NCBI RefSeq assembly: GCF_001514125.1
Contig: NZ_KQ948553.1
Span: forward strand, 248,001 to 312,000
DNA from: Streptomyces longwoodensis
GTDB taxonomy: Bacteria > Actinomycetota > Actinomycetes > Streptomycetales > Streptomycetaceae
Reading direction: 5' to 3'
Length of the DNA: 64,000 bases
The translations under genes were made by a program, and so were the position numbers. Positions within the stretch are counted from its first letter, which is position 1. The number at the start of each line of letters is the position of its first letter. The notes beneath the pieces were generated by a model. That model saw only the letters and a program-made list of their open reading frames with translations. It was not told the origin of the DNA and did no database searches. Shown here one piece after another: positions 1-64,000 of the stretch.

Positions 1-396
1 GGACAGCGCGAGCGCGGTCAGCACCGCCGACGGCCCGGGCACCGCCGTGACCCGGACGTCCTTCTCGACGGCCGCGGCGACCAGCCGGTACCCGGGGTCG
101 GACACCGACGGCATCCCCGCGTCGGTGACGAGCAGCACGCGCGCGCCGCCGAGCAGCTCGTCGACCAGCTCGGGCGTGCGGGCCGCCTCGTTGCCCTCGA
201 AGTAGGACACGACGCGGCCGCGGGGCGTCACGCCCAGGGCCTGGGTGAGGCGGCGCAGCCGGCGGGTGTCCTCGGCGGCGACGACGTCCGCGTCGGCGAG
301 TTCCCGCGCGAGGCGGGGAGGGGCGTCCGCGACGTCCCCGATGGGGGTGCCGGCGAGGACGAGGGTTCCGGGCGCGTTGTCGGGCGTAACTGTCAC
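1..396 (-). CDS. rsmI: 16S rRNA (cytidine(1402)-2'-O)-methyltransferase, N-terminal part
   Basis: RsmI methylates the 2'-hydroxyl of C1402 in the ribosomal P site using S-adenosylmethionine. The translated start ([20 protein letters not shown]) leads into the family's N-terminal tetrapyrrole-methylase fold: GTPIGDVAD near residue 16, an AEDTRR motif, and the [11 protein letters not shown] loop near residue 95 that lines the cofactor site. The GTG at 394-396 is chosen because the upstream ATG (397-407 region) runs into a stop; GAGGA lies about 8 bases before the GTG. The gene continues past the left edge, so about half of a roughly 280-residue protein is present. It is divergent from pmt with a 62-bp gap. 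Confidence 0.93.
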
Positions 397-458
397 GTTT
401 CCATCCTCGCAGGGGCGAGGCACGGGACTCACACAGACGGGTTCCCTACGATGGCGCG

Positions 459-2210
459 GTGACCAGTACTGCGTCCTCCACGGACTCCACGGACCACCGG
501 CTGGCCCAGGCACCGCAGGACCAGCGGCCCTCGTGGCAGCAACGGCTGCGCCGTTTCGGGTATGCGGCGGAGCCGGCCGGCGACGTCCGGGAGCGGCTGG
601 TGCCGCCGTACGCGCAGCCGAGCCCGCGGCTGTGGGACGCCCTGGGCGCGCGCCCCGCGCTCGCGGAGCGGATCACGCGCTGGTCGGGGTGGCTCGGCCC
701 GCTGCTGGTGACGCTGCTGGCGGGCGTCATCCGCTTCTGGAACCTGGGCAGCCCCAAGGCGGTGATATTCGACGAGACGTACTACGCGAAGGACGCGTGG
801 GCGCTGGTCCACCGCGGCTTCGAGGTCAACTGGGACAAGAACGCCAACGACCTGGTCCTCGGCAGCGGCGGCCACGTCACGATCCCGTCGGACGCCGCGT
901 ACGTGGTGCACCCGCCGGTCGGCAAGTACGTCATCGGGCTCGGTGAGCTGCTCTTCGGGTTCGACCCGTTCGGCTGGCGGTTCATGACCGCGGTGCTCGG
1001 GACGCTGTCGGTGCTGATGCTGTGCCGGATCGGCCGGCGCCTGTTCCGCTCGACCTTCCTCGGCTGCCTCGCGGGCGGGCTGATGGCCGTCGACGGGCTG
1101 CACTTCGTGATGAGCCGCACCTCGCTGCTCGACGGGGTGCTGATGTTCTTCGTGCTGGCGGCGTTCGGGTGCCTGGTGGTCGACCGGGACCGGGCGCGCG
1201 AGCGGCTGGCGGCGGCGCTGCCCGCCGACGCGGACGGCCGGACCCGTCCCGACCCGTCCGTCGGCGACCGGCTGCGCCTGGGGTGGCGCCCCTGGCGCTG
1301 GGCCGCCGGTCTGATGTTCGGCCTGGCGATCGGGACGAAGTGGAACGGCCTGTACATCATGGTCGCGTTCTGCCTGATGACGCTGCTGTGGGACGCCGGG
1401 TCCCGGAAGGTCGCCGGCGCGCGCCACCCGTACCTGGCCGTCCTGAAGTACGACACGGGCCTGGCGTTCCTCGCGACGGTGCCGGTCGCGGTGGCCGTCT
1501 ACGTCGCGTCCTGGACGGGCTGGATCCTGTCCCCCGCCGACGGCTCGGGCGGCTACTACCGCAACTGGGCCGCCACCGACGGCAAGGGCGGCGACTGGAC
1601 GTGGCTGTTCCCCGACTGGGCGCGCAGCCTGTGGCACTACGAGCACGAGGTCTACGAGTTCCACACCCACCTGACCTCGCCGCACACCTACCAGTCCAAC
1701 CCCTGGAGCTGGCTGGTCCTCGGCCGCCCGGTGTCGTACTTCTACGAGTCCCCCTCCCCCGGGTCCGACGGCTGCCCCGTGAACGCGGGCGAGAAGTGCG
1801 CGCGCGAGGTCCTGGCGCTCGGCACGCCGCTGCTGTGGTGGGCGGGCTGCTTCGCGCTGCTGTACGTCCTGTGGCGCTGGGCGTTCCGCCGCGACTGGCG
1901 CGCGGGCGCGATCGCCTGCGGCATCGCGGCCGGCTACCTGCCGTGGTTCCTGTACCAGGAGCGCACGATCTTCCTCTTCTACGCGGTGGTGTTCCTGCCC
2001 TTCCTGTGCCTGGCGGTGGCCATGATGATCGGCGCGATCGTCGGCCCACCGGGTTCCTCGGACACCCGCCGCGTGGCGGGCGCGACGGGGGCGGGCGTCC
2101 TGGTCCTCCTGATCGCGTGGAACTTCATCTACTTCTGGCCCCTGTACACGGGCCAGGCGATCCCGATCGACTCGTGGCGGTCGCGGATGTGGCTGGACAC
2201 GTGGGTATAG
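459..2210 (+). CDS. pmt: Dolichyl-phosphate-mannose--protein O-mannosyltransferase (Pmt)
   Basis: Integral-membrane GT39 enzyme that transfers mannose from a polyprenyl-phosphate donor to Ser/Thr of exported proteins; in S. coelicolor the orthologue glycosylates envelope proteins and is needed for phiC31 infection (from memory). The 583 residues carry a cytoplasmic N-terminal tail (about 75 aa), the first-loop signature [11 protein letters not shown] near residue 107 with the family's catalytic acidic residues, then about ten hydrophobic segments. A luminal-type loop holds [20 protein letters not shown], typical of the family. The GTG start has TACGAT at 447-452 six bases before it and no Shine-Dalgarno, so the mRNA is probably leaderless. 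The downstream kinase gene overlaps its 3' end. Confidence 0.94.
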
Positions 2211-2743
2211 GCGCGGGCGCGCCCTTGGAGCGCGTCCTGGTCGTGGGCGTCACCGGTGCCGGGAAGTCCACGCTCGCCCGGGACCTCGGGGGGCGGCTGG
2301 GGCTGCGGTACCTGGAGATGGACGCGCTGTACTTCGCCGGGCCCGGGTGGGCCGTGAACGAGCGGCTGGTGGAGGACGTGGCGGGGCTGGTGGACGGGCC
2401 CCGCTGGGTCGTCGACTCGCTCGGGTACCCGGAGGTGCGCGACCTGTTGTGGGAGCGGGCCGACACCGTCGTCTGGCTGGACTACCCCCGGCGCGTCGTC
2501 ATGCCCCGGGTGCTGCGCCGCTCGCTGCGGCGGACCGTCACCCGCGAGGAGCTCTTCGGCGGCAACCGGGAGACCTGGCGGGACTGGCTGAGCCGCGAAC
2601 ACCCCGCCTGGTGGGCCTGGTCCCAGTTCACCGCGCGGCGCCGGGAGATCGGGCGCCGGCTGCGCGACCCGCGGTTCGCCCCGCTCCACGCCGTCCGCCT
2701 CGGCCGCCCCCGTGACGCCGCCGCCTGGCTCGCGTCCCTCTGA
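2201..2743 (+). CDS. P-loop NTPase, adenylate-kinase/FlaR-like
   Basis: Small P-loop protein (180 aa) with a Walker A GVTGAGKST near residue 16 and a DYPRR segment followed by an Arg-rich stretch (RRSLRRTV), as in the 'topology modulation protein'/adenylate-kinase-like family. The substrate is unknown; members are often annotated as toxin- or topology-related without proof. GTG 2201 is in frame and overlaps the pmt stop by 10 bp; TTG 2225, directly before ERVLVVG, is a shorter alternative that also keeps the whole domain. The overlap implies translational coupling to pmt, although a role in glycosylation is only inference from position. Confidence 0.82.
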   Translation: MGIGAGAPLERVLVVGVTGAGKSTLARDLGGRLGLRYLEMDALYFAGPGWAVNERLVEDVAGLVDGPRWVVDSLGYPEVRDLLWERADTVVWLDYPRRVVMPRVLRRSLRRTVTREELFGGNRETWRDWLSREHPAWWAWSQFTARRREIGRRLRDPRFAPLHAVRLGRPRDAAAWLASL

Positions 2744-2820
2744 GCCACGCCGCGGACGCCGGCGCCGTTCACGTACGTGGCCATGACCCGGTGTCCGATT
2801 CACGTGCCTGATTCACGCCG

Positions 2821-2873
2821 GTGACCCCGGTTTGCCGTCCGGCTTCGGACAAGTTCCCGGGAACAGGGGTCAC
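2821..2873. repeat. Nested inverted repeats upstream of the first PBP gene
   Basis: Three nested palindromic elements: the outer arms GTGACCCC (2821-2828) and GGGGTCAC (2866-2873), a small hairpin GTCCG-GCTT-CGGAC (2837-2850), and the perfect palindrome GTTCCCGGGAAC (2853-2864). They lie between the kinase stop and the PBP promoter and could act as a weak terminator, an operator, or both. The sequence does not decide between these. Confidence 0.45.
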
Positions 2874-2892
2874 AGCGGACCCTTCCTCCGCT

Positions 2893-2933
2893 TACAGTGC
2901 GACCACGGCCGCCGTTTCTGAACGCGTTCAGAA
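2893..2933 (+). promoter_or_regulatory. PBP promoter -10 and an 18-bp perfect palindrome
   Basis: TACAGT at 2893-2898 is a good -10 hexamer for the PBP gene starting at 2989. Just downstream, 2916-2933 is the perfect palindrome TTCTGAACGCGTTCAGAA. Its GAACGCGTTC core resembles many Streptomyces TetR-family operators. Placed around +10 to +30 it could block elongation or initiation. No regulator gene is adjacent, so the binding protein is unknown. Confidence 0.5.
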
Positions 2934-2988
2934 CGAACGTGGGGGCGGCTCGAACGGGGATCACGGGGAAACGGGGAAGGGGCACGTC

Positions 2989-4614
2989 ATGCGCAAGGGG
3001 GTCAAGGCGGCGATCATCGGCTCGGTGCTCGCCGTCATGGTCGGAGGGGCCGGCTACGGCGGCTGGACCGTGCTCTCCGCGCTGAGCTCGGACAGCGGCA
3101 CGGCCGCCGGCGGGCCCGCGCCGGTGCGGACCGGACCACCGAGCGGCGACGAGGTGAAGGACACCACGCGCGCGTTCTTCGCCGCCTGGAGCAAGGGCGA
3201 CGCGGCCGGGGCGGCGGCGCTCACCAACAACGCCGAACGCGCCCGGTCGCTGTTCACCGCCTACACCACGGAGGCCCACGTCACGGGCGTCCGCATCACC
3301 CCCGGCACGGCCACCGGGGCCACCGTCCCGTACGCCGTCAGGGCAACGGTGTCCTTCGGCGGGAAGTCCGCGCCGCTGACCTACCGGAGCCGGCTGACCG
3401 TGGTCCGGGGCGTCACCACCGGCAAGGCGCTCGTCGACTGGCAGCCCTCGGTCGTCCACCCGGCGCTGAGGAGCATGGACGACACCCTGGTGACCGGCGC
3501 GTCGGCGGCGGCACCGATCGAGGCGGTGGACCGCCACGGCAAGCTCCTGACGAAGGAGCAGTACCCCTCCCTGGGCCCGGTCCTGGACCAGCTGCGCGAC
3601 ACGTACGGCGACCGGGCGGGCGGTTCGCCCGGCGTCGAGCTGGCGGTGCGGCACGCGGACGCGAGCGCCGCCGACACCCCGGTGCTGACCCTCGCCGAGG
3701 GGCGGGCCGGGAAGCTGCGGACCACGCTGGACGCCGGGCTGCAGGCGGCGGCCGAGCGGGCGGTGCAGTCGTACGCCGAGTCGTCCGTGGTCGCCGTCCA
3801 GCCCAGCAGCGGCGACGTGCTGGCGGTCGCCAACCACCGCACCGACGGCTTCAACGCCGCGTTCCTGGGCCGGGTCGCCCCGGGGTCCACCCTGAAGATC
3901 GTCAGCGCGGCCACCCTCATCGACAACGGCATCACCACCGCCGACGGCCCCGCGCCCTGCCCCGAAGAGGCCGTCTGGCAGAGCCAGACCTTCCACAACC
4001 TCAAGGACCTGAAGCCCGACGAGGGCGCCACCCTCTCCGACAGCTTCGCCCGCTCCTGCAACACGGCGTTCGTGAAGTTCGCCGACGAGGTGCGGGTCGA
4101 CTCCCTCACGAACGAGGCCGCCGACCGCTTCGGGATCGGCCTGGACTGGAAGACCGGCATCCCGTCCTTCGACGGCTCGGTCCCCGCCTCCGGCGGCCCC
4201 GACACGGCGGCCGCCCTGATCGGGCAGGGCCAGGTGCAGCTGAACCCGCTGAACCTGGCCTCGATCACGGCGACCGCGATGACGGGCAGCTTCCGCCAGC
4301 CGGTCATCGTGCCGCGCGGCCTCGACGACCGCGCCCTCGCCCGCGCCCGGGGGCTGTCGTCCCGGACCGTGCAGCAGCTGCGCGCCATGATGCACCGCAC
4401 CGCGACCAGCGGAACCGCCGCCGAGGTGATGTCCGCGGTGCGGGGTGACGTCGGCGCGAAGACCGGCTCCGCGGAGGTCGACGGGCAGGCCCGCTCCGAC
4501 AGCTGGTTCACCGGCTACCGGAACGACGTCGCGGCCGCGGCCATGGCCCAGGGCGCGGGCCACGGCGTCGACGCGGCCGGCCCCATCGTCGCGTCGGTCC
4601 TGCGCGCCGGCTGA
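2989..4614 (+). CDS. Penicillin-binding protein, transpeptidase (first tandem copy)
   Basis: Class B-type D,D-transpeptidase, 541 aa. After a short cytoplasmic MRKGVK tail and one transmembrane anchor (about residues 7-30) comes an NTF2-like/MecA-N domain (about 50-160), a linker, and the transpeptidase domain. The three catalytic motifs are present: STLK with nucleophile Ser300, SCN at Ser356, and KTGSAE at Lys491. It would cross-link septal or hyphal peptidoglycan outside the membrane. The ATG at 2989 is preceded by GGGGAAGGGG and gives a normal membrane anchor. The next gene is a clear paralogue with the same architecture, so this is a tandem duplication. From memory the S. coelicolor pair is SCO3156/SCO3157. 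Confidence 0.93.
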   Translation: MRKGVKAAIIGSVLAVMVGGAGYGGWTVLSALSSDSGTAAGGPAPVRTGPPSGDEVKDTTRAFFAAWSKGDAAGAAALTNNAERARSLFTAYTTEAHVTGVRITPGTATGATVPYAVRATVSFGGKSAPLTYRSRLTVVRGVTTGKALVDWQPSVVHPALRSMDDTLVTGASAAAPIEAVDRHGKLLTKEQYPSLGPVLDQLRDTYGDRAGGSPGVELAVRHADASAADTPVLTLAEGRAGKLRTTLDAGLQAAAERAVQSYAESSVVAVQPSSGDVLAVANHRTDGFNAAFLGRVAPGSTLKIVSAATLIDNGITTADGPAPCPEEAVWQSQTFHNLKDLKPDEGATLSDSFARSCNTAFVKFADEVRVDSLTNEAADRFGIGLDWKTGIPSFDGSVPASGGPDTAAALIGQGQVQLNPLNLASITATAMTGSFRQPVIVPRGLDDRALARARGLSSRTVQQLRAMMHRTATSGTAAEVMSAVRGDVGAKTGSAEVDGQARSDSWFTGYRNDVAAAAMAQGAGHGVDAAGPIVASVLRAG

Positions 4615-4634
4615 CCCACCACCCCCTCGTGTCA

Positions 4635-4730
4635 CAACCCCGCTACGAGCGGGTGGCTGACGTCACAGAGGGGTCACCCGCGTGGCACGGGACCCTAGGC
4701 TGGTCGCCGTCGTTGGGGTGCATGAGGGCA
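4635..4730 (+). promoter_or_regulatory. Short hairpin and promoter region of the second PBP gene
   Basis: CCCGCT-ACG-AGCGGG near 4636-4650 is a small hairpin after the first PBP gene. Further on, GGGGTCAC followed 18 bases later by TAGGCT resembles a promoter. The same GGGGTCAC-spacer-TANNNT layout, with a 19-base spacer, precedes the first PBP gene (2866-2898), suggesting the two copies kept a common promoter type. Confidence 0.4.
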
Positions 4731-4785
4731 ACGAGGGCACGGGGGCACGGGGAGCCCTCCCGGGGAGCGCGGAGGAACACGGGTC

Positions 4786-6456
4786 GTGGGCAAGAGAAGG
4801 CGCGTCGCCGAGCGACGGACGAAGAACCCCGCCGTCATCGGCGGGATGGCCGCCGCGGTCGTCGTCGGCGCCGGGGTCGGCGCCTACGCGCTCTACGGCG
4901 GTGGCGCCTCGGCCGACAGCCGGACCACCGCCACGGCCGCCGCGAAGCCGAAGATCAAGACGGGCCCCCTGTCGGCGGCCGAGGTCACCGGCACCGCCAC
5001 CACGTTCCTCACCTCCTGGCAGCAGGGCCGGGTCGACCGGGCGGCCGCCGCCACCGACGACACCGCCGCGGCCACCGCCCTGCTCACCGGCTGGACCAAG
5101 GACGCCCACGTCACCGGCGCCACCCTCACGCCCGGCACCCCCACCGGCGCGAAGGTCCCCTTCTCGGTGAAGGGCACGGTGACCTACCAGGGCGTCAGCA
5201 AGCCGCTCGTCTACGACAGCGCCCTGACCGTCGTCCGCGACACCACCGACGGCACGCCGCGCGTCGACTGGCACGCCTCGGTGGTCCACCCCGACCTCGC
5301 CGACGGCGACACCCTGGTGACCGGCGCGTCCGGCACCCCGCCGGTCACGGCGCTCGACCGCCAGGGCGGTGAGATCACCGAGGCGAAGTACCCCTCCCTC
5401 GGCACGATCCTGGACGGGCTGCGCGAGAAGTACGGCAAGGAGGCCGGCGGCAAGGCGGGCGTCGAGCTGCGCGTGGTGCGCGGCAAGGAGTCGAAGGCGA
5501 AGAAGTCCTCCGACAAGACGCTGCTGGAGCTCAGCAAGGGCACGCCGGGCACCGTGCGGACGACGCTCAGCCCGACGCTGCAGGCCGCCGCCGAGCGCCA
5601 GGTGGCGAACCGCCCGCGTGCCTCGGTCGTCGTCACGCGCGTGTCCACCGGGGAGGTCCTCGCGGTCGCCAACAGCGGCCACGGCTTCAACACCGCCTTC
5701 CAGGGCTCGCTGGCGCCCGGCTCCACGATGAAGGTCATCACCTCGTCGCTGCTCATCGAGAAGGACCTGGCGTCGGCGGACAAGGTGCACCCGTGCCCGA
5801 AGACGTTCCGCTACGGCGGCTGGACGTTCCACAACGACGACGACTTCGAGATCAAGAAGGGCACCTTCAAGGCGAGCTTCGCGCGCTCCTGCAACACCGC
5901 CTTCATCAGCCAGGCCGGCAAGCTCGACGACGACAGCCTGACCAAGCAGGCCCAGCAGGTGTTCGGCCTGTCGCTGAACAACTGGTCGGTCGGCGTGCCC
6001 AGCTTCGACGGCTCGGTGCCGGTGCAGTCGGCGGCCCAGAAGGCGGCCTCGCTGATCGGGCAGGGCGGAGTGCGGATGAACCCGCTGAACATGGCGTCCG
6101 TGGCCGCGACGGTGAAGTCCGGCTCGTTCCACCAGCCGTACCTGGTCTCGCCGAAGGTCGACGGCCGCACCCTGGCCACCGCCTCGCGCACCATGTCCCC
6201 GGCCACGCTCGGACAGCTGCGCGAGCTGATGAACTACACGGCGGCGTACGGCACGGCGGCGCAGGCCATGTCGGGGCTCGGGCCCGACTACGGCGCGAAG
6301 ACGGGCTCGGCGGAGGTCGACGGGCAGGACAAGCCCAACGGCTGGTTCACCGCGTACCGGGGCGACCTGGCGGCCGCGGGCGTGGTCCAGGCGGGCGGCC
6401 ACGGCGGCGACACGGCTGGCCCGATCGTGGCGTCCCTGCTGCGGCTGGGCGGCTGA
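4786..6456 (+). CDS. Penicillin-binding protein, transpeptidase (second tandem copy)
   Basis: Paralogue of the preceding gene, 556 aa. A basic N-terminus (MGKRRRVAERR) and one transmembrane segment (about 18-38) are followed by an NTF2-like domain and a transpeptidase domain with STMK (Ser313), SCN (Ser368) and KTGSAEVDG (Lys505). Shared blocks with the first copy include KYPSLG, NPLNxAS and TVxSGSFHQP-like segments. GTG 4786 has GGAGGA ending about 8 bases upstream. Like its neighbour it should act on peptidoglycan outside the membrane; position next to ssgE fits a role in sporulation septation or spore wall, but that is inference. Confidence 0.93.
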   Translation: MGKRRRVAERRTKNPAVIGGMAAAVVVGAGVGAYALYGGGASADSRTTATAAAKPKIKTGPLSAAEVTGTATTFLTSWQQGRVDRAAAATDDTAAATALLTGWTKDAHVTGATLTPGTPTGAKVPFSVKGTVTYQGVSKPLVYDSALTVVRDTTDGTPRVDWHASVVHPDLADGDTLVTGASGTPPVTALDRQGGEITEAKYPSLGTILDGLREKYGKEAGGKAGVELRVVRGKESKAKKSSDKTLLELSKGTPGTVRTTLSPTLQAAAERQVANRPRASVVVTRVSTGEVLAVANSGHGFNTAFQGSLAPGSTMKVITSSLLIEKDLASADKVHPCPKTFRYGGWTFHNDDDFEIKKGTFKASFARSCNTAFISQAGKLDDDSLTKQAQQVFGLSLNNWSVGVPSFDGSVPVQSAAQKAASLIGQGGVRMNPLNMASVAATVKSGSFHQPYLVSPKVDGRTLATASRTMSPATLGQLRELMNYTAAYGTAAQAMSGLGPDYGAKTGSAEVDGQDKPNGWFTAYRGDLAAAGVVQAGGHGGDTAGPIVASLLRLGG

Positions 6457-6465
6457 GCCGCACCC

Positions 6466-6816
6466 TCAGCCCGCGACGGGCTCGGCGGTGTGGGTGCGGC
6501 GCAGGAAGCGGGTCAGCACCTTGGTCTCGAACTGCACGACCGAGACGCCCCGGGCCGAGTGGAACTCGACGATCGCCTGCACCCGGCCGCACGGCCACAC
6601 CCGCACCTGTCCGCTGCTGACCGGGGCGCTCAGGCCCTCTTCGAGCAGGGTGCGGGACAGCGTCCACTCGTGCGGGCCGGGCAGGCCGACGCGCACCGAG
6701 CGGGGGTCGGCGTCCGGGTCGTAGCGCAGGACGACCGGGACCGCTCCGAGGTCCACCCCGAGCCGGTCGGCGTCCGTGAGGATGTGGGCTCGTGCGTACT
6801 GCTCGACTACGGACAT
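6466..6816 (-). CDS. ssgE: SsgA-like sporulation/cell-division regulator, SsgE type
   Basis: SsgA-like proteins (SALPs) are small actinomycete proteins that localise or time peptidoglycan remodelling during sporulation-specific division. The 116-residue product has the SALP pattern: VPVVLRYDPDADPRSV, then VGLPGPHEWTLSRTLLEEGL, VRVWPCG and VEFHSARGV near residues 40-100. The symbol ssgE rests on matching order with S. coelicolor SCO3158 (next to two PBPs and upstream of cbiMQO). SsgE and SsgF have been linked to spore-wall autolysis and spore separation, and adjacency to two transpeptidases fits. It converges on the second PBP gene with a 9-bp gap. Confidence 0.88.
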   Translation of the reverse strand: MSVVEQYARAHILTDADRLGVDLGAVPVVLRYDPDADPRSVRVGLPGPHEWTLSRTLLEEGLSAPVSSGQVRVWPCGRVQAIVEFHSARGVSVVQFETKVLTRFLRRTHTAEPVAG

Positions 6817-6921
6817 CGGACGGCCCCTTCACACTCGGTGACCTTTGTGGAAGCTGTGCGTCCACCCCCTCACCAATGTCTCATATTTTCCGTTTTGCGC
6901 CTTCGGGCAATGAGATCGCTC

Positions 6922-6952
6922 TTGCAAGAGGTTCGCAACAGGGCTCTATCAT
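6922..6952 (+). promoter_or_regulatory. Nur-like box overlapping the cbiM promoter
   Basis: TTGCAA (6922-6927), a 5-base spacer, and TCGCAA (6933-6938) match the Streptomyces Nur box tTGCaa-N5-ttGCAA at 11 of 12 positions. TATCAT at 6947-6952 is the likely -10. The first half site falls where the -35 should lie, so Ni-Nur binding would block RNA polymerase. The predicted transcription start coincides with the GTG of cbiM. Confidence 0.7.
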
Positions 6953-6958
6953 CGAACG

Positions 6959-8038
6959 GTGCACGTACCCGACGGATTCATCAACGCCCCGACGTCCGCC
7001 GTGACCGCCGTGGTCGCCGCCGGCGCCATCGCCGTGAGCCTGCGCGGCGCGCGCCGCGAACTCGACGAGCGGACCGCCCCGTTGGCCGGTCTGGTCGCGG
7101 CCTTCATCTTCGCCGTGCAGATGCTGAACTTCCCCGTCGCCGCGGGGACCAGCGGCCACCTGCTCGGCGGCGCGCTCGCCGCGATCCTCGTGGGCCCCTG
7201 TACGGGCGTGCTGTGCGTCTCCGTCGTCCTGCTGATGCAGGGCATCCTCTTCGCCGACGGCGGGCTGACCGCGCTCGGCGTGAACATCACCGACATGGCG
7301 ATCGTGACCACGGTCGTCTCCTACGCCCTCTTCCGCGCGCTGGTGAAGGTCCTGCCGCGCAGCCGCCGTTCGGTCACCGTGGCGTCGTTCGTGGCCGCGC
7401 TGGTCTCCGTGCCGGCCGCGGCGGTCGCGTTCACCGTGATCTACGCGATCGGCGGCACCACCGACGTCTCGATCGGCAAGGTCGCCACCGCGATGATCGG
7501 CGTGCACGTGCTGATCGGGATCGGTGAGGCCGTGATCACCGCGCTGACCGTGGGCGCCGTGATCGCCGTACGCCCCGACCTGGTGCACGGGGCGCGTGGG
7601 CTGGAGCAGCGGCTGAAGCTGCGGGTGAACGGCGAGCTCGTCGACGCGCCGTCGGCCCCGGCCGCCGCGGAGCCCGCCGCGGAGCCCGTCGCGGTGCGCA
7701 CCTCGCGGCGCGCGCTGTGGGTGTCCGGCCTGGTCACCTCGCTCGTGCTGGCCGGGTTCGTCAGCTACTACGCCTCCTCCTCCCCGGACGGCCTGGAGAA
7801 GGTCGCCGCCGACCACGGCATCGACCGCAAGGCCGAGCAGCACACCAACGCCGATTCCCCGCTCGCCGACTACGGCGTCAAGGACGTCGACGACGCCCGC
7901 CTGTCCGGCGGGCTGGCGGGCGTGATCGGCGTCGGGGTGACCGTCGTGGCCGGCAGCGCCGTCTTCTGGACCCTGCGCCGCCGCCGCGCGGCCGACGACG
8001 TGTCGCCCGCCTCGACCACCACCGTGGAGAACGTCTGA
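6959..8038 (+). CDS. cbiM: Energy-coupling-factor nickel/cobalt transporter substrate component, CbiM/NikM with C-terminal PDGLE domain
   Basis: S component of a metal ECF transporter, 359 aa. The N-terminus MHVPDGF matches the conserved NikM/CbiM start whose His2 and backbone coordinate Ni2+ or Co2+; this fixes GTG 6959 as the start, and no Shine-Dalgarno precedes it. Six or seven hydrophobic segments follow (for example GHLLGGALAAILVGPCTGVL). After residue 245 a PDGLE/CbiN-like extension appears, with one TM helix, SSPDGLEKVAAD and a second terminal helix, so the accessory CbiN function is fused here rather than separate. cbiQ starts 2 bp after the stop. The Nur box upstream favours nickel as substrate. 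Confidence 0.92.
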   Translation: MHVPDGFINAPTSAVTAVVAAGAIAVSLRGARRELDERTAPLAGLVAAFIFAVQMLNFPVAAGTSGHLLGGALAAILVGPCTGVLCVSVVLLMQGILFADGGLTALGVNITDMAIVTTVVSYALFRALVKVLPRSRRSVTVASFVAALVSVPAAAVAFTVIYAIGGTTDVSIGKVATAMIGVHVLIGIGEAVITALTVGAVIAVRPDLVHGARGLEQRLKLRVNGELVDAPSAPAAAEPAAEPVAVRTSRRALWVSGLVTSLVLAGFVSYYASSSPDGLEKVAADHGIDRKAEQHTNADSPLADYGVKDVDDARLSGGLAGVIGVGVTVVAGSAVFWTLRRRRAADDVSPASTTTVENV

Positions 8039-8039
8039 C

Positions 8040-8801
8040 ATGGGCGCCGGGCACGCGCACCGGCTGTACCGGCACGGGCACTCGCCCGTGCACGCCCTGC
8101 CGCCGCACACCAAGCTCGCCGCCGCGTTCGCCTTCGTGGTGGTCGTGGTGTCGACGCCTCGCGAGGCGATGTGGGCGTTCGCCCTGTACGCCGTGCTGCT
8201 CGCGCTCGTCGCCCGCCACGCGCGCGTGCCCGCCGGGTTCCTGCTGCGGCGGCTGCTGATCGAGGTGCCGTTCGTCGCGTTCGCCGTGCTCATGCCGTTC
8301 GTGGCGGAGGGCGAGCGGGTCGACGTCCTCGGGCTGTCGCTGAGCGTCAACGGCCTGTGGGGCGCCTGGAACGTGCTGGCCAAGGGCACCCTCGGCGTCG
8401 CCGCGTCGGTGCTGCTGGCGGCCACCACCGAACTGCGCGAACTGCTGCTCGGGCTGCAGCGGCTGAAGCTCCCGCCGCTGCTCGTGCAGATCGCCTCCTT
8501 CATGATCCGCTACGGCGACGTGATCACCGACGAGATGCGGCGCATGCGGATCGCCCGCGAGTCCCGCGGCTTCGAGGCCCGGGGCGTACGCCACTGGGGC
8601 GTGCTCGCCAAGTCGGCGGGCGCCCTGTTCATCCGCTCCTACGAACGCGGCGAGCGCGTGCACCTGGCCATGGTCAGCCGCGGCTACGCCGGATCCATGC
8701 CGGTGATCGACGAGGTGACCGCGTCCCGGGCGCAGTGGTCGCACGCCCTCGCCCTGCCGTGCGCCGCCCTCGTCGTGTGTCTGCTGGGATGGACCCTGTG
8801 A
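8040..8801 (+). CDS. cbiQ: ECF transporter T component CbiQ
   Basis: Transmembrane coupling component of the ECF importer, 253 aa. Several hydrophobic helices are followed by the cytoplasmic coupling helices with the family's short motifs: ARESRGFEARG (around residue 177) and ERGERVHLAMVSRGY (around 205). Both carry the Ala-Arg-Gly-type signature that contacts the ATPases. It starts 2 bp after cbiM and overlaps cbiO, so cbiM-cbiQ-cbiO form one operon encoding a complete metal importer with a single ATPase type. Confidence 0.92.
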   Translation: MGAGHAHRLYRHGHSPVHALPPHTKLAAAFAFVVVVVSTPREAMWAFALYAVLLALVARHARVPAGFLLRRLLIEVPFVAFAVLMPFVAEGERVDVLGLSLSVNGLWGAWNVLAKGTLGVAASVLLAATTELRELLLGLQRLKLPPLLVQIASFMIRYGDVITDEMRRMRIARESRGFEARGVRHWGVLAKSAGALFIRSYERGERVHLAMVSRGYAGSMPVIDEVTASRAQWSHALALPCAALVVCLLGWTL

Positions 8802-9547
8802 CTGCTTCCCTGGAGGTCTCCGGCCTCGCCTTCGCCTACCCCGACGGCCACCAGGCCCTGTTCGGCGTGGACTTCTCGATCGCGCGCGGCGAGCGCGTCG
8901 CGCTGCTCGGCCCGAACGGCGCGGGCAAGACGACCCTCGTGCTGCACCTCAACGGCATCCTGTCCGGCGGCACCGGCTCGGTGACCGTCGCCGGACTGCC
9001 CGTCGGCAAGCAGCACATGGCCGAGATCCGCCGCAAGGTCGGCATCGTCTTCCAGGACCCCGACGACCAGCTCTTCATGCCGACGGTGCGCGAGGACGTC
9101 GCGTTCGGGCCCGCGGCCGCCGGGATCAAGGGCGCGGCGCTGGAGGAGCGGGTCGACCGGGCGCTCGCCCAGGTGGGCATGGCGGAGTTCAAGGAGCGTC
9201 CGCCGCACCACCTGTCGTTCGGCCAGCGGCGCCGGGTCGCCGTCGCGACAGTGCTGGCGATGGAGCCTGAGATCCTGGTCCTGGACGAGCCGTCGTCCAA
9301 CCTCGACCCGGCCTCCCGGCGCGAACTCGCCGACATCCTGCGCGCTTTGGACGTGACCGTGCTGATGGTCACCCACGACCTGCCCTACGCGCTCGAACTA
9401 TGCCCGCGCGCGCTGGTCCTGAGCGACGGCGTGATCGCGGCCGACGGCCCGACCGCCGAACTCCTCGGCGACGACGCCCTGATGCGAGCCCACCGCCTGG
9501 AGCTGCCGTTCGGCTTCGACCCGCGGTCCGTGGCCACGGGCGCGTGA
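8789..9547 (+). CDS. cbiO: ECF transporter ATPase CbiO
   Basis: ATP-binding subunit powering CbiMQ, 252 aa. Seen directly: Walker A GPNGAGKTT, Q-loop VFQDPDDQLF typical of CbiO/EcfA, the signature region HLSFGQRRRVAVA, Walker B ILVLDEPSSNLDP and switch His in VTHD. The Gln-rich 'QDPDDQ' Q-loop distinguishes ECF ATPases from ordinary importers. ATG 8789 overlaps cbiQ by 13 bp. GTG 8798 (4-bp GTGA overlap, with GGGATGGA just upstream) is an equally good start giving three fewer residues. Confidence 0.92.
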   Translation: MDPVTASLEVSGLAFAYPDGHQALFGVDFSIARGERVALLGPNGAGKTTLVLHLNGILSGGTGSVTVAGLPVGKQHMAEIRRKVGIVFQDPDDQLFMPTVREDVAFGPAAAGIKGAALEERVDRALAQVGMAEFKERPPHHLSFGQRRRVAVATVLAMEPEILVLDEPSSNLDPASRRELADILRALDVTVLMVTHDLPYALELCPRALVLSDGVIAADGPTAELLGDDALMRAHRLELPFGFDPRSVATGA

Positions 9548-9560
9548 CGCGCCGGACCCA

Positions 9561-9586
9561 GGAATCCCAGGGGCGTCGCACGCGTT
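9561..9586 (+). promoter_or_regulatory. SigR-type promoter for the serine hydrolase gene
   Basis: GGAAT at 9561-9565, exactly 18 bases, then GTT at 9584-9586 fits the Streptomyces SigR consensus GGAAT-N18-GTT (thiol-oxidative stress). It would start transcription near 9594, about 30 bases before the GTG of the hydrolase gene, leaving room for the AGAGGA ribosome-binding site. Confidence 0.62.
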
Positions 9587-9625
9587 ACCCGCAGGGTCGA
9601 AGGTGAGCCGAGAGGACGGTCGGGC

Positions 9626-10795
9626 GTGGACGTGCACGTGAACGGTGCGGTGGCGGGGGGCTTCGAGCCGGTCCGGGAGGCGTTCGCCGCCAATTTCCGC
9701 ACCCTCGGGGAGCGCGGCGCGGCGGTCGCCGTCTACCGGGACGGGCACCGGGTCGTCGACCTGTGGGGCGGCACCCGCGACGTCGACGGCACGCTGCCGT
9801 GGGAGCGGGACACCGCGCAGATCGTGCGCTCCGCGACCAAGGGCGTGGTCTCCGCCGCCCTCCTGCTGCTGCACCAGCGCGGCGAGCTGGACCTGGACGC
9901 CCCGGTGCGGACGTACTGGCCCGAGTACAAGGCGGCCGGCAAGGAGCACACGCGCGTGCGCGACCTGCTCGCCCACCGGGCGGGCGTGCCCGTGCTGGAC
10001 CGGCCGCTGACCCCCGCCGAGGCCGCCGACCCCGACCTCGCGGCCGCCGCCGTCGCCGCCCAGGCGCCCGTCTGGGAGCCCGGCACCGCGCACGGCTACC
10101 ACGCCCAGACCTTCAGCTGGCTCACCGGGGAGCTGGTGCGGCGGGTCACCGGGCGGTCCGCCGGCGCCTGGATCGCCGAGCACGTCGCCGGGCCGGCCGC
10201 CGCCGACTTCTGGCTCGGGCTGCCCGCCGCCGAGGCGCACCGCGTCGGCCGGGTCGGCCGGCTCCAGGCGCCCGAGCCGGCCGGCGCCCTGCGCGTGCGC
10301 CCCAAGCGGGCCGTCGCCGACGCCTACGCCGACCCCGCCTCCCTCACCCGGCGCGCCTTCGCCGCGATCACCCCGCTGCCCGACGAGAACGACCCCGCCT
10401 ACCGCGCGGCCGTCCTGCCCGCCTCCAACGGCATCGCCACCGCCGACGGCCTGGCCCGGACCTACGCCGCGTTGATCGGCGAGGTGGACGGCGGGCGGCG
10501 GCTGTTCACGCCGGACACCGTGGAGCTGGCGCGCGGCGAGCGGTCGGCCGGGCCCGACCGGGTGCTCGTGGTCCCGACCCGCTTCGGCCTCGGGCCCATG
10601 CTGCACGGCACCGCCTCGCCGCTGCTGTCCCCCGGCTCCTTCGGCCACCCCGGCCGCGGCGGCGCCCTGGGCTTCGCCGACCCGGAGTCGGGCATCGCCT
10701 TCGGCTACGTCACCAACGGCTTCCGCTCCAGCGTGACGGCGGACCCCCGGGCCCAGGCGCTGGTGCGGGCGGTGCGCACGGCACTCGCCGGCTGA
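9626..10795 (+). CDS. Serine hydrolase, beta-lactamase/EstB family
   Basis: Class C beta-lactamase fold hydrolase, 389 aa, of the esterase/peptidase type (EstB-like) rather than a true beta-lactamase. Seen: nucleophile motif SATK (Ser69, Lys72), a Y-x-A motif in HGYHAQTFSW around residue 157, and the C-terminal HPGRGGALGFADPESG that supplies the oxyanion/general-base region. There is no signal peptide, so it acts in the cytoplasm on an unknown ester or amide. GTG 9626 has AGAGGA about 10 bases upstream. The SigR-type promoter suggests induction by thiol oxidation. Confidence 0.9.
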   Translation: MDVHVNGAVAGGFEPVREAFAANFRTLGERGAAVAVYRDGHRVVDLWGGTRDVDGTLPWERDTAQIVRSATKGVVSAALLLLHQRGELDLDAPVRTYWPEYKAAGKEHTRVRDLLAHRAGVPVLDRPLTPAEAADPDLAAAAVAAQAPVWEPGTAHGYHAQTFSWLTGELVRRVTGRSAGAWIAEHVAGPAAADFWLGLPAAEAHRVGRVGRLQAPEPAGALRVRPKRAVADAYADPASLTRRAFAAITPLPDENDPAYRAAVLPASNGIATADGLARTYAALIGEVDGGRRLFTPDTVELARGERSAGPDRVLVVPTRFGLGPMLHGTASPLLSPGSFGHPGRGGALGFADPESGIAFGYVTNGFRSSVTADPRAQALVRAVRTALAG

Positions 10796-10828
10796 CCCCG
10801 AGCGCCCCCGGGACCCGTCCCGCGCCGC

Positions 10829-11104
10829 TCAGACGTGGATCGGGTGGGAGGTGCGGCCCGACGCCGAGTCGATCTCGTCGTGCGCCTTGGTCAGCAGCCG
10901 CATGGCGATCTCGTTGAGCGCCCGGGCGCCCGCGATCTCCTCGCCCGTGCGCGGTTGGTCGGCGTCGGTGTCGTGGCGCGTGGCGTGCCCGTGGGCGCGG
11001 ACCTCGGTGCCGTCGGGCAACCGCACCAGCGCCACCGCGCGCGTGTGCCGGCCGTCCTCCAGGAACTCCAGCTCGACGTGCCATCCCACTGCGGTGTGCA
11101 TCAT
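10829..11104 (-). CDS. DUF1876 domain-containing protein
   Basis: Small (91 aa) cytoplasmic protein matching the actinobacterial DUF1876 pattern: WHVELEFLEDGRHTRAVALVRLPDG, then RAHGHATRHD, and C-terminal EIAGARALNEIAMRLL. The function is unknown; family members are often found near stress and dormancy genes. ATG 11104 is chosen because GGAGG lies 8 bases upstream on the coding strand; an ATG directly after it (11101) is also possible. It converges on the serine hydrolase. Confidence 0.82.
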   Translation of the reverse strand: MMHTAVGWHVELEFLEDGRHTRAVALVRLPDGTEVRAHGHATRHDTDADQPRTGEEIAGARALNEIAMRLLTKAHDEIDSASGRTSHPIHV

Positions 11105-11192
11105 CAGGACCACCTCCACGAGACCTGCTTCCAGGGTGCTCCTCGGGACCTGCTGACGCACGCGACCACCGGGCCGCTATGTTGATGCGGCC

Positions 11193-12221
11193 ATGCACAG
11201 CACAGACCAGCTCGCCCAGCAGCCGCCGGACACCGCCCGGGACGGGGACGCCGTCCGCGCCCGGGAGTGGCCCCGGCACTGGCCGCTCCTGCTGCTGGGC
11301 GCCGCCCTGCTGCCCGGGACCGCGCTGGTCGTCCTGGGCCGGTGGACGGACGCGCCCGCCGTCCTGGCGTGGCGGACGGTGTGCCTGGCGGTCTGCGTGC
11401 AGGCGCTGCCCTTCCTCCTCCTCGGCACGGCGCTGTCGGGTGCGATCAACGCCTTCGTGCCCGCCTCGGTGTTCCAGCGGGTGCTGCCCCGGCGCGGCGC
11501 GCTCGCCGTGCCCGTCGCCGGAGTGGCCGGAGTGGTGCTGCCGGGGTGCGAGTGCGCGTCGGTGCCGGTCGCGAAGAGCCTGATCGGACGCGGGGTGACC
11601 CCGGCGGCCGCGTTCGCGTTCCTGCTGTCCGCGCCGGCCGTCAACCCGATCGTGCTCACCGCCACCGCCGTCGCCTTCCCGGGCCGCCCGGAGATGGTGC
11701 TGGCCCGGCTGGTGGCCTCCCTGGCCGCCGCCTGCGTCATGGGCTGGCTGTGGCTGTGGCTCGGCAGGGAGGAGTGGCTGCGCCCGTCCGTACGGCACAC
11801 CGGGCACCGGCCGGGGCACAGCCGCTGGGCGGAGTTCCGGGCCGGCTTCCAGCACGACCTGCTGCACGCGGGCGGGTTCCTGGTGGTGGGCGCGATGGCC
11901 GCGGCCACCTTCAACGTCGCCGTCCCGCGGTCCGTGCTCGACACCTTCGCCGGGTCGGCCTGGCTGTCGGTGCTGTTCCTGGCGGCGCTGGCCGTGCTGC
12001 TGGCGGTGTGCTCGGAGGCGGACGCCTTCGTGGCGGCCTCGCTGTCCGGTTTCTCGCCGGTGGCGCGGCTGACGTTCATGGTGGTCGGCCCGATGGTCGA
12101 CCTGAAGCTGATCGCGCTGCAGACCGGCACCTTCGGGCGGGCCTTCGCGGTCCGCTTCTCCACGGCCACGGCGGTGGTCGCGGTGGCGTGCAGCGCGCTC
12201 GTCGGGGGGATCCTGCTGTGA
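11193..12221 (+). CDS. Permease of the DUF318/UPF0718 (ArsP_1) family
   Basis: Integral-membrane protein, 342 aa, with eight or so hydrophobic segments. The family signature GCECASVPVAKSL sits at residues 118-130 and a second conserved block CSEADAFVAASL near 271. Members include arsenical permeases and other soft-metal or organometal carriers; the substrate cannot be read from sequence. GTG of the next gene overlaps its stop (GTGA), and this permease/TIGR03943 pair is conserved widely, so both products probably work together. TATGTT at 11178-11183 is a possible -10 and no clear ribosome-binding site precedes the ATG. Confidence 0.85.
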   Translation: MHSTDQLAQQPPDTARDGDAVRAREWPRHWPLLLLGAALLPGTALVVLGRWTDAPAVLAWRTVCLAVCVQALPFLLLGTALSGAINAFVPASVFQRVLPRRGALAVPVAGVAGVVLPGCECASVPVAKSLIGRGVTPAAAFAFLLSAPAVNPIVLTATAVAFPGRPEMVLARLVASLAAACVMGWLWLWLGREEWLRPSVRHTGHRPGHSRWAEFRAGFQHDLLHAGGFLVVGAMAAATFNVAVPRSVLDTFAGSAWLSVLFLAALAVLLAVCSEADAFVAASLSGFSPVARLTFMVVGPMVDLKLIALQTGTFGRAFAVRFSTATAVVAVACSALVGGILL

Positions 12222-12985
12222 GACGTCCCGTCCAGGCACTGCTGCTCGCCCTCAGCGGCCTCGGCCTGCTCCAGGCGACGCTGTTCTCCGACCTGTTCCT
12301 GCGCTACGTCAAGGAGGGCATGCGCCCGCTGCTGGTGGCGTCCGGCGTGGTGCTGCTGGCCCTCGGGGCGGCGGAGGGCTGGTCGTACGCGGCCCGGCTG
12401 CGGCGGGCCCCGGCGGCCGACGGTGCCGCCGCCTCCGCCGGGGACCCCCACGGGCACGACCACGGGCACGGCCCGCCGTGGGTCGCCTGGCTGCTCTTCC
12501 TGCCCGCGCTCAGCCTGCTGTTCTGGGCGCCGCCCGCCCTCGGCGCCTACACCGCCTCCCGGGAGACGCCCCAGGCCGTCCCCGTCACGGACCAGGACGC
12601 CTTCGACCCGCTGCCCGCGACCTCCCCGCTGCCGCTCACGCTCGGCGACTTCACGCGCCGGGTGCAGCAGGACCGGTCACGGGCCGTCCAGGGCCGTACG
12701 GTGCTGATGGCCGGGTTCGTCACGCCCGACGGCAGCGGCGACGGCTGGTACCTGACCCGGCTGATCCTCAACTGCTGTGCCGCCGACGCCCAGTCGGTCA
12801 AGGTGCGCGTCCACGGCGTGGCGGCGCCGAAGGCCGACACCTGGGTCGCGGTCACCGGGACCTGGCACCCGTCCGGCACCCTGGGCACCCCCTCGGCGGA
12901 GGCCGGCCTGGACGCCCGTACGGTCGAGCGCATCGCCCGCCCGTCCAACGGCTACACGGACGGCCCGCCCCTCGTCACCCGGTGA
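12218..12985 (+). CDS. TIGR03943/DUF1980 family protein, partner of the permease
   Basis: 255 aa. Two N-terminal transmembrane helices and one further helix (about 87-107) frame a His-rich loop HGHDHGHG at residues 78-85, a likely metal-binding tract. The extracytoplasmic C-terminal domain has NCCAADAQSVKVRV near residue 183 and RTVLMAGFVTPD, features of the TIGR03943 repeat/OB-like family. It begins at GTG overlapping the permease stop. In other bacteria the equivalent pair (YcgR/YcgQ type) is always adjacent, which supports a two-component membrane complex handling a metal or cofactor. Confidence 0.82.
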   Translation: MRRPVQALLLALSGLGLLQATLFSDLFLRYVKEGMRPLLVASGVVLLALGAAEGWSYAARLRRAPAADGAAASAGDPHGHDHGHGPPWVAWLLFLPALSLLFWAPPALGAYTASRETPQAVPVTDQDAFDPLPATSPLPLTLGDFTRRVQQDRSRAVQGRTVLMAGFVTPDGSGDGWYLTRLILNCCAADAQSVKVRVHGVAAPKADTWVAVTGTWHPSGTLGTPSAEAGLDARTVERIARPSNGYTDGPPLVTR

Positions 12986-13008
12986 GCCGCCGTGGCCGGC
13001 GGCGTCAC
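12982..13008. terminator. Bidirectional terminator built over both stop codons
   Basis: GCCGCC (12986-12991), loop GTGGCC, and GGCGGC (12998-13003) form a stem that extends, with one bulged G, into GTGA (12982-12985) pairing with TCAC (13005-13008). The stop codon of the plus-strand gene therefore pairs with that of the minus-strand gene. Confidence 0.5.
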
Positions 13009-13499
13009 GCGGGACGTTCGCGCACGTCCGCCAGGGTGGCGCCGGCGTGCGCGACCAGCTCCCGCGGGGCCATCGGGAAGACGGTGTGCGGGTCGCCGGC
13101 GGCCGCCCAGACGACGTCGTGCGCGAGGAGGCCGCGGTCGGCCAGGACCCGGGTCGCGGTGCGGTGCCCGAACGGCGGCACGCCGCCGATGGCGTACCCG
13201 GTGGTCTCCCTGACGAGGGCCGCGTCGGCGCGGGTGACGGCATCGGCGCCGAGCTCCTTGCGGACGAGGTCGACGTCGACGCGGGAGGCGCCGTCCATGA
13301 GGACCAGGACGGGCACCCCGTCGGCGGCGAAGACCAGCGACTTGCAGATCCGGCTCAGCTCGCACCCGATCGCGGCCGCGGCCTCGGCGGCGGTGCGCGT
13401 CGCGTCGGGGAAGCGGCGGACCTGGGCGTTCAGCGCGTCGAGGCCCATCCCGCGCAGGGCCTGGGCGAAGAGGGGGTGTGCTGCGTCCGGCGTCGTCAT
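13005..13499 (-). CDS. YbaK/EbsC family aminoacyl-tRNA deacylase
   Basis: 164-residue editing-domain protein that hydrolyses mischarged tRNA (typically Cys-tRNAPro or Ala-tRNAPro). Seen: the conserved CKSLVFAADG (catalytic Lys in a KS(L/I)-type motif) near residue 52, and TGYAIGGVPPFGH, the family's substrate-loop GGxxPxGH, near residue 101. ATG 13499 is chosen because TAGCAT (13507-13512, minus strand) lies exactly 7 bases before it with no Shine-Dalgarno, the leaderless arrangement; an ATG three codons upstream would overlap the -10. Confidence 0.9.
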   Translation of the reverse strand: MTTPDAAHPLFAQALRGMGLDALNAQVRRFPDATRTAAEAAAAIGCELSRICKSLVFAADGVPVLVLMDGASRVDVDLVRKELGADAVTRADAALVRETTGYAIGGVPPFGHRTATRVLADRGLLAHDVVWAAAGDPHTVFPMAPRELVAHAGATLADVRERPA

Positions 13500-13546
13500 G
13501 GACGGCATGCTAGGGGCAGGCGCGGGCGAACGCGTTGACGTGCGGC

Positions 13547-13576
13547 GGGGGCCGGCCCCGTCAGAGGCCGGCCCCC
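13547..13576 (-). terminator. Terminator of the MMPL transporter gene
   Basis: Perfect 11-bp inverted repeat GGGGGCCGGCC (13547-13557) and GGCCGGCCCCC (13566-13576) with an 8-base loop, 70 bp after the MMPL stop and just upstream of the ybaK start. No T-run follows, as is usual for Streptomyces terminators. Confidence 0.7.
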
Positions 13577-13646
13577 GTCCTGTGGGCCGGTGGGGGTGCC
13601 CCGTCCCCACGGATCCCCCACCGGCCGTTCCGGGCGGAGCGGTGCG

Positions 13647-15869
13647 TCAGGCGCGCACGAGCTCCTTGTCGTCGTCGTCCCGGCTGGGGGCGCCGGAGGC
13701 GGTGCGCAGGCCCTCGCCCTCGACGTCGACGTTGGGCAGGACGCGGTCCAGCCACTTCGGCAGCCACCAGGCGCGGCGGCCGAGCAGCGCGAGGACGGCC
13801 GGGACCAGAGCCATGCGGACGACGAAGGCGTCGAAGAAGACGGCGATGGCGAGGCCGAAGCCGATCATCTTCACCATCGACTCGCTGGAGCCGATGAAGC
13901 CGGCGAACACCGCCATCATGATCACCGCGGCGGCGGTGACGACCCGCGCGCCGTGCTTGAAGCCGGTGACCACGGCCTGGCTCGGCTTCTCGCCGTGGAC
14001 GTAGGCCTCCCGCATCCGGGTCACGAGGAACACCTCGTAGTCCATGGCGAGGCCGAAGACCACGCCGACCATGAAGATCGGCATCATCGACATCACCGGG
14101 CCGGTCTCCTCGACGCCCATCAGGCCGGACAGCCAGCCCCACTGGAAGACCGCGACCACCGCGCCGAGCGCCGCCATGACGCTCAGCAGGAAGCCGAGGG
14201 CCGCCTTCAGCGGGACCAGGAGCGAGCGGAACACCACGATCAACAGCAGGAAGGCCAGGCCGACGACCAGCGCCAGGTAGGGCACGAGCGCGTCGTTGAG
14301 CTTCTGGGAGACGTCGATGTTCATCGCGGTCGAGCCGGTGACCAGCACGCTCGCGTCGGAGTCGGCCTTGACGTCCGCGCCCTTGTCGCGGATCGCGTGG
14401 ACCAGGTCCTCGGTGGTCGCCGAGGACGGCTTGGAGCCGGGGATCACGGTGATGGTGGCCGTGTCGCCCGCCTTGTTGGCCGCGGCCGGGGTGACGGTGA
14501 CGACGTCGTCCAGGCGCTTGATCTCGTTGCCGACGTCCCGGAAGACGGCCTGCGGGTCGGTGCTGTCCTTGGCGTCCACCACGACCATCAGCGGGCCGTT
14601 GAAGCCGGGGCCGAAGCCCTCGGAGAGCAGGTCGTAGGCGCGGCGCTGGGTGGTGGACGTCGGCTGGGAGCCGTCGTCGGGCAGGCCCAGTTCCAGGGAG
14701 GCCGCCGGGACCGCCGCAGCGCCGAGGCCGACGACGCCGAGCAGCAGGACGGCGACGGGGCGGCGGACGACGAAGGACGCCCAGCGGGTGCCCAGGTTGG
14801 GCTTGGCCGCGCGGTCGGCCGCGCGGGCCCGGCCGCCGCCCAGGAGCTTGCTCTTCTCGCCCATGGGGCGCACCTTGCGGCCCGCGTAGCCGAGCAGGGC
14901 CGGGATCATCGTCAGCGCGATGAGGACGGCGACGGCGACCGTGCCCGCGGCGGCGACGCCCATCTTGGTCAGCATCGGGATGTTGACCACGGACAGGCCC
15001 ACCAGGGCGATGACGACGGTGAGGCCGGCGAAGACCACCGCGGAGCCGGCGGTGCCGACGGCGCGGCCGGCGGCCTCCTCGCGCTCGCGGCCCTCGGCGA
15101 GTTCGGCCCGGTAGCGGGAGACGATGAACAGCGCGTAGTCGATGCCGACGGCCAGGCCGATCATCGTGGCCAGCGTGGAGGTGGTCGAGCCGAGGTCCAG
15201 GGTGCCGGCCAGCGCGGTGATGGTGGAGACGCCGATGCCGACGCCGATGAGCGCGGTCAGCAGGGGCAGTCCGGCCGCGATCAGCGAGCCGAAGGTGATG
15301 ACCAGGACGACGGCCGCGATGCCGATGCCGATGACCTCGGTGGCGCCGGTCTCGGGGGCGGCGCTCAGCGCGTCGCCGCCGACCTCGACGGTCAGCCCGG
15401 CGTCCCGGGCGTCCTGCGCGGCCTCCTCCAGCGCGTCGCGCGAGGAGTCCTCCAGCTCCATGCCGGAGACGTCGTACTTCACGGAGGCGTACGCGATCGT
15501 GCCGTCCTTGCTGACGGCCTTGCCGGTGTAGGGGTCGGCGACGGAGGCGACCTCGGAGCCGTCGGACAGGGTGCCGACGGTCTTCTCGACGGTGGCCTTG
15601 TTGCCGGCGTCCGTGATCTTCTCGCCGGCCGGGGCCTTGAAGACGACCCGGGCGGTGGCACCGTCGGCGCTCGCCCCGGGGAAGCGCTGTTCGAGCAGGT
15701 CGAAGGCCTTCTGGGCCTCGGTGCCCGGGATGGAGAAGGAGGTGTTGCCGGCGGCGGGCGCGTTGGCGGCACCGACCCCGGCGAGGGTCAGCAGCGCCAC
15801 CCAGATCAGGGCGACGACGTGTCGTCGGCGGAAGGCGAACCGGCCGAGCCGGTACAGGAACGTGGCCAC
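13647..15869 (-). CDS. MMPL/RND family transporter
   Basis: 740-residue proton-driven RND-type exporter of the MmpL class (lipids, siderophores or drugs). Architecture: one N-terminal helix, an extracytoplasmic domain (about 40-185), five or six helices with GLAVGIDYALFIVSRYR near 238 (the conserved GxxxDY proton-relay motif), a second periplasmic-side domain (about 385-515), and helices repeating FGLAMDYEVFLVTRMRE near 640. Both DY motifs are intact. It lies directly downstream of a divergently unrelated TetR gene on the same strand (127-bp gap), so the TetR probably controls it. GTG start at 15867-15869. Confidence 0.93.
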   Translation of the reverse strand: MATFLYRLGRFAFRRRHVVALIWVALLTLAGVGAANAPAAGNTSFSIPGTEAQKAFDLLEQRFPGASADGATARVVFKAPAGEKITDAGNKATVEKTVGTLSDGSEVASVADPYTGKAVSKDGTIAYASVKYDVSGMELEDSSRDALEEAAQDARDAGLTVEVGGDALSAAPETGATEVIGIGIAAVVLVITFGSLIAAGLPLLTALIGVGIGVSTITALAGTLDLGSTTSTLATMIGLAVGIDYALFIVSRYRAELAEGREREEAAGRAVGTAGSAVVFAGLTVVIALVGLSVVNIPMLTKMGVAAAGTVAVAVLIALTMIPALLGYAGRKVRPMGEKSKLLGGGRARAADRAAKPNLGTRWASFVVRRPVAVLLLGVVGLGAAAVPAASLELGLPDDGSQPTSTTQRRAYDLLSEGFGPGFNGPLMVVVDAKDSTDPQAVFRDVGNEIKRLDDVVTVTPAAANKAGDTATITVIPGSKPSSATTEDLVHAIRDKGADVKADSDASVLVTGSTAMNIDVSQKLNDALVPYLALVVGLAFLLLIVVFRSLLVPLKAALGFLLSVMAALGAVVAVFQWGWLSGLMGVEETGPVMSMMPIFMVGVVFGLAMDYEVFLVTRMREAYVHGEKPSQAVVTGFKHGARVVTAAAVIMMAVFAGFIGSSESMVKMIGFGLAIAVFFDAFVVRMALVPAVLALLGRRAWWLPKWLDRVLPNVDVEGEGLRTASGAPSRDDDDKELVRA

Positions 15870-15996
15870 GGGGGCGTACTCCCGGTCAGTCGTGGGGTGG
15901 TCAGGGCAGGGGTGATCGACCCGCGGTGGGGACAGGGGTGATCGGCCCGACGACGTGAGCGGTGACGTCAGGTGAAGTCCGGGACGTGGGACCCGG

Positions 15997-16596
15997 TCAG
16001 CTGGTGGGGACGCCGAGGGCGGGGAGGACCACGGCGTCGATGTACGAGGTGAGGAACTCCTGCGTCGGCGGCTGGTCGTCGAGCAGCGCCCGGGTGGCGA
16101 AGCCGCCGACCATCATGTGCAGCAGGAAGTCCAGTGCGGGGCAGTCGGGGCGGACCTCGCCCCGGTCGACCGCGCGCCGGATCACCTCGTGGAAGGAGGA
16201 CATCTCCGGTTCGACGAGCTGCGAGCGGAAGGCCGCCCGCAGGTCGGCGTTGTTGTGCATCGCCATCGCGACGCCCCGCATGAGCGCGGAGTTCCGCTCG
16301 ATGGTGCAGTCGTCCTCCAGGCGGACCAGGGCGTGCAGGTCGCCCCGGAGGCTGCCGGTGTCGATCTCGTCGATGCGGCCCGGCTTGCTGTGCCGGATGG
16401 CCCGGACGACCAGTTCGGCCTTGCCGCCCCACTGGCGGTAGAGCGTGGCCTTGCTGGAGCGGGTGCGGGCGGCGACGGCGTCCATGGTCAGGGCGTCGTA
16501 GCCGACCTCGCGGAGCAGGTCGAGGACCGCCTCGTACAGCTCGGCCTCGCGCTCGGGCGTGATGCGACTGCGACGCGCCGTCGCGGTTTCCGTCAT
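15997..16596 (-). CDS. TetR family repressor, likely regulator of the MMPL exporter
   Basis: 199 aa. The N-terminal helix-turn-helix is clear: ITPEREAELYEAVLDLLREVGYDALTMDAVAARTRSSKATLYRQWGGK (about 12-58 when read in order), with a TetR_C-type ligand domain after it (TetR_C_11-like, MHNNADLRAAFRSQLVEPEM). It precedes the MMPL gene in the same orientation. A palindromic operator (16689-16703) lies about 95 bp upstream of its start in the shared region with the tricorn gene, consistent with autoregulation. Confidence 0.9.
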   Translation of the reverse strand: MTETATARRSRITPEREAELYEAVLDLLREVGYDALTMDAVAARTRSSKATLYRQWGGKAELVVRAIRHSKPGRIDEIDTGSLRGDLHALVRLEDDCTIERNSALMRGVAMAMHNNADLRAAFRSQLVEPEMSSFHEVIRRAVDRGEVRPDCPALDFLLHMMVGGFATRALLDDQPPTQEFLTSYIDAVVLPALGVPTS

Positions 16597-16688
16597 GCCG
16601 TGCGCCCCTCTCCGCTCCCGCGGTCGGTGACCCCGGACCGGGCCCGGGTGTCCTTGTGCAAGACGAACATACCCCGTTTGTCAACGAA

Positions 16689-16703
16689 ACGAAACAGTTT
16701 CGT
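16689..16703. promoter_or_regulatory. 15-bp palindromic TetR-type operator
   Basis: ACGAAAC-A-GTTTCGT is a perfect palindrome, preceded by another GAAAC half (16685-16690 region). On the minus strand TTGACA follows immediately, a near-perfect -35, so binding here would control the tetR promoter and possibly the tricorn gene in the other direction. Confidence 0.6.
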
Positions 16704-16808
16704 ACGTGTCCTGGCTCACGTGTGTAAGAGCCGGGTAAGAGAAGGCCCCGGCGGCACGCGGACCGCCCACGAGTTGCCCGGCCCCGCGCACCGGAAAAGC
16801 ATGGGGAG

Positions 16809-19800
16809 GTGAGCTATCTGCGCCTGCCGCACCTGCGCGGTGACCTGCTGTGCTTCGTGTCCGAGGACGACCTGTGGCTGGCGCCGCTCGACACGCCCGG
16901 GCGGGCCTGGCGGCTCACCGCCGACCGCACCAGGACCGGCCACCCGCGCCTGTCGCCCGACGGGCGCTGCGTGGCCTACACGAGCTGGCGCAGCCTCGAC
17001 CCCGAGATCCACCTCGTGCCGGTGGACGGCGGCCGCGGCCGGCAGCTGTCGCACTGGGGCAGCTCCGACACGCGCGTGTGCGGCTGGACCCCCGAGGGCG
17101 ACATCCTGGCCGTCACCTCCCACGGCGAGCCGTTCTCCTACTTCACCTGGGCCTACAAGGTCGGCGTGGACGGCGCCCCCGGCCGCAAGCTGCCCTGGGG
17201 CCCGGTCTCCGACCTCCAGGTCGCCGACCTCGACGGGGAACGCCGCAGCCTGCTGCTCACCGGCACCCCGCCGCACGAACCCGCCGCCTGGAAGCGCTAC
17301 CGGGGCGGCGCCACGGACCGGCTCTGGCTGCACGGCCGGCGGCTGCTGCCCGGCCTCGGCGGCCACCTGCACTCCCCGATGTTCGTCGGCGACCGCATCG
17401 CCTTCCTCTCCGACCACGAGGGCGTCGGCAACCTCTACTCGTGCGCCCACGACGGCTCCGGCCTGCGCCGCCACACCGACCACGACGCCTTCTACGCCCG
17501 GCACGCGTCGAGCGACGGCACGCGCGTGGTATACCAGTGCGCCGGCGACCTGTGGATCGTCGACGACCTCGCCACCTCTTCCGCGCCGCGCCGGATCGAC
17601 GTCCGCCCGAACGGGCCGCGCACCGGACGCCGGCCCCACCAGGTGCCCGCCGCCCAGCACGTCGACGGGCTCTCCGTGGACGACACCGGCCGGGCCAGCG
17701 CGGTCGTCGTGCGCGGCAGCCTGTACTGGCTGACCCACCGGGACGGCCCCGCCCGCACCCTCACCGACACCCCGGGCGTGCGCGTCCGGCTCCCCCGGAT
17801 GCTCGGCCCCGGCGGGCAGGTCGCCTACGTCACCGACGCCGAGGGCGAGGACGCCGTCGAGATCGCCCACCTGCCGCGCGCCTCCGGCGACCGCCCGCCG
17901 CGCCGGCTCGCCCAGGGGGAACTGGGCCGCGTCCTGGAACTGGTCCCCGACCCGCGCGGCGAACGGCTCGCCCTCGCCGCGCACGACGGACGGCTGCTGC
18001 TCGTCGACGCCTCGGAGGACTCCAACGGCGAGGTCACCGAGCTGGTCCGGTCGGACAACGGACCCGTGCGCGACCTCGCCTTCTCACCCGACGGGGCCTG
18101 GCTCACCTGGTCCCACCCGGGCATCGGGCGCTCCCTGCGGCAGATCAGGGTGGCCCGCATCACCGGCACCGGCGAGCGGCTCGTCGTCGACGTCACCGAC
18201 GGGCGCTTCGAGGACGAGAACCCGGTCTTCACCCGGGACGGGCGCTACCTGGCCTTCCTGTCCTGGCGCGGCTTCGACCCGGTCTACGACGTCCACACCG
18301 GCGACCTGTCCTTCCCGCTCGGCTGCCGCCCCTACCTGGTGCCGCTGTCGTCGGCGACCCCCTCCCCGTTCGCCCTCAGCCCCGAGGGGCGGCCCGCGGC
18401 GGGCGGCCTGGACCCGGCCGAGGACGAGGGCGCCGGGGACGGCACCGTGACCGTCGAGGTGGAGGGCCTGGCCAGCCGGGTGACGCCCTTCCCGGTCACC
18501 GCCTCCAAGTACTCCGCGCTGCGCCCCGTCGCGGGCGGCGGGCTGGTGTGGCTGCGCTGGCCCATCTCCGGCGCGCTCGGCGAGACCTTCGCCAACCCGG
18601 ACGACACCAGCGGGCGGCCGACGCTCGAGCACTTCGCCATCACCCGGGCCAGGAAGTCCGAACTCGTCGGCCACCTCGACTGGTTCGAGGTCAGCGGCGA
18701 CGGCACCCGGCTGGTCGTCGCCGACGAGGGCGACCTGCGCGCGGTGCCGTCCACCGAGACCGGCGACGGCGACACGACCGTCTGGATCGACCTCCGGCGC
18801 ATCCTGCACGAGGTGGACCCCGGCGCCGAGTGGCGCCAGTCCTACGCGGAGGCCGGCCGGCTCATCCGGGCCTACTTCTGGGACCCCGGGATGTGCGGCA
18901 TCGACTGGGACGCGGTGCTGGACCAGTACCGGCCGCTCGTCGAACGCGTCGCCACCCCCGACGAGTTCGCCGACCTGCTGCGCGAGGTCCTCGGCGAACT
19001 GGGCACCTCGCACGCCTACGTCACCGCCTCCCGGCGCAACGAGGGCCCCGCCCACTACCAGCGCTGGCAGGGCCTGCTGGGCGCCGACCTCGTGTGCCGC
19101 GACGGCGCCTGGACGGTCCGCCGCGTCCTGCCCGGCGACTCCTCCGACTCCAAGGCCCGCTCCCCGCTCGCCGGCACCGGCATCCGCGACGGCGCCGTCC
19201 TCACCCACGTCGACGGCCGGCCGGTGGACCCGGTCACCGGCCCCTCCCCGCTGCTCGCCGGCGCGGGCGGCACCACCGTGGAGCTCACCTTCACCCCCGC
19301 CGAGGGCGAGGCGGGCCGCGCCCGGCGCGTCGCGGTGGTCCCGCTGGTCGACGAACGGCCGCTGCGCTACCAGGACTGGGTCGCCAAACGCCGCCAGGTG
19401 GTGCGGGAGTTGAGCGACGGCCGGTGCGGCTACCTGCACATCCCCGACATGGGCGGCTCGGGCTGGGCCCAGTTCAACCGCGACCTGCGCGGCGAGGTCT
19501 CCCGGCCCGCGCTGATCGTCGACGTGCGCGGCAACGCGGGCGGGCACATCAGCGAACTGGTGGTGGAGAAGCTGACGCGCAGGATCCTCGGCTGGGACCT
19601 CACCCGCGACGCCCAGCCGGTGTCGTACGCCTCCAACGCGCCGCGCGGACCGGTGGTGGCGCTGGCCGACGAGGCGACCTCCTCCGACGGCGACATGATC
19701 ACCGCCGCCTTCAAACTCCTGGGCCTGGGACCGGTGGTGGGACAGCGCACCTGGGGCGGCGTGGTCGGCATGACGGGGCGTCACCGGCTCGGCGACGGCA

Positions 19801-20051
19801 CGGTCATCACGGTGCCGATGAACGCGGCCTGGTTCGACGCCTACGGCTGGTCCGTCGAGAACCACGGCGTCGCCCCCGACCTGGAGGCCCTGCGCACCCC
19901 GCTGGACTGGGCGGAGGGGCGCTACGCCCAACTCGACGACGCCGTACGGCTGGCGCTGGAGCTGCTGGAGACCCACCCGCCGGCGTCCCCGCCCGACCGC
20001 CGTGACGTGCCGGACCGGTCCCGGCCGAAGCTGCCGCCGCGGGAGGCGTGA
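16809..20051 (+). CDS. Tricorn protease (S41 family)
   Basis: 1080-residue self-compartmentalising peptidase that trims oligopeptides released by the proteasome. N-terminal six-blade (about 1-310) and seven-blade (about 310-650) beta-propellers with WD-like repeats (SPDGR, TRDGRYLAF), then a C1 helical domain, a PDZ domain (about 750-845) and the C2 catalytic domain. The tricorn catalytic set is complete: Ser734-His735 in GTSHAYV, nucleophile Ser959 followed by Asp960 in SSDGDM (Asp defines P1 specificity), and Glu1017 in SVENHG. GTG 16809 follows GGGGAG closely. Streptomyces also has a proteasome, so the archaeal-type pathway is plausible. Confidence 0.95.
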   Translation: MSYLRLPHLRGDLLCFVSEDDLWLAPLDTPGRAWRLTADRTRTGHPRLSPDGRCVAYTSWRSLDPEIHLVPVDGGRGRQLSHWGSSDTRVCGWTPEGDILAVTSHGEPFSYFTWAYKVGVDGAPGRKLPWGPVSDLQVADLDGERRSLLLTGTPPHEPAAWKRYRGGATDRLWLHGRRLLPGLGGHLHSPMFVGDRIAFLSDHEGVGNLYSCAHDGSGLRRHTDHDAFYARHASSDGTRVVYQCAGDLWIVDDLATSSAPRRIDVRPNGPRTGRRPHQVPAAQHVDGLSVDDTGRASAVVVRGSLYWLTHRDGPARTLTDTPGVRVRLPRMLGPGGQVAYVTDAEGEDAVEIAHLPRASGDRPPRRLAQGELGRVLELVPDPRGERLALAAHDGRLLLVDASEDSNGEVTELVRSDNGPVRDLAFSPDGAWLTWSHPGIGRSLRQIRVARITGTGERLVVDVTDGRFEDENPVFTRDGRYLAFLSWRGFDPVYDVHTGDLSFPLGCRPYLVPLSSATPSPFALSPEGRPAAGGLDPAEDEGAGDGTVTVEVEGLASRVTPFPVTASKYSALRPVAGGGLVWLRWPISGALGETFANPDDTSGRPTLEHFAITRARKSELVGHLDWFEVSGDGTRLVVADEGDLRAVPSTETGDGDTTVWIDLRRILHEVDPGAEWRQSYAEAGRLIRAYFWDPGMCGIDWDAVLDQYRPLVERVATPDEFADLLREVLGELGTSHAYVTASRRNEGPAHYQRWQGLLGADLVCRDGAWTVRRVLPGDSSDSKARSPLAGTGIRDGAVLTHVDGRPVDPVTGPSPLLAGAGGTTVELTFTPAEGEAGRARRVAVVPLVDERPLRYQDWVAKRRQVVRELSDGRCGYLHIPDMGGSGWAQFNRDLRGEVSRPALIVDVRGNAGGHISELVVEKLTRRILGWDLTRDAQPVSYASNAPRGPVVALADEATSSDGDMITAAFKLLGLGPVVGQRTWGGVVGMTGRHRLGDGTVITVPMNAAWFDAYGWSVENHGVAPDLEALRTPLDWAEGRYAQLDDAVRLALELLETHPPASPPDRRDVPDRSRPKLPPREA

Positions 20052-20082
20052 CCCACCGGGGGCCGGCCGCCCCACGACGGGG

Positions 20083-20116
20083 CGTGGGGTGCCCCGCCGA
20101 AGCGGAGCACCCCACG
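20083..20116. terminator. Terminator between the tricorn gene and the small convergent gene
   Basis: CGTGGGGTGC (20083-20092) pairs with GCACCCCACG (20107-20116), with an inner CCGC/GCGG extension and a CGAA tetraloop. The genes on either side converge, so it can serve both. Confidence 0.75.
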
Positions 20117-20144
20117 GAAGTCGGCCAGGGCCGTAGGACGAGGG

Positions 20145-20342
20145 TCAGGCCTCGTAGTCCTGGTCGAAGCGCTCCTCCGGCTCGCGGCGGCCGCGCTCGG
20201 ACTGCCCGGGCTGCCCGGTCTGCTCGTCCTGGGGCGACCTGCGGCCGCGCTGCGGCATGCGCTCCTTGGCCTCGTCCACCTTCTGCCGAGCCTGGTCCTG
20301 CCACTGCTCGGTCCGGTCCTGGAACTTGTCCTTCATACCCAT
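20145..20342 (-). CDS. Small highly charged hypothetical protein
   Basis: 65 residues, no hydrophobic segment: MGMKDKFQDRTEQWQDQ leads into a predicted amphipathic helix, then an RG/Q-rich disordered tail ending DQDYEA. It resembles CsbD-like or other small stress proteins in the first 30 residues only, and I do not assign it to a family. AGGAG nine bases upstream of ATG 20342 supports real translation. It stands alone between the tricorn terminator and an SDR operon. Confidence 0.7.
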   Translation of the reverse strand: MGMKDKFQDRTEQWQDQARQKVDEAKERMPQRGRRSPQDEQTGQPGQSERGRREPEERFDQDYEA

Positions 20343-20474
20343 GTGGGTTCACTCCTGTGTGAGTGGGGGGTTGGGGCCCCTCGCGGGGCCACGACCAGAT
20401 TCACACGGGCCGACACGCTCCGCATGTCGATCAGTTACGGGGCGTAGCCACAGGGGTGTTGACCAGTGCGGACG

Positions 20475-21359
20475 TCACCGCCGGCCCGTCGCGCGGGCCT
20501 GCTCGTCGGCCTGTCCGCCGGCTCCGACGAGCCCCGTGCTCATCCCCTGGAGCCGGGGCGCGAACCGCCTCATCTCCCGTTGCCCCACCGTCCCGATGAG
20601 CCCCGGCAGGTAGCCGCGCACGCCCTGCATCCCGCGCAGCCACCACTGCCCGTACACATGGCTCGACCGCCGCTCGATGCCGGCCACGATCCGGTCCACC
20701 GCCGGGCCGAGCGGGTACGTCTTGTTGGACGGCCACGGCAGCCGCTGCCTCAACTCCCGCATGACGTCCTCCTGGTCGGCACCGCGCACCATGTCGGTGT
20801 CGGTCCACGACAGGTAGCCCACCCCGACCCGCACCCCCCGGTGGCCGACCTCGGCGCGCAGGCTGTGCGCGTACGCCTCCACGCCCGACTTGGACGCGCA
20901 GTACGCCGTCATCATCGGCGCCGGCGTGATCGCCGCGAGGGAGGCGATCTGCAGCAGGTAGCCGCGGCTCTCCATCAGCACCGGCAGGAACGCCCGCCCG
21001 GTGACCGCCGATCCGATGAGGTTGACCTCGATCACCCGGCGCCAGGAGTCCGGGTCGGAGTCGACGAACGGCCCGCCGGTGGCCACCCCGGCGTTGGCCA
21101 CCACGATGTCGACCTTCCCGAACCGCTCCTTGACCTCGCGGGCCACCCGGGCCATCGCCTCGTGGTCGGTGACGTCGGCGTGCCAGTGGTCGCTGTCGCC
21201 GTGCAGCCGCTCCCCCACCTGCTTGAGCAGGTCGGGCTCCAGGCCCACCAGCGCGACGCTCGCCCCGCGCGCCGACAGCTTGCGGGCGAGCAACTCGCCC
21301 ACGCCGCGCGCCGCTCCGGTGACGACGGCGACCTGGCCCTCCAGGCTCACCTTGCTCAT
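20475..21359 (-). CDS. Short-chain dehydrogenase/reductase (SDR)
   Basis: 294-residue classical SDR. Seen: NAD(P)-binding TGAARGVG (about 13-20), NAG motif ANAGVA near 89, and catalytic YCASK near 158 with the upstream Ser in IASLAA. A C-terminal extension beyond the core (GQWWLRGMQGVRGYLPG) matches SDRs that associate with membranes or lipids. GGAGG lies just before the ATG at 21359, which overlaps the stop of the hydrolase gene (ATGA). It is the third gene of the monooxygenase-hydrolase-SDR operon and would oxidise or reduce a product of the same pathway. Confidence 0.9.
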   Translation of the reverse strand: MSKVSLEGQVAVVTGAARGVGELLARKLSARGASVALVGLEPDLLKQVGERLHGDSDHWHADVTDHEAMARVAREVKERFGKVDIVVANAGVATGGPFVDSDPDSWRRVIEVNLIGSAVTGRAFLPVLMESRGYLLQIASLAAITPAPMMTAYCASKSGVEAYAHSLRAEVGHRGVRVGVGYLSWTDTDMVRGADQEDVMRELRQRLPWPSNKTYPLGPAVDRIVAGIERRSSHVYGQWWLRGMQGVRGYLPGLIGTVGQREMRRFAPRLQGMSTGLVGAGGQADEQARATGRR

Positions 21360-22369
21360 GCGCCCTCCTTGATCTGTGCGGTCCGTGCGGTCTGAGCGGC
21401 CTGTGCGGTCCGTTCGGTCCGTGCGGTCTGAGCGGGAACCCCGGCCGGGCCCTCCGCGGTGTGGGGAACGACGTACGTCGTGACCAGCTCCCTGATCCGG
21501 CCGGTGACCAGCTCCGGCGCCTCCACCGGCGTCATGTGGCCCAGGCCGGGCAGTTCGGTCAGGCCGACGCACTGCGGCAGGGCGGCCACCAGCGCACGGG
21601 CGTGCCGCGGGGGCGTCAGCCGGTCCGCCGTGCCGACGACCACCGCCGTCGGCACGTCCAACTCCCGTACGGCGTGGTCGAGGTCGAGCAGGTCCAGCAC
21701 CTGCGACCAGGCGTGCCGCGACCCGCGCGGACAGGCGTGCACGATCCGCGCGCACGCCTCCACCATGTGCGGGCTCGAACCGGCGCCCATCGTGGCGTAC
21801 TTGAGGATCCGCAGCGCGGCCGGCGTGACCGGGCCCAGCGGGGCGCGCGAGCCGAGGACGTGCCGGGTCAGCCACGTCCTGAGCCGGCCGGGCCGCAGCG
21901 GCAGCACCGTGGACTCGGCGACCAGCTGCGAACTGCCCGTGCTGCACAGCAGGACCGCCGCCGCGTGCGCGCGGAACGCCGGGCGCGTCGAGGCGGCCAT
22001 GACGGTCATCCCGCCCATCGAGTGCCCGGCGACGACCGCCTTCTCGCCCGGCGCGAGGGTGGCGAGCAGGACCGCCTCGAGGTCGTCGGCGAGGGCGTCG
22101 GTGCCGCAGGTGCTGATCGCGGGGCTGCGCCCGTGGCCGCGCTGGTCGTAGGCGATGACCCGGTGGTCGGCCGCGAGCGCGTGGACCTGTGCCGCCCAGA
22201 AGGCGGTCGAGCAGGTCCAGCCGTGCGCCAGGACGACCGCCGGGGCGTCGTCCGGCCCGTGCACCTCGACGTGCAGCCGGGCGCCGTCGGCCGAGACGAC
22301 GCTCAGCTCCCGCGTGGGGGCGGGCGGGGCGTAGGGACCGGAGGTGACGTGTGCGGGGCGCCGGCTCAT
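21356..22369 (-). CDS. Alpha/beta hydrolase with repeat-encoded C-terminal tail
   Basis: 337 aa. Alpha/beta hydrolase fold with oxyanion HGW (LAHGWTCSTAF near 55), nucleophile elbow GHSMGG near 120, an acid in VVGTADRLTPP and the final His in GLGHMTPVE. After about residue 310 the fold ends and a tail of TAR/TAQ/TER tripeptides (QTARTERTAQAAQTARTAQ) follows, encoded by 9-bp tandem repeats at 21376-21438. It overlaps both neighbours by ATGA. Downstream of a Baeyer-Villiger-type oxygenase, an esterase that opens the lactone or ester product is a natural guess. Confidence 0.9.
   Translation of the reverse strand: MSRRPAHVTSGPYAPPAPTRELSVVSADGARLHVEVHGPDDAPAVVLAHGWTCSTAFWAAQVHALAADHRVIAYDQRGHGRSPAISTCGTDALADDLEAVLLATLAPGEKAVVAGHSMGGMTVMAASTRPAFRAHAAAVLLCSTGSSQLVAESTVLPLRPGRLRTWLTRHVLGSRAPLGPVTPAALRILKYATMGAGSSPHMVEACARIVHACPRGSRHAWSQVLDLLDLDHAVRELDVPTAVVVGTADRLTPPRHARALVAALPQCVGLTELPGLGHMTPVEAPELVTGRIRELVTTYVVPHTAEGPAGVPAQTARTERTAQAAQTARTAQIKEGA
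21376..21438. repeat. Seven 9-bp tandem repeats in the hydrolase 3' end
   Basis: Units of the type GTGCGGTCC / GAGCGGCCT read in frame on the minus strand as Thr-Ala-(Arg/Gln) tripeptides. Length changes of whole units would keep the reading frame. Confidence 0.8.
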
Positions 22370-24027
22370 GAGGCCACCTCGGCGGAGGCGGTGCCGGCCG
22401 TGGTCGTGGTGCCCGCGGTGGCCGTCCCGTCCGCGGTGGCCGTCTCGTCCGCGGTGGTCGTGGCGTCCGCGGTGGCCGTCTCGTCCGCGGTGGTCGTGGC
22501 GTCCGCGGTGGCCGTCGTGTCCGCCGCACCCGGGGCGCCCGGGCCGTCCTGCGCGCCCCCGGGCCGGACCACCTGGTACTCGGCGAGGTCCACCCGCCGC
22601 GTCGCGCGGCGGAACTCGGCGGTGGTGCCCGGCCAGATGGTGGTGTTGCGCCCGTTGGCGTCGAGGTACCAGCTGGTGCAGCCGCCGGTGTTCCACACGG
22701 TGCGCCGCATCCGCTCCTGCACGCGCCGGTTCCAGGCGTGCACGGCGCTCGGCCGGGCGTCGAGGGCGGCGCGGCCGCCGAGGACGGTCAACTGGCGCAG
22801 GTAGTCGGCCAGGTAGTTCAGCTGCGACTCGATCATCAGGATCATCGAGGAGTTCCCCAGGCCGGTGTTGGGCCCGATGATCGTCATGAAGTTCGGGAAG
22901 CCCGCCGCGGTCGCGCCGCGCAGGGACTCCATGCCGTCCTTCCACACCTCGGCGAGGGTGCGGCCCTCCGCCCCCACGACCCGCTCCGCGATCGGCATGT
23001 CGGTGACGTGGAAGCCGGTGCCGAACACGATCGCGTCGGCCTCGGCCTCACGGCCGTCGGCGGCCACCAGGGTCGAGCCGCGGACCTCGCGCAGCCCGCT
23101 GTCGACCAGGTCCACGTTGGGCCGGGCGAGCGCCGGGTAGTAGGTGCTGGACAGCAGGATCCGCTTGCAGCCGATCCGGTAGTCGGGCGTCAGCCTGGCC
23201 CGCAGCGCCGGGTCCTTGATGGCGCGGGCCATGTTGCGCTTGGCCAGCTTCTCGACGAAGCCCAGCTCGTCGGGCCGCTTGGTGAACGCCTGCACCTGCA
23301 GCTCCCGGATGCCCCACAGCAGCCCGCGGCGGAGCTGCGTGGTGAGCGGCAGTGCCCGGTGCAGGGACCGCTCGGCGCCGCTGATGGCGCGGTCGACGCG
23401 GGGCATCACCCACGGAGGGGTGCGCTGGAAGAGGGTGAGGCGGCCGACCTGCGGCTGGATGGCCGGCACGATCTGGATCGCGGACGCGCCCGTGCCGACC
23501 ACCGCGACCCGCTTGCCGGTGAGGTCGTAGTCGTGGTCCCAGCGGGCGGAGTGGAAGACCTTGCCCGGGAAGGACGCCAGGCCCGGGATCTCCGGGATCT
23601 TCGGGTCGGACAGCGGCCCGGTGGCGGAGACCACGACGTCCGCCGACAGGGCGCCGCTCGCGGTCTCGATGTCCCAGCACAGCCGCTCGGCATTCCAGGT
23701 CATCCGCTGCACCTCGGAGTCGAAGCGCAGGTGCGGGCGCAAGTGGAAGACGTCGGCGACGTGCTCCAGGTAGGCACGGATGTGCTCCTGCCCGGAGAAG
23801 GTGCGCGGCCAGTCGGGGTTGGGCGCGAAGGAGAAGGAGTAGAGGTGGGAGGGCACGTCGCAGGCGCACCCGGGGTAGCTGTTGTCCCGCCAGGTGCCGC
23901 CGACGCTGCTCGCCCGCTCCAGGACCACGAAGTCGGTGATCCCCTCGCGGCGCAGCCGCACGGCCGCGCCGAGCCCGCCGAAGCCGGACCCGATCACCGC
24001 CACCCGTACCCGCTCCTGCTCGGCCAT
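22366..24027 (-). CDS. FAD-dependent Baeyer-Villiger-type monooxygenase
   Basis: 553 aa. FAD-binding GSGFGGLG at residues 11-18, NADPH-binding GTGASA near 191, and between them the Baeyer-Villiger fingerprint F-x-G-x3-H-x3-W-D (FPGKVFHSARWD near 165). The enzyme would insert oxygen next to a ketone to give an ester or lactone. The last ~50 residues are Thr/Ala/Asp-rich hexapeptide repeats with no role in the fold. ATG 24027 is supported by GGAGGG upstream; an upstream in-frame ATG lies in the promoter. First gene of the operon with the hydrolase and SDR; divergent from a MerR regulator with a palindrome between them. Confidence 0.92.
   Translation of the reverse strand: MAEQERVRVAVIGSGFGGLGAAVRLRREGITDFVVLERASSVGGTWRDNSYPGCACDVPSHLYSFSFAPNPDWPRTFSGQEHIRAYLEHVADVFHLRPHLRFDSEVQRMTWNAERLCWDIETASGALSADVVVSATGPLSDPKIPEIPGLASFPGKVFHSARWDHDYDLTGKRVAVVGTGASAIQIVPAIQPQVGRLTLFQRTPPWVMPRVDRAISGAERSLHRALPLTTQLRRGLLWGIRELQVQAFTKRPDELGFVEKLAKRNMARAIKDPALRARLTPDYRIGCKRILLSSTYYPALARPNVDLVDSGLREVRGSTLVAADGREAEADAIVFGTGFHVTDMPIAERVVGAEGRTLAEVWKDGMESLRGATAAGFPNFMTIIGPNTGLGNSSMILMIESQLNYLADYLRQLTVLGGRAALDARPSAVHAWNRRVQERMRRTVWNTGGCTSWYLDANGRNTTIWPGTTAEFRRATRRVDLAEYQVVRPGGAQDGPGAPGAADTTATADATTTADETATADATTTADETATADGTATAGTTTTAGTASAEVAS
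22415..22522. repeat. Six 18-bp tandem repeats in the monooxygenase 3' end
   Basis: Units start GCGGTGG and differ at a few bases, with an alternating pattern of two variants. Each encodes six residues (TADATT, TADETA types) on the minus strand, making a Thr/Ala/Asp-rich tail. Because units are 18 bp, gain or loss stays in frame. Confidence 0.85.
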
Positions 24028-24051
24028 CCGAGACCCTCCTCGCGTGACTCT

Positions 24052-24067
24052 GCCAGTGAACACTGGC
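24052..24067. promoter_or_regulatory. 16-bp palindrome in the monooxygenase-MerR intergenic region
   Basis: GCCAGTG-AA-CACTGGC is a perfect inverted repeat 25 bp upstream of the monooxygenase ATG, in the expected promoter zone. It looks like a dimeric-repressor operator. The adjacent MerR protein is one candidate, but the compact 16-bp symmetry is equally typical of a TetR protein encoded elsewhere. Confidence 0.6.
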
Positions 24068-24152
24068 GCAATGGGAGAGTAGAGGAGCGGCGTACTCATG
24101 GGTAGGGGGTCGGCCGGAGAAAGTTACCGACGGTACGAACTAAGGTGCGGGC

Positions 24153-24824
24153 GTGGCAGACAAGCGGGAGTACCGCATGGCGGAGCTGGCCGAGCGGGCC
24201 GGCATCACGGTGCGCACCCTGCGCTTCTACCGGGAGCGCGGGCTGCTGTCGGCGCCCCGCCGCGAGGGCCGGATCGCCTGGTACGACGACCACCACCTCG
24301 CCCGGCTGCGCACGATCGCGGCGCTGCTGGAGCGCGGCCACACCCTCAGCGGCATCGCCGAACTGGCCGAGGCCCTGGACCACGGCCGGGACGTCGCCGA
24401 CCTCCTCGGCGTCGCCCCGCCCACCGAGGAGGAACCGGTCCGCCTCACCCCCGAGGAACTCGCCGCCCGCTTCGAGGGCGAGGTCACCCCCGAGAACCTG
24501 GCCGCCGCCCTCGACCTCGGCTACCTGGGCACCGACGGCGACGAGATCGTCCACATCAGCCGCCGCCTGCTGGACGTCTCCTCCGCCCTGGTCCGCGAGG
24601 GCATCCCGCTCGCCGAGGTCCTCTCGGCGGGCGCCCGGGTCCGCCAGCACGCCGACGCCCTGGCCGACCTCTTCACCGACCTGATCCTGCGCCACGGCCC
24701 CGAGGAGAACCTCCACCGCCTGCGCCCCCTGGCCCGCAGCGTGGTGGAGGCGGAACTCTCCCTGGCGCTGGACCGGAGGGTGCGGGAGCACAAGGAGAAC
24801 GAAAGGGAGGAAGAGGGGGACTGA
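24153..24824 (+). CDS. MerR family transcriptional regulator
   Basis: 223 aa. The N-terminal winged helix (YRMAELAERAGITVRTLRFYRERGLL, about 7-32) with the MerR wing AWYDDHHLARLRTI is followed by a coiled-coil dimerisation helix and a C-terminal domain of about 130 residues without the metal-binding Cys of classical MerR, so it likely senses an organic effector. GTG 24153 has TAAGGT six bases upstream and no ribosome-binding site, hence probably leaderless. Divergent from the monooxygenase operon, which it probably controls. Confidence 0.88.
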   Translation: MADKREYRMAELAERAGITVRTLRFYRERGLLSAPRREGRIAWYDDHHLARLRTIAALLERGHTLSGIAELAEALDHGRDVADLLGVAPPTEEEPVRLTPEELAARFEGEVTPENLAAALDLGYLGTDGDEIVHISRRLLDVSSALVREGIPLAEVLSAGARVRQHADALADLFTDLILRHGPEENLHRLRPLARSVVEAELSLALDRRVREHKENEREEEGD

Positions 24825-24843
24825 CGGATCCGCCGGGGCGGGC

Positions 24844-25647
24844 TCAGAGGTCGTAGACCACCGTCACCGGCGCGTGGTCCGACCAGCGCTCCGCGTGCGT
24901 GGCGGCACGCTCCACGTACCCCTTGACCGCCTTCCCGGCCAGACCGGGCGTGGAGACGTGGAGATCGATGCGCCATCCACTGTCGTTGTCGAAGGCGCGG
25001 CCCCGGTACGACCACCAGCTGTACGGCCCCTCCAGCCCCGGGTGCAGCGCCCGCACCACGTCCACGTAGCCGCCCTCCTCCGGGGTGAGGACGCGGGTCA
25101 GCCAGGCGCGCTCCTCCGGCAGGAAGCCGGAGTTCTTGGTGTTGCCGCGCCAGTTCTTCAGGTCGGCCGGCTCGTGGGCGATGTTCCAGTCGCCGCAGAC
25201 CAGCACCTCGCGCCCGTCCGCCGCGGCGCGCTCGCGCAGCTCCTTGAGGTGGGCGAGGAAGGCGTCCATGAAGCGGACCTTCTCGTCCTGGCGCTCGGTG
25301 CCGACCTCGCCCGAGGGCAGGTAGAGGGAGGCCACCGTGACACCGGGCAGGTCGGCCTCGACGTAGCGGCCGGAGGTGTCGAACTCGGCCGAGCCGAAGC
25401 CGACGCGCACGGCGTCCGGCTCACGGCGGCTGTAGAGGGACACGCCCGCCCGGCCCTTCGCGGCGGCGGGCGCGTGCACGACGAACCAGCCCTCCGGCGC
25501 ACCGGCCGCGGCGGGCAGCTGCCCGGGCTCGGCGCGCACCTCCTGCAGGCACAGCACGTCGGCGGAGGTGTCGGCGAGCCATTCCACGAAGCCCTTCTTC
25601 GCGGCGGCGCGCAGCCCATTCACGTTCACGGAGGTCACGGTCAGCAC
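24844..25647 (-). CDS. xthA: Exodeoxyribonuclease III
   Basis: AP endonuclease/3'-5' exonuclease of the exonuclease III family, 267 aa. Catalytic blocks are seen in order: VNVNGLRAA, LCLQEVR (metal-binding Glu), GRYVEADL, VCGDWNIAH (Asp/Asn), and SDHAPV (Asp-His pair) at the end. It repairs abasic sites in base-excision repair. GTG 25647 (MLTVTSVNVNG) is preferred over an in-frame GTG 7 codons upstream because TATCGT lies 6 bases before it, the leaderless arrangement, and family proteins begin at this point. Confidence 0.92.
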   Translation of the reverse strand: MLTVTSVNVNGLRAAAKKGFVEWLADTSADVLCLQEVRAEPGQLPAAAGAPEGWFVVHAPAAAKGRAGVSLYSRREPDAVRVGFGSAEFDTSGRYVEADLPGVTVASLYLPSGEVGTERQDEKVRFMDAFLAHLKELRERAAADGREVLVCGDWNIAHEPADLKNWRGNTKNSGFLPEERAWLTRVLTPEEGGYVDVVRALHPGLEGPYSWWSYRGRAFDNDSGWRIDLHVSTPGLAGKAVKGYVERAATHAERWSDHAPVTVVYDL

Positions 25648-25727
25648 CCGGGCACGATACCGGCACACTGGAGGGCGACCGATCCGCCCCGCACCCCATG
25701 CGTGCGCATATACGTACAGTGAGCAGC

Positions 25728-26216
25728 ATGAACATACGCCCCGTGCCCTTCGACCACCCGGACGCCGTCAAGCTCAACGACGAGGTCCAGGCCGAATACC
25801 ACGTGCGCTACGGCGACGGGGGCGACGCCACCGTCCTCGCGCCGTCCGACTTCCAGCCGCCGCGGGGCGTGTACCTCATCGCCTACGACGGGCGGGACCG
25901 CCCGGTGGCGACGGGCGGCTGGCGCAGTCAGGACCACAACGACGAGGGCAACGAGGACGGCGACGCGGAGCTGAAGCGCATGTACGTCGTGCCCGAGGCG
26001 CGCGGCCGCGGCCTGGCCCGGCGGATGCTCGCCGCGCTGGAGGAGGACGCGCGCGCGGCGGGGCGGGTGCGGATGGTGCTGGAGACGGGCACCCAGCAGC
26101 CGGAGGCCGTCGCGCTGTACACCTCCAGCGGCTACGAGCCGTGCACCAAGTTCGGCTACTACCGCCACCACGAGGCGAGCCTGTGCTACGCCAAGCCACT
26201 GCGGCAGAGCCGGTAG
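25728..26216 (+). CDS. GNAT family N-acetyltransferase
   Basis: 162 aa acetyl-CoA-dependent acetyltransferase. Motif A is clear: LKRMYVVPEARGRGLARRML (about 86-105) with the pyrophosphate-binding R-x-x-G-x-G/A. The C-terminal ALYTSSGYEPCTKFGYY is typical. The substrate is unknown. TACAGT at 25715-25720 lies 7 bases before ATG 25728 with no Shine-Dalgarno; upstream in-frame codons would fall in the promoter. It is divergent from xthA with an 80-bp gap. Confidence 0.88.
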   Translation: MNIRPVPFDHPDAVKLNDEVQAEYHVRYGDGGDATVLAPSDFQPPRGVYLIAYDGRDRPVATGGWRSQDHNDEGNEDGDAELKRMYVVPEARGRGLARRMLAALEEDARAAGRVRMVLETGTQQPEAVALYTSSGYEPCTKFGYYRHHEASLCYAKPLRQSR

Positions 26217-26247
26217 TCCGGCCTCGGCCTCGTGTGAGCCGGCGGCC

Positions 26248-26919
26248 TCACTCCCGCAGGTACGCCAGTACCGCCAGCACCCGGCGGTGGACGTCCTGCG
26301 CGGGCGGCAGGTCGAGCTTGGTGAGGATGGAGCCGATGTGCTTGCCGACGGCCGCCTCGGAGACGACCAGCGCGCGGGCGACCGCGCCGTTGGAGCGGCC
26401 CTCGGCCACAAGCGCCAGCACCTCCCGCTCGCGCGGGGTGAGCCGCTCCAGCGGGTCCCGGCGCCGGCGCAGCAACTGCCGTACGACCTCCGGGTCGACG
26501 ACCGTGCCGCCAGCCGCGACCTCGTCGAGGGCGTCGACGAACTCCGCCACCTGCCCGACGCGGTCCTTGAGCAGGTAGCCGACCCCGGTGCCGTCCCCGG
26601 AGTCCAAGAGCTCGGCCGCGTACGCGCGCTGCACGTACTGGCTGAGCACCAGCACCGGCAGTCCGGGCCGCTCGCCGCGCAGCCGCACGGCCGCGTGCAG
26701 TCCCTCGTCCGTGAACCCGGGCGGCATCCGCACGTCGGTGACGACCACGTCCGGGTCGTGCGCCCGGACCGCGTCGAGCAGGGCGGGGGCGTCCCCGACG
26801 GCCGCGACGACCCGGTGCCCGAACCGCTCCAGCAGGGCCGTCAGGCCGTCGCGCAGCAGCACGCCGTCCTCGGCGAGGACTACGCGCAGGGGTCGTCGGC
26901 CGTGGGCTGCGTCGCGCAC
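26248..26919 (-). CDS. NarL/LuxR-type response regulator
   Basis: 223 aa. N-terminal receiver domain with acidic pocket LAEDG, phospho-acceptor Asp in VVVTDVRMPPG (about residue 61), and Lys in LLKDRVG. The C-terminal LuxR helix-turn-helix (LTPREREVLALVAEGRSNGAVARAL) is complete. Its start overlaps the kinase gene by 40 bp, so the pair is one transcript. The divergent ABC transporter is the likely target, as in other exporter-sensing systems. Confidence 0.93.
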   Translation of the reverse strand: MRDAAHGRRPLRVVLAEDGVLLRDGLTALLERFGHRVVAAVGDAPALLDAVRAHDPDVVVTDVRMPPGFTDEGLHAAVRLRGERPGLPVLVLSQYVQRAYAAELLDSGDGTGVGYLLKDRVGQVAEFVDALDEVAAGGTVVDPEVVRQLLRRRRDPLERLTPREREVLALVAEGRSNGAVARALVVSEAAVGKHIGSILTKLDLPPAQDVHRRVLAVLAYLRE

Positions 26920-28208
26920 GGGATCTCCACTCGCAGCAGGGTGGGCCCGCCCGGCGGGCTGGTCACGGCCAGTCTTCCATCGAGCACCGACACCCGGTCC
27001 CCGAGTCCGGTGAGGCCGGAGCCGGTGGCCGGGTCGGCGCCGCCCCGCCCGTCGTCCTCGACCTCCAGGACGAGCCGCCCGTGGCGGTGGGCGCCCCGCA
27101 CGCGGGCCCGCCGCGCCCCGCTGTGCCGGGCGACGTTGGCCAGTGCCTCGCGCACCACGAAGTACGCGGCGGCCTCCACCGCCGCGGGGAGCCGTTCCGG
27201 CAGGTCGACCTCGGTCGCGACCGGGACCGGCGAGCGGTCGGCCGCGTCCGCCACGGCCGCCGCGAGCCCGTAGTCGGCGAGCACCTGGGGGTGGATGCCG
27301 TGGATGAGCTCCCGCAGCTCCGCGAGCGCCGCGTCCGCCTGTGCGTGGGCCCTGGCCAGCTGCGCGGCGAGCGGCCCGTCGGGCGGTGCGTCGAGCCGGG
27401 CCAGTCCCAGGGCCATGCTGAGGGCGACGAGCCGCTGTTGCGCCCCGTCGTGCAGGTCCCGCTCGATCCGCCGCCGCTCCGCCTCGAACGCCTCCACCAA
27501 CCGCACGCGGGAACGTGCCAGTTCGCGCACCCGGGCCTCGGCCTCACCGGCGCGGGGCAGTACGAGCAGGCGGGTGAGCCCGGCCCGCGCGCCCGCGGCC
27601 ACGCCGACGCCGTACAGCCCGGCGGCGAGCGCCACGAGCCCGAGCGCGGCGAGTGCACAGGCCTGCGCCTGCCCGGTGACGGTCACCGCCTTGAGCACCT
27701 TCAGCTCCCGCCCTTCCCCCGCGGTCGCCAGCAGCAGCGGCGTCGCGACCAGCGCCCCCGGGCACACCAGGGCGACGGTCACGACGAGCGCCTCCACCGG
27801 CCACAGCAGGAACCCGGTCAGCAGCGCGTGCCCCAACTCCCGCCAGGTGGCGGCCTCCCGGAGCCGGATGCCGAGCCAGCTGCGCAGGCCGGGGGCGGGC
27901 GGGTCTGCGTGTGCGGTGAGCCGGGCCGCGTCGGTGCCGGCGGGGCCGGGCCCCTCCCCGAGCCACCCGAGCCGCCACCGCTCCACGGCCGCGACGGGCA
28001 GGCCCGCGAACGCCGTCAGCCCCAGCAGCGGCAGCCCGACAAGGACGACGGCGAGGAGCCCGCCGGCCGCGACGAGGCCCACCAGCCCGGCCAGCACGAC
28101 GACTCCCAGCACCACTCCGGTCAGCAGGTGGCCGACGGCCCGCCAGGGCCACGACGACAGCAGGTAGTCCGGGCGGGCCAGTGCCTGCCACACCGTACGA
28201 GGACGCAT
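26880..28208 (-). CDS. Sensor histidine kinase (NarX/DesK-like, HisKA_3)
   Basis: 442 aa. N-terminal sensor domain with four to six hydrophobic helices (about 25-250) and no large extracytoplasmic domain, the 'intramembrane-sensing' type associated with antibiotic or envelope stress. The HisKA_3 phospho-acceptor is in ERDLHDGAQQRLVALSMALG (His about residue 252), and the ATPase domain ends with GGADPATGSGLTGLGDRV. ATG 28208 has TACGGT 7 bases upstream and no ribosome-binding site. Divergent from the ABC genes with a 133-bp gap. Confidence 0.92.
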   Translation of the reverse strand: MRPRTVWQALARPDYLLSSWPWRAVGHLLTGVVLGVVVLAGLVGLVAAGGLLAVVLVGLPLLGLTAFAGLPVAAVERWRLGWLGEGPGPAGTDAARLTAHADPPAPGLRSWLGIRLREAATWRELGHALLTGFLLWPVEALVVTVALVCPGALVATPLLLATAGEGRELKVLKAVTVTGQAQACALAALGLVALAAGLYGVGVAAGARAGLTRLLVLPRAGEAEARVRELARSRVRLVEAFEAERRRIERDLHDGAQQRLVALSMALGLARLDAPPDGPLAAQLARAHAQADAALAELRELIHGIHPQVLADYGLAAAVADAADRSPVPVATEVDLPERLPAAVEAAAYFVVREALANVARHSGARRARVRGAHRHGRLVLEVEDDGRGGADPATGSGLTGLGDRVSVLDGRLAVTSPPGGPTLLRVEIPCATQPTADDPCA

Positions 28209-28341
28209 GCGGATCACCGTAGGAGCGCCGCCCCCGGCCGGGCCATCCGTCCAGCCGGAGCCCCGGGGGTATGCCTGGCCCCACCCCGGTTGTCGCCCCT
28301 GCCCGACCGACACGGGCCCCCGCCCGGGGTTTCGTGGGGTC

Positions 28342-29097
28342 ATGACCACACACGCCGTCCAACTGACCGCCGTGAGCAGGCGTTACGGTGCCGGGGGCAC
28401 CGGGGTGACCGCGCTCGACGACGTCACGCTCGCCTTCCCCCGGGGCTCGTTCACCGCCGTGATGGGCCCGTCCGGCTCGGGCAAGTCGACGCTCCTGCAG
28501 TGCGCCGCGGGGCTGGACCGGCCGACGTCGGGCTCGGTGCGGATCGGCGGCACCGAGCTGACGGGGCTGGGCGAGCGCCGGCTGACGCTGCTGCGCCGGG
28601 CCCGGATCGGCTTCGTCTTCCAGTCGTACAACCTGCTGCCGTCGCTGACCGCCGAGCAGAACGTCGCCCTGCCCCTGCGCCTGGCCGGCCGCCGCCCGTC
28701 CCGCGCACGCGTGCGTGCCGCGCTCGCCGAGGTCGGCCTGGCCGGCCGCGCGGACCACCTCCCCGCCCGGCTCTCCGGCGGCCAGCAGCAGCGTGTCGCG
28801 CTGGCCCGCGCGCTGATCACCCGCCCGGAGGTGCTGTTCGGCGACGAGCCGACGGGCGCGCTGGACTCCACGACGGCCCGCGGGGTGCTGGCGCTGCTGC
28901 GCGCCCTGGTGGACGACGAGGGGCAGACGGTCGTGATGGTCACGCACGACCCGGTGGCCGCGTCGGCGGCGGACCGGGTGGTGTTCCTGGTCGACGGCCG
29001 GGTGCACGACGAGCTGTCGGCGCCGGACGCGGAGACCGTCGCGGCCCGGACGGTGTCGCTGGAGAGCCGTACGGCGACGGGGGCGGTGGCGTGCTGA
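28342..29097 (+). CDS. ABC transporter ATP-binding protein (MacB-like)
   Basis: 251 aa ATPase of the MacB/LolD class. Walker A GPSGSGKST, Q-loop FVFQSYNLLPSL, signature LSGGQQQRVALARAL, Walker B EVLFGDEPTGALDS, and switch His in VMVTHD. The 'GDEPTGALDS' form is typical of LolD/MacB exporters. Its 3' end overlaps the permease by 7 bp. Together with the divergent two-component system it makes a stimulus-response export module. Confidence 0.94.
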   Translation: MTTHAVQLTAVSRRYGAGGTGVTALDDVTLAFPRGSFTAVMGPSGSGKSTLLQCAAGLDRPTSGSVRIGGTELTGLGERRLTLLRRARIGFVFQSYNLLPSLTAEQNVALPLRLAGRRPSRARVRAALAEVGLAGRADHLPARLSGGQQQRVALARALITRPEVLFGDEPTGALDSTTARGVLALLRALVDDEGQTVVMVTHDPVAASAADRVVFLVDGRVHDELSAPDAETVAARTVSLESRTATGAVAC

Positions 29098-31520
29098 GCA
29101 CCGCCCTGCGCACCCTGTACGACCGCCGGGCGTCCTTCGTCGGCGGCTTCGTCGCGCTCGCGCTGGGCGTCGCCCTGCTCACCGTGATGGGCCAGGCCCT
29201 CGCGGCGTCGCTGCACGCGCCGCACCGCTCCCCGGAGCGTTTCGCCGCCGCCCCGGTCGTCGTCCGGGCCGACGACACGCTCCGGGTGCCGACCCCGGCG
29301 GGCCCCCGCACGGCCCGCCTCCCCCACGCCCCGCCCCTGCGGCCCGCCGCGCTGGACGCCCTCGCGACGCTCGGCCGCGTCACCCCGGACCGCTCCTTCC
29401 CGGTGCGCCCGGCCGACGGCCCGGCCGGCCTTGTCGGCCTTGTCGGCCACCCCTGGTCGACGGCGCGCTTCGCCCCGTACGCCCTCACCGCCGGGCGGGC
29501 GCCCGCGACGCCGGACGAGGTGGTGACGGCGGGCGGCTGGACGCGCCCCGGCGCCCGTCTGCGCACCGCCCACGGCACGGTGACCGTCGTGGGCACGGTC
29601 GGCGACCTCGGCTTCGAGCGTGCGGTGTTCTTCACGGACGCCCGCGCGGCGGCCCTCGCCCCCGAGGTGCGGCAGGCGGTGGTCGAGGCGGACGCCACGG
29701 CCGTACGGGCCGTGCTGCGCGGCGACGCGCGCGTGCGGGTCCTCACCGGCGCGGAGCGGCGCCTCGCGGACGCCGACCCGGACCGCGACGCGGAGGCGCT
29801 GACCGCGCTGAACGCCCTGTTCGGCACGGCGGGCGGGGTCAGCGCGTTCGTGTCGGTGTTCGTGGTCTCCTCGACGTTCGCGTTCGCGGTGGCGCAGCGC
29901 CGCCGGGAGTTCGGGCTGTTGCGCACGGCGGGTGCGACGCCGGGTCAGCTCCGGCGCTCGGTCCTGGCGGAGGCGCTGCTGGTCGGCGCGCTCGCCTCGG
30001 CGGCCGGGTGCGCGCTGGGGGCGTACGCCGCCCCGCACCTCGGCGCGCTAGTGGTCGACGGCGGCCTGGCCCCGGCCTGGTACCGGGTCGGCGGCGCGGT
30101 GTGGCCGTACCACCTGGCCTTCTGGACGGGCCTGTTGGTCGCCCTGGCCGGAGCGGGCGGCGCCGCGTGGCGGGCCGGGCGCACGCCTGCCGTGGAGGCG
30201 CTGCGGGAGGTGTCCGTGGAGCCGGCCCGGCTGCCCCGCGCGCGATGGGTGTGCGGGACGCTCCTGCTGCTGACGGCGGCCACCACCCTGGCGTACGCGC
30301 TGTGGACCGACCCGGGCGACCTGCTGCACCGCAAGACCTGGGTCAGCCGCCCCCTGCTGCTGGTCGGCGCGGCCGCGGTGCTCTCCCCGGTGCTGGTGCG
30401 CCCCCTGGCCCGGCTGTTCGTGCGGCTGCCGGGGGTGCTCGGCGTGCTGGTGCGGCAGAACGTCCTCACGGGCGCCCGGCGTACCGCGTCGCTGGCGGCG
30501 CCGGTCATGGTGACCGTGGCGCTCGCGGGCTCGCTGCTGGGGGCGACGGCGACGCTGGGCGGGGCGCGCGCGGCGGAGGTCGAGCGGCAGACGGCCGCGG
30601 ACTTCGTGGTGACCCCGGCGGACGGCACGGCGTTCGCCCCGGCGGCGCTGGCGCGGCTGCGGCGGGTGCCGGGCGCCGAGGTGTCCGCGACGGCCACGAC
30701 CGCCGTGCGGACCCTGGAGGACGGCGTCGCACTGGTGGGCTTCCCGGCCCGGGCGGCCGAACCGGGCCCGCTGGAGCGCACGGTGCGCCTGCCGGTGACG
30801 GCCGGACACCTCGCCGACCTGGACGACGAGTCGATCGTGGTGACCCGGGAGTGGGCCCGGCACCGGGTGGGTGAGCGGGTACGGGTCTGGCGCGGCGACG
30901 GCACGCCGCGCACCCTGCGCATCGCGGCGGTCCTGGCCACGGGCACGGGCGGCAACGGCGCCTACGTCACCCCGGCGAACGCTCCCGGCGCGGGCGTCGA
31001 CCGGGTGGACGTGCGGGTGCGCGCGGGGGCGTCGGCCGTGACGGTCGCCCGGCACCTGAGGTCGGTCGAAGGGGTGCGGCTGCTGACCAAGGCCCAGTGG
31101 GTCCGGGCGAGTTGGCCGCCCCGGAACCGCGCCACGCGCCTGGGCGTCCTGCTGGTCCTCGGCATCGCCCTGCTCTACACGGGCCTGTCGGTGGCCAACA
31201 CGGCGCTGATGGCGGCGTCGGCCCGCCGCACGGAACTGACGACCCTGCGCCTGACCGGCCTCACCCGCGCCCGGATCCTGCGCCTGACGGCCCTGGAGAG
31301 CCTGACGGTGGTGGCACTCGGGTCCGCCCTGGGCGTCCTGGTGACGCTGGCCGACCTGTCGGGCATGACGACGGCCCTGCACCTGCTCACGGCCCCGGCC
31401 CCCTTGACCGTCCCGTGGCGCCCCCTCGCCTGGACGACGACCACGTGCGCCCTGCTGTCGCTGTGCGCGTCCCTGACCGCGACGGGTTGGAGCCTGCGCG
31501 GCCGCCCGACCCGCGTGTGA
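29091..31520 (+). CDS. FtsX-like ABC permease
   Basis: 809 aa with two FtsX domains: an N-terminal helix, a large extracytoplasmic domain (about 45-230), three helices with the coupling motif RRREFGLLRTAGATPGQLRR (about 265-285), a further domain, and a C-terminal helix set around ARRTELTTLRLTGLTRARILR (about 705-725). This MacB/BceB-like layout suggests mechanotransmission or removal of a substrate from the outer membrane face. GTG 29091 lies within the ATPase gene's end. A hairpin (31534-31568) follows. Confidence 0.92.
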   Translation: MLSTALRTLYDRRASFVGGFVALALGVALLTVMGQALAASLHAPHRSPERFAAAPVVVRADDTLRVPTPAGPRTARLPHAPPLRPAALDALATLGRVTPDRSFPVRPADGPAGLVGLVGHPWSTARFAPYALTAGRAPATPDEVVTAGGWTRPGARLRTAHGTVTVVGTVGDLGFERAVFFTDARAAALAPEVRQAVVEADATAVRAVLRGDARVRVLTGAERRLADADPDRDAEALTALNALFGTAGGVSAFVSVFVVSSTFAFAVAQRRREFGLLRTAGATPGQLRRSVLAEALLVGALASAAGCALGAYAAPHLGALVVDGGLAPAWYRVGGAVWPYHLAFWTGLLVALAGAGGAAWRAGRTPAVEALREVSVEPARLPRARWVCGTLLLLTAATTLAYALWTDPGDLLHRKTWVSRPLLLVGAAAVLSPVLVRPLARLFVRLPGVLGVLVRQNVLTGARRTASLAAPVMVTVALAGSLLGATATLGGARAAEVERQTAADFVVTPADGTAFAPAALARLRRVPGAEVSATATTAVRTLEDGVALVGFPARAAEPGPLERTVRLPVTAGHLADLDDESIVVTREWARHRVGERVRVWRGDGTPRTLRIAAVLATGTGGNGAYVTPANAPGAGVDRVDVRVRAGASAVTVARHLRSVEGVRLLTKAQWVRASWPPRNRATRLGVLLVLGIALLYTGLSVANTALMAASARRTELTTLRLTGLTRARILRLTALESLTVVALGSALGVLVTLADLSGMTTALHLLTAPAPLTVPWRPLAWTTTTCALLSLCASLTATGWSLRGRPTRV

Positions 31521-31533
31521 CCCCGAACACCAC

Positions 31534-31568
31534 GGAGCCCTTGCCGACTTCCGCCGACGAGGGGCTCC
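31534..31568 (+). terminator. Hairpin after the ABC permease gene
   Basis: GGAGCCC (31534-31540) and GGGCTCC (31562-31568) are inverted with a 21-base loop; weak, but placed 14 bp after the stop. Confidence 0.45.
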
Positions 31569-31617
31569 CTGCGGTGTGAACCTGCGGGAAGCGCCGCATA
31601 CATCACGTACGACATGC

Positions 31618-31652
31618 CAAAGCCCCGGCCGGAAAACCCGGTCGGGGCTTTG
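31618..31652. terminator. Strong bidirectional terminator downstream of tRNA-Ala
   Basis: CAAAGCCCCGGCCGG (31618-31632) pairs with CCGGTCGGGGCTTTG (31638-31652): a 15-bp stem with one G-U pair, loop of five, and A/T ends on both sides. It lies 8 bp after the tRNA 3' end and can stop both strands. Confidence 0.85.
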
Positions 31653-31659
31653 AGCTGCG

Positions 31660-31733
31660 TGGACCTGTGGGGATTTGAACCCCAGACCCCCTCGATGCGA
31701 ACGAGGTGCGCTACCAGACTGCGCCACAGGCCC
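31660..31733 (-). tRNA. tRNA-Ala(CGC)
   Basis: Complete 74-nt cloverleaf on the minus strand. Acceptor GGGCCTG pairs with CAGGTCC and includes the G3-U70 wobble that identifies alanine tRNAs; the D-arm is GCGCAGTCTGGTAGCGC; anticodon stem CCTCG/CGAGG encloses loop TTCGCAT, anticodon CGC, reading GCG; the T-arm is TGGGG-TTCAAAT-CCCCA; the discriminator is A73. The 3' CCA is not encoded. Confidence 0.96.
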
Positions 31734-31837
31734 TTGCAACGAGTGAAACTCTAGCATCCCCGTCGGCCTGCTCAAAAATCCGTTGTCGGGCGGCCGGGCG
31801 GGGCGTCCGGCGCAGGTCACCAGGGGCGCGCCGGGCG

Positions 31838-31903
31838 CCGCTCCGCGGGGGTCCGGGGACTACTCCGCGGGGGTGCGGGGACCGCTCCGCCGGGGTCCGA
31901 GGA
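31838..31903. repeat. Three 22-bp tandem repeats between sepX and tRNA-Ala
   Basis: Units CCGCTCCGCGGGGGTCCGGG(GA), CTACTCCGCGGGGGTGCGGG(GA) and CCGCTCCGCCGGGGTCCGAG(GA) follow head to tail. Each contains a CTCCGCGGGG-like self-complementary core, so the array may fold and terminate sepX transcripts. Confidence 0.7.
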
Positions 31904-31925
31904 CCGCGCCAGGGCCCGCTGAGCG

Positions 31926-33227
31926 TCACTCGTTGGCGGCGCGGGGCCGTTCGCCGTCCTCGTACTGGTCGAACAGCGGGGTGCGGCCCCGCTCGCGGGA
32001 GCGGCGGGCCGAGGCGGCGCGCCGGGCGTCGGAGCGCTCCTCGTCCTCGGGCCGGGACTCGGCGGTCTCCGTCCCGGCGCCGGTGCCGGCCTCTGGCTCC
32101 GCCTGGTCCGCGGCGACCGTGCTGGAGCGGGCCGAGCTCCAGGTGTCCGGGGCGCCGAGGTCGACGTCCGGCGTGGCGCGCGGGGCGACCGGTGCCGTCA
32201 CGTACGTCGGCAGGGGCACCGGCACCGGGTCCCAGCTGTCGCCCTGGCCGGGGTGCCGCTGGCGTTCACGCTGCTGGTCGACCCACTCGGCGTGGTCGGT
32301 CTGCTCGACGAGGGCACGGCGGTCCGCGGCGAGCGCGAGCAGCCCGGGGTCGGTCTCCGGCTCGGGGGCCGTGGCGGGCTCCTCTGCGCCGGCGTCGGCC
32401 TCCACGGACGGCGTGGCCGCCGAGGAGGCCCGGCGGCGCGGCTGGCGCTCGCGCAGGCGCTGCGCGGCGGCCTCGGCCTGGCGCCGGTCCATCTGGTAGG
32501 TGAAGCGGCGGCGCTCCTGGGCGCGCAGGTAGCCGATGTACCCGCTGAGCAGGACGGCGGGCACACCGGGCGCCCACAGGAACGCCAGGCCGCCGACGGC
32601 CGCGACGACGGCGCCCAGGGTGAAGGCGAGGAACAGCATCACGGTGGTGCGCCGGCGGCGCGCGAGCACCTTCGAGCGCTGGGCCCGCGCCGTGGCCGCC
32701 TGCGCGGAGGGGCTCGGCGCGCGCCGGGCACGGGGCACGCGCCGGGCGGCATCGGGTGCCGCGGACGGCGCCGACGACTCGGAAGACGGGGAGGGCTGGG
32801 CGGACTCGGAGGACGCCGACGCGGCGTGGCTCCCGGCGAAGGGCTCACCCACCCGCTCGCGCTCGGTCCGCTCGACGCGCTCCACGCGCTCGTGCCGGTC
32901 CGCGCCGGGCTGCCCGCCCTCGCGCTCCGGGAGCGTGACCCGGGTCTGCGGGCGGGTCGGGGGCACGGCGAAGGCCCGGACGTCCACCGAGTCGGTGACC
33001 GCGTCCGGGTCGGCGTCGGGCTCCGCCTCGTCGGTGGAGCGCGCCCGCAGGTCCTTGGCGTAACGACGCTCCATGGCCGCCCGTCCGGACAGCAACCGGA
33101 TGGCGGTGCTGAAGCGTTCGGTCGGACGGGCCTCGTTCAGCTCGTCCTGCCTACGGAGCCACATCGGCACCAAGTAGGCGGCCCAGGCCCCGACAATGAC
33201 TGCGTAGATGAGGCCGCTGCTGCTCAC
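31926..33227 (-). CDS. sepX: Divisome membrane protein SepX/GlpR
   Basis: 433 aa. One N-terminal helix (LIYAVIVGAWAAYLVPMWL, about 6-24) followed by the conserved RRQDELNEARPTERFSTAIRLL, a disordered Ser/Arg-rich segment, a paired helix region (about 195-234) and a long acidic disordered tail. This is the SepX/GlpR architecture: SepX is needed for cross-wall and sporulation septa in Streptomyces, and GlpR is the membrane receptor of the gephyrin-like Glp in corynebacteria (from memory). The linkage to glp five genes upstream supports the assignment. GTG 33227 has TACCGT (33235-33240) 7 bases before it. Confidence 0.88.
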   Translation of the reverse strand: MSSSGLIYAVIVGAWAAYLVPMWLRRQDELNEARPTERFSTAIRLLSGRAAMERRYAKDLRARSTDEAEPDADPDAVTDSVDVRAFAVPPTRPQTRVTLPEREGGQPGADRHERVERVERTERERVGEPFAGSHAASASSESAQPSPSSESSAPSAAPDAARRVPRARRAPSPSAQAATARAQRSKVLARRRRTTVMLFLAFTLGAVVAAVGGLAFLWAPGVPAVLLSGYIGYLRAQERRRFTYQMDRRQAEAAAQRLRERQPRRRASSAATPSVEADAGAEEPATAPEPETDPGLLALAADRRALVEQTDHAEWVDQQRERQRHPGQGDSWDPVPVPLPTYVTAPVAPRATPDVDLGAPDTWSSARSSTVAADQAEPEAGTGAGTETAESRPEDEERSDARRAASARRSRERGRTPLFDQYEDGERPRAANE

Positions 33228-33280
33228 GCCTCACACGGTAGAGGGGATCGCCTGGGGCCATCGCCCAATTGGGCCGGTGT

Positions 33281-33420
33281 GTCGCACGATCTGGCTGATA
33301 TTTCGAACTTTTTTTGTGACCGATGCGATCAGTGGCTCACCCGGGCCGGGAATTCATTGCTCCGAGAACGTCGCCCATCGATCAATTTCGAACATATTTT
33401 CAATTTCCGGGGTTGCCGGC
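33281..33420. promoter_or_regulatory. AT-rich island upstream of sepX
   Basis: About 51 % GC over 140 bp against about 73 % around it. It holds two direct copies of ATTTCGAAC (33300-33308 and 33385-33393, 85 bp apart), a run of eight T, and ATATTTTCAATTT. It spans the 3' end of the acetyltransferase gene and most of the sepX upstream region. Candidate binding site for an AT-preferring protein such as Lsr2, or a regulated sepX promoter region. Confidence 0.5.
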
Positions 33421-34068
33421 ATTCCCCGGTGTGTTCTGGTGGTCACGGGGCGCGGTGCGGGGCCGCGACCTCCGCCAGCGCGTCAGCAGGCCCTCCGGGA
33501 CTTCCTCGGCGGTCAGCGCGAAGACCAGGTGGTCCCGCCAGGCGCCGTCGATGTGGAGATAGCGGGGCCGCAGCCCCTCCTCGCGGAATCCGAGTTTCTC
33601 CACCACACGTCGGCTGGGGCCGTTCTCGGGGCGAATGCAGACCTCGATGCGGTGCAGGCCGACCGCGCGGAAACAGTGGTCGACGGCGAGCGCCACGGCC
33701 GTCGGCATCACCCCGCGGCCGGCGACCGACTGGTCCACCCAGTAACCGACGTGCCCGGAGCACATCGAGCCCCAGGTGATCCCGGCGATCGTCAACTGAC
33801 CGACGAGCTGCCCCTGGTACTCGATGACGAACGGCAGCATCCGGCCGGCGTTCGCCTCCGAGCGCAGGTGCCGGACCATCTGCCGGTACGTCGGCCGGTG
33901 CGCGATCGGCCCGCTGGGCGCGGGCGGCGGGATGGTCGCCTCCCAGGGGCGCAGCCAGTCCCGGTTGCGCCGGTTGACCTCGCGCCACGCGCGTTGGTCG
34001 CGCAGCTTTATCGGGCGGAGGACGACGTCGCCCTCCGCCAGTTGGACGGGCCAGGACGGGCTGTTCAG
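33400..34068 (-). CDS. RimJ/RimL-like GNAT acetyltransferase, apparent CTG start
   Basis: 222 aa if started at CTG 34068. The N-terminus [31 protein letters not shown] and the block WLRPWEATIPP are typical of the family, yet no ATG, GTG or TTG occurs in frame between the nearest upstream stop (about 34125) and ATG 33879, which would lose 63 residues. The CTG overlaps the mog stop as CTGA and GGGGGT lies 5 bases upstream. Motif A is VAGRGVMPTAVALAVDH; the C-terminal part is RYLHIDGAWRDHLVFALT. Genes of this type recur between glp and sepX/glpR in actinobacteria; the substrate is unknown. Confidence 0.85.
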   Translation of the reverse strand: MNSPSWPVQLAEGDVVLRPIKLRDQRAWREVNRRNRDWLRPWEATIPPPAPSGPIAHRPTYRQMVRHLRSEANAGRMLPFVIEYQGQLVGQLTIAGITWGSMCSGHVGYWVDQSVAGRGVMPTAVALAVDHCFRAVGLHRIEVCIRPENGPSRRVVEKLGFREEGLRPRYLHIDGAWRDHLVFALTAEEVPEGLLTRWRRSRPRTAPRDHQNTPGNAGNPGN

Positions 34069-34637
34069 CGCGCACCCCCGGACGGTCTGGTGGGGTCCTC
34101 GCCGTGGGCACCGTGACCGTCATGCCCGTCGGTGCGTCGGTGGTCGCCGCCGCGGAGCTGGTCGACGGCGTGCACGAGCAGCGGCTCCAGGACCGCCAGC
34201 CCGTCCTTCACGCCGCCGGAGGAGCCCGGCAGGTTGACGATCAGGGTCCGCCCGGCCACCCCGGCGAGGCCGCGCGAGAGGGCCGCGGTCGGCACCTTGT
34301 CCCGGCCGAACGCCCGGATCGCCTCCGCGATGCCCGGCACCTCGTGGTCCAGCACCGCGCGCGTGGCCTCGGGGGTGCGGTCGGTGGGCGAGATGCCGGT
34401 GCCGCCGGTGGTGACGATCACGTCGTAGCCGCTCTCGACCCCGGCGCGCAGGGCCGCCTCCACGGGGTCGCCGTCGGGGACGACCCGGGGGCCGTCGACG
34501 GTGAACCCGAAGCCGGTCAGGCCCGCGGCGATCAGAGGGCCGCCGGTGTCCTCGTAGACCCCGGCGGCGGCCCGGTTGGAGGCGGTGACGACCAGTGCGC
34601 GGTACGGCGCGGCGGCGGGGGGCGGCGCGGCGGTCAC
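34065..34637 (-). CDS. MogA/MoaB family molybdopterin adenylyltransferase
   Basis: 190 aa. It adenylates molybdopterin before molybdenum insertion. The nucleotide/MPT site is seen as [18 protein letters not shown] near residue 75, followed by VPGIAEAIR and the C-terminal [13 protein letters not shown]. The final 25 residues are a His/Asp/Gly-rich tail ([16 protein letters not shown]) not needed for the fold. GTG 34637 overlaps the moaC stop (GTGA). Second of two adjacent Moco genes, feeding MoeA-type insertase. Confidence 0.92.
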
Positions 34638-35146
34638 GGCCGGCTCCAGTCGCCGGACTTGCCGCCCGTCTTCTCCTCCACGCGCACGTCGGTGATGACC
34701 GCTCCCTTGTCGACCGCCTTGACCATGTCGATCACGGTGAGCGCGGCGACGGAGACCGCGGTGAGGGCCTCCATCTCGACGCCCGTGCGGTCCGTCGTGC
34801 GCACCGTCGCGGCGATCTCCACGGCGTCGTCCGCGACCGACAGGTCCAGTGTCACACCGGACAGGGCCAGGGGGTGGCACAGCGGGATCAGATCGGGCGT
34901 GCGCTTGGCGCCCAGGATGCCCGCGATGCGCGCGGTGGCCAGGGCGTCGCCCTTGGGCACGCCCCCGCCGCGCAGCAGCTCGACCACGCGGGGCGAGACG
35001 AGGACCCGGCCGCTCGCGCGGGCGGTGCGCGCGGTGACGTCCTTGGCGGACACGTCGACCATGCGGGCGGCGCCCGCCTCGTCGAGGTGCGTCAGTCGGT
35101 CCTGCGCTGGGGGTCCGGGGGCTTCCCCCCGGGATGGCACGGTCAT
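34634..35146 (-). CDS. moaC: Cyclic pyranopterin monophosphate synthase MoaC
   Basis: 170 aa. MoaC converts the MoaA product into cyclic pyranopterin monophosphate. Seen: [29 protein letters not shown] at the start, the catalytic [15 protein letters not shown] around residue 80, [25 protein letters not shown], and the terminal [11 protein letters not shown]. All family-conserved blocks are intact. ATG 35146 precedes a 15-residue N-terminal leader; 127 bp separate it from glp, and it is coupled to mog. Confidence 0.95.
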
Positions 35147-35273
35147 GGTGTGTGGCGCTCCCGGTCCGGGCCCGTCGCGGTGCGGCGCACGGGCCTGCTG
35201 TGCGCGACACGGTACCCCCAAGTCCCAGGGCGCAACCGCCCAGGACCGCCCCGCGGACCGGTCCGCGCGGGGC

Positions 35274-36596
35274 TCAGCCGAGCAGGACGACCTCGACCTC
35301 GGCGCCCGGCTCGACGGACTCGACGTCCTCGGGGACGACGATCAGCGCGTCGGCGTGCGCGAGGGCCGCGACCAGGTGCGATCCGGCGCCACCGACCGGG
35401 CGGACGGCGCCGTCGGCGTAGCTGCCCCGCAGGAACTGGCGGCGTCCCCGGGGCGAGGTCAGCGGGCGGTCGGCGGTGAGCGTCGCGCGCGTGGTGGGCC
35501 GGTGGACGTCGGTGAGGCCCATCAGGGTGCGGATGGCGGGGCGGACGAACAGCTCGAAGGAGACGTACGACGACACCGGGTTGCCCGGGAGCGCCAGCAG
35601 CGGGATGTGGTCGGGGCCGAGGGTGCCGAAGCCCTGCGGCTTGCCGGGCTGCATGGCGAGCTTGCGGAACTCGACGCCGCTGCCGGGCTCGTCCTCGTCG
35701 CCGACGTGCGCCAGGGCCTCCTTGACGACGTCGTACGCGCCGACGCTGACGCCGCCCGTGGTGACCATGAGGTCGGCGCGGACCAGCTGGTCGTCGACGG
35801 TGGAGCGCAGGGTGTCGGCGTCGTCGACGACGGCGCCCACGCGGTAGGCGATGGCGCCGGCGTCCCGCGCGGCCGCGGTGAGGGCGAAGCTGTTGGAGTC
35901 GTAGATCTGGCCGTCGGCCAGTTGCTCACCGGGCTGGACGAGTTCACTGCCGGTGGACAGCACCACCACGCGGGGGCGCGGGCGCACGCGGACCGTGCCG
36001 CGGCCGATCGCGGCGAGCAGAGCGATCTGCGGCGGGCCGAGGACGGTGCCCGCCTCCAGCGCGCGGTCCCCGGCGCGGACGTCGCTGCCCTGCGCGCGCA
36101 CGTGGGCGCGTGCCTCGGCCGGCCGGTGCACGCGCACGTGCCCGGTGGCGCCCTCGGGGGCGAGGCTGCGGGCGCGCATGCCGTCCACGGGGCCCTCGCC
36201 GAGCCCCCCGTCGGTCCACTCCACGGGGACGACGGCCTCGGCGCCCGGGGGCAGCGGGGCGCCGGTCATGATGCGGGCGGCCTGGCCCGGCCCCACCTGG
36301 AGCAGGCCGGGCTGTCCGGCCGCGACGTCGCCGACGACCTCCAGGGCCGCCGGGAACTCCTCGCTCGCGCCCGCGACGTCGGCGACCCGGACCGCGTAGC
36401 CGTCCATGGAGCTGTTGTCGAACGGCGGCAGGGACACCGGCACCGTGACGTCCTCGACCAGGACGCAGCCCTGGGCGTCGAGGAGGTGCAGCTCGATGGG
36501 CTCCAACGGGCGGATCGCGGTGAGGACGTCCTCCAGGTGCTCGTCCACCGACCACAGGCGGTCCTGGCCGGGGGAGTGGGGCGCGGCGGTGCTCAA
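35274..36596 (-). CDS. glp: Gephyrin-like molybdotransferase Glp (MoeA family)
   Basis: 440 aa MoeA-type protein. Domains: N-terminal MoeA_N with [14 protein letters not shown] (around residue 58), MoCF domain with [17 protein letters not shown] (around 220) and [19 protein letters not shown] (around 280), [17 protein letters not shown], then MoeA_C. In corynebacteria a homologue of this class has been repurposed as the FtsZ-binding divisome protein Glp (from memory); whether this one keeps Moco activity, divisome activity or both cannot be read from sequence. TTG 36596 is 5 bp after the galU stop, with GAGGAG inside galU. Confidence 0.9.
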
Positions 36597-36601
36597 CGTG
36601 G

Positions 36602-37504
36602 TTACAACTCCTCGGTGACGTAACTGCGAAGCCAGGACCGGAAGTCCGGACCCAGATCTTCACGTTCGCACGCGAGTCTGACAATGGCACGCAGATAGTC
36701 GCCCCGGTCGCCGGTGTCGTAGCGGCGGCCCTTGAAGACGACGCCGTGCACCGGGCCGCCGACCTTCTCGTCCGCGGCGAGCTGCTGGAGGGCGTCGGTG
36801 AGCTGGATCTCGCCGCCGCGGCCGGGCTCGGTCGTGCGCAGTATGCCGAAGATGCTGGGGCCGAGGACGTAGCGGCCGATGATGGCGTAGCTGGAGGGGG
36901 CGTCCGCCCGGTCCGGCTTCTCGACCAGGCCGGTCACCTTGACGACGTCGGCCTCGCCGGTGCCCTCCACCGCCGCGCACCCGTAGAGGTGGATCTGCTC
37001 GGGGGCGACCTCCATGAGGGCGACGACGCTGCCGCCGTGCTGCTCCTGCACCTCGATCATCCGCTGGAGCAGCGGGTCGCGGGGGTCGATCAGATCGTCG
37101 CCCAGCAGGACGGCGAAGGGCTCCTGGCCGACGTGCGGGGCCGCGCAGAGCACCGCGTGGCCGAGGCCCTTGGGGTCGCCCTGGCGCACGTAGTGCATGG
37201 TCGCGAGGTCACTGGACTGACGGACCTTGGCGAGCCGGCCGGCGTCGCCCTTCTTCTCCAGAGCCGACTCGAGCTCGTAGTTGCGGTCGAAGTGGTCCTC
37301 CAGGGGGCGCTTGTTGCGACCCGTGACCATGAGGACGTCGTCGAGGCCGGCGGCGACGGCCTCCTCGACCACGTACTGGATCGCCGGCTTGTCGACGACC
37401 GGCAGCATTTCCTTGGGAGTGGCCTTCGTCGCCGGGAGGAACCGGGTGCCGAGACCTGCTGCGGGGATGACAGCCTTGCTGATCCGTGGGTGCGACTGAG
37501 TCAT
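36602..37504 (-). CDS. galU: UTP--glucose-1-phosphate uridylyltransferase
   Basis: 300 aa. Makes UDP-glucose from UTP and glucose-1-phosphate for cell-wall glycans and trehalose. Seen: nucleotidyl-transferase signature IPAAGLGTRFLPATKATPKEMLPVVDKP (in order near 10-37), catalytic-site VLLGDDLID, LVEKP and GRGGEIQLTDAL. Complete. ATG 37504 has TAGGGT 7 bases upstream (leaderless type); a GTG three codons earlier would cut into it. First gene of the galU-glp-moaC-mog-GNAT-sepX block. Confidence 0.95.
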   Translation of the reverse strand: MTQSHPRISKAVIPAAGLGTRFLPATKATPKEMLPVVDKPAIQYVVEEAVAAGLDDVLMVTGRNKRPLEDHFDRNYELESALEKKGDAGRLAKVRQSSDLATMHYVRQGDPKGLGHAVLCAAPHVGQEPFAVLLGDDLIDPRDPLLQRMIEVQEQHGGSVVALMEVAPEQIHLYGCAAVEGTGEADVVKVTGLVEKPDRADAPSSYAIIGRYVLGPSIFGILRTTEPGRGGEIQLTDALQQLAADEKVGGPVHGVVFKGRRYDTGDRGDYLRAIVRLACEREDLGPDFRSWLRSYVTEEL

Positions 37505-37527
37505 GGGCGCCACCCTATCCGGTGCGT

Positions 37528-37571
37528 TTGAGAGGAATCTGTAGCTCCGGTTAATAGATGTTCATATGAAC
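37528..37571 (+). promoter_or_regulatory. Cyclo-ligase promoter with a 12-bp palindrome at the start site
   Basis: TTGAGA (37528-37533), 18 bases, then TAATAG (37552-37557) is a reasonable promoter. GTTCATATGAAC (37560-37571) is a perfect palindrome sitting on the expected transcription start, followed by more GAAC repeats. AT-rich for this genome, hence a plausible operator. Confidence 0.5.
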
Positions 37572-37598
37572 TGATTCGAACAGAACGGGAGCGTACGC

Positions 37599-38222
37599 GT
37601 GCATCATCACGGCACAGGCGGGGCCGAGTCTGACAAGCGGATGTTGCGGCGGGAGTTCCTCGCGGTGAGGAACACGTTGACGGCCGATGACGTGCGCGAG
37701 TCAGCCCTGGCGCTCGCCGGGCACGCCCTGGAACTACCCGAGTTGGCGCACGCGCACACGGTCGCGGCGTACGTCTCCGTGGGCACCGAGCCCGGCACCC
37801 TCGCGCTGCTGGACGCGCTGCGCGCGCGGGGCGCCCGCGTGCTGTTGCCCGCCCTGCTGCCCGACAACGACCTCGACTGGGGCGCCTACGCGGGCGAGGG
37901 CTCCCTCGCGCGCGTGCAACACGGCGGCAGGATGGCCCTCTTCGAGCCGACCGGCGCCCGGCTCGGCCCGGACGCCGTGACGGAGGCCGACGTGGTGCTG
38001 CTGCCCGGCCTGGCGGCCGACGCGCGCGGCATGCGGCTGGGCCGCGGCGGAGGCTCGTACGACCGGGTGCTGGCCCGGCTGGAGCACGCGGGCGCACGTC
38101 CCGCGCTGGTGGTCCTCCTGTACGACACGGAGGTCGTCGCCCGCGTCCCGGCCGAGCCGCACGACCGCCCGGTGCACGCGGTGGTGACCCCGTCGGGCGT
38201 CCGCCGCTTCGACCACCCCTGA
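37599..38222 (+). CDS. 5-formyltetrahydrofolate cyclo-ligase
   Basis: 207 aa. ATP-dependent conversion of 5-formyl-THF to 5,10-methenyl-THF (MTHFS). Seen: KRMLRREFLAVRN near residue 13, the folate-binding AAYVSVGTEPGT, VVLLPGLAADARGMRLGRGGGSYDRVLARL with the family's catalytic GxGxGxYD-like loop around residues 145-155, and a typical C-terminus (VHAVVTPSGVRRF). GTG 37599 has GGGAG 8 bases upstream. Its stop abuts the 78-bp palindrome. Divergent from galU. Confidence 0.94.
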   Translation: MHHHGTGGAESDKRMLRREFLAVRNTLTADDVRESALALAGHALELPELAHAHTVAAYVSVGTEPGTLALLDALRARGARVLLPALLPDNDLDWGAYAGEGSLARVQHGGRMALFEPTGARLGPDAVTEADVVLLPGLAADARGMRLGRGGGSYDRVLARLEHAGARPALVVLLYDTEVVARVPAEPHDRPVHAVVTPSGVRRFDHP

Positions 38223-38300
38223 GACCCGCGGCGGTAACTGAGCGAAGGGGCCCTCCACGCGCGCGTGGAGGGCCCCTTCGCTCAGTTACCGCCGCGGGTC
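38223..38300. terminator. Perfect 78-bp palindrome between convergent genes
   Basis: Two 39-bp arms, no spacer, no mismatch: the left arm starts GACCCGCGGCGG right after the cyclo-ligase stop and the centre is CACGCG|CGCGTG at 38261/38262. The right arm ends inside the stop codon of the penicillin acylase gene. As RNA it makes a very stable hairpin on either strand, so it is the shared bidirectional terminator. Confidence 0.93.
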
Positions 38301-41130
38301 ACGGCTTGAGGACGAGGGTGTCCCTGGTGCTCTTGTCGACGGCCTTCTCGCCGAACGCCCAGTCGAGCAGCTCCCCGTCGGCCCACTTGCCCGTCTGGTC
38401 GGTGTAGTGGGCGCTGAAGGCGTGCCCGGACGCCCCGGTGAGGTTGATCCACTTCGACTTGTCCAGGTCGTCGAGGTTGACGACCATCCGCATCGACGGC
38501 ACCCAGACGACGCCGTAGCCGCCCGCCGCGTTCCAGCCGGTCGCGTCGACCGCGGCCTCGCCGCCGCCGAGCTTCCAGGGGCCCCGGTTGAGGACGCGCC
38601 GGACGAAGGACGGGCCGCTGGTGCCGAGGGTCTGGTTCTTCAGGAACAGGCGGTGCAGCCGGCCCCAGCTCCAGGTGTCGATGTCCTTGCCGAGCTTGGC
38701 GGTCAGCTCCCAGCGGGCGTCGACCATGGCCCGCTTGAACAGCTCGTCCCGGTTCGTGGCGCCGTCGCGGGTGCCCGACTTGGGCGTGGTCCACCAGTCG
38801 CTGTCCGGCTTGTCCATCAGCGTGCGGACCACCTGGAACCAGCGGTCCCCGCCGTCCGGCTGCGCCTGGTCGGCGGCGCGCTGGCCGCACTCGCGCACCT
38901 TCTGGGTGCGGTCCACGGGACCGGTGCTGTTGACCGGGTCGACCCACAGGCACTGGCCCTCCACCCGCAGCTCCTTGGGCAGCTTGTTGCCGAAGGCGAG
39001 CTTGAGGATGTTGCGCCAGACCGCGTTGAAGTAGGCGGCGGCCGCCGAGTCGGCGTCCTGGGTGTAGCCCCAGCCCTGGAGCAGCTTCTGCGCCTCGCGG
39101 ACGTCCGGGTCGTCCACGTTGATCTTCAGCAGCACGGGCACCAGCAGCTTGGCGATCTCGCTGTCGTTGTCCGTCTGCATCTGACGCATGTCGTCGGTGG
39201 AGATCTTGCCGCCGCCCTTGATCTTGGACTTGATCAGGTCGGTGATGCGCTGGCTGCGGGTGCCGTAGCCCCAGTCCGTAGTGAGGGTGTAGGGGTACTT
39301 GTCCTCGTCGACGACGGCCTGGTTGGCGGTCACGATGTAGCCGCGGCTGGGGTTGAACTCGTAGGGCAGCTCGTCGAACTCGATGGAGCCGGTCCAGCGG
39401 TACTTCGGCTTCCAGCCCGGCGCCGGGACGGAGCCGTCGACGCCCTTCGCGCGCGTGGGGATCTTCCCGGGCAGCTGGTAGCCGATGTTGCCCTTCGTGT
39501 CGGCGTAGACCAGGTTCTGCGAGGGGACGTCGAACTTCTTGGCCGCGGCCCGGAAGCCCTCCCAGTCCTTCGCCCTGTCCATGGCGAAGACGGCGTCCAT
39601 GGTGGTGCCCGGCTCCAGCGCGGTCCACTTCAGGGCCACCGCGTAGCCGTCCGCGCGGTCGGGGGCATCGGTGTCGACGGTGGCCTTCTTGCCGACCTTC
39701 AGCAGCTCGTCGTCACGGTCGGACAGCAGCGGCATCCCGTCGGCGGTCTGGCGCACGACGATCTTCCTCGCGGTGCCGCCGGCGACCTTGATGGTCTCCT
39801 CGCGCGTGACGAAGGGCCGGACCTTGTCGTCGTACAGGTAGCCGTCGCCCGTGACCTTCTCCAGGTAGAGGTCGGTGACGTCCACGCCGGAGTTCGTCAT
39901 GCCCCAGGCGATGTCCTGGTTGTGGCCGATGACCACGCCGGGCATCCCGGCGAACGTGTAGCCGGTGACGTCGTACTGGCACGTGCTGGAGACGCTGCGG
40001 CAGTGCAGGCCCATCTGGTACCAGACGGACGGCAGCGAGGCCGACAGGTGCGGGTCGTTGGCCAGCAGCGGCTTGCCGGTGATCGTGTGGTCCCCGGACA
40101 CGACCCAGGAGTTGGAGCCGATGCCGTTGCCGTTCACGCCGACGGCGGTCGGCAGGTCGTCCAGGACGTCGGACAGGCCCGAGAGCTGCCCCTGCAGGGC
40201 CGAGCCCTCGGTGCCGCCGGAGGAGCCCGTGCCGCCGGACGAGCCGGTGCCGTCCCCGGAGCCGGTGCCGTCCCCGGAGCCAGTGCCGCCCGACGAGCCC
40301 GTGCCCCCCGTGGACGTGCCGTCGGACGAGCCCGAGTCGTTCTTCGACTCGAACGTTCCGGTCAGCTCGTCGTACTGGCCCTGCTGGACGATGGCCCGGT
40401 TGCGGCTGTACGGGTACTGCGGGTAGAGGTCGGCGATCTGCTGCGGGCCGAGGCGGCTGGTCATCAGCGCGCGGTCGATCTCGTCCTGCATGTTGCCGCG
40501 CAGGTCCCACGCCATCGCCTTCAGCCAGGAGACCGAGTCGACCGGGGTCCACTTCGACGGCTTGTAGTCGTTGGTGAAGCCCAGTGCCGCGTACTCCAGG
40601 GAGATGTCCTTGCCGTCCTTGCCGTCGAGGTAGGCGTTGACGCCCTCGGCATAGGCCCGCAGGTACTTCTTCGTGGCGGCGGACAGCTCGCTGTCGTACT
40701 CCTTCTGGGCGATCCGGTCCCAGCCCAGGGTGCGCAGGAACTCGTCGTTCTTCACCTGGCTCTTGCCGAACATCTCCGACAGGCGCCCGGAGGTCATGTG
40801 GCGGCGGACGTCCATCTCGTAGAACCGGTCCTGCGCCTGGACGTAGCCCTGCGCCTTGAACAGGTCCTCGTCGGAGGAGGCGTAGATCTGCGGGATGCCG
40901 TAGCCGTCCCGCTTCACGTCGACCGGGCCGGACAGGCCGGGGAGCGTGATCGAACCCTTGGTCTGCGGGAAGGAGGCGCGCACGGTGCTGATGGACCAGT
41001 AGGCACCGAAAGCGATGCCGCCGACGAGGGCCAGCACCAGCACAAGCACGATCAAACGGGCTTTGCGCCCCTTCTTCCTGCCGGACTTGCCGGGCTTGTC
41101 ACCCGTTGTGGCGGTGGTGTTGGGGGGCAT
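38299..41130 (-). CDS. Penicillin acylase family protein (Ntn hydrolase)
   Basis: 943 aa. One N-terminal transmembrane/signal anchor (about 25-50) exports the protein. Penicillin-amidase fold: FKAQGYVQAQDRFYEMDVRRHMTSGRLSEMFG in the alpha chain, then the autocatalytic site GIG-SNSW with N-terminal nucleophile Ser339 of the beta chain, LANDPHLS, and GMPGVVIGHNQDIAWGMTNSGVD. A Gly/Ser/Thr/Asp-rich linker (about residues 271-307), encoded by 18-bp repeats, lies in the spacer just before the nucleophile. Substrate is likely an acylated small molecule (beta-lactam, homoserine lactone or similar). ATG 41130 has AAGGA upstream. Confidence 0.93.
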   Translation of the reverse strand: MPPNTTATTGDKPGKSGRKKGRKARLIVLVLVLALVGGIAFGAYWSISTVRASFPQTKGSITLPGLSGPVDVKRDGYGIPQIYASSDEDLFKAQGYVQAQDRFYEMDVRRHMTSGRLSEMFGKSQVKNDEFLRTLGWDRIAQKEYDSELSAATKKYLRAYAEGVNAYLDGKDGKDISLEYAALGFTNDYKPSKWTPVDSVSWLKAMAWDLRGNMQDEIDRALMTSRLGPQQIADLYPQYPYSRNRAIVQQGQYDELTGTFESKNDSGSSDGTSTGGTGSSGGTGSGDGTGSGDGTGSSGGTGSSGGTEGSALQGQLSGLSDVLDDLPTAVGVNGNGIGSNSWVVSGDHTITGKPLLANDPHLSASLPSVWYQMGLHCRSVSSTCQYDVTGYTFAGMPGVVIGHNQDIAWGMTNSGVDVTDLYLEKVTGDGYLYDDKVRPFVTREETIKVAGGTARKIVVRQTADGMPLLSDRDDELLKVGKKATVDTDAPDRADGYAVALKWTALEPGTTMDAVFAMDRAKDWEGFRAAAKKFDVPSQNLVYADTKGNIGYQLPGKIPTRAKGVDGSVPAPGWKPKYRWTGSIEFDELPYEFNPSRGYIVTANQAVVDEDKYPYTLTTDWGYGTRSQRITDLIKSKIKGGGKISTDDMRQMQTDNDSEIAKLLVPVLLKINVDDPDVREAQKLLQGWGYTQDADSAAAAYFNAVWRNILKLAFGNKLPKELRVEGQCLWVDPVNSTGPVDRTQKVRECGQRAADQAQPDGGDRWFQVVRTLMDKPDSDWWTTPKSGTRDGATNRDELFKRAMVDARWELTAKLGKDIDTWSWGRLHRLFLKNQTLGTSGPSFVRRVLNRGPWKLGGGEAAVDATGWNAAGGYGVVWVPSMRMVVNLDDLDKSKWINLTGASGHAFSAHYTDQTGKWADGELLDWAFGEKAVDKSTRDTLVLKP
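40211..40318. repeat. 18-bp tandem repeats encoding the acylase Gly/Ser linker
   Basis: Five complete units and a partial one (type GTGCCGCCGGAGGAGCCC) read as GTGSSG / GTGSGD hexapeptides on the minus strand. Unit length keeps frame, so linker length can vary between strains. Confidence 0.8.
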
Positions 41131-41401
41131 CGCTGTCCTTGCTGTCCTAACGCGAGCGGCAGGTCGGGCTGTGACTTCGAATGAGCGCTGGAGCAACCAT
41201 AGGCGCAGGGCCCCGTGGCACTTGACGCGGAGTCGGCAACCAGCGCGCAAGGACGTTCGATCACGCCCCGGCGAGCGTCAAGAAATCGTCAAGAGTTAGG
41301 TAAGGTAATGAAGTAGTCGGGTGCGGGGGCGCGTCACTTCGTGTCCGATGGACGAGTGCGTCGGCGCGTCACGCGCGTGCGCCAGGGAAAGGGAACCGCC
41401 G

Positions 41402-42925
41402 CTGACTGTTCACCACCTCAACCAGCTCCTGCTCGTCTGCTCGATCGTCCTGCTCGTCGCCGTCGCAGCGGTCCGGATCTCCTCGCGCAGCGGGCTCCCC
41501 AGCCTGCTCGTGTACCTCGGCATCGGCGTCCTCATGGGCCAGGACGGCATCGGCGACATCCGCTTCGACAACGCCGAACTCACCCAGGTCATCGGCTACG
41601 CCGCCCTGGTCGTGATCCTCGCCGAGGGCGGTCTCGGCACGAAGTGGACGCAGATCCGGCCGGCGCTCCCGGCCGCCTCCGCGCTGGCGCTGGTGGGGGT
41701 CGCGGTGAGCGTCGGGGTCACCGCGGCCGGCGCGCACTACCTGGTCGGGCTGGAGTGGCGGCAGGCGCTCATCATCGGCGCCGTGGTCTCCTCCACCGAC
41801 GCCGCGGCCGTCTTCTCGGTGCTGCGCCGGATCCCCCTCCCCGCGCTCGTGACGGGCACCCTGGAGGCCGAGTCCGGCTTCAACGACGCCCCCGTGGTCA
41901 TCCTGGTCGTCGCCTTCTCCCGGACCGGGCCCGTCGAGCACTGGTACGTGCTGATCGGCGAGATAGCGCTGGAGCTGGTCATCGGCGCCGCCATCGGGCT
42001 CGCCGTCGGCTGGGCGGGCGCCTGGGGCCTGCGCCACGTCGCCCTGCCCGCCTCCGGCCTCTACCCGATCGCCGTGCTGGCCATCGCGGTCGCCGCCTAC
42101 GCCGGCGGCGCGCTGGCCCACGGCAGCGGCTTCCTCGGCGTGTACCTGGCCTCGATGGTGCTGGGCAACGCGAAGCTGCCGCACTGGCCGGCCACGCGCG
42201 GGTTCGCCGACGGGCTCGGCTGGATCGCCCAGATCGGCATGTTCGTGCTGCTCGGCCTGCTGGTCACCCCGCACGAACTGGGCGACGACGTGGTGCCCGC
42301 GCTGCTCATCGGGCTGGTGCTCACCATGGTGGCGCGGCCGCTGAGCGTCGTGCTGTGCCTGACGCCGTTCCGGGTGCCCTGGCAGGAGCAGGCGCTGATG
42401 TCGTGGGCCGGGCTGCGCGGCGCCGTGCCCATCATCCTGGCGACCATCCCCATGGTCAGCGGCATCGAGGGCAGCCTCCGCGTGTTCAACATCGTGTTCG
42501 TCCTGGTCGTCGTCTACACCCTCGTCCAGGGCCCGACGCTGCCCTGGCTCGCCCGCACGCTCGAGCTGGGCGACGAGTCCGAGGCCACCGACCTCGGCAT
42601 CGAGTCGGCGCCGCTGGAGCGGCTGCGCGGGCACCTGCTGTCGGTCGTCGTCCCGAAGGGTTCCCGGATGCACGGCGTCGAGATCAACGAGCTGCGGCTG
42701 CCGGCCGGGGCCGCGGTCACCCTCGTCGTCCGCGAGGGGACGTCGTTCGTGCCGGCGCCCACGACCGTCCTGCGCCGGGGCGACGAACTGCTCGTGGTGG
42801 CCACCGACCCGGTGCGCGACGCGGCCGAGGCGCGCCTGCGCGCGGTGGGCCGCGGCGGCAAGCTGGCCGGGTGGCTGGGCACGGGCGGCCGGGGCGGCGG
42901 GGAGGGCCGGACGGCGCACGGCTGA
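41402..42925 (+). CDS. Potassium/proton antiporter (CvrA/NhaP2-like, CPA1) with TrkA-C domain
   Basis: Twelve to thirteen helices (about 1-400) of the CPA1 antiporter fold: GIGVLMGQDGIG, VVSSTDAAAVFSVLRR (cation site with the STDA pattern) and GLRGAVPIILATIPM, followed by a cytoplasmic TrkA-C/RCK_C domain (about 420-500: VVPKGSRMHGVEINELRLPAG) that regulates by nucleotide. CTG 41402 (LTVHHLNQLLL) is chosen because AGGGAAAGGGA lies just upstream and family proteins begin here; ATG 41348 is an in-frame alternative adding 18 polar residues without a ribosome-binding site. Confidence 0.88.
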   Translation: MTVHHLNQLLLVCSIVLLVAVAAVRISSRSGLPSLLVYLGIGVLMGQDGIGDIRFDNAELTQVIGYAALVVILAEGGLGTKWTQIRPALPAASALALVGVAVSVGVTAAGAHYLVGLEWRQALIIGAVVSSTDAAAVFSVLRRIPLPALVTGTLEAESGFNDAPVVILVVAFSRTGPVEHWYVLIGEIALELVIGAAIGLAVGWAGAWGLRHVALPASGLYPIAVLAIAVAAYAGGALAHGSGFLGVYLASMVLGNAKLPHWPATRGFADGLGWIAQIGMFVLLGLLVTPHELGDDVVPALLIGLVLTMVARPLSVVLCLTPFRVPWQEQALMSWAGLRGAVPIILATIPMVSGIEGSLRVFNIVFVLVVVYTLVQGPTLPWLARTLELGDESEATDLGIESAPLERLRGHLLSVVVPKGSRMHGVEINELRLPAGAAVTLVVREGTSFVPAPTTVLRRGDELLVVATDPVRDAAEARLRAVGRGGKLAGWLGTGGRGGGEGRTAHG

Positions 42926-43209
42926 TGTGTTTCGTGTGCGTTTCGACCTGTTCACCGCTCTGCCGATCACAGGTGAACGCGCGCGTGGTGCTCGTTTTCA
43001 CAGCCCTGACCAGGTCCGGCCCCGGTATCATGAAGGCGCACCTTGATCGGACCAACTCTGCCTGACGCAGAGCTGGCGCGACCGTATGGCGGCCGGACAG
43101 CCCTTCCGCGGCGACCCACCGGTATCTACCGCAGTACGCGCAAGAGGACAGCTCTCGGCGCGCCCTGGTGCCAGGGGACGCGCTACCAGGCGGCAGAAAG
43201 GCACGGGCC
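42926..43209 (+). promoter_or_regulatory. Intergenic leader of the MFS gene
   Basis: 284 bp without a convincing gene. TATCAT at 43026-43031 is a likely -10, giving a 5' leader of about 170 nt. It contains a small hairpin CTCTGC-CTGAC-GCAGAG (43056-43072). An 11-codon ORF (43030-43065) overlaps the -10 and is probably not transcribed. No known riboswitch fold recognised. Confidence 0.4.
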
Positions 43210-44502
43210 GTGGCATCCACGGTCACCTCCGAGCCGTCGACGAACTCGCCGGCCCCCTCCCGCCCGGGATACGGACAGCTGCTGCGCACCCGCGGCGCCT
43301 GGACGTTCCTGCTGCCGGGCTTCGCGGCACGCCAGCCGTTCGCGATGCTCACCCTCTCCATCGTGCTGCTCGTGCAGCACACCACCGGTTCGTACGGCGC
43401 CGCGGGCGCCGCCGCGGCCGTCACCGGCGTCTCCATGGCGCTGTTCGCCCCCTACAGCGGCCGCCTGGCCGACCGCTACGGGCAGCGCGCCGTACTGATC
43501 CCCGGCGTCCTCGTGCACACCCTGTCCGGCGTCGGCCTGACCGTCCTCGCGCTGGCGCACGCGCCCCTGTGGGCGCTGTTCGCCGCGGCCGTGCCGACCG
43601 GCGCCTCCGTCCCGCAGGTCGGGCCCATGGTGCGGGCCCGCTGGGGCGTGAAGCTGAAGGGCTCGCCGCTGATGACGACCGCGGCGGCCTTCGAGTCCGT
43701 CACCGACGAGCTGACCTTCGTCGTCGGACCGCTCCTGGCCACCGCCCTGTGCACCGCCGTCCACCCGGCCGGCGGCCTGCTCACCGAGGCGACGCTGACC
43801 CTGGTCGGCGGCCTGCTGTTCGCCGCGCAGCGCGGCACCCAGCCTTCGGTCACCCCGGCCGGCCACGCACGCGTGGAGCACGCCTCCGCGCTGCGCGTGC
43901 CCGGCGTGCGCGTGCTGATCGTGGCGTTCCTCGGCATCGGGTCGGTGTTCGGCGGCATGCAGGTGTCGCTCGCCGCGTTCACCGAGTCGATCGGCGAGCC
44001 CGGCCTGAACGGCGTCCTGTACGGCGTCTTCGCCGCCGGCAACATGCTCTCCGGCGTCGTCTGCGGCGCCGTCGCCTGGAAGGTGGCCCCGCAGCGCCGC
44101 CTGCTCGTCGGGTACGCCGCGCTCGCCCTGACCGCGTCCGGGCTGTGGGCCGCGCACTCCGTCCTCGTGCTCGCGGGCCTGGGCCTGCTGGTCGGCATGT
44201 GCATCGCGCCCGCGCTGATCACCGGCTACACCCTGGTCGAAGGGCTGGTCCCGGCCGGGGCCCGCACCGAGGCGTTCACCTGGCTGACCGGCGCGGTCGC
44301 GCTGGGGCAGGCGGCCGCCGTGACCGTCGCCGGGCAGCTGGAGGACCGGGTCGGCGGCGGCGCCGGGTTCCTGGTCCCGATGGCCGGCACGGTGCTCGCG
44401 CTGGTGACCCTGGTGGCGCTGCGCTCCCGGCTGGTGGCACCGGTCCGCGAGCGCACCGTCGCGCGTGGCGTGGGTCACCGCGAGCCGGTGGCAGTGGACT
44501 GA
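43210..44502 (+). CDS. MFS transporter
   Basis: 430 aa, twelve predicted helices in two six-helix halves. Motif-A-like GRLADRYGQR follows helix 2 (about residue 80). The family is a general 'MFS transporter' near macrolide or sugar exporters; the substrate is unknown. GTG 43210 is supported by AAGG 9 bases upstream; an in-frame GTG at 43168 would add an Arg/Gly-rich leader without hydrophobic character. Its 170-nt leader is longer than typical here. Confidence 0.88.
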   Translation: MASTVTSEPSTNSPAPSRPGYGQLLRTRGAWTFLLPGFAARQPFAMLTLSIVLLVQHTTGSYGAAGAAAAVTGVSMALFAPYSGRLADRYGQRAVLIPGVLVHTLSGVGLTVLALAHAPLWALFAAAVPTGASVPQVGPMVRARWGVKLKGSPLMTTAAAFESVTDELTFVVGPLLATALCTAVHPAGGLLTEATLTLVGGLLFAAQRGTQPSVTPAGHARVEHASALRVPGVRVLIVAFLGIGSVFGGMQVSLAAFTESIGEPGLNGVLYGVFAAGNMLSGVVCGAVAWKVAPQRRLLVGYAALALTASGLWAAHSVLVLAGLGLLVGMCIAPALITGYTLVEGLVPAGARTEAFTWLTGAVALGQAAAVTVAGQLEDRVGGGAGFLVPMAGTVLALVTLVALRSRLVAPVRERTVARGVGHREPVAVD

Positions 44503-44508
44503 TCCCGG

Positions 44509-44559
44509 GGAATGCGTCACTATGGACCGTCGTTAGCACTCATTGAGTGAGAGTGCCAG
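44509..44559 (+). promoter_or_regulatory. SigR-type promoter overlapping a CIRCE element, upstream of fmdB
   Basis: GGAAT (44509-44513), 18 bases, GTT (44532-44534) matches the SigR consensus. From 44533, TTAGCACTC, nine bases (ATTGAGTGA), GAGTGCCAG (44551-44559) matches the HrcA CIRCE operator TTAGCACTC-N9-GAGTGCTAA at 16 of 18 positions. The operator begins inside the -10 motif and covers the predicted start site. Confidence 0.75.
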
Positions 44560-44569
44560 GAGGAAGACA

Positions 44570-44902
44570 GTGCCGACCTACCAGTACCAGTGCACCGAGT
44601 GCGGCGAGGGCCTCGAGGCGGTGCAGAAGTTCACCGACGACGCCCTGACCGAGTGCCCCAACTGCGGTGGCCGCCTCAAGAAGGTGTTCTCCGCGGTCGG
44701 CATCGTCTTCAAGGGCTCCGGGTTCTACCGCAACGACAGCCGCGGCTCCTCGTCGAGCAGCGCGCCGGCGTCCTCGAAGTCGACGTCGTCCTCGTCGTCG
44801 CCTTCCACGTCGACGTCGTCCTCGTCGTCCGACTCGTCGAGCTCCTCCGGGTCGTCGTCGAGCTCCTCGTCGTCGAGCTCCAGCAGCTCCTCCGCCGCGT
44901 AA
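44570..44902 (+). CDS. FmdB family zinc-ribbon protein with poly-Ser tail
   Basis: 110 aa. N-terminal FmdB zinc ribbon: YQYQCTECGEG and ECPNCGG supply two CxxC pairs (about residues 8-34), then LKKVFSAVGIVFKGSGFYRND. From residue 60 to the end almost every residue is Ser. The zinc ribbon suggests nucleic-acid or regulatory-subunit binding; the exact function of FmdB proteins is unsettled. GTG 44570 has AGGAGGA upstream. The promoter carries both SigR-like and CIRCE signals, so thiol stress and unfolded-protein stress probably induce it. Confidence 0.92.
   Translation: MPTYQYQCTECGEGLEAVQKFTDDALTECPNCGGRLKKVFSAVGIVFKGSGFYRNDSRGSSSSSAPASSKSTSSSSSPSTSTSSSSSDSSSSSGSSSSSSSSSSSSSSAA
44745..44898. 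repeat. Serine-codon-rich low-complexity tract in fmdB
   Basis: Mixed TCG, TCC, AGC and TCC codons encode a nearly pure Ser run of about 50 residues. Mixed codons mean the tract is kept at protein level rather than by slippage of a single short unit. Confidence 0.75.
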
Positions 44903-45007
44903 GACGTCGCCGGGCACCCGCCCGTACCGCGTTCCGGGCCCTGCCGTCGGTGACGGTGGGGCCTTCGGCGTGCCACGGGGCCCGCGCGTCGGGCTAGTGT
45001 GCTGGTC

Positions 45008-45841
45008 ATGGTGAACGCAGAGATCGGCGTAATCGGCGGCTCGGGCTTCTACTCGTTCCTCGAGGACGTCACCGAGATCCAGGTGGACACCCCGTACGGG
45101 GCGCCCAGCGACTCCCTCTTCCTCGGCGAGGTCGCCGGCCGGCGGGTCGCCTTCCTGCCCCGGCACGGACGCGGCCACCACCTGCCGCCCCACCGGATCA
45201 ACTACCGGGCCAACCTGTGGGCGCTGCGCTCCGTGGGCGTGCGCCAGGTGCTCGGCCCCTGCGCGGTGGGCGGGCTGCGGCCCGAGTACGGCCCCGGCAC
45301 ACTGCTCGTCCCCGACCAGCTGGTCGACCGGACGAAGTCCCGGGTGAACACCTACTTCGACGGGCTCCCGCTGCCCGACGGCGCCGTGCCCAACGTGGTG
45401 CACGTGTCGCTGGCCGACCCCTACTGCCCGACGGGCCGGGCGGCGGCGCTCAAGGCGGCGCGGGGCCGGGACTGGGAGCCGGTCGACGGCGGCGCCCTGG
45501 TGGTCGTCGAGGGCCCGCGCTTCTCGACCCGCGCCGAGTCGCTGTGGCACCAGGCCCAGGGCTGGTCGGTGGTGGGCATGACGGGCCACCCCGAGGCGGC
45601 GCTGGCCCGCGAACTCGAGCTCTGCTACACGTCCCTGACCCTGGTCACCGACCTCGACGCGGGCGCCGAGACCGGCGAGGGCGTCTCCCACGACGAGGTC
45701 CTGCGCGTCTTCTCGGCGAACGTCGACCGGCTGCGGGGCGTGCTCTTCGACGCGGTGGCCGCGCTGCCGACGACGGCTGAGCGGGACTGCCTGTGCGCGA
45801 ACGCGCTGGGCGGGATGGATCCGGGGTTCGAGCTGCCGTGA
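45008..45841 (+). CDS. S-methyl-5'-thioadenosine phosphorylase
   Basis: 277 aa purine-nucleoside-phosphorylase-2 family. Cleaves methylthioadenosine to adenine and methylthioribose-1-P in methionine salvage. Seen: IGVIGGSGFYSF at the start (phosphate site GGSG), PRHGRGHHLPPHRINYRAN, VVVEGPRFSTRAES, and VGMTGHPEAALARELELCY. ATG 45008 has TAGTGT at 44995-45000 seven bases upstream and no ribosome-binding site. An adjacent GTG (45011) is less likely. Confidence 0.93.
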   Translation: MVNAEIGVIGGSGFYSFLEDVTEIQVDTPYGAPSDSLFLGEVAGRRVAFLPRHGRGHHLPPHRINYRANLWALRSVGVRQVLGPCAVGGLRPEYGPGTLLVPDQLVDRTKSRVNTYFDGLPLPDGAVPNVVHVSLADPYCPTGRAAALKAARGRDWEPVDGGALVVVEGPRFSTRAESLWHQAQGWSVVGMTGHPEAALARELELCYTSLTLVTDLDAGAETGEGVSHDEVLRVFSANVDRLRGVLFDAVAALPTTAERDCLCANALGGMDPGFELP

Positions 45842-45865
45842 CGTGACGTGACGGGGCTTGGCAGG

Positions 45866-45929
45866 AGCGGGGGTTCGGAGGGGCGGGGCTTCGGAGGGGC
45901 GGGGGCTCGGAGAGGCGGGGGCTCGGGAG
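45866..45929. repeat. Four 16-bp G-rich tandem repeats after the phosphorylase gene
   Basis: Units GGCGGGGGCTCGGAGA and variants, 45866-45929. Runs of four or five G spaced by 3-8 bases make G-quadruplex formation plausible on the plus strand. Confidence 0.75.
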
Positions 45930-45966
45930 GGTCAGGGGCGCGGAAGTCCTCGTTCGGGTGAGGGAG

Positions 45967-45975
45967 TTGTCCACA
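45967..45975. other. Single DnaA box TTGTCCACA
   Basis: Exact match to the preferred Streptomyces DnaA box, in an intergenic gap and extended to TTGTCCACAA. Isolated; no cluster nearby, so not an origin. Confidence 0.4.
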
Positions 45976-46066
45976 ACCGGCCGGTGGTGCACCGGCTCCG
46001 GCGGGCTTCGGCGCCCGGCCCCATCGTGGGACGCGCAAGCCGATCCCTCGCCCAGGTGGTGATCCC

Positions 46067-46666
46067 GTGCCGGTCCCCCAGCCCGCCCCCACGTCCGTCC
46101 CGTCCCCTTTGTATCCCGCGCCGTTGGGTGCGGACGCGCCTCCGCCGTGCGAGGTGCCGCACTTCCCGCCCGTGCGGGTGCGCGGCGGACGGTGCTCCTT
46201 GCGGCGGCTCGTACGGTCCCGGCGGCGAGCCGTGGCGCTGGGACTCGCCGTCACCGCGGCCGCGCTCGTGGCGGCCGGCCCGGTGGACGAGGCGGGCCGC
46301 TCCCGCGGTCACCCGGCCGACAACCCGGCCGCCCCTATGCCGACGGCGCCGGCCGATCCCGTACGGCGGGGTCCGCCCGCCGAGCCGGTGTCGGCGCCGG
46401 TGCGGATCGCGGACGCGGCCACGGTGCGGCTGCTGCGCCCCGGGGACCGGGTCGACGTGATCGCCGCCGGGCAGACGGCCATCGGGGCGGGGACTGGGGC
46501 GGGGACGGGCGCCCAGGTCGTGGCGCGCGGGGCGGTGGTGACGCGGATCCCGGAGTCCGGCGACGTCGGCGAAGGTGCGCTGGTCGTGCTGTCGGTGCCC
46601 CGGTCCACGGCGGTGCGCCTGGCGGGCGCGGGGGCGACGGCGCGGCTGGCGGTGGCGCTGTGGTGA
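46067..46666 (+). CDS. SAF/RcpC-like membrane-anchored protein
   Basis: 199 aa. A proline-rich cytoplasmic leader, basic RRLVRSRRR, one transmembrane segment (about 58-75), a Pro/Ala linker and a C-terminal beta domain with LLRPGDRVDVIAA and RGAVVTRIPE, the pattern of CpaB/RcpC Flp-pilus assembly or SAF domains. Isolated here from pilus genes; probably envelope-associated. GTG 46067 has AGGTGG about 8 bases upstream. Confidence 0.75.
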   Translation: MPVPQPAPTSVPSPLYPAPLGADAPPPCEVPHFPPVRVRGGRCSLRRLVRSRRRAVALGLAVTAAALVAAGPVDEAGRSRGHPADNPAAPMPTAPADPVRRGPPAEPVSAPVRIADAATVRLLRPGDRVDVIAAGQTAIGAGTGAGTGAQVVARGAVVTRIPESGDVGEGALVVLSVPRSTAVRLAGAGATARLAVALW

Positions 46667-46777
46667 GGCGATCAAGTAACACGATCGTGCTACCCGATGG
46701 GACAGGCCGAGGTGACGCTGCCGTAGGTTGCAGGACTGTTTGTTCCACGCCCTGTGAGCACGAGGAGAGTCACCCAG

Positions 46778-47254
46778 GTGAAGGAAAAGCAGGAACCCAC
46801 CGTCTGGCAGGGCTTCAAGTCCTTCCTGATGCGCGGGAACGTCGTCGACCTGGCAGTCGCGGTGGTCATCGGCGCCGCCTTCACGAACATCGTCAACTCG
46901 GTGGTGAAGGGTGTGATCAACCCACTGGTCGGGGCGATCGGCACCCAGAACCTCGACAGCTACAGCTCGTGCCTCAAGGGCCCGTGCGTGAAAGCGGCGG
47001 ACGGCTCGGTCTCCCACGGCGTGATGATCCTGTGGGGTTCCGTCCTCGGCGCGACGCTGACCTTCGTGATCACCGCGGCCGTCGTCTACTTCCTGATGGT
47101 CCTGCCGATGTCGAAGTACCTCGCCCGCGTCGAGGCCCGCAGGAAGGCGCGCGAGGGCACGCGCGAGATCATCGAGGTGACCGAGCTGGAGGTCCTGAAG
47201 GAGATCCGCGACGCCCTCGTCTCCCAGCGGGGCTCGGGCCACAGCCGCGAGTAG
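46778..47254 (+). CDS. mscL: Large-conductance mechanosensitive channel MscL
   Basis: 158-residue osmotic emergency valve. N-terminal amphipathic helix (FKSFLMRGNVVDLAVAVVIG, about 12-32) with the gating Gly/Ala packing of TM1, a short extracellular loop with Cys pair (SSCLKGPC), TM2 (about 85-107), and a charged C-terminal helix bundle (RRKAREGTREIIE). From memory the S. coelicolor gene is SCO3190. GTG 46778 gives the canonical start; GAGGAG lies upstream. Confidence 0.95.
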   Translation: MKEKQEPTVWQGFKSFLMRGNVVDLAVAVVIGAAFTNIVNSVVKGVINPLVGAIGTQNLDSYSSCLKGPCVKAADGSVSHGVMILWGSVLGATLTFVITAAVVYFLMVLPMSKYLARVEARRKAREGTREIIEVTELEVLKEIRDALVSQRGSGHSRE

Positions 47255-47271
47255 GCGCGACCCCCGGGTCC

Positions 47272-47442
47272 TCAGATGTGGTGGGGCGGCTTCTCGTCGA
47301 GGAAGCGCTTGAGGTCGGCGGCGCTGTCGTTGCCGGACGGCTGTTCGCCCCAGCCGCGGTCCGTGTCGTCGGAGGACTGCTGGTCCAGCGGGTCGTCGAA
47401 GACGAGCGCGGGCCGGGGCTCGGGGGCGGGAGGGGTGCTCAT
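47272..47442 (-). CDS. Small conserved acidic protein
   Basis: 56 residues: MSTPPAPEPRPALVFDDPLDQQSSDDTDRGWGEQPSGNDSAADLKRFLDEKPPHHI. (Given by position: Pro-rich start, DDPLD, a DDTDRGWGE core, and the terminal DLKRFLDEKPPHHI.) No domain recognised. It resembles small Streptomyces proteins of unknown function with a conserved C-terminal LKRFLDEKPPHH. It converges on mscL with a 17-bp gap. Confidence 0.7.
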   Translation of the reverse strand: MSTPPAPEPRPALVFDDPLDQQSSDDTDRGWGEQPSGNDSAADLKRFLDEKPPHHI

Positions 47443-47527
47443 ACGTCCAGGGTACGGGCCGAGGAGGACACGGGTCCGTGGGCCGCTGGGTGGGCTTTCC
47501 GGAGGTTCGTCTGCTGTGCTGGGACCC

Positions 47528-48838
47528 ATGACGACCGGTTCGACTCCGCCGCACTCCCCTTCCCCCTCGCCCTCGCCGTCCTCTTCTTCCCCGTCCTCCT
47601 CATCCCCGTCCTCCTCATCCCCGTCCTCCTCTTCCTCCGCCGCTCGGCCACGGCCGGTGCGCAGGCTCGTCGCCCGGGGGCGGGGCGAGGCGCACCGGGT
47701 GGCCTCGCCGCTGGAACTGTTCTTCGACCTGTGCTTCGTGGTCGCCATCGCCCAGGCCGGGGTGGCGCTGGTGCACGCGGTCGCGGAGGGGCACGCGGGA
47801 CAGGGCGTCCTCGACTACGCGATGGTGTTCTTCGCCATCTGGTGGGCGTGGATGAACTTCACCTGGTTCGCCTCGGCCTACGACAACGACGACGTGCTGT
47901 ACCGGGTCGTCACGCTCGTGCAGATCGCCGGGGTGCTGGTGCTGGCCGCCGGGGTGTCGCGGGCCTTCGGCGAGCACGACTTCGTGGTCGTCTGGCTCGG
48001 GTACCTGATCATGCGGCTGGCGCTGGCGGCCCAGTGGCTGCGTGCCGCCCGCACGGCCGAGGGCGCCGAGCGGACCACGGCGCTGCGCTACGCCTCCGGT
48101 GTGCTGCTGTGCATGGTCGGCTGGCTGGGGCTCGTCGTGCTGCCGGAGCCGGCCCGGCCGTGGGTGTTCCTGGTGATGGTGGTCGCGGAGCTGAGCGTGC
48201 CGATGTTCGCCGAGCGGGACTTCATGACGTCCTGGCACCCGCACCACATCGCCGAGCGGTACGGCCTGTTCACGATCATCGTGCTCGGCGAGACGATCGC
48301 GGCGGCCACGGTCGCCGTGAAGTCGGCGGTCGACGAACACGACGCGCTGGGCGAGCTGGTGCCGATCGCGGTGGGCGGTCTGCTGATCGTGTTCGCGGCC
48401 TGGTGGATCTACTTCGTGGTGCCGATCCACGGGCACCTGCGGTCCAGCGCGCAGGCGTTCCTGTGGGGGTACGGCCACTACCTGATCTTCGCGTCGGCGG
48501 CGGCGATCGGCGCCGGCCTGGAGGTGGCGGTGGAGCAGGCGGTCGGCACGGCCCACGTGTCGACGACGGCCGCGTCCGCCGCCGTGACGGTGCCGACCGC
48601 GCTGTTCCTGGTCACGGTGTGGGCGCTGCACGCGCGGCACTTCAAGGTGGGCCTGGCGCAGCAGCTGGTGCTGCCGGTCACCGCGCTGCTGGTGGTGGGC
48701 TGCACGTTCCTCGGTGAGGGGGCGGTGCTCGCGGCGGGCCTGGTGTGCGCGCTCGCGGTGGCCACGGGCACGACACTGACGGCGCGTGCGGAGGCGCGGG
48801 AGGACGCGGTGGGGCGGGCCCCGGACGCCGTCGGCTGA
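47528..48838 (+). CDS. Low temperature requirement protein A (LtrA) family
   Basis: 436 aa. An N-terminal Ser/Pro-rich cytoplasmic tail (about 1-50), partly encoded by 15-bp repeats, precedes the LtrA domain: SPLELFFDLCFVVAIAQAG, WWAWMNFTWFASAYDNDD and HHIAERYGLFTIIVLGETI, with ten to twelve helices. Named from Listeria growth at low temperature; molecular function unproven. ATG 47528 follows a Gly-rich upstream region without a clear ribosome-binding site. Confidence 0.9.
   Translation: MTTGSTPPHSPSPSPSPSSSSPSSSSPSSSSPSSSSSAARPRPVRRLVARGRGEAHRVASPLELFFDLCFVVAIAQAGVALVHAVAEGHAGQGVLDYAMVFFAIWWAWMNFTWFASAYDNDDVLYRVVTLVQIAGVLVLAAGVSRAFGEHDFVVVWLGYLIMRLALAAQWLRAARTAEGAERTTALRYASGVLLCMVGWLGLVVLPEPARPWVFLVMVVAELSVPMFAERDFMTSWHPHHIAERYGLFTIIVLGETIAAATVAVKSAVDEHDALGELVPIAVGGLLIVFAAWWIYFVVPIHGHLRSSAQAFLWGYGHYLIFASAAAIGAGLEVAVEQAVGTAHVSTTAASAAVTVPTALFLVTVWALHARHFKVGLAQQLVLPVTALLVVGCTFLGEGAVLAAGLVCALAVATGTTLTARAEAREDAVGRAPDAVG
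47588..47632. repeat. Three 15-bp tandem repeats in the ltrA 5' end
   Basis: Units TCCCCGTCCTCCTCA encode SPSSS pentapeptides. In-frame length variation is possible. Confidence 0.75.
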
Positions 48839-48990
48839 CCATCGGCTGAGGGCGGACCCCGTGCCGGTGCGGGCGGCGGTGCCGGTGCGGACGCCGGTGC
48901 CGGCGCCGAGGGGGGACAGGTGCCGATGCCGGTGGCCGAGGGTGGGCAGGTGCCACTGCCCGCCACCCGGCGTGGGTGACACTGGCTGCC

Positions 48991-50112
48991 ATGACAGTCG
49001 ACGCTGTGACGGACGTGGCCGGGGTGCGGGTGGGGCACGCGACGCGGGTGGGCGGCGGGTGGCTCACCGGTACGACCGTCGTCCTCGCCCCGGAGGGCGG
49101 CGCGGTGGCTGCCGTGGACGTGCGCGGGGGCGGGCCCGGGACGAAGGAGACCGACGCGCTCGACCCGCGCAACCTCGTGCAGCGGGTCGAGGCGGTCGTC
49201 CTGACCGGCGGCAGCGCCTACGGGCTCGACGCGGCCTCCGGAGTGATGGCCTGGCTGGAGGAGCAGGGCCGCGGGGTGCGCGTCGGACCGGAGCCCACGC
49301 ACGTCGTGCCGGTGGTACCGGCCGCCTGTGTCTTCGACCTGGGGCGCGGCGGCGACTTCCGGGCTCGGCCGGACGCGGCCACCGGGCGGGCCGCGGTGGA
49401 GGCCGCGGCGGCGACCCCGCCGGGGGCGCCGGTGGCGGAGGGCGGTGTGGGCGCCGGTACGGGTGCGGTGATCGGCGCGTTGAAGGGCGGGGTCGGCACG
49501 GCGAGCGTGGTCCTCGACTCGGGGATCACGGTGGGCGCGCTGGTGGTGGCCAACGCCGTGGGCTCACCGCTGGATCCGGCGACGGGCGCGCTGTACGGGG
49601 AGTGGTACGAGGGGCGGCGCCCGCGGCTCCCCGACGAGGAGGTGCACGAGGCCGCGCTCCGGCGGCTCGCGAAGAGCGCCGCCAGGAACGCTCCCCCGCC
49701 GCTGAACACCACGCTCGCGGTGGTCGCCACCGACGCCCGGCTGTCCAAGGCGCAGGCGCAGAAGCTGGCGGGCACCGCGCACGACGGCATCGCCCGCGCC
49801 GTACGGCCGGTGCACCTGCTGCACGACGGGGACACCGTGTTCGCCCTCGCGACCGGCACCCGGCCCCTCGCGAGGGCGGACCAGGACCAGCGGCTGCCCG
49901 CGGAGGACGCCCGCGCCGGCGGGGACCTGGCGGCCGTCGACGACCCGCTCGCGCTGAACGACGTGCTCGCCGCCGGCGCGGACGTGGTGACGCGGGCCAT
50001 CGTGCGGGCGGTGCGCGCGGCCGGGTCCGTCGAGTCGGCGGGCGGCGCGTGGCCGTCGTACACGGAGCTCTACGGGGACGGACGCGGGGAGGCGGACCCG
50101 GCCCGGTCGTGA
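48991..50112 (+). CDS. P1 family (S58/DmpA-like) Ntn peptidase
   Basis: 373 aa. The family self-cleaves to expose the nucleophile; here the site is LN-TTLAVVATDARL with Asn239-Thr240, as in the nylon oligomer hydrolase NylC rather than the Gly-Ser of DmpA. Upstream blocks GVRVGHATRV, VDVRGGGPGTKETD, GGSAYGLDAASGV and GGVGAGTGAVIGALKGGVGTAS match the alpha chain. Substrate may be an N-terminal beta-amino acid or a cyclic amide. Confidence 0.92.
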   Translation: MTVDAVTDVAGVRVGHATRVGGGWLTGTTVVLAPEGGAVAAVDVRGGGPGTKETDALDPRNLVQRVEAVVLTGGSAYGLDAASGVMAWLEEQGRGVRVGPEPTHVVPVVPAACVFDLGRGGDFRARPDAATGRAAVEAAAATPPGAPVAEGGVGAGTGAVIGALKGGVGTASVVLDSGITVGALVVANAVGSPLDPATGALYGEWYEGRRPRLPDEEVHEAALRRLAKSAARNAPPPLNTTLAVVATDARLSKAQAQKLAGTAHDGIARAVRPVHLLHDGDTVFALATGTRPLARADQDQRLPAEDARAGGDLAAVDDPLALNDVLAAGADVVTRAIVRAVRAAGSVESAGGAWPSYTELYGDGRGEADPARS

Positions 50113-50237
50113 TTGTCCCGGTTCTGTCACGTGATGGTGTCCGGCTCGGTGCGGGCGGAACCCCGCCCGGTGTCCCGCCCCTCTTCCCGGTCGTACTGGA
50201 GCGGACACCCGCACATCACCTGAAGCTGGAGCAGCCC

Positions 50238-51461
50238 GTGACAACGCCGGACATTGCAGCGCGGCGCGTACTGGGGGCCGCGGCCGCCCTCGTGGTCGGC
50301 GCCCTGACCCTGACCGCCTGCGGAGGCGACGCCAACGCCGACGCCGACCGTAACGCCAAGGGCGGCAGCGGCGGCGCGAAGACGTCGACCGCGCAGATAG
50401 CCATCTCGGCCAAGGACGGTTCGACGGGGGCGTCGATCAACACGACCGGCGTCCGCGTGACGGACGGCCGGCTGACCACCGTACGGATGACGGTGGCCGG
50501 TTCGGGCGCGGAGGTGCCCGGCGCGCTGTCGGCGGACGGGAAGAGCTGGAAGCCGAAGGAGCAGCTGGAACGGGGCACGAAGTACCAGATATCGGCGACG
50601 GCCAAGGACGGCGAGGGCCGCACCTCCGCGGCCAACTCGATCTTCACGACGGTCAGTTCGGACAACAGCTTCATCGGCACGTACACGCCGGACGCGGGCA
50701 GCACCGTCGGGGTGGGCATGCCGGTGTCGTTCACGTTCGACAAGGCGATCAGCGACCGCAAGGCGGTGCAGTCGCACATCACGGTCACGTCGAGCAGCGG
50801 GCAGCAGGTCGTCGGGCACTGGTTCGGCGCGCAGCGCCTGGACTTCCGGCCGCAGGAGTACTGGAAGGCCGGCTCCAAGGTGACCATGCGGATCGACCTG
50901 GACGGCGTCGAGGGCGCCAACGGGGTGCTCGGGGTGCAGAAGAAGACGGTGACCTTCACGGTCGGGCGCTCGCAGGTGTCCACCGTGGACGTCGACACGC
51001 AGACCATGACGGTCGTGCGGGACGGCCAGGTGCTCAAGTCGGTGCCGATCTCGTCGGGCAGCCCGGAGCACACCACGTACAACGGGCAGATGGTGATCTC
51101 CGAGAAGTTCGTGCAGACCCGCATGAACAGCCGGACGGTCGGGCTGGGCGGGGAGTACGACATCCCGGACGTGCCGCACGCGATGCGGCTGACGCAGTCG
51201 GGCACGTTCATCCACGGCAACTACTGGTACAACCGGGGCAATCCGCCCTTCGGCCGGGAGGGCACCAGCCACGGCTGCGTGGGGCTCGCGGACGTGCAGG
51301 GCGCGCAGGGCGAGAGTTCGGCCCAGTGGTTCTACGACAACTCGCTCGTCGGGGACGTGGTCGTGGTGAAGAACTCCCCCGACAAGACGGTCACGCCGGA
51401 CAACGGCCTCAACGGCTGGAACCTGTCGTGGAGCGAGTGGCAGGCGGGGAGCGCGGTGTGA
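50238..51461 (+). CDS. L,D-transpeptidase lipoprotein with Ig-like domains
   Basis: 407 aa. Signal peptide with lipobox LTAC (Cys28), then two Ig-like domains (about 50-250) and a C-terminal YkuD domain with SGTFIHGNYWY (catalytic His region) and TSHGCVGL (catalytic Cys347). This is the LdtMt2/LdtMt1-like architecture; it makes 3-3 cross-links in peptidoglycan on the outer membrane face. GTG 50238 has GGAG about 8 bases upstream. Confidence 0.94.
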   Translation: MTTPDIAARRVLGAAAALVVGALTLTACGGDANADADRNAKGGSGGAKTSTAQIAISAKDGSTGASINTTGVRVTDGRLTTVRMTVAGSGAEVPGALSADGKSWKPKEQLERGTKYQISATAKDGEGRTSAANSIFTTVSSDNSFIGTYTPDAGSTVGVGMPVSFTFDKAISDRKAVQSHITVTSSSGQQVVGHWFGAQRLDFRPQEYWKAGSKVTMRIDLDGVEGANGVLGVQKKTVTFTVGRSQVSTVDVDTQTMTVVRDGQVLKSVPISSGSPEHTTYNGQMVISEKFVQTRMNSRTVGLGGEYDIPDVPHAMRLTQSGTFIHGNYWYNRGNPPFGREGTSHGCVGLADVQGAQGESSAQWFYDNSLVGDVVVVKNSPDKTVTPDNGLNGWNLSWSEWQAGSAV

Positions 51462-51515
51462 GCGGGCACGCTTCTGCCGCAACACGCCGCTGACCGGCGA
51501 TTCCTGACGGAAACT

Positions 51516-51546
51516 CGGGCCGCGCGGGAACATCTCGCGCGGCCCG
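51516..51546 (+). terminator. Terminator of the L,D-transpeptidase gene
   Basis: CGGGCCGCGCG (51516-51526) and CGCGCGGCCCG (51536-51546) form an 11-bp stem with a 9-base loop, followed by CGCGTTTT. Confidence 0.8.
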
Positions 51547-51577
51547 CGCGTTTTCCCGGCGTACGTTTTCTCGGTTC

Positions 51578-51594
51578 CCGGACATGATGTCCGG
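51578..51594. promoter_or_regulatory. 17-bp palindrome upstream of the DUF6227 gene
   Basis: CCGGACAT-G-ATGTCCGG is perfect. TACGGT at about 51604 is the likely -10, so the palindrome sits around -35 and could be a repressor operator. Confidence 0.45.
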
Positions 51595-51650
51595 CCGAGG
51601 GGCTACGGTATGCACCCACAAGGTGACATGCAGCAACGCCGGGAGAAACC

Positions 51651-52397
51651 TTGAGCGTTCCGTACGAGACGACAGCGTACGAACCAGCCGAGTCGCCCGA
51701 GTCTCCGGAGGAGCACCTCGCGCGGCTTCTCGGCCGTGCCCTGAACTCCTTCGAGCTGCCCGACGACACGATACGGCAGCTCGACTGCGCGCTCGCGCAC
51801 GACAGCTCGTTGCACTCGGCGCACCACAGCGCGGGCCTGCACCGTGAGACGTACCGGCACACCTGGCTGCTGGCCGACGGCTCGGCTCTGACCCTGTGGG
51901 AGCTCGTCCACAACACTGCGCCGGGCAGCGAGCCGCAGCACGAGGTGTACGTCGACGAGGAGGAGCTGCGCGCCGCCACCGGCCGCCTGCCCCTGCCGCC
52001 GGACACCCCGGACTTCGAGCTGCCGGTGCTGGTGCAGCTGTCCCCGATCCCCATGCCCCGCCACGAGTACGTGCCGGACGACTCGGCCGACCACGCCCGC
52101 CGCCTGCTGCGCCGCGCGGAGAACGCGGACCGGCCGGGGCAGGACCTGGCCGACCTGCTGAGCACCGCGTGCGCCCACCAGATCACCCAGGCGTTCGGCC
52201 GCCCCTGCCGGGCGGGCCGCATCGGGCTCGGGTACGCGCTCTACGAGCACGCGTTCCTGCTCCGCGACGGCCGGGAGCTCTCCCTGTGGGAGGTCGAGCA
52301 CACGGCCACGCCCGACGGCCGGCACATGTGCGAGGTGTACCCGTCGGAGGCGGAGGCCCGCGAGGCGATGGAGCGCCGGGCGGCGCAGGTGGGCTGA
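51651..52397 (+). CDS. DUF6227 family protein with internal duplication
   Basis: 248 aa, cytoplasmic, acidic. Two similar segments are seen: HTWLLADGSALTLWELVHN with HEVYVDEEE (about 70-105), and HAFLLRDGRELSLWEVEHT with CEVYPSEAE (about 205-240). The central part carries LARLLGRALNSFELPD-like helices. Unknown function, restricted to actinobacteria as far as I know. TTG 51651 is supported by GGGAG 6 bases upstream. Confidence 0.85.
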   Translation: MSVPYETTAYEPAESPESPEEHLARLLGRALNSFELPDDTIRQLDCALAHDSSLHSAHHSAGLHRETYRHTWLLADGSALTLWELVHNTAPGSEPQHEVYVDEEELRAATGRLPLPPDTPDFELPVLVQLSPIPMPRHEYVPDDSADHARRLLRRAENADRPGQDLADLLSTACAHQITQAFGRPCRAGRIGLGYALYEHAFLLRDGRELSLWEVEHTATPDGRHMCEVYPSEAEAREAMERRAAQVG

Positions 52398-52417
52398 CCC
52401 GGACCCACCCACACGAG

Positions 52418-52458
52418 CGGCCGACCACGCGCCCCGCAGGGGGCTCCGTGGTCGGCCG
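52418..52458. terminator. Bidirectional terminator between DUF6227 and fruA
   Basis: CGGCCGACCACG (52418-52429) and CGTGGTCGGCCG (52447-52458) form a perfect 12-bp stem; the loop region contains further GC pairing. The genes converge. Confidence 0.85.
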
Positions 52459-52519
52459 TCGTCGTACAGTCCCGATCCCGATCCCGGTCCCGTGGCGGTA
52501 CCGGCTCCCGCCGGTCCGC

Positions 52520-54709
52520 TCACGCCGCGACCGGCTGCTCCTCGGGTTCCGGCGCCGTCGGCGTGGTGCCGCCGTCCGCCGTCTCCGTGGGCGTAGTGCC
52601 CGGAGCCGGCTTGCGCAGGCCCTTGAGCAGGACGACCAGGGCGGTGGTGGCGCAGACGCCGGCCGCGATGGCGACCAGGTAGAGCAGCGGGTTGCCGATC
52701 AGCGGGACCACGAAGATGCCGCCGTGCGGGGCGCGCAGGGTGGCGCCGAACGTCATCGACAGGGCACCGGTGATCGCGCCGCCCACCATCGAGGACGGGA
52801 TGACGCGCAGCGGGTCCGCCGCGGCGAACGGGATCGCGCCCTCGGAGATGAAGGACGCACCGAGCACCCAGGCGGCCTTGCCGTTCTCGCGCTCGGTCGG
52901 GGTGAACAGCTTGCCGCGCACGGTCGTGGCCAGGGCCATCGCCAGCGGCGGGACCATGCCGGCGGCCATCACCGCGGCCATGATCTTCATCGCCGAGTCG
53001 CCCGGGTCGGAGACCGCGATGCCGGCGGTGGCGAAGGTGTAGGCGACCTTGTTGACCGGGCCGCCGAGGTCGAAGCACATCATCAGACCGAGCAGGGTGC
53101 CGAGCAGGACGGCGTTGGTGCCGGTGAGGCCGTTGAGCCAGTCGGTCATGGCCTTCTGGGCGGAGGCGATGGGCTTGCCGATCACCACGAACATCAGGAA
53201 CCCGACGATCGCCGAGGAGATCAGCGGGATCACCACCACCGGCATGATGCCGCGCAGGGCCGCCGGGATGCGCACCCGCTGGATCGCCATCACTACGCCA
53301 CCGGCGATCAGACCGGCGGCCAGACCGCCGAGGAAGCCCGCGTTGATGGTGAGGGAGATCGCGCCGCCCACGAAGCCGGGGACCAGGCCCGGCCGGTCGG
53401 CCATGCCGTAGGCGATGTACCCGGCCAGGACCGGGACCAGGAAGCCGAAGGCCACGCCGCCGATCTGGAAGAGCAGCGCGCCCCAGCTGTCGGCCTGGGT
53501 CCAGAGGAAGTGGTCCATCACCGACGGCGCCTTGTTGATCTTGTAGCCGCCGATGGCGAAGCCGAGGGCGATCAGCAGACCGCCCGCCGCGACGAACGGG
53601 ACCATGTAACTCACGCCGGACATGAGCCACTTGCGCAGCTTCGTGCCGTAGCCCTCGGTGGAGTCACCGGTCCGCTCCACCGGCGTGCCCGCGCCCGCAC
53701 CCCGGCCCGCGCCCGCACCCCGGCCCGCGGCCGCCGGTGCCGTGGCCTCGCCGCGTGCCGCCTTCGCCCGGACCTCGGCGATCAGCTCGGCGGGGCGGTT
53801 GATGCCCGCCTTCACGCCGACGTCCACGGTCGGCTTGCCGGCGAAGCGGTCCTTCTCCCGGACCGGCACGTCGTGCGCGAAGATCACGGCGTCCGCCGCG
53901 GCGATCACCGCCGGGTCGAGCCGGGTGAAGCCCGCCGAGCCCTGCGGCTCGACGGTGATCTCGACACCCGCCTCACGGCCGGCGTTCTCCAGGGACTCGG
54001 CCGCCATGTACGTGTGGGCGATGCCGGTCGGGCAGGAGGTGACGGCGACGATCCGGAACGGGCCCGCCGGGGCGGAGTCGGCAGGGGCCGCGGTCGGGGC
54101 CGGGACCGGGGCCGCGGCCGTACTGCCCGCCGTGGCGCCGGCGGAGGCCGCCCCCGGCGCCACGGCGGAGTCATAAGAAGCCGAGGCGGAGTCGTCGGAG
54201 ACCGGGGCGGAGTCGTCGGAGGCCGGGGCAGCACTCACCGCGCCCGTCCCACCGGCCACCCGCGGCGCCTCGTCCCCGCGGATCAGCGCCGCCGCGCCCT
54301 CCGCGTCCGGCACCGACCGCAGCGCGGCGGTGAAGTCGGCGTTCATCAGCTGGCGGGCCAGGGACGACAGGATCGTCAGGTGGGCGTCGTCCGCACCGGC
54401 CGGAGCGGCGATGAGGAAGATCAGGTCGGCCGGGCCGTCCGGCGCGCCGAAGTCGATGCCGGCGGCGCTGCGCCCGAAGGCGAGGGTCGGCTCGGTGACG
54501 TGCGCGCTGCGGCAGTGCGGGATGCCAATGCCGCCGTCCAGGCCGGTCGGCATCTGGGCCTCGCGGGCGGCCACGTCGGCGAGGAAGCCGTCGAGGTCGG
54601 TCACCCGGCCCTGGGCGACCATGCGCTCGGCGAGGGATCGCGCCGCCGCTTCCTTGGTGTCGGCGGACAGGTCGAGATCGACCAGGTCCGCGGTGATCAT
54701 GTCGCTCAT
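52520..54709 (-). CDS. fruA: PTS fructose transporter subunit IIABC
   Basis: 729 aa. Domain order IIA (phospho-His65 in GIGIPHCRS, about 1-145), Ala/Ser/Asp linker, IIB (phospho-Cys226 in VTSCPTGIAHTYMAAE), an Arg/Gly/Ala linker, and the membrane IIC domain (about 360-700, SGVSYMVPFVAAGGLL). Imports fructose as fructose-1-phosphate. ATG 54709 has GGAG 7 bases upstream. With fruK and fruR it is one operon in the order fruR-fruK-fruA. Confidence 0.95.
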   Translation of the reverse strand: MSDMITADLVDLDLSADTKEAAARSLAERMVAQGRVTDLDGFLADVAAREAQMPTGLDGGIGIPHCRSAHVTEPTLAFGRSAAGIDFGAPDGPADLIFLIAAPAGADDAHLTILSSLARQLMNADFTAALRSVPDAEGAAALIRGDEAPRVAGGTGAVSAAPASDDSAPVSDDSASASYDSAVAPGAASAGATAGSTAAAPVPAPTAAPADSAPAGPFRIVAVTSCPTGIAHTYMAAESLENAGREAGVEITVEPQGSAGFTRLDPAVIAAADAVIFAHDVPVREKDRFAGKPTVDVGVKAGINRPAELIAEVRAKAARGEATAPAAAGRGAGAGRGAGAGTPVERTGDSTEGYGTKLRKWLMSGVSYMVPFVAAGGLLIALGFAIGGYKINKAPSVMDHFLWTQADSWGALLFQIGGVAFGFLVPVLAGYIAYGMADRPGLVPGFVGGAISLTINAGFLGGLAAGLIAGGVVMAIQRVRIPAALRGIMPVVVIPLISSAIVGFLMFVVIGKPIASAQKAMTDWLNGLTGTNAVLLGTLLGLMMCFDLGGPVNKVAYTFATAGIAVSDPGDSAMKIMAAVMAAGMVPPLAMALATTVRGKLFTPTERENGKAAWVLGASFISEGAIPFAAADPLRVIPSSMVGGAITGALSMTFGATLRAPHGGIFVVPLIGNPLLYLVAIAAGVCATTALVVLLKGLRKPAPGTTPTETADGGTTPTAPEPEEQPVAA

Positions 54710-54954
54710 CGCGGGCTCCTTCGCACGCGTATCGCCCGGGCAGTCAGGGGGTGGGCGTGATGGGGGACGGGGGTACTGCGGGGGGCTGCCGGAGGCAGGG
54801 GGAGGACCAGGTGCGGGTGCCGAAGGTGGCAGCGGACGGGGGCGCGTGACGGGGAGCCACGCCGCTCCGGCGCCGCGAGAAGGAACGGCGCAGGGACCGT
54901 CGGAGCCGTCGGAGCCGTCGGAGCCGTCGGAGCCGTCGGAGCCGTCGGCGTCAT
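54706..54954 (-). CDS. Possible 82-residue ORF bridging fruK and fruA
   Basis: ATG 54954 overlaps the fruK stop (ATGA) and the ORF's own stop overlaps the fruA start (ATGA), so all three could be translated in series. The product would be Pro/Ala/Arg-rich: it begins MTPTAPTAP repeats, then PVRCHLRHPHLVLPLPP. No domain. Third-position GC is about 77 %, lower than neighbours, which argues against long-term coding selection. Confidence 0.3.
   Translation of the reverse strand: MTPTAPTAPTAPTAPTAPTVPAPFLLAAPERRGSPSRAPVRCHLRHPHLVLPLPPAAPRSTPVPHHAHPLTARAIRVRRSPR
54897..54950. repeat. Six 9-bp tandem repeats after fruK
   Basis: CCGTCGGAG x5 plus one CCGTCGGCG, ending at the fruK stop. Minus-strand reading in the bridging ORF gives Ala-Pro-Thr tripeptides. 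Confidence 0.85.
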
Positions 54955-55898
54955 GACACCGGCTCCGTCAGTTCCCGGTCGGCCGGGACGTCCGCCGTCA
55001 CCGTCACCGCGGCCGGGTCGAGGGCGGCCGGGGTCGGCATCACGCTGCCGGGCAGCTGGACGGCGGCCGCGCCGTGCGCGACGGCCGAGGCCAGGGCTTC
55101 GGGACCGCTGCCGCCGGCGACGAGGAAACCGGCGAGGGAGGAGTCGCCCGCGCCGACGTTGCTGCGCACGGTCCCCACGCGCGCGGTGGCGAACCAGGTG
55201 CCGGCGTCCTCCACCAGCAGCTGGCCGTCCGCGCCCAGGCTGGCGAGGACGGCGCGCGCGCCCATGCCGCGCAGTTCCTCGGCCGCCTTGACCGCGTCGC
55301 CCACGGTCGCCAGGGGGCGCCCGACGGCCTGCGCGAGCTCCTCGGCGTTGGGCTTCACCACGTCGGGCGCCGCGCGCAGCGCCTCCAGCAGCGCGGGCCC
55401 CGAGGTGTCGAGCGCGATCCGCGCGCCCGAGGCGTGCGCCCGGGTGACGACGTCGGCGTACCAGGAGGGGGCGAGGCCGCGCGGGAGGCTGCCGCAGCAG
55501 GCGATCCACGTGGCCTCGCGGGACTGCTCGCGCACGGTCTCCAGGAGCAGTTCCTGCTCGGCGGCGGACAGCTCCGGACCGGGCGCGTTGATCTTGGTGA
55601 GGACGCCGTCGGACTCGGCGAGCGCGATGTTGGACCGGGTGGCGCCAGCCACCGGCACGGGGGCGACCTCGATGCCCTGCGCGTCGAGCAGGTCGGCGAC
55701 GAGGGCGCCCGGCGCACCGCCCAGGGGCAGGACGGCGACCGTGCGCCGGCCGGCGGCGGCGACGGCCCGGGAGACGTTCACGCCCTTGCCGCCCGGGTCC
55801 ATGCGCTCGCCCGACGCGCGGATGACCTCGCCGCGGTCCAGGGAGGGGACCTCGTAGGTGCGGTCCAGGGAGGGGTTCGGGGTGACGGTGAGGATCAT
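54951..55898 (-). CDS. fruK: 1-phosphofructokinase
   Basis: 315 aa PfkB-family kinase. Phosphorylates fructose-1-phosphate to fructose-1,6-bisphosphate. Seen: MILTVTPNPSLDRTY start, substrate motif MDPGGKGVNVSRAV (about 33-46), and catalytic GAGDSSLAGFL with Asp near residue 254. ATG 55898 overlaps the fruR stop (ATGA). Confidence 0.95.
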   Translation of the reverse strand: MILTVTPNPSLDRTYEVPSLDRGEVIRASGERMDPGGKGVNVSRAVAAAGRRTVAVLPLGGAPGALVADLLDAQGIEVAPVPVAGATRSNIALAESDGVLTKINAPGPELSAAEQELLLETVREQSREATWIACCGSLPRGLAPSWYADVVTRAHASGARIALDTSGPALLEALRAAPDVVKPNAEELAQAVGRPLATVGDAVKAAEELRGMGARAVLASLGADGQLLVEDAGTWFATARVGTVRSNVGAGDSSLAGFLVAGGSGPEALASAVAHGAAAVQLPGSVMPTPAALDPAAVTVTADVPADRELTEPVS

Positions 55899-56656
55899 GC
55901 GCGCACCACTTCCGTGCCGCCGCGCTCGATCGCGGCCGCGTCGTCGGGGCTCAGCCCGCTGTCGGTGATCAGCAGGTCCACGTCGCCGAGGGCGCCGAAG
56001 CGGGCGAAGTGCTCCTGGCCGTGCTTGGCGGAGTCGGCGAGGAGGACGACCCGGCGGGCGGCGGCCATCGCGGCCCGCTTGACGGCGGCCTCGGCGAGGT
56101 CGGGGGTGGTCAGCCCGTGCTCGACCGAGAAGCCGTTGGCGGCGACGAACAGCACGTCGGCGCGGATCTCGCCGTACGCCCGCAGCGCCCAGGCGTCCAC
56201 GGCGGCGCGCGTACGGTGCCGTACGCGCCCCCCGATCAGGTGGAGCTGCATCCCCGGGTGGTCCGCGAGGCGGGCCGCGATGGGCAGGGAGTGCGTGACG
56301 ACGGTGAGGTCGGCCTCCAGGGGCAGGGCGGCGGCGAGGCGGGCGACCGTCGTACCGGCGTCGAGGATCATCGTGCCCTCGGCCGGCACCTCGGCGAGGG
56401 CCGCCTTGGCGATGCGGTCCTTCTCGTCGGCGGCGGTGCCCTCACGCTCGGCGAGGTCCGGCTCGAAGTCGAGGCGTCCGGCGGGGATGGCCCCGCCGTG
56501 CACGCGGCGGACCAGGCCGGCGCGGTCCAGGGCCTTCAGGTCCCGGCGGATGGTCTCCGCGGTCACCTGGAACTCCTCGGCCAGCGAGAGCACGTCCACC
56601 CGGCCGCCGTCGCGCGCGAGCCGCAGGATCTCCTGCTGCCGCTCCGGTGCGTACAT
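55895..56656 (-). CDS. fruR: DeoR family repressor of the fructose operon
   Basis: 253 aa. N-terminal DeoR helix-turn-helix (RQQEILRLARDGGRVDVLSLAEEFQVTAETIRRDLKAL, in order about 6-43) and DeoRC sugar-binding domain with LDAGTTVARLAAAL and the sensor-type C-terminal NGFSVEHGLTTPDLAEAAVKRA. ATG 56656 has GGAGG 9 bases upstream. First gene of the operon, so it likely regulates itself with fruKA. Confidence 0.93.
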   Translation of the reverse strand: MYAPERQQEILRLARDGGRVDVLSLAEEFQVTAETIRRDLKALDRAGLVRRVHGGAIPAGRLDFEPDLAEREGTAADEKDRIAKAALAEVPAEGTMILDAGTTVARLAAALPLEADLTVVTHSLPIAARLADHPGMQLHLIGGRVRHRTRAAVDAWALRAYGEIRADVLFVAANGFSVEHGLTTPDLAEAAVKRAAMAAARRVVLLADSAKHGQEHFARFGALGDVDLLITDSGLSPDDAAAIERGGTEVVRA

Positions 56657-56736
56657 GTCCGTTCGCCTCCGCGTCATGCCCGAACGTGTGGTTTCGCCGT
56701 GACGCTACGCCCGGATATCCGGAAAGTAAACAGGTA

Positions 56737-56749
56737 CGGACCCGGTCCG
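56737..56749. promoter_or_regulatory. Palindrome in the fruR promoter region
   Basis: CGGACC-C-GGTCCG is a perfect 13-bp palindrome 81 bp upstream of fruR, next to an AT-rich stretch (AAAGTAAACAGG). Candidate FruR operator. Confidence 0.45.
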
Positions 56750-56822
56750 GACACAAACGGGCGGCACTCAGGGTGCTGGGACACGCGAACGGACACCCGT
56801 CCCGGACACCCGGACACGCGAA

Positions 56823-56857
56823 CGGGCCCGGCACCCCCTCACGGAGTGCCGGGCCCG
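56823..56857 (-). terminator. Terminator of the DHA2 MFS gene
   Basis: CGGGCCCGGCAC (56823-56834) and GTGCCGGGCCCG (56846-56857), a perfect 12-bp stem with an 11-base loop, 21 bp after the stop. Confidence 0.85.
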
Positions 56858-56877
56858 CCGGAGCCGAGAGCCCAGGG

Positions 56878-58443
56878 TCAGGGCACCAGCGCAGGCGGCG
56901 CAGGCTCCCCGTCCCGCTCCCCCGCCGTGGACGGCGCCGGGGCCCCGGCCCCCTCGAGGTGCTGGGCCGGACGCCGGGGCAGGGCGAACATCAGCAGGAA
57001 GATCGCGCCCATCACCACGGCCACCCAGACCAGCGCGTGCTGGAAGGCGTTCACGAAGGCGGGGCCGATCCGGTCCGGGGTGAGGTGGTCGGAGATCTGC
57101 CCGAAGAAGACGACGGACACCAGGCCGAGGCCGAGCGCGTTGCCCATCTGCTGCACGGTGTTGATCAGCCCGGACGCCGAGCCGGCGTGCTCGCGCGGCA
57201 CCCCGGAGAGGATCGCGTCCGTCAGCGGGGCGACGATCAGGCCCATGCCGAGACCCATCACGACCAGCGGGAGCGCCATCTGCCAGGGGGCGATGTCGAG
57301 GCCGTAGCGATCGGACTCCGCGATGTAGAGCAGCACGCCGAGGGCCATCGTCAGGGCGCCCGCCTGGAGGACCCCGCGGCCGAAGCGCGGGACGAGCTGC
57401 TGCACGGACAGCCCGGCCGCCACCGACACCGCGATGGAGAACGGCACGCCCGTCAGACCGGCGCGCAGCGGGCTCCAGCCCAGCCCGATCTGCATGTACA
57501 GCGTCCAGACCAGGAAGAACACGCCGAGCGCGACGCCGAAGACGGTCTGCACGGCGATGCCCGCGGCGAAGGACTTCACCCGGAACAGGGACAGCTCGAT
57601 CAGCGGGGAGCCGTCGCGGGCGGCCTTGCGCCGCTCGTAGGCGACCAGCACGCCGAACACCACGAGCGCGCCGGCCATGGACCCGTACCCCCACAGCGGC
57701 CAGCCCAGCTCACGGCCGCGGGTCAGCGGGTAGAGCAGCATCAGCAGGCCGAGGCTGACCAGGGCGACCCCGACCAGGTCGAGCTTGAGGGCGTGCGGGG
57801 CGCGCGACTCGGTGATGAAGCGGCGGCCCAGGACCAGGGCCGCGATGCCGACCGGCAGGTTGATCAGGAAGATCGGGCGCCATTCGAGGCCGAAGAGGTT
57901 CCACTCGGTGAGCAGGGCGCCGAGCAGCGGGCCCGACACCGCGCCGAGTCCGACGATCGCGCCGAACAGCCCGAACACCTTGCCGCGCTCGTGCGCCGGG
58001 AAGGTGGCGTGCACGATCGACAGCACCTGCGGGACCATCATCGCCGCCATCGCGCCCTGCAGGATGCGGGAGGCGACCAGCATCTCCGGGTTCACGGCGA
58101 AGCCGCACAGGGCGGAGGCGACGGTGAACCCGGCGACGCCGAGCAGGAACAGCCGCTTGCGGCCGTGGATGTCGCCGAGCCGCCCGCCGGTGATCAGGCC
58201 CGCGGCGAAGGCGAGCGCGTAGCCCGCGGTGATCCACTGGATCTGGCTGAAGGAGGCGCCGGCGTCGCGCTGGATCGACGGGATGGCGATGTTGACGATC
58301 GTGACGTCGACGAGGTCCATGAAGGCCGCCGTCATCACGATGGCCAGCGCGAACCATCGCGTCCGGTCGGGAGGCGCCGCGCCGGTCGGTCCGTCGGAGC
58401 GGGTGCTTTTCCGGGTGCCCGGGGTGGTCTCGTTCGAGGTCAT
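56878..58443 (-). CDS. DHA2 family MFS exporter (EmrB/QacA-like)
   Basis: 521 aa, fourteen helices. Conserved AAFMDLVDVTIVNIAIPSI (motif D1), GRLGDIHGRKRLFLLG (motif A) and the motif-C-like GLGAVSGPLLGALL. Probable drug/proton antiporter. ATG 58443 has TACCGT six bases upstream. Divergent from the WYL regulator with a 62-bp gap, so that regulator likely controls it. Confidence 0.93.
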   Translation of the reverse strand: MTSNETTPGTRKSTRSDGPTGAAPPDRTRWFALAIVMTAAFMDLVDVTIVNIAIPSIQRDAGASFSQIQWITAGYALAFAAGLITGGRLGDIHGRKRLFLLGVAGFTVASALCGFAVNPEMLVASRILQGAMAAMMVPQVLSIVHATFPAHERGKVFGLFGAIVGLGAVSGPLLGALLTEWNLFGLEWRPIFLINLPVGIAALVLGRRFITESRAPHALKLDLVGVALVSLGLLMLLYPLTRGRELGWPLWGYGSMAGALVVFGVLVAYERRKAARDGSPLIELSLFRVKSFAAGIAVQTVFGVALGVFFLVWTLYMQIGLGWSPLRAGLTGVPFSIAVSVAAGLSVQQLVPRFGRGVLQAGALTMALGVLLYIAESDRYGLDIAPWQMALPLVVMGLGMGLIVAPLTDAILSGVPREHAGSASGLINTVQQMGNALGLGLVSVVFFGQISDHLTPDRIGPAFVNAFQHALVWVAVVMGAIFLLMFALPRRPAQHLEGAGAPAPSTAGERDGEPAPPALVP

Positions 58444-58505
58444 GCCGTCACGGTAGGACCGCAATAGGTCAGATCGTGTCCTAGTTCTGCGGCATCCTCG
58501 GTGAC

Positions 58506-59516
58506 ATGACGACGGACACCCCGGCCCGGCTCCTCCAGCTCCTGTCCCTCCTGCAGACGCCCCGCGAGTGGCCCGGCGGCGAGCTCGCCGACCGGCTCGG
58601 GGTGTCCCGGCGCACGGTCCGCCGGGACATCGACCGGCTGCGTGAACTCGGCTATCCGGTGCAGGCCACCCAGGGCGCCGACGGCGGCTACCGGCTGGTC
58701 GCGGGCAAGGCCATGCCGCCGCTCGTGCTGGACGACGAGGAGGCGGTGGCGATCGCGGTGGGCCTGCGCGCGGGCGCCGGGCACGCCCTGGAGGGCGTGG
58801 ACGAGGCGTCCGTGCGGGCGCTGGCCAAGCTGGAGCAGGTGCTGCCCGCACGGCTGCGCCACCGGGTGAGCACGCTCCAGGCCGCCACCACCCCGCTCAT
58901 CAACGGGGACGGGGCGCGCATCGCGCCCGAGACGCTGACCGTGATGGCGTCGGCGGTGGCCGGCCGGGAGCGGCTGCGGTTCGGGTACTGCGCCAAGGAC
59001 GGCACCGAGTCGCACCGCCTGACCGAGCCCTACCGGCTCGTCTCGACCGGCCGCCGCTGGTACCTGGTCGCCTACGACCTCGGGCGCGAGGACTGGCGGA
59101 CGTTCCGGGTGGACCGGGTGCGCGAGCCGTTCGCCACGGGGGCCCGGTTCTCGCCGCGCGAGCTGCCGGAGGGGGACGCGGCGGAGTACCTGCGGCGGTC
59201 GATCCGGCGGGGGCACGAGGGCGGGGAGTACGCGTTCGACGTGCTCTTCGAGGCGGACGCGGAGTTCGTGGCCGCCCGGCTGCCGACCTGGCTGGGCCGC
59301 CCGGAGCCCGAGCCGGGGACCGAGCCGCGGACCGGCGGCGAGGACGGTGCGCCGGCGCCGCGCTGGTGCCGGGTGCGCGGGACGACCGGCGACCCCGTGC
59401 AGTGGCTGGCGGTACGGCTGCTGATGGTGGGCTGCGACTTCCGGGTGCGCGCCCCCGAGGACCTGGTGACGTCGGTACGGGAGCTGGGCGTACGGCTCAC
59501 CCGCGCGGCGGGCTGA
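58506..59516 (+). CDS. WYL-domain transcriptional regulator (PafC/YafY-like)
   Basis: 336 aa. N-terminal HTH_11 (WPGGELADRLGVSRRTVRRDIDRLRELGYP, in order about 20-50), WYL domain (YCAKDGTESHRLTEPYRLVSTGRRWYLVAYD, about 160-190) that binds ligand or nucleic acid, and WCX C-terminal extension. GTG/ATG start at 58506. Divergent from the DHA2 exporter and the obvious candidate for its regulation. Confidence 0.92.
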   Translation: MTTDTPARLLQLLSLLQTPREWPGGELADRLGVSRRTVRRDIDRLRELGYPVQATQGADGGYRLVAGKAMPPLVLDDEEAVAIAVGLRAGAGHALEGVDEASVRALAKLEQVLPARLRHRVSTLQAATTPLINGDGARIAPETLTVMASAVAGRERLRFGYCAKDGTESHRLTEPYRLVSTGRRWYLVAYDLGREDWRTFRVDRVREPFATGARFSPRELPEGDAAEYLRRSIRRGHEGGEYAFDVLFEADAEFVAARLPTWLGRPEPEPGTEPRTGGEDGAPAPRWCRVRGTTGDPVQWLAVRLLMVGCDFRVRAPEDLVTSVRELGVRLTRAAG

Positions 59517-59537
59517 CCCGGACGCGGGACCGGCCCG

Positions 59538-59588
59538 CCGGACACCGGGCGGCACCGGACAGCGGGCGGCGCCGGATACCGGGCGGTC
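59538..59588. repeat. Three 17-bp tandem repeats between convergent genes
   Basis: CCGGACACCGGGCGGCA, CCGGACAGCGGGCGGCG, CCGGATACCGGGCGGTC. Each has an imperfect CCGG...CCGG core and could fold, so it may terminate both the WYL and TetR genes. Confidence 0.75.
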
Positions 59589-59621
59589 GCACCGCGCCCC
59601 GGTGATCTGTCCCGCCCGCTC

Positions 59622-60341
59622 TCAGGACCCGGCCAACCCCTCCCAGAACCCCCGCAGCGCCCGCAGGTTGGCCAGCGCCAGCTCCGCCGGGCCGTCGGGT
59701 CCCGTCGGTGCCGCCGCGCCCTGGGCCCACGTCTCCACCGCCACCCGTACGGCCGCTCCGGCCACCGCCGCCGCGAAGCGCAGGTCGGGTGCGGCAACGT
59801 TGTCGCGATGCAGCCGGGCGGCGAGGATGCCGGCCAGGGCGTCCTCGGAGGTGAGGCACACCTCCGCCCAGACCTTGCCCAGGGCGGGGTGGCCGGTGGC
59901 CAGCCGGATCAGGGTGCGGACCCACTCCCAGGAGGCCGTGGAGACACCGGCGCCGGGGGTCAGCGTGTGCCGGACCCCGTGCTCCAGCGCCTGGGCGACG
60001 GACAGGTGGGCCGGTGCCTCGCGGACCGCCTCGGCCCAGCGCTCGGCACCCGCCGCGTACAGGGGCGCGACGGCCTCTTCCTTGGTGGCGAAGTAGCGGT
60101 AGAAGGTGCGCGGTGCGATGCCGGCCGCTTGGGCGATGTCCTCGGCGCGGGTGGTGCGCAGTCCCTGGGTCGCGAAGAGCCGGGCCGCCGCCCTCGCGAT
60201 CTCCCACCGCGTCTGCGCCTTGCGCCGTTCCGTGAGCGAGGCGGGGGCGGCGGGGGAAGAGGAGGACGATGAGGGCGCCGAGGAAGACGAAGAAGGCGAG
60301 GCGGAGGGGGTGCTGCGCGGTGCGGGGGTGGAGCTGATCAC
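59622..60341 (-). CDS. TetR family regulator (SCO3201-like)
   Basis: 239 aa. A Ser-rich disordered N-terminus (about 1-35) precedes the helix-turn-helix (RRKAQTRWEIARAAARLFATQGLRTTRAEDIAQAAGIAPRTFYRYFATKEE, in order about 39-88). By order it corresponds to SCO3201, a TetR regulator whose overexpression represses development and antibiotic production in S. coelicolor (from memory). GTG 60341 has TAGCCT six bases upstream. A GTGGCA-CAATC-TGCCAC palindrome overlaps its promoter. Confidence 0.9.
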   Translation of the reverse strand: MISSTPAPRSTPSASPSSSSSAPSSSSSSPAAPASLTERRKAQTRWEIARAAARLFATQGLRTTRAEDIAQAAGIAPRTFYRYFATKEEAVAPLYAAGAERWAEAVREAPAHLSVAQALEHGVRHTLTPGAGVSTASWEWVRTLIRLATGHPALGKVWAEVCLTSEDALAGILAARLHRDNVAAPDLRFAAAVAGAAVRVAVETWAQGAAAPTGPDGPAELALANLRALRGFWEGLAGS

Positions 60342-60724
60342 GTCGGCAGGCTATGCCGCTGTGGCACAATCTGCCACCGGCGGGCCACCCCGGGGTTCAG
60401 GTACGGGGTGCCCCGCCTTTCCAGCGTGGTGCCCGCCCGTCGGGTGAGGGGCGGGCACAGGAGGAGCCGGCTCCGGCGCCCGGGGGGACAGGCGCCGGAG
60501 GCCGGCTCTGGGAGAGTCCCGGCGCCGGGGGGGATTGCGTCGGGACGTGGTCGTGGGTGGCCGCTCAGGTCGCTCCAAGAAGTGAGCTCCAGGGTTCCGT
60601 GCCTCGAACTCCCGTGCTCACCAAGGTTGTTCCCCGCCCCGCCGGGTTGAAGCGACGGTCCCCCGCCATGTTTGCGCGGGCTTCGGCCACCCGGCGTACG
60701 CCGGAAGGCCGGGGCCCGCGCCGC
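60342..60724. other. 383-bp intergenic region between TetR gene and hrdD
   Basis: No convincing gene. Besides the operator it holds three hairpins: GTGCCCGCCC/GGGCGGGCAC (60429-60458), a 17-bp stem with one bulge (60464-60480 with 60491-60508), and near the hrdD stop the palindrome CCGGCGTACGCCGG (60691-60704) inside a longer imperfect stem (about 60674-60722), the likely hrdD terminator. Confidence 0.6.
60361..60377. promoter_or_regulatory. Palindromic operator upstream of the TetR gene
   Basis: GTGGCA (60361-60366), CAATC, TGCCAC (60372-60377); 6-bp arms, located between the -35 and -10 of the tetR promoter (TAGCCT at 60348-60353 on the minus strand). Likely autoregulatory site. Confidence 0.6.
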
Positions 60725-61723
60725 TCACGCCGCGGCTTCGAAGCCGGTGTCGCGGGCGAGCTTCTTCAGCTCCAGCAGGGCGTGCTTCTCGATCTGGCGG
60801 ATGCGCTCACGGGTCAGGCCGTGCTCCTTGCCGACCTCGGTCAGCGTGCGCTCACGGCCGTCGTCGATGCCGTAGCGCATCTTGATGATGGACGCGGTGC
60901 GCGGCTCCAGGCGGTCGATCAGGCCGTCCAGTTCCTCGCTGCGCAGCAGGGTCAGCACCGACTGCTCCGGGGAGACCGCGCTGGTGTCCTCCAGCAGGTC
61001 CCCGAACTGGGTCTCGCCCTCGTCGTCCACCGACATGTTCAGCGAGACCGGGTCGCGGGCCCAGTCGAGGACGTCGGTCACGCGCTCCGGCGTCGAGCCG
61101 AGCTCGGCCGCGATCTCGGCGGGCTCGGGGTCCCGGCCGTTCTCCCGGTTGAACTCGCGCTGCACGCGGCGGATGCGGCCCAGCTCCTCCACGAGGTGGA
61201 CGGGCAGGCGGATGGTGCGGGACTGGTCGGCTATCGAGCGGGTGATCGCCTGACGGATCCACCAGGTGGCGTACGTCGAGAACTTGAAGCCCTTGCGGTA
61301 GTCGAACTTCTCGACCGCGCGCACCAGGCCGGCGTTGCCCTCCTGGATCAGGTCGAGCAGGGGCAGGCCGCTGCGCGGGTAGCGCCGGGCGACCGCCACC
61401 ACCAGACGGAGGTTGGAGCGGATGAAGACGTCCTTGGCCCGCTCACCCGCGGCGACCAGGGCCTCCAGCTCCTCCCTGGAGGCGTCGGCCCGCGACTCCT
61501 CGAAGCCGTCCAGGACCTGCTGCGCGAACACACCCGCCTCGATGATCTGCGACAGCTCGACCTCCCTGGCGGCGTCGAGCAGCGGTGTGCGCGCGATCTC
61601 GTCGAGGTACATGCCGACCAGATCGCGGTCGGCGATCTCGCCGCCGGTGGCGCGAACACTGCGGGCCGCGTCGGCCGTCTCGCCGGTGGCGGACTGACGA
61701 CGGGCGACGGCACGGGTTGCCAT
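60725..61723 (-). CDS. hrdD: RNA polymerase sigma factor HrdD
   Basis: 332 aa group 2 sigma-70 factor, same length as S. coelicolor HrdD (SCO3202, from memory). Region 1.2 (DLVGMYLDEIARTPLL), region 2 (RSNLRLVVAVARRYPRSGLPLLDLIQEGNAGLVRAVEKFDYRKGFKFSTYATWWIRQAI, in order), region 3, and region 4 with RERTLTEVGKEHGLTRERIRQIE. No region 1.1, as expected. ATG 61723 has AAGGGAG 6 bases upstream. The SigR promoter upstream links it to thiol stress. Confidence 0.96.
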   Translation of the reverse strand: MATRAVARRQSATGETADAARSVRATGGEIADRDLVGMYLDEIARTPLLDAAREVELSQIIEAGVFAQQVLDGFEESRADASREELEALVAAGERAKDVFIRSNLRLVVAVARRYPRSGLPLLDLIQEGNAGLVRAVEKFDYRKGFKFSTYATWWIRQAITRSIADQSRTIRLPVHLVEELGRIRRVQREFNRENGRDPEPAEIAAELGSTPERVTDVLDWARDPVSLNMSVDDEGETQFGDLLEDTSAVSPEQSVLTLLRSEELDGLIDRLEPRTASIIKMRYGIDDGRERTLTEVGKEHGLTRERIRQIEKHALLELKKLARDTGFEAAA

Positions 61724-61851
61724 GCGTGCTCCCTTGCGATGGTGGGTCAGCGGGTGGTCCTTCGGCTGCCGGCCACGGGACCACTCCCTTGCGGGATTCG
61801 GTCCGGTCCTCTGGGGGGACTCTCCACGGGTGCCCGGCTTCCGACGGATAC

Positions 61852-61877
61852 AACGACTGGAAACAGGACAGAATTCC
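61852..61877 (-). promoter_or_regulatory. SigR promoter of hrdD
   Basis: On the minus strand GGAAT (61877-61873), 18 bases, GTT (61854-61852) fits GGAAT-N18-GTT exactly. Transcription of hrdD by SigR is established in S. coelicolor (from memory). Confidence 0.85.
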
Positions 61878-62208
61878 CCTCGCGTCCTCCGGATCGTGTG
61901 ATCATGCAGTATCCTGCCCGGCCACACGCGGATGCGGACCCCCGCCGGGACGGGCAAGGGTGCAGGTCAGGACGGGGTCGAGGGGACCTCGGCACCCTCA
62001 CGGGCCTCAGCGGCCACTCCGCCCGTGAGACGCCCATCACATTCGACACCGTCGTCGTCACCCCCGGGGAGCGCCGCCCGTGGCCGCCCTCCCACCGTGA
62101 AGACGGGCCGTACCGCCCGATGGTTGCCACGGACGGGGAAACAGGACACGGCCGGACCAGCGGGACCCAAGGGAGCCACAGCGCCGGACCAGGCAGCCGC
62201 CCTGACGA

Positions 62209-62243
62209 CCACCCGCCACCCGCCACCCGCCACCCGCCACCCG
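62209..62243. repeat. Five 7-bp tandem repeats after the dioxygenase gene
   Basis: CCACCCG x5, ending 1 bp before the stop codon of the minus-strand gene. Confidence 0.85.
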
Positions 62244-62244
62244 T

Positions 62245-63039
62245 TCAGCCGAACTGCACCGACCGCTTCGCCATTCCCAGCCAGAACCCGTCGATCACGG
62301 ACTTCTGCGCGTCGAGCTCGCCGTCGGCCTCCGCGGCGCCCATGGTCACGAACAGCGGGGCGAAGTGCTCGGTGCGCGGGTGGGCGTACCGGCCGGCCGG
62401 GGCCTTGTTCAGGAAGTCGAGGAGCACGTCCCAGTCCCGGGTCTCCAGCGCGCGCCGCCCCCAGTCGTCGAACTCGGAGGACCAGCTGGGCACCCCGGGG
62501 CCGGTGTGGCGCAGCGCGGCGAGGTTGTGGGTGAAGAAGCCGGAGCCGACGATCAGCACGCCCTCGTCGCGCAGCGGGGCGAGGCGGCGGCCGATCTCCA
62601 TCAGCCGCACCGGGTCGAGGGTCGGCATGGACACCTGGAGCACGGGGATGTCGGCCTGCGGGAACATCTCGACCAGGGGCACGTAGGCACCGTGGTCGAG
62701 GCCCCGGTCGGGGATGTCCTGCACGGGGGTGCCGGGGGTGCGCAGCAGCTTGCGGACGGACTCGGCGAGCTCCGGCGCGCCGGGGGCCGGATAGGTCACG
62801 CGGTAGTAGTGCTCGGGGAAGCCCCAGAAGTCGTAGACGAGGGGGACGGTCTCGACCGCGCCCAGCGCGAGGGGGGCCTCCTCCCAGTGGGCGGAGACGA
62901 TGAGGACGGCCTTCGGGCGGGGCAGCGCGGCGGACCAGGCGGCGAGCTCGCCGGGCCACACCGGGTCGTCGGCGAGCGGCGGGGCGCCGTGGCTGAGGTA
63001 CAGGGCGGGCATGCGCTCTCGCGGGGCGGCGGCGGTCAT
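62245..63039 (-). CDS. LigB/DODA-type extradiol ring-cleavage dioxygenase family protein
   Basis: 264 aa. Class III extradiol dioxygenase family (4,5-DOPA dioxygenase/YgiD). Zinc or iron ligands are seen in LYLSHGAPP (His near 17), VSAHWEE (His near 52), HGAYVPLVEMF, and GSGFFTHNL (His near 172). Complete. Likely oxidises a catechol; divergent from a MarR regulator with two AT-rich repeats between them. Confidence 0.92.
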   Translation of the reverse strand: MTAAAPRERMPALYLSHGAPPLADDPVWPGELAAWSAALPRPKAVLIVSAHWEEAPLALGAVETVPLVYDFWGFPEHYYRVTYPAPGAPELAESVRKLLRTPGTPVQDIPDRGLDHGAYVPLVEMFPQADIPVLQVSMPTLDPVRLMEIGRRLAPLRDEGVLIVGSGFFTHNLAALRHTGPGVPSWSSEFDDWGRRALETRDWDVLLDFLNKAPAGRYAHPRTEHFAPLFVTMGAAEADGELDAQKSVIDGFWLGMAKRSVQFG

Positions 63040-63071
63040 GACGGCGGCTCTCCCTCACACTCCGGACGTTT

Positions 63072-63131
63072 GCTTAAAAGTTAAAGCACTAGCGGAGTGC
63101 CCACCCTACGACCTCTTTGTTCAAGTTTCAA
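63072..63131. promoter_or_regulatory. Two AT-rich MarR-type operator candidates
   Basis: TTAAAAGTTAAA (63074-63085, within the imperfect palindrome GCTTAAAAGTTAAAGC) lies over the dioxygenase promoter, and TTCAAGTTTCAA (63120-63131) over the MarR promoter; centres 46 bp apart. Both stand out as AT-rich in this GC-rich genome. Confidence 0.55.
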
Positions 63132-63156
63132 GGACAGGCGCCGTACGATGGAGACC

Positions 63157-63666
63157 ATGAACACGGCATCCGCACCCGCCGACGAGCCGCAGTGGCTCAC
63201 CGCCGAGGAACAGCGCGTCTGGCGCGCCTACCTGCACGCCACCACCCTGCTCGAGGACCACCTCGACCGACAGCTCCAGCGCGACGCGGGCATGCCGCAC
63301 ATCTACTACGGCCTGCTGGTCGGCCTCGCCGAGGCACCGCACCGCCGGCTGCGCATGACCGAACTGGCCATGCAGGCGAAGATCACCCGTTCCCGGCTCT
63401 CGCACGCCGTCGCCCGCCTGGAGAAGAGCGGCTGGGTGCGCCGGGAGGACTGCCCCTCGGACAAGCGCGGCCAGTTCGCCGTGCTGACCGACGCGGGCCT
63501 GGAGGTGCTGCGCCGCACCGCGCCGGGCCACGTCAGCGCCGTACGCCAGGCGCTGTTCGACCGGCTGACCCCGGAACAGCAGAAGTCCCTCGGCGAGATC
63601 ATGCAGATCGTCGCCGAGGGACTCCAGCCGAACGAAGCGGGGGCGGACCTGCCCTGGCTCCGCTGA
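63157..63666 (+). CDS. MarR family transcriptional regulator
   Basis: 169 aa. Winged-helix core HRRLRMTELAMQAKITRSRLSHAVARLEKSGWVRREDCPSDKRGQFAVLTDAG (in order, about 55-107). ATG 63157 has TACGAT at 63144-63149 seven bases upstream, no ribosome-binding site; an in-frame ATG at 63148 overlaps the -10. Divergent from the LigB-type gene, which it probably represses until a phenolic ligand binds. Confidence 0.9.
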   Translation: MNTASAPADEPQWLTAEEQRVWRAYLHATTLLEDHLDRQLQRDAGMPHIYYGLLVGLAEAPHRRLRMTELAMQAKITRSRLSHAVARLEKSGWVRREDCPSDKRGQFAVLTDAGLEVLRRTAPGHVSAVRQALFDRLTPEQQKSLGEIMQIVAEGLQPNEAGADLPWLR

Positions 63667-63712
63667 CCGCCCGGGCGGCGGCGCGGGGCCGGGGCAGGGT
63701 TCCCCCGAGGGG

Positions 63713-63750
63713 GGTGTACGGGCGGGGCGTCCCCTTCCCCGCCGTACACC
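63713..63750. terminator. Terminator between MarR and the MFS gene
   Basis: GGTGTACGGGCGGGG (from 63713) pairs with CCCCGCCGTACACC (63737-63750), 14 bp with one bulged G. Convergent genes on both sides. Confidence 0.8.
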
Positions 63751-63795
63751 GGGGATGAACCGGAGGGGTACCTCTGGCAGCCGGGGCTCAGCCGG

Positions 63796-64000
63796 TCAGT
63801 GGGCCACCACCGGCACCGCGATCTCGTCCTCGACCCCGTCGCCCGAGCCCGAGCCGGCGATCGGCCCGAGGTTCGGACGGCCGGCGTTGATGAACGTCAC
63901 GGCGATCGCGGCGGCCGCGACCAGGATGCCGACGGCGAACCAGATGGCGCTGGTGTAGCCGTGCACCATGCCCTCCAGCTGGACCAGCTGCTGCTGCGGC
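63796..64000 (-). CDS. MFS transporter, C-terminal end only
   Basis: The last 67 residues of a gene that continues past the right edge. It reads PQQQLVQLEGMVHGYTSAIWF, then the last helix FAVGILVAAAAIAVTFINAG, and a polar tail ending VPVVAH and a TGA. Matches the last helix and tail of DHA2-type exporters. It converges on the MarR gene. Confidence 0.75.
   Translation of the reverse strand, partial: PQQQLVQLEGMVHGYTSAIWFAVGILVAAAAIAVTFINAGRPNLGPIAGSGSGDGVEDEIAVPVVAH

Follow-up and report, generated by a model that had tools for sequence, protein, structure and literature searches.

A Nur box within a leaderless-looking promoter points to nickel repression of the CbiMQO importer of Streptomyces longwoodensis

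The analysed window (64,000 nt of a Streptomyces longwoodensis contig) contains three forward-strand genes encoding adjoining S, T and A components, the arrangement that serves as the criterion for a group I ECF nickel/cobalt importer. The S component is specified by cbiM (6959-8038), whose 359-aa product combines a CbiM domain (PF01891, 200 bits) with a C-terminal PDGLE domain (PF13190, 77 bits). It is followed by cbiQ (8040-8801; T component, 253 aa; TIGR02454, 178 bits, over the cut-off; PF02361) and by the ATPase gene cbiO (8789-9547; TIGR01166, 213 bits, over the cut-off), which starts at either ATG 8789 or GTG 8798. No CbiN subunit was detected over the cut-off (NCBIfam models named for CbiN gave at most 35.7 bits vs the required 191), and CbiM itself scores below the cut-offs of the NCBIfam models that name its relatives cobalt transporters. 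The flanking genes encode penicillin-binding, SsgA-like, beta-lactamase-type and ArsP_1 proteins and are not cobalamin genes; the SsgA-like gene (6466-6816, minus strand; PF04686, 71 bits) is a divergent neighbour outside the operon, 142 nt from the cbiM start. A riboswitch search of the window and the genome found no B12 riboswitch at cbiM. The S. coelicolor counterparts of cbiMQO are presumably SCO3159-SCO3161, and a literature search on these locus names retrieved no paper. Elsewhere the window carries a tRNA (31660-31733, minus strand) and the Streptomyces sRNA Scr3202 (RF02833; 60460-60550, minus strand, 72 bits).

The closest solved chain to CbiM is 4m58 (E 2.8e-23; about 200 residues align, the PDGLE part being excluded), which we take to be the nickel protein NikM2. 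CbiM starts with MHVPDG and contains His2 and His67, the second of which we assume to be a metal ligand. It thereby resembles the NikMNQO/NikM2-type ECF nickel importers (4m58, 4m5b) in sequence, in the M1-H2 start and in the histidine at position 67; this likeness is one of sequence, and the PDB molecule names of 4m58 and 4m5b, unlike the NikM2 designation, say CbiM. According to an excerpt of PMC6828968, residues 1 and 2 of NikM/CbiM are involved in binding the substrate; this would fix the position of the cbiM start codon.

Upstream of cbiM lies an inverted repeat, TTGCAA-GAGGT-TCGCAA (6922-6938, plus strand; half-sites 6922-6927 and 6933-6938), that fits the Nur box consensus tTGCaa-N5-ttGCAA, printed in the accessible portion of PMC3919588, at 11 of 12 specified bases. 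The whole region reads CGCTC TTGCAA GAGGT TCGCAA CAGGGCTC TATCAT CGAACG GTG. With at most one mismatch the consensus occurs at only two places in the 8.36-Mb genome, the cbiM box and a box before sodF (Fe-SOD by Pfam). When two mismatches are allowed there are 12 places vs 20 for a reversed control pattern, so that two-mismatch matches by themselves carry no weight, and none of the remaining 10 was accepted as a Nur target for its match to the consensus. The cbiM box is the sole site in the window with fewer than three mismatches, while the number of sites with up to three (2 found vs 1.95 expected) is at chance level. A symmetric scoring matrix, trained on the sodF boxes of other Streptomyces (24 distinct sequences, the genome under study excluded), placed position 6922 at the top of the window with a score of 21.75, and a score of 14 was reached by none of the 63,983 other window positions. 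The second-best match, TTCGAACATATTTTCAA at 33387-33403, scored 12.7. An earlier note on this DNA had claimed a Nur-like box with an 11/12 match in the -35 region; its sequence, its rarity in the genome, the sodF-derived matrix and the conservation described below confirm this claim, and the Nur-box-like site before cbiM is real.

The CbiM S component is present in 178 of 199 Streptomyces, and the cbiM upstream regions of 129 of these were read, the unread ones having been left out regardless of sequence (L015 was excluded because it comes from the same genome as L152). Every one of the 129 contains TTGC-N9-GCA, so that the conservation of the motif upstream of cbiM orthologues, which the earlier note had suggested as a check, was found throughout. 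The matrix score is at least 14 in 126/129 (lowest value, 10.5), and two or fewer consensus mismatches were observed in 116/129 upstream regions, compared with 0/129 when the pattern was reversed and 11 of 2,580 when the upstream sequences were shuffled. Across the box columns the information averages 1.40 and 1.35 bits for the two kinds of start described below, vs 0.19 and 0.36 bits in the flank, and the CGCTC directly 5' of TTGC is also kept at cbiM. In a set of named genomes, which partly overlaps the sample of 199 Streptomyces, 79 of 80 loci score at least 14.

The left half of the box (6922-6927, plus strand) is the probable -35 element, as indicated by the sequence, by the conservation of CGCTC/TTGC and by the CTTGCG of genus g32 (see below), and a -10-like hexamer, TATCAT (6947-6952, plus strand), stands at a conserved position after the box. 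The spacer between TTGCAA and TATCAT is 19 nt long, which is why a generic sigma-70 scan (spacer 16-18) found no promoter here; a generic terminator scan was also negative. GTG (6959-6961, plus strand), the first start codon of the cbiM frame, begins six bases past TATCAT. Among the 129 Streptomyces, 76 have a GTG start and 53 an ATG start with a leader, and both classes share the box and the -10-like hexamer, found 7-8 nt past the box in 72/76 and 49/53 upstream regions, respectively. In the GTG class (n=76) the box begins 36-38 nt ahead of the start codon and the -10 lies 6 nt (62/76) or 7 nt (10/76) before it; in the ATG class (n=53), 35-108 nt separate the -10 from ATG. A Shine-Dalgarno (SD)-like 4-mer at -16 to -5 was found in 0/76 GTG-type vs 50/53 ATG-type upstream regions, and the median anti-SD duplex energy is 0.3 vs -8.5 kcal/mol. 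The spacing from -10 to GTG and the missing SD support the earlier proposal of a leaderless promoter: transcription starting at the GTG fits both sequence and conservation, its exact position being the predicted part. In S. coelicolor, according to the part of PMC4895711 available to us, 21.0% of primary start sites are leaderless (5' UTR <9 nt) and AUG is favoured among them (76.4%), so a leaderless GUG start would be of the less common sort.

Four FUR proteins are encoded in the genome. One of them (L050), encoded by another part of this contig, aligns over residues 2-145 to 3EYY, the structure of S. coelicolor Nur, with an E value of 3.5e-90, and Nur was present in 24/24 same-genus genomes of the class draw. 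Nur represses sodF and nikABCDE and responds to nickel, as stated in an excerpt of PMC7055735, and in the absence of nickel its affinity drops for the box overlapping the sodF promoter (PMC3919588, partial text). In 30 Streptomyces upstream regions of sodF the box has 0, 1, 2 or 3 mismatches in 12, 14, 3 and 1 cases. A NikA-like locus (L428) carries a box at 3066-3082 (matrix score 19.0, three consensus mismatches), 32 nt before an in-frame ATG as read by eye. Its best match (176 bits vs a cut-off of 393) does not establish it as NikA, but the gene may possibly belong to a second Nur-controlled nickel importer. No Nur box was found at the sodN, NicO and CbtA loci (best matrix score, 0.7). B12 riboswitches precede NicO (83.4 bits), CobD (45.7) and ribonucleotide reductase (40.8), all over the cut-off of 31.5, and CbtA is located behind a riboswitch-like match of 29.2 bits, below that cut-off. 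Among the two-mismatch places of the genome is a high-scoring box (21.8; L012 1501-1517, G000:C18:81374-81390), situated some 200 nt ahead of a FecCD permease operon. It was rejected as a member of the Nur regulon, since 26 of 28 other Streptomyces FecCD upstream regions (from 25 genomes) score at most 7.7, the remaining two giving 14.8 and 10.8. Some other Streptomyces FecCD loci show, by eye, a B12-riboswitch-like sequence.

A wider comparison covered 246 actinomycete genomes, of which 102 contain CbiM and 147 contain Nur, the presence of Nur being defined as a match to the S. longwoodensis protein at E <=1e-30 and its absence as no match at that E value. Upstream regions were read for 68 of the 80 CbiM genomes outside Streptomyces (absent from this table are G204, G220, G236, G280, G308, G316, G333, G355, G357, G363, G405 and G423). 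A box score of at least 12 was obtained in 36/46 genomes with Nur vs 0/22 without, and a score of at least 10 in 43/46 vs 1/22, the single Nur-less case scoring 11.5; Nur-bearing genomes lacking a box therefore number 10/46 and 3/46 at the two thresholds. The 22 Nur-less genomes form an unbalanced set, 11 being from one genus and 8 having another N-terminal CbiM motif. Kinship was handled by genus pooling only, a genus being counted as box-positive if at least half of its genomes are, and on this basis the box occurs in 18/26 genera with Nur vs 0/7 without (p 0.0015), or in 18/24 vs 0/4 (p 0.010) when only MHxPDG CbiM proteins are considered. Families f15, f22 and f28 each hold both Nur-bearing and Nur-less kinds, and each of nine Nur-less genomes checked has 1 to 5 other FUR-family proteins. 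In these other genera the distance from the box to the start codon varies. In G205 and G357 a nur-type FUR gene is divergent to cbiM (L296, 28-435 and 569 onward; L297, around 1547-1749), with boxes scoring 17.0 and 16.8 between the genes. The G205 protein is 66% identical to the S. longwoodensis Nur and that of G357, a genome inspected separately from the 68 because its nur-type gene adjoins cbiM, has 3EYY as its closest solved chain.

Because the box is conserved together with Nur and is not found without it, the importer is most likely nickel-repressed and most likely serves for nickel. We infer, with high confidence, that nickel-loaded Nur binds this site and represses the nickel importer CbiM-PDGLE/CbiQ/CbiO via a leaderless promoter, with transcription starting at the GTG. 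When nickel is ample, a nickel-bound Nur dimer would occupy the repeat (6922-6938), whose left half forms the -35 region of cbiMQO, and would keep RNA polymerase off. When nickel is scarce, Nur would be released and transcription would begin at or beside the G of GTG, giving a leaderless cbiMQO mRNA whose products would assemble into the ECF importer and take in nickel, acting beside the product of the NikA-like binding-protein gene that also bears a box. The Nur-box reading of the earlier note is supported by the matrix, the conservation, the Nur homologue, the co-occurrence of box and Nur, the divergent nur/cbiM pairs, and the lack of a box at NicO, CbtA and sodN. Its substrate clue, nickel and not cobalt, is probably right as well.

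Other explanations of these data have also to be weighed. It is conceivable that Nur does regulate cbiMQO but that the importer carries cobalt, or both ions. This would agree with the NCBIfam names of CbiM relatives, and with a survey whose accessible portion (PMC2667541) lists, for the Cbi/Nik-type systems of 40 actinobacteria, 0 nickel-specific, 2 cobalt-specific and 13 unassigned cases. We nevertheless consider it improbable, since the cobalt-type importers NicO and CbtA have B12 riboswitches (that of CbtA below the cut-off) and no Nur box, since CbiM comes with a PDGLE domain and no CbiN, and since Nur responds to nickel (PMC7055735, as excerpted). Nickel over cobalt as the physiological role is well supported, even if importers of this kind may carry both ions.

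Less probable still, in our estimation, is that the conserved block is merely a promoter, its likeness to a Nur box being coincidental or due to another regulator. The overlap of the left half with the -35 could by itself produce conservation, and CTTGCG is retained in the Nur-less g32 genomes. Yet the right half, whose GCA is invariant in 129/129 Streptomyces, sits in the promoter spacer, the matrix that recognises the cbiM box was built on an unrelated gene (sodF), the box tracks the presence of Nur across genomes, and in other genera it is placed at varied distances from the start. A leader on the transcript, or a start upstream of the GTG, is also unlikely, if slightly less so than cobalt transport. 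The same promoter does occur in a leadered ATG form in 53/129 Streptomyces, and the S. longwoodensis cbiM upstream region could pair weakly with the anti-SD (-3.1 kcal/mol); against this stand the distance of 6-7 nt between -10 and GTG in 72/76 GTG-type genomes, the lack of SD-like 4-mers in all 76 and the difference in duplex energy between the classes.

The preferred reading, repression by Nur of a nickel importer, resembles the S. coelicolor Nur regulon (sodF, nikABCDE and, indirectly, sodN; as described in partial texts) in its Fur-family regulator, its 6-5-6 inverted repeat and its promoter-overlapping operator. It differs in that the target is an ECF-type importer and the GTG-type genes look leaderless; moreover, the cbiM box overlaps the -35 side, whereas the sodF box directly follows a conserved stretch containing TAG, which we take, by eye, to be the -10. 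With the CbiMNQO cobalt importers controlled by B12 riboswitches the system shares CbiM, CbiQ and CbiO, but it has no CbiN over the cut-off, no riboswitch and no cobalamin neighbours. Nickel repression of a nickel importer, as proposed here, is likewise characteristic of NikR-controlled importers, although cbiMQO has the 6-5-6 repeat of a Fur-family regulator. No link of Nur with cbiMQO was found among the literature matches listed. The regulator, the box and the importer class are all known, and the pairing of Nur with cbiMQO represents, as far as the listed literature shows, a new regulon member. A conserved nickel-repressor operator would allow a direct assignment of substrate to an importer, against the usual cobalt annotation, and this bears on the 13 of 40 actinobacteria whose Cbi/Nik-type importers were left without a substrate in the 2009 survey (PMC2667541, partial text). 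The locus also offers a compact case of an operator inside a leaderless-looking promoter, for which the leadered relatives are natural controls.

In one Nur-less genus, g32, the cbiM operator seems to have been exchanged. All 11 CbiM-bearing g32 genomes drawn carry CTTGCG, 5 nt and TGCGACNNNGTCGCATCAT upstream of cbiM (L178, L180, L213, L214, L217, L218, L220-L223 and L233), with TTGCGN and CATCAT a constant 17 nt apart in 11/11. The palindrome TGCGACNNNGTCGCATCAT occupies the place of the Nur box, 33-98 nt separate the motif from the cbiM start, and it was found in 0/129 Streptomyces cbiM upstream regions. It seems that g32 retains this promoter but places it under a different, putative regulator; none was identified. 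With slightly less than even confidence, we suggest that control by Nur is the ancestral state of the CbiM-PDGLE importer in actinomycetes and that lineages without Nur, having lost it, retained the promoter but swapped the operator, as in the CTTGCG, TGCGACNNNGTCGCA, CATCAT of g32; this would imply a second metal regulator whose palindrome is present also at FecCD-type permease genes. In four g32 genomes there are 3-4 copies of the palindrome per genome vs 0-1 of a control, some of the other copies falling inside predicted reading frames, and in 3/4 of these genomes a copy is found where a FecCD-type permease gene begins (L418, L419 and L425, 1501-1515). A further copy (L414) is located near a HupE_UreJ_2 protein in one genome.
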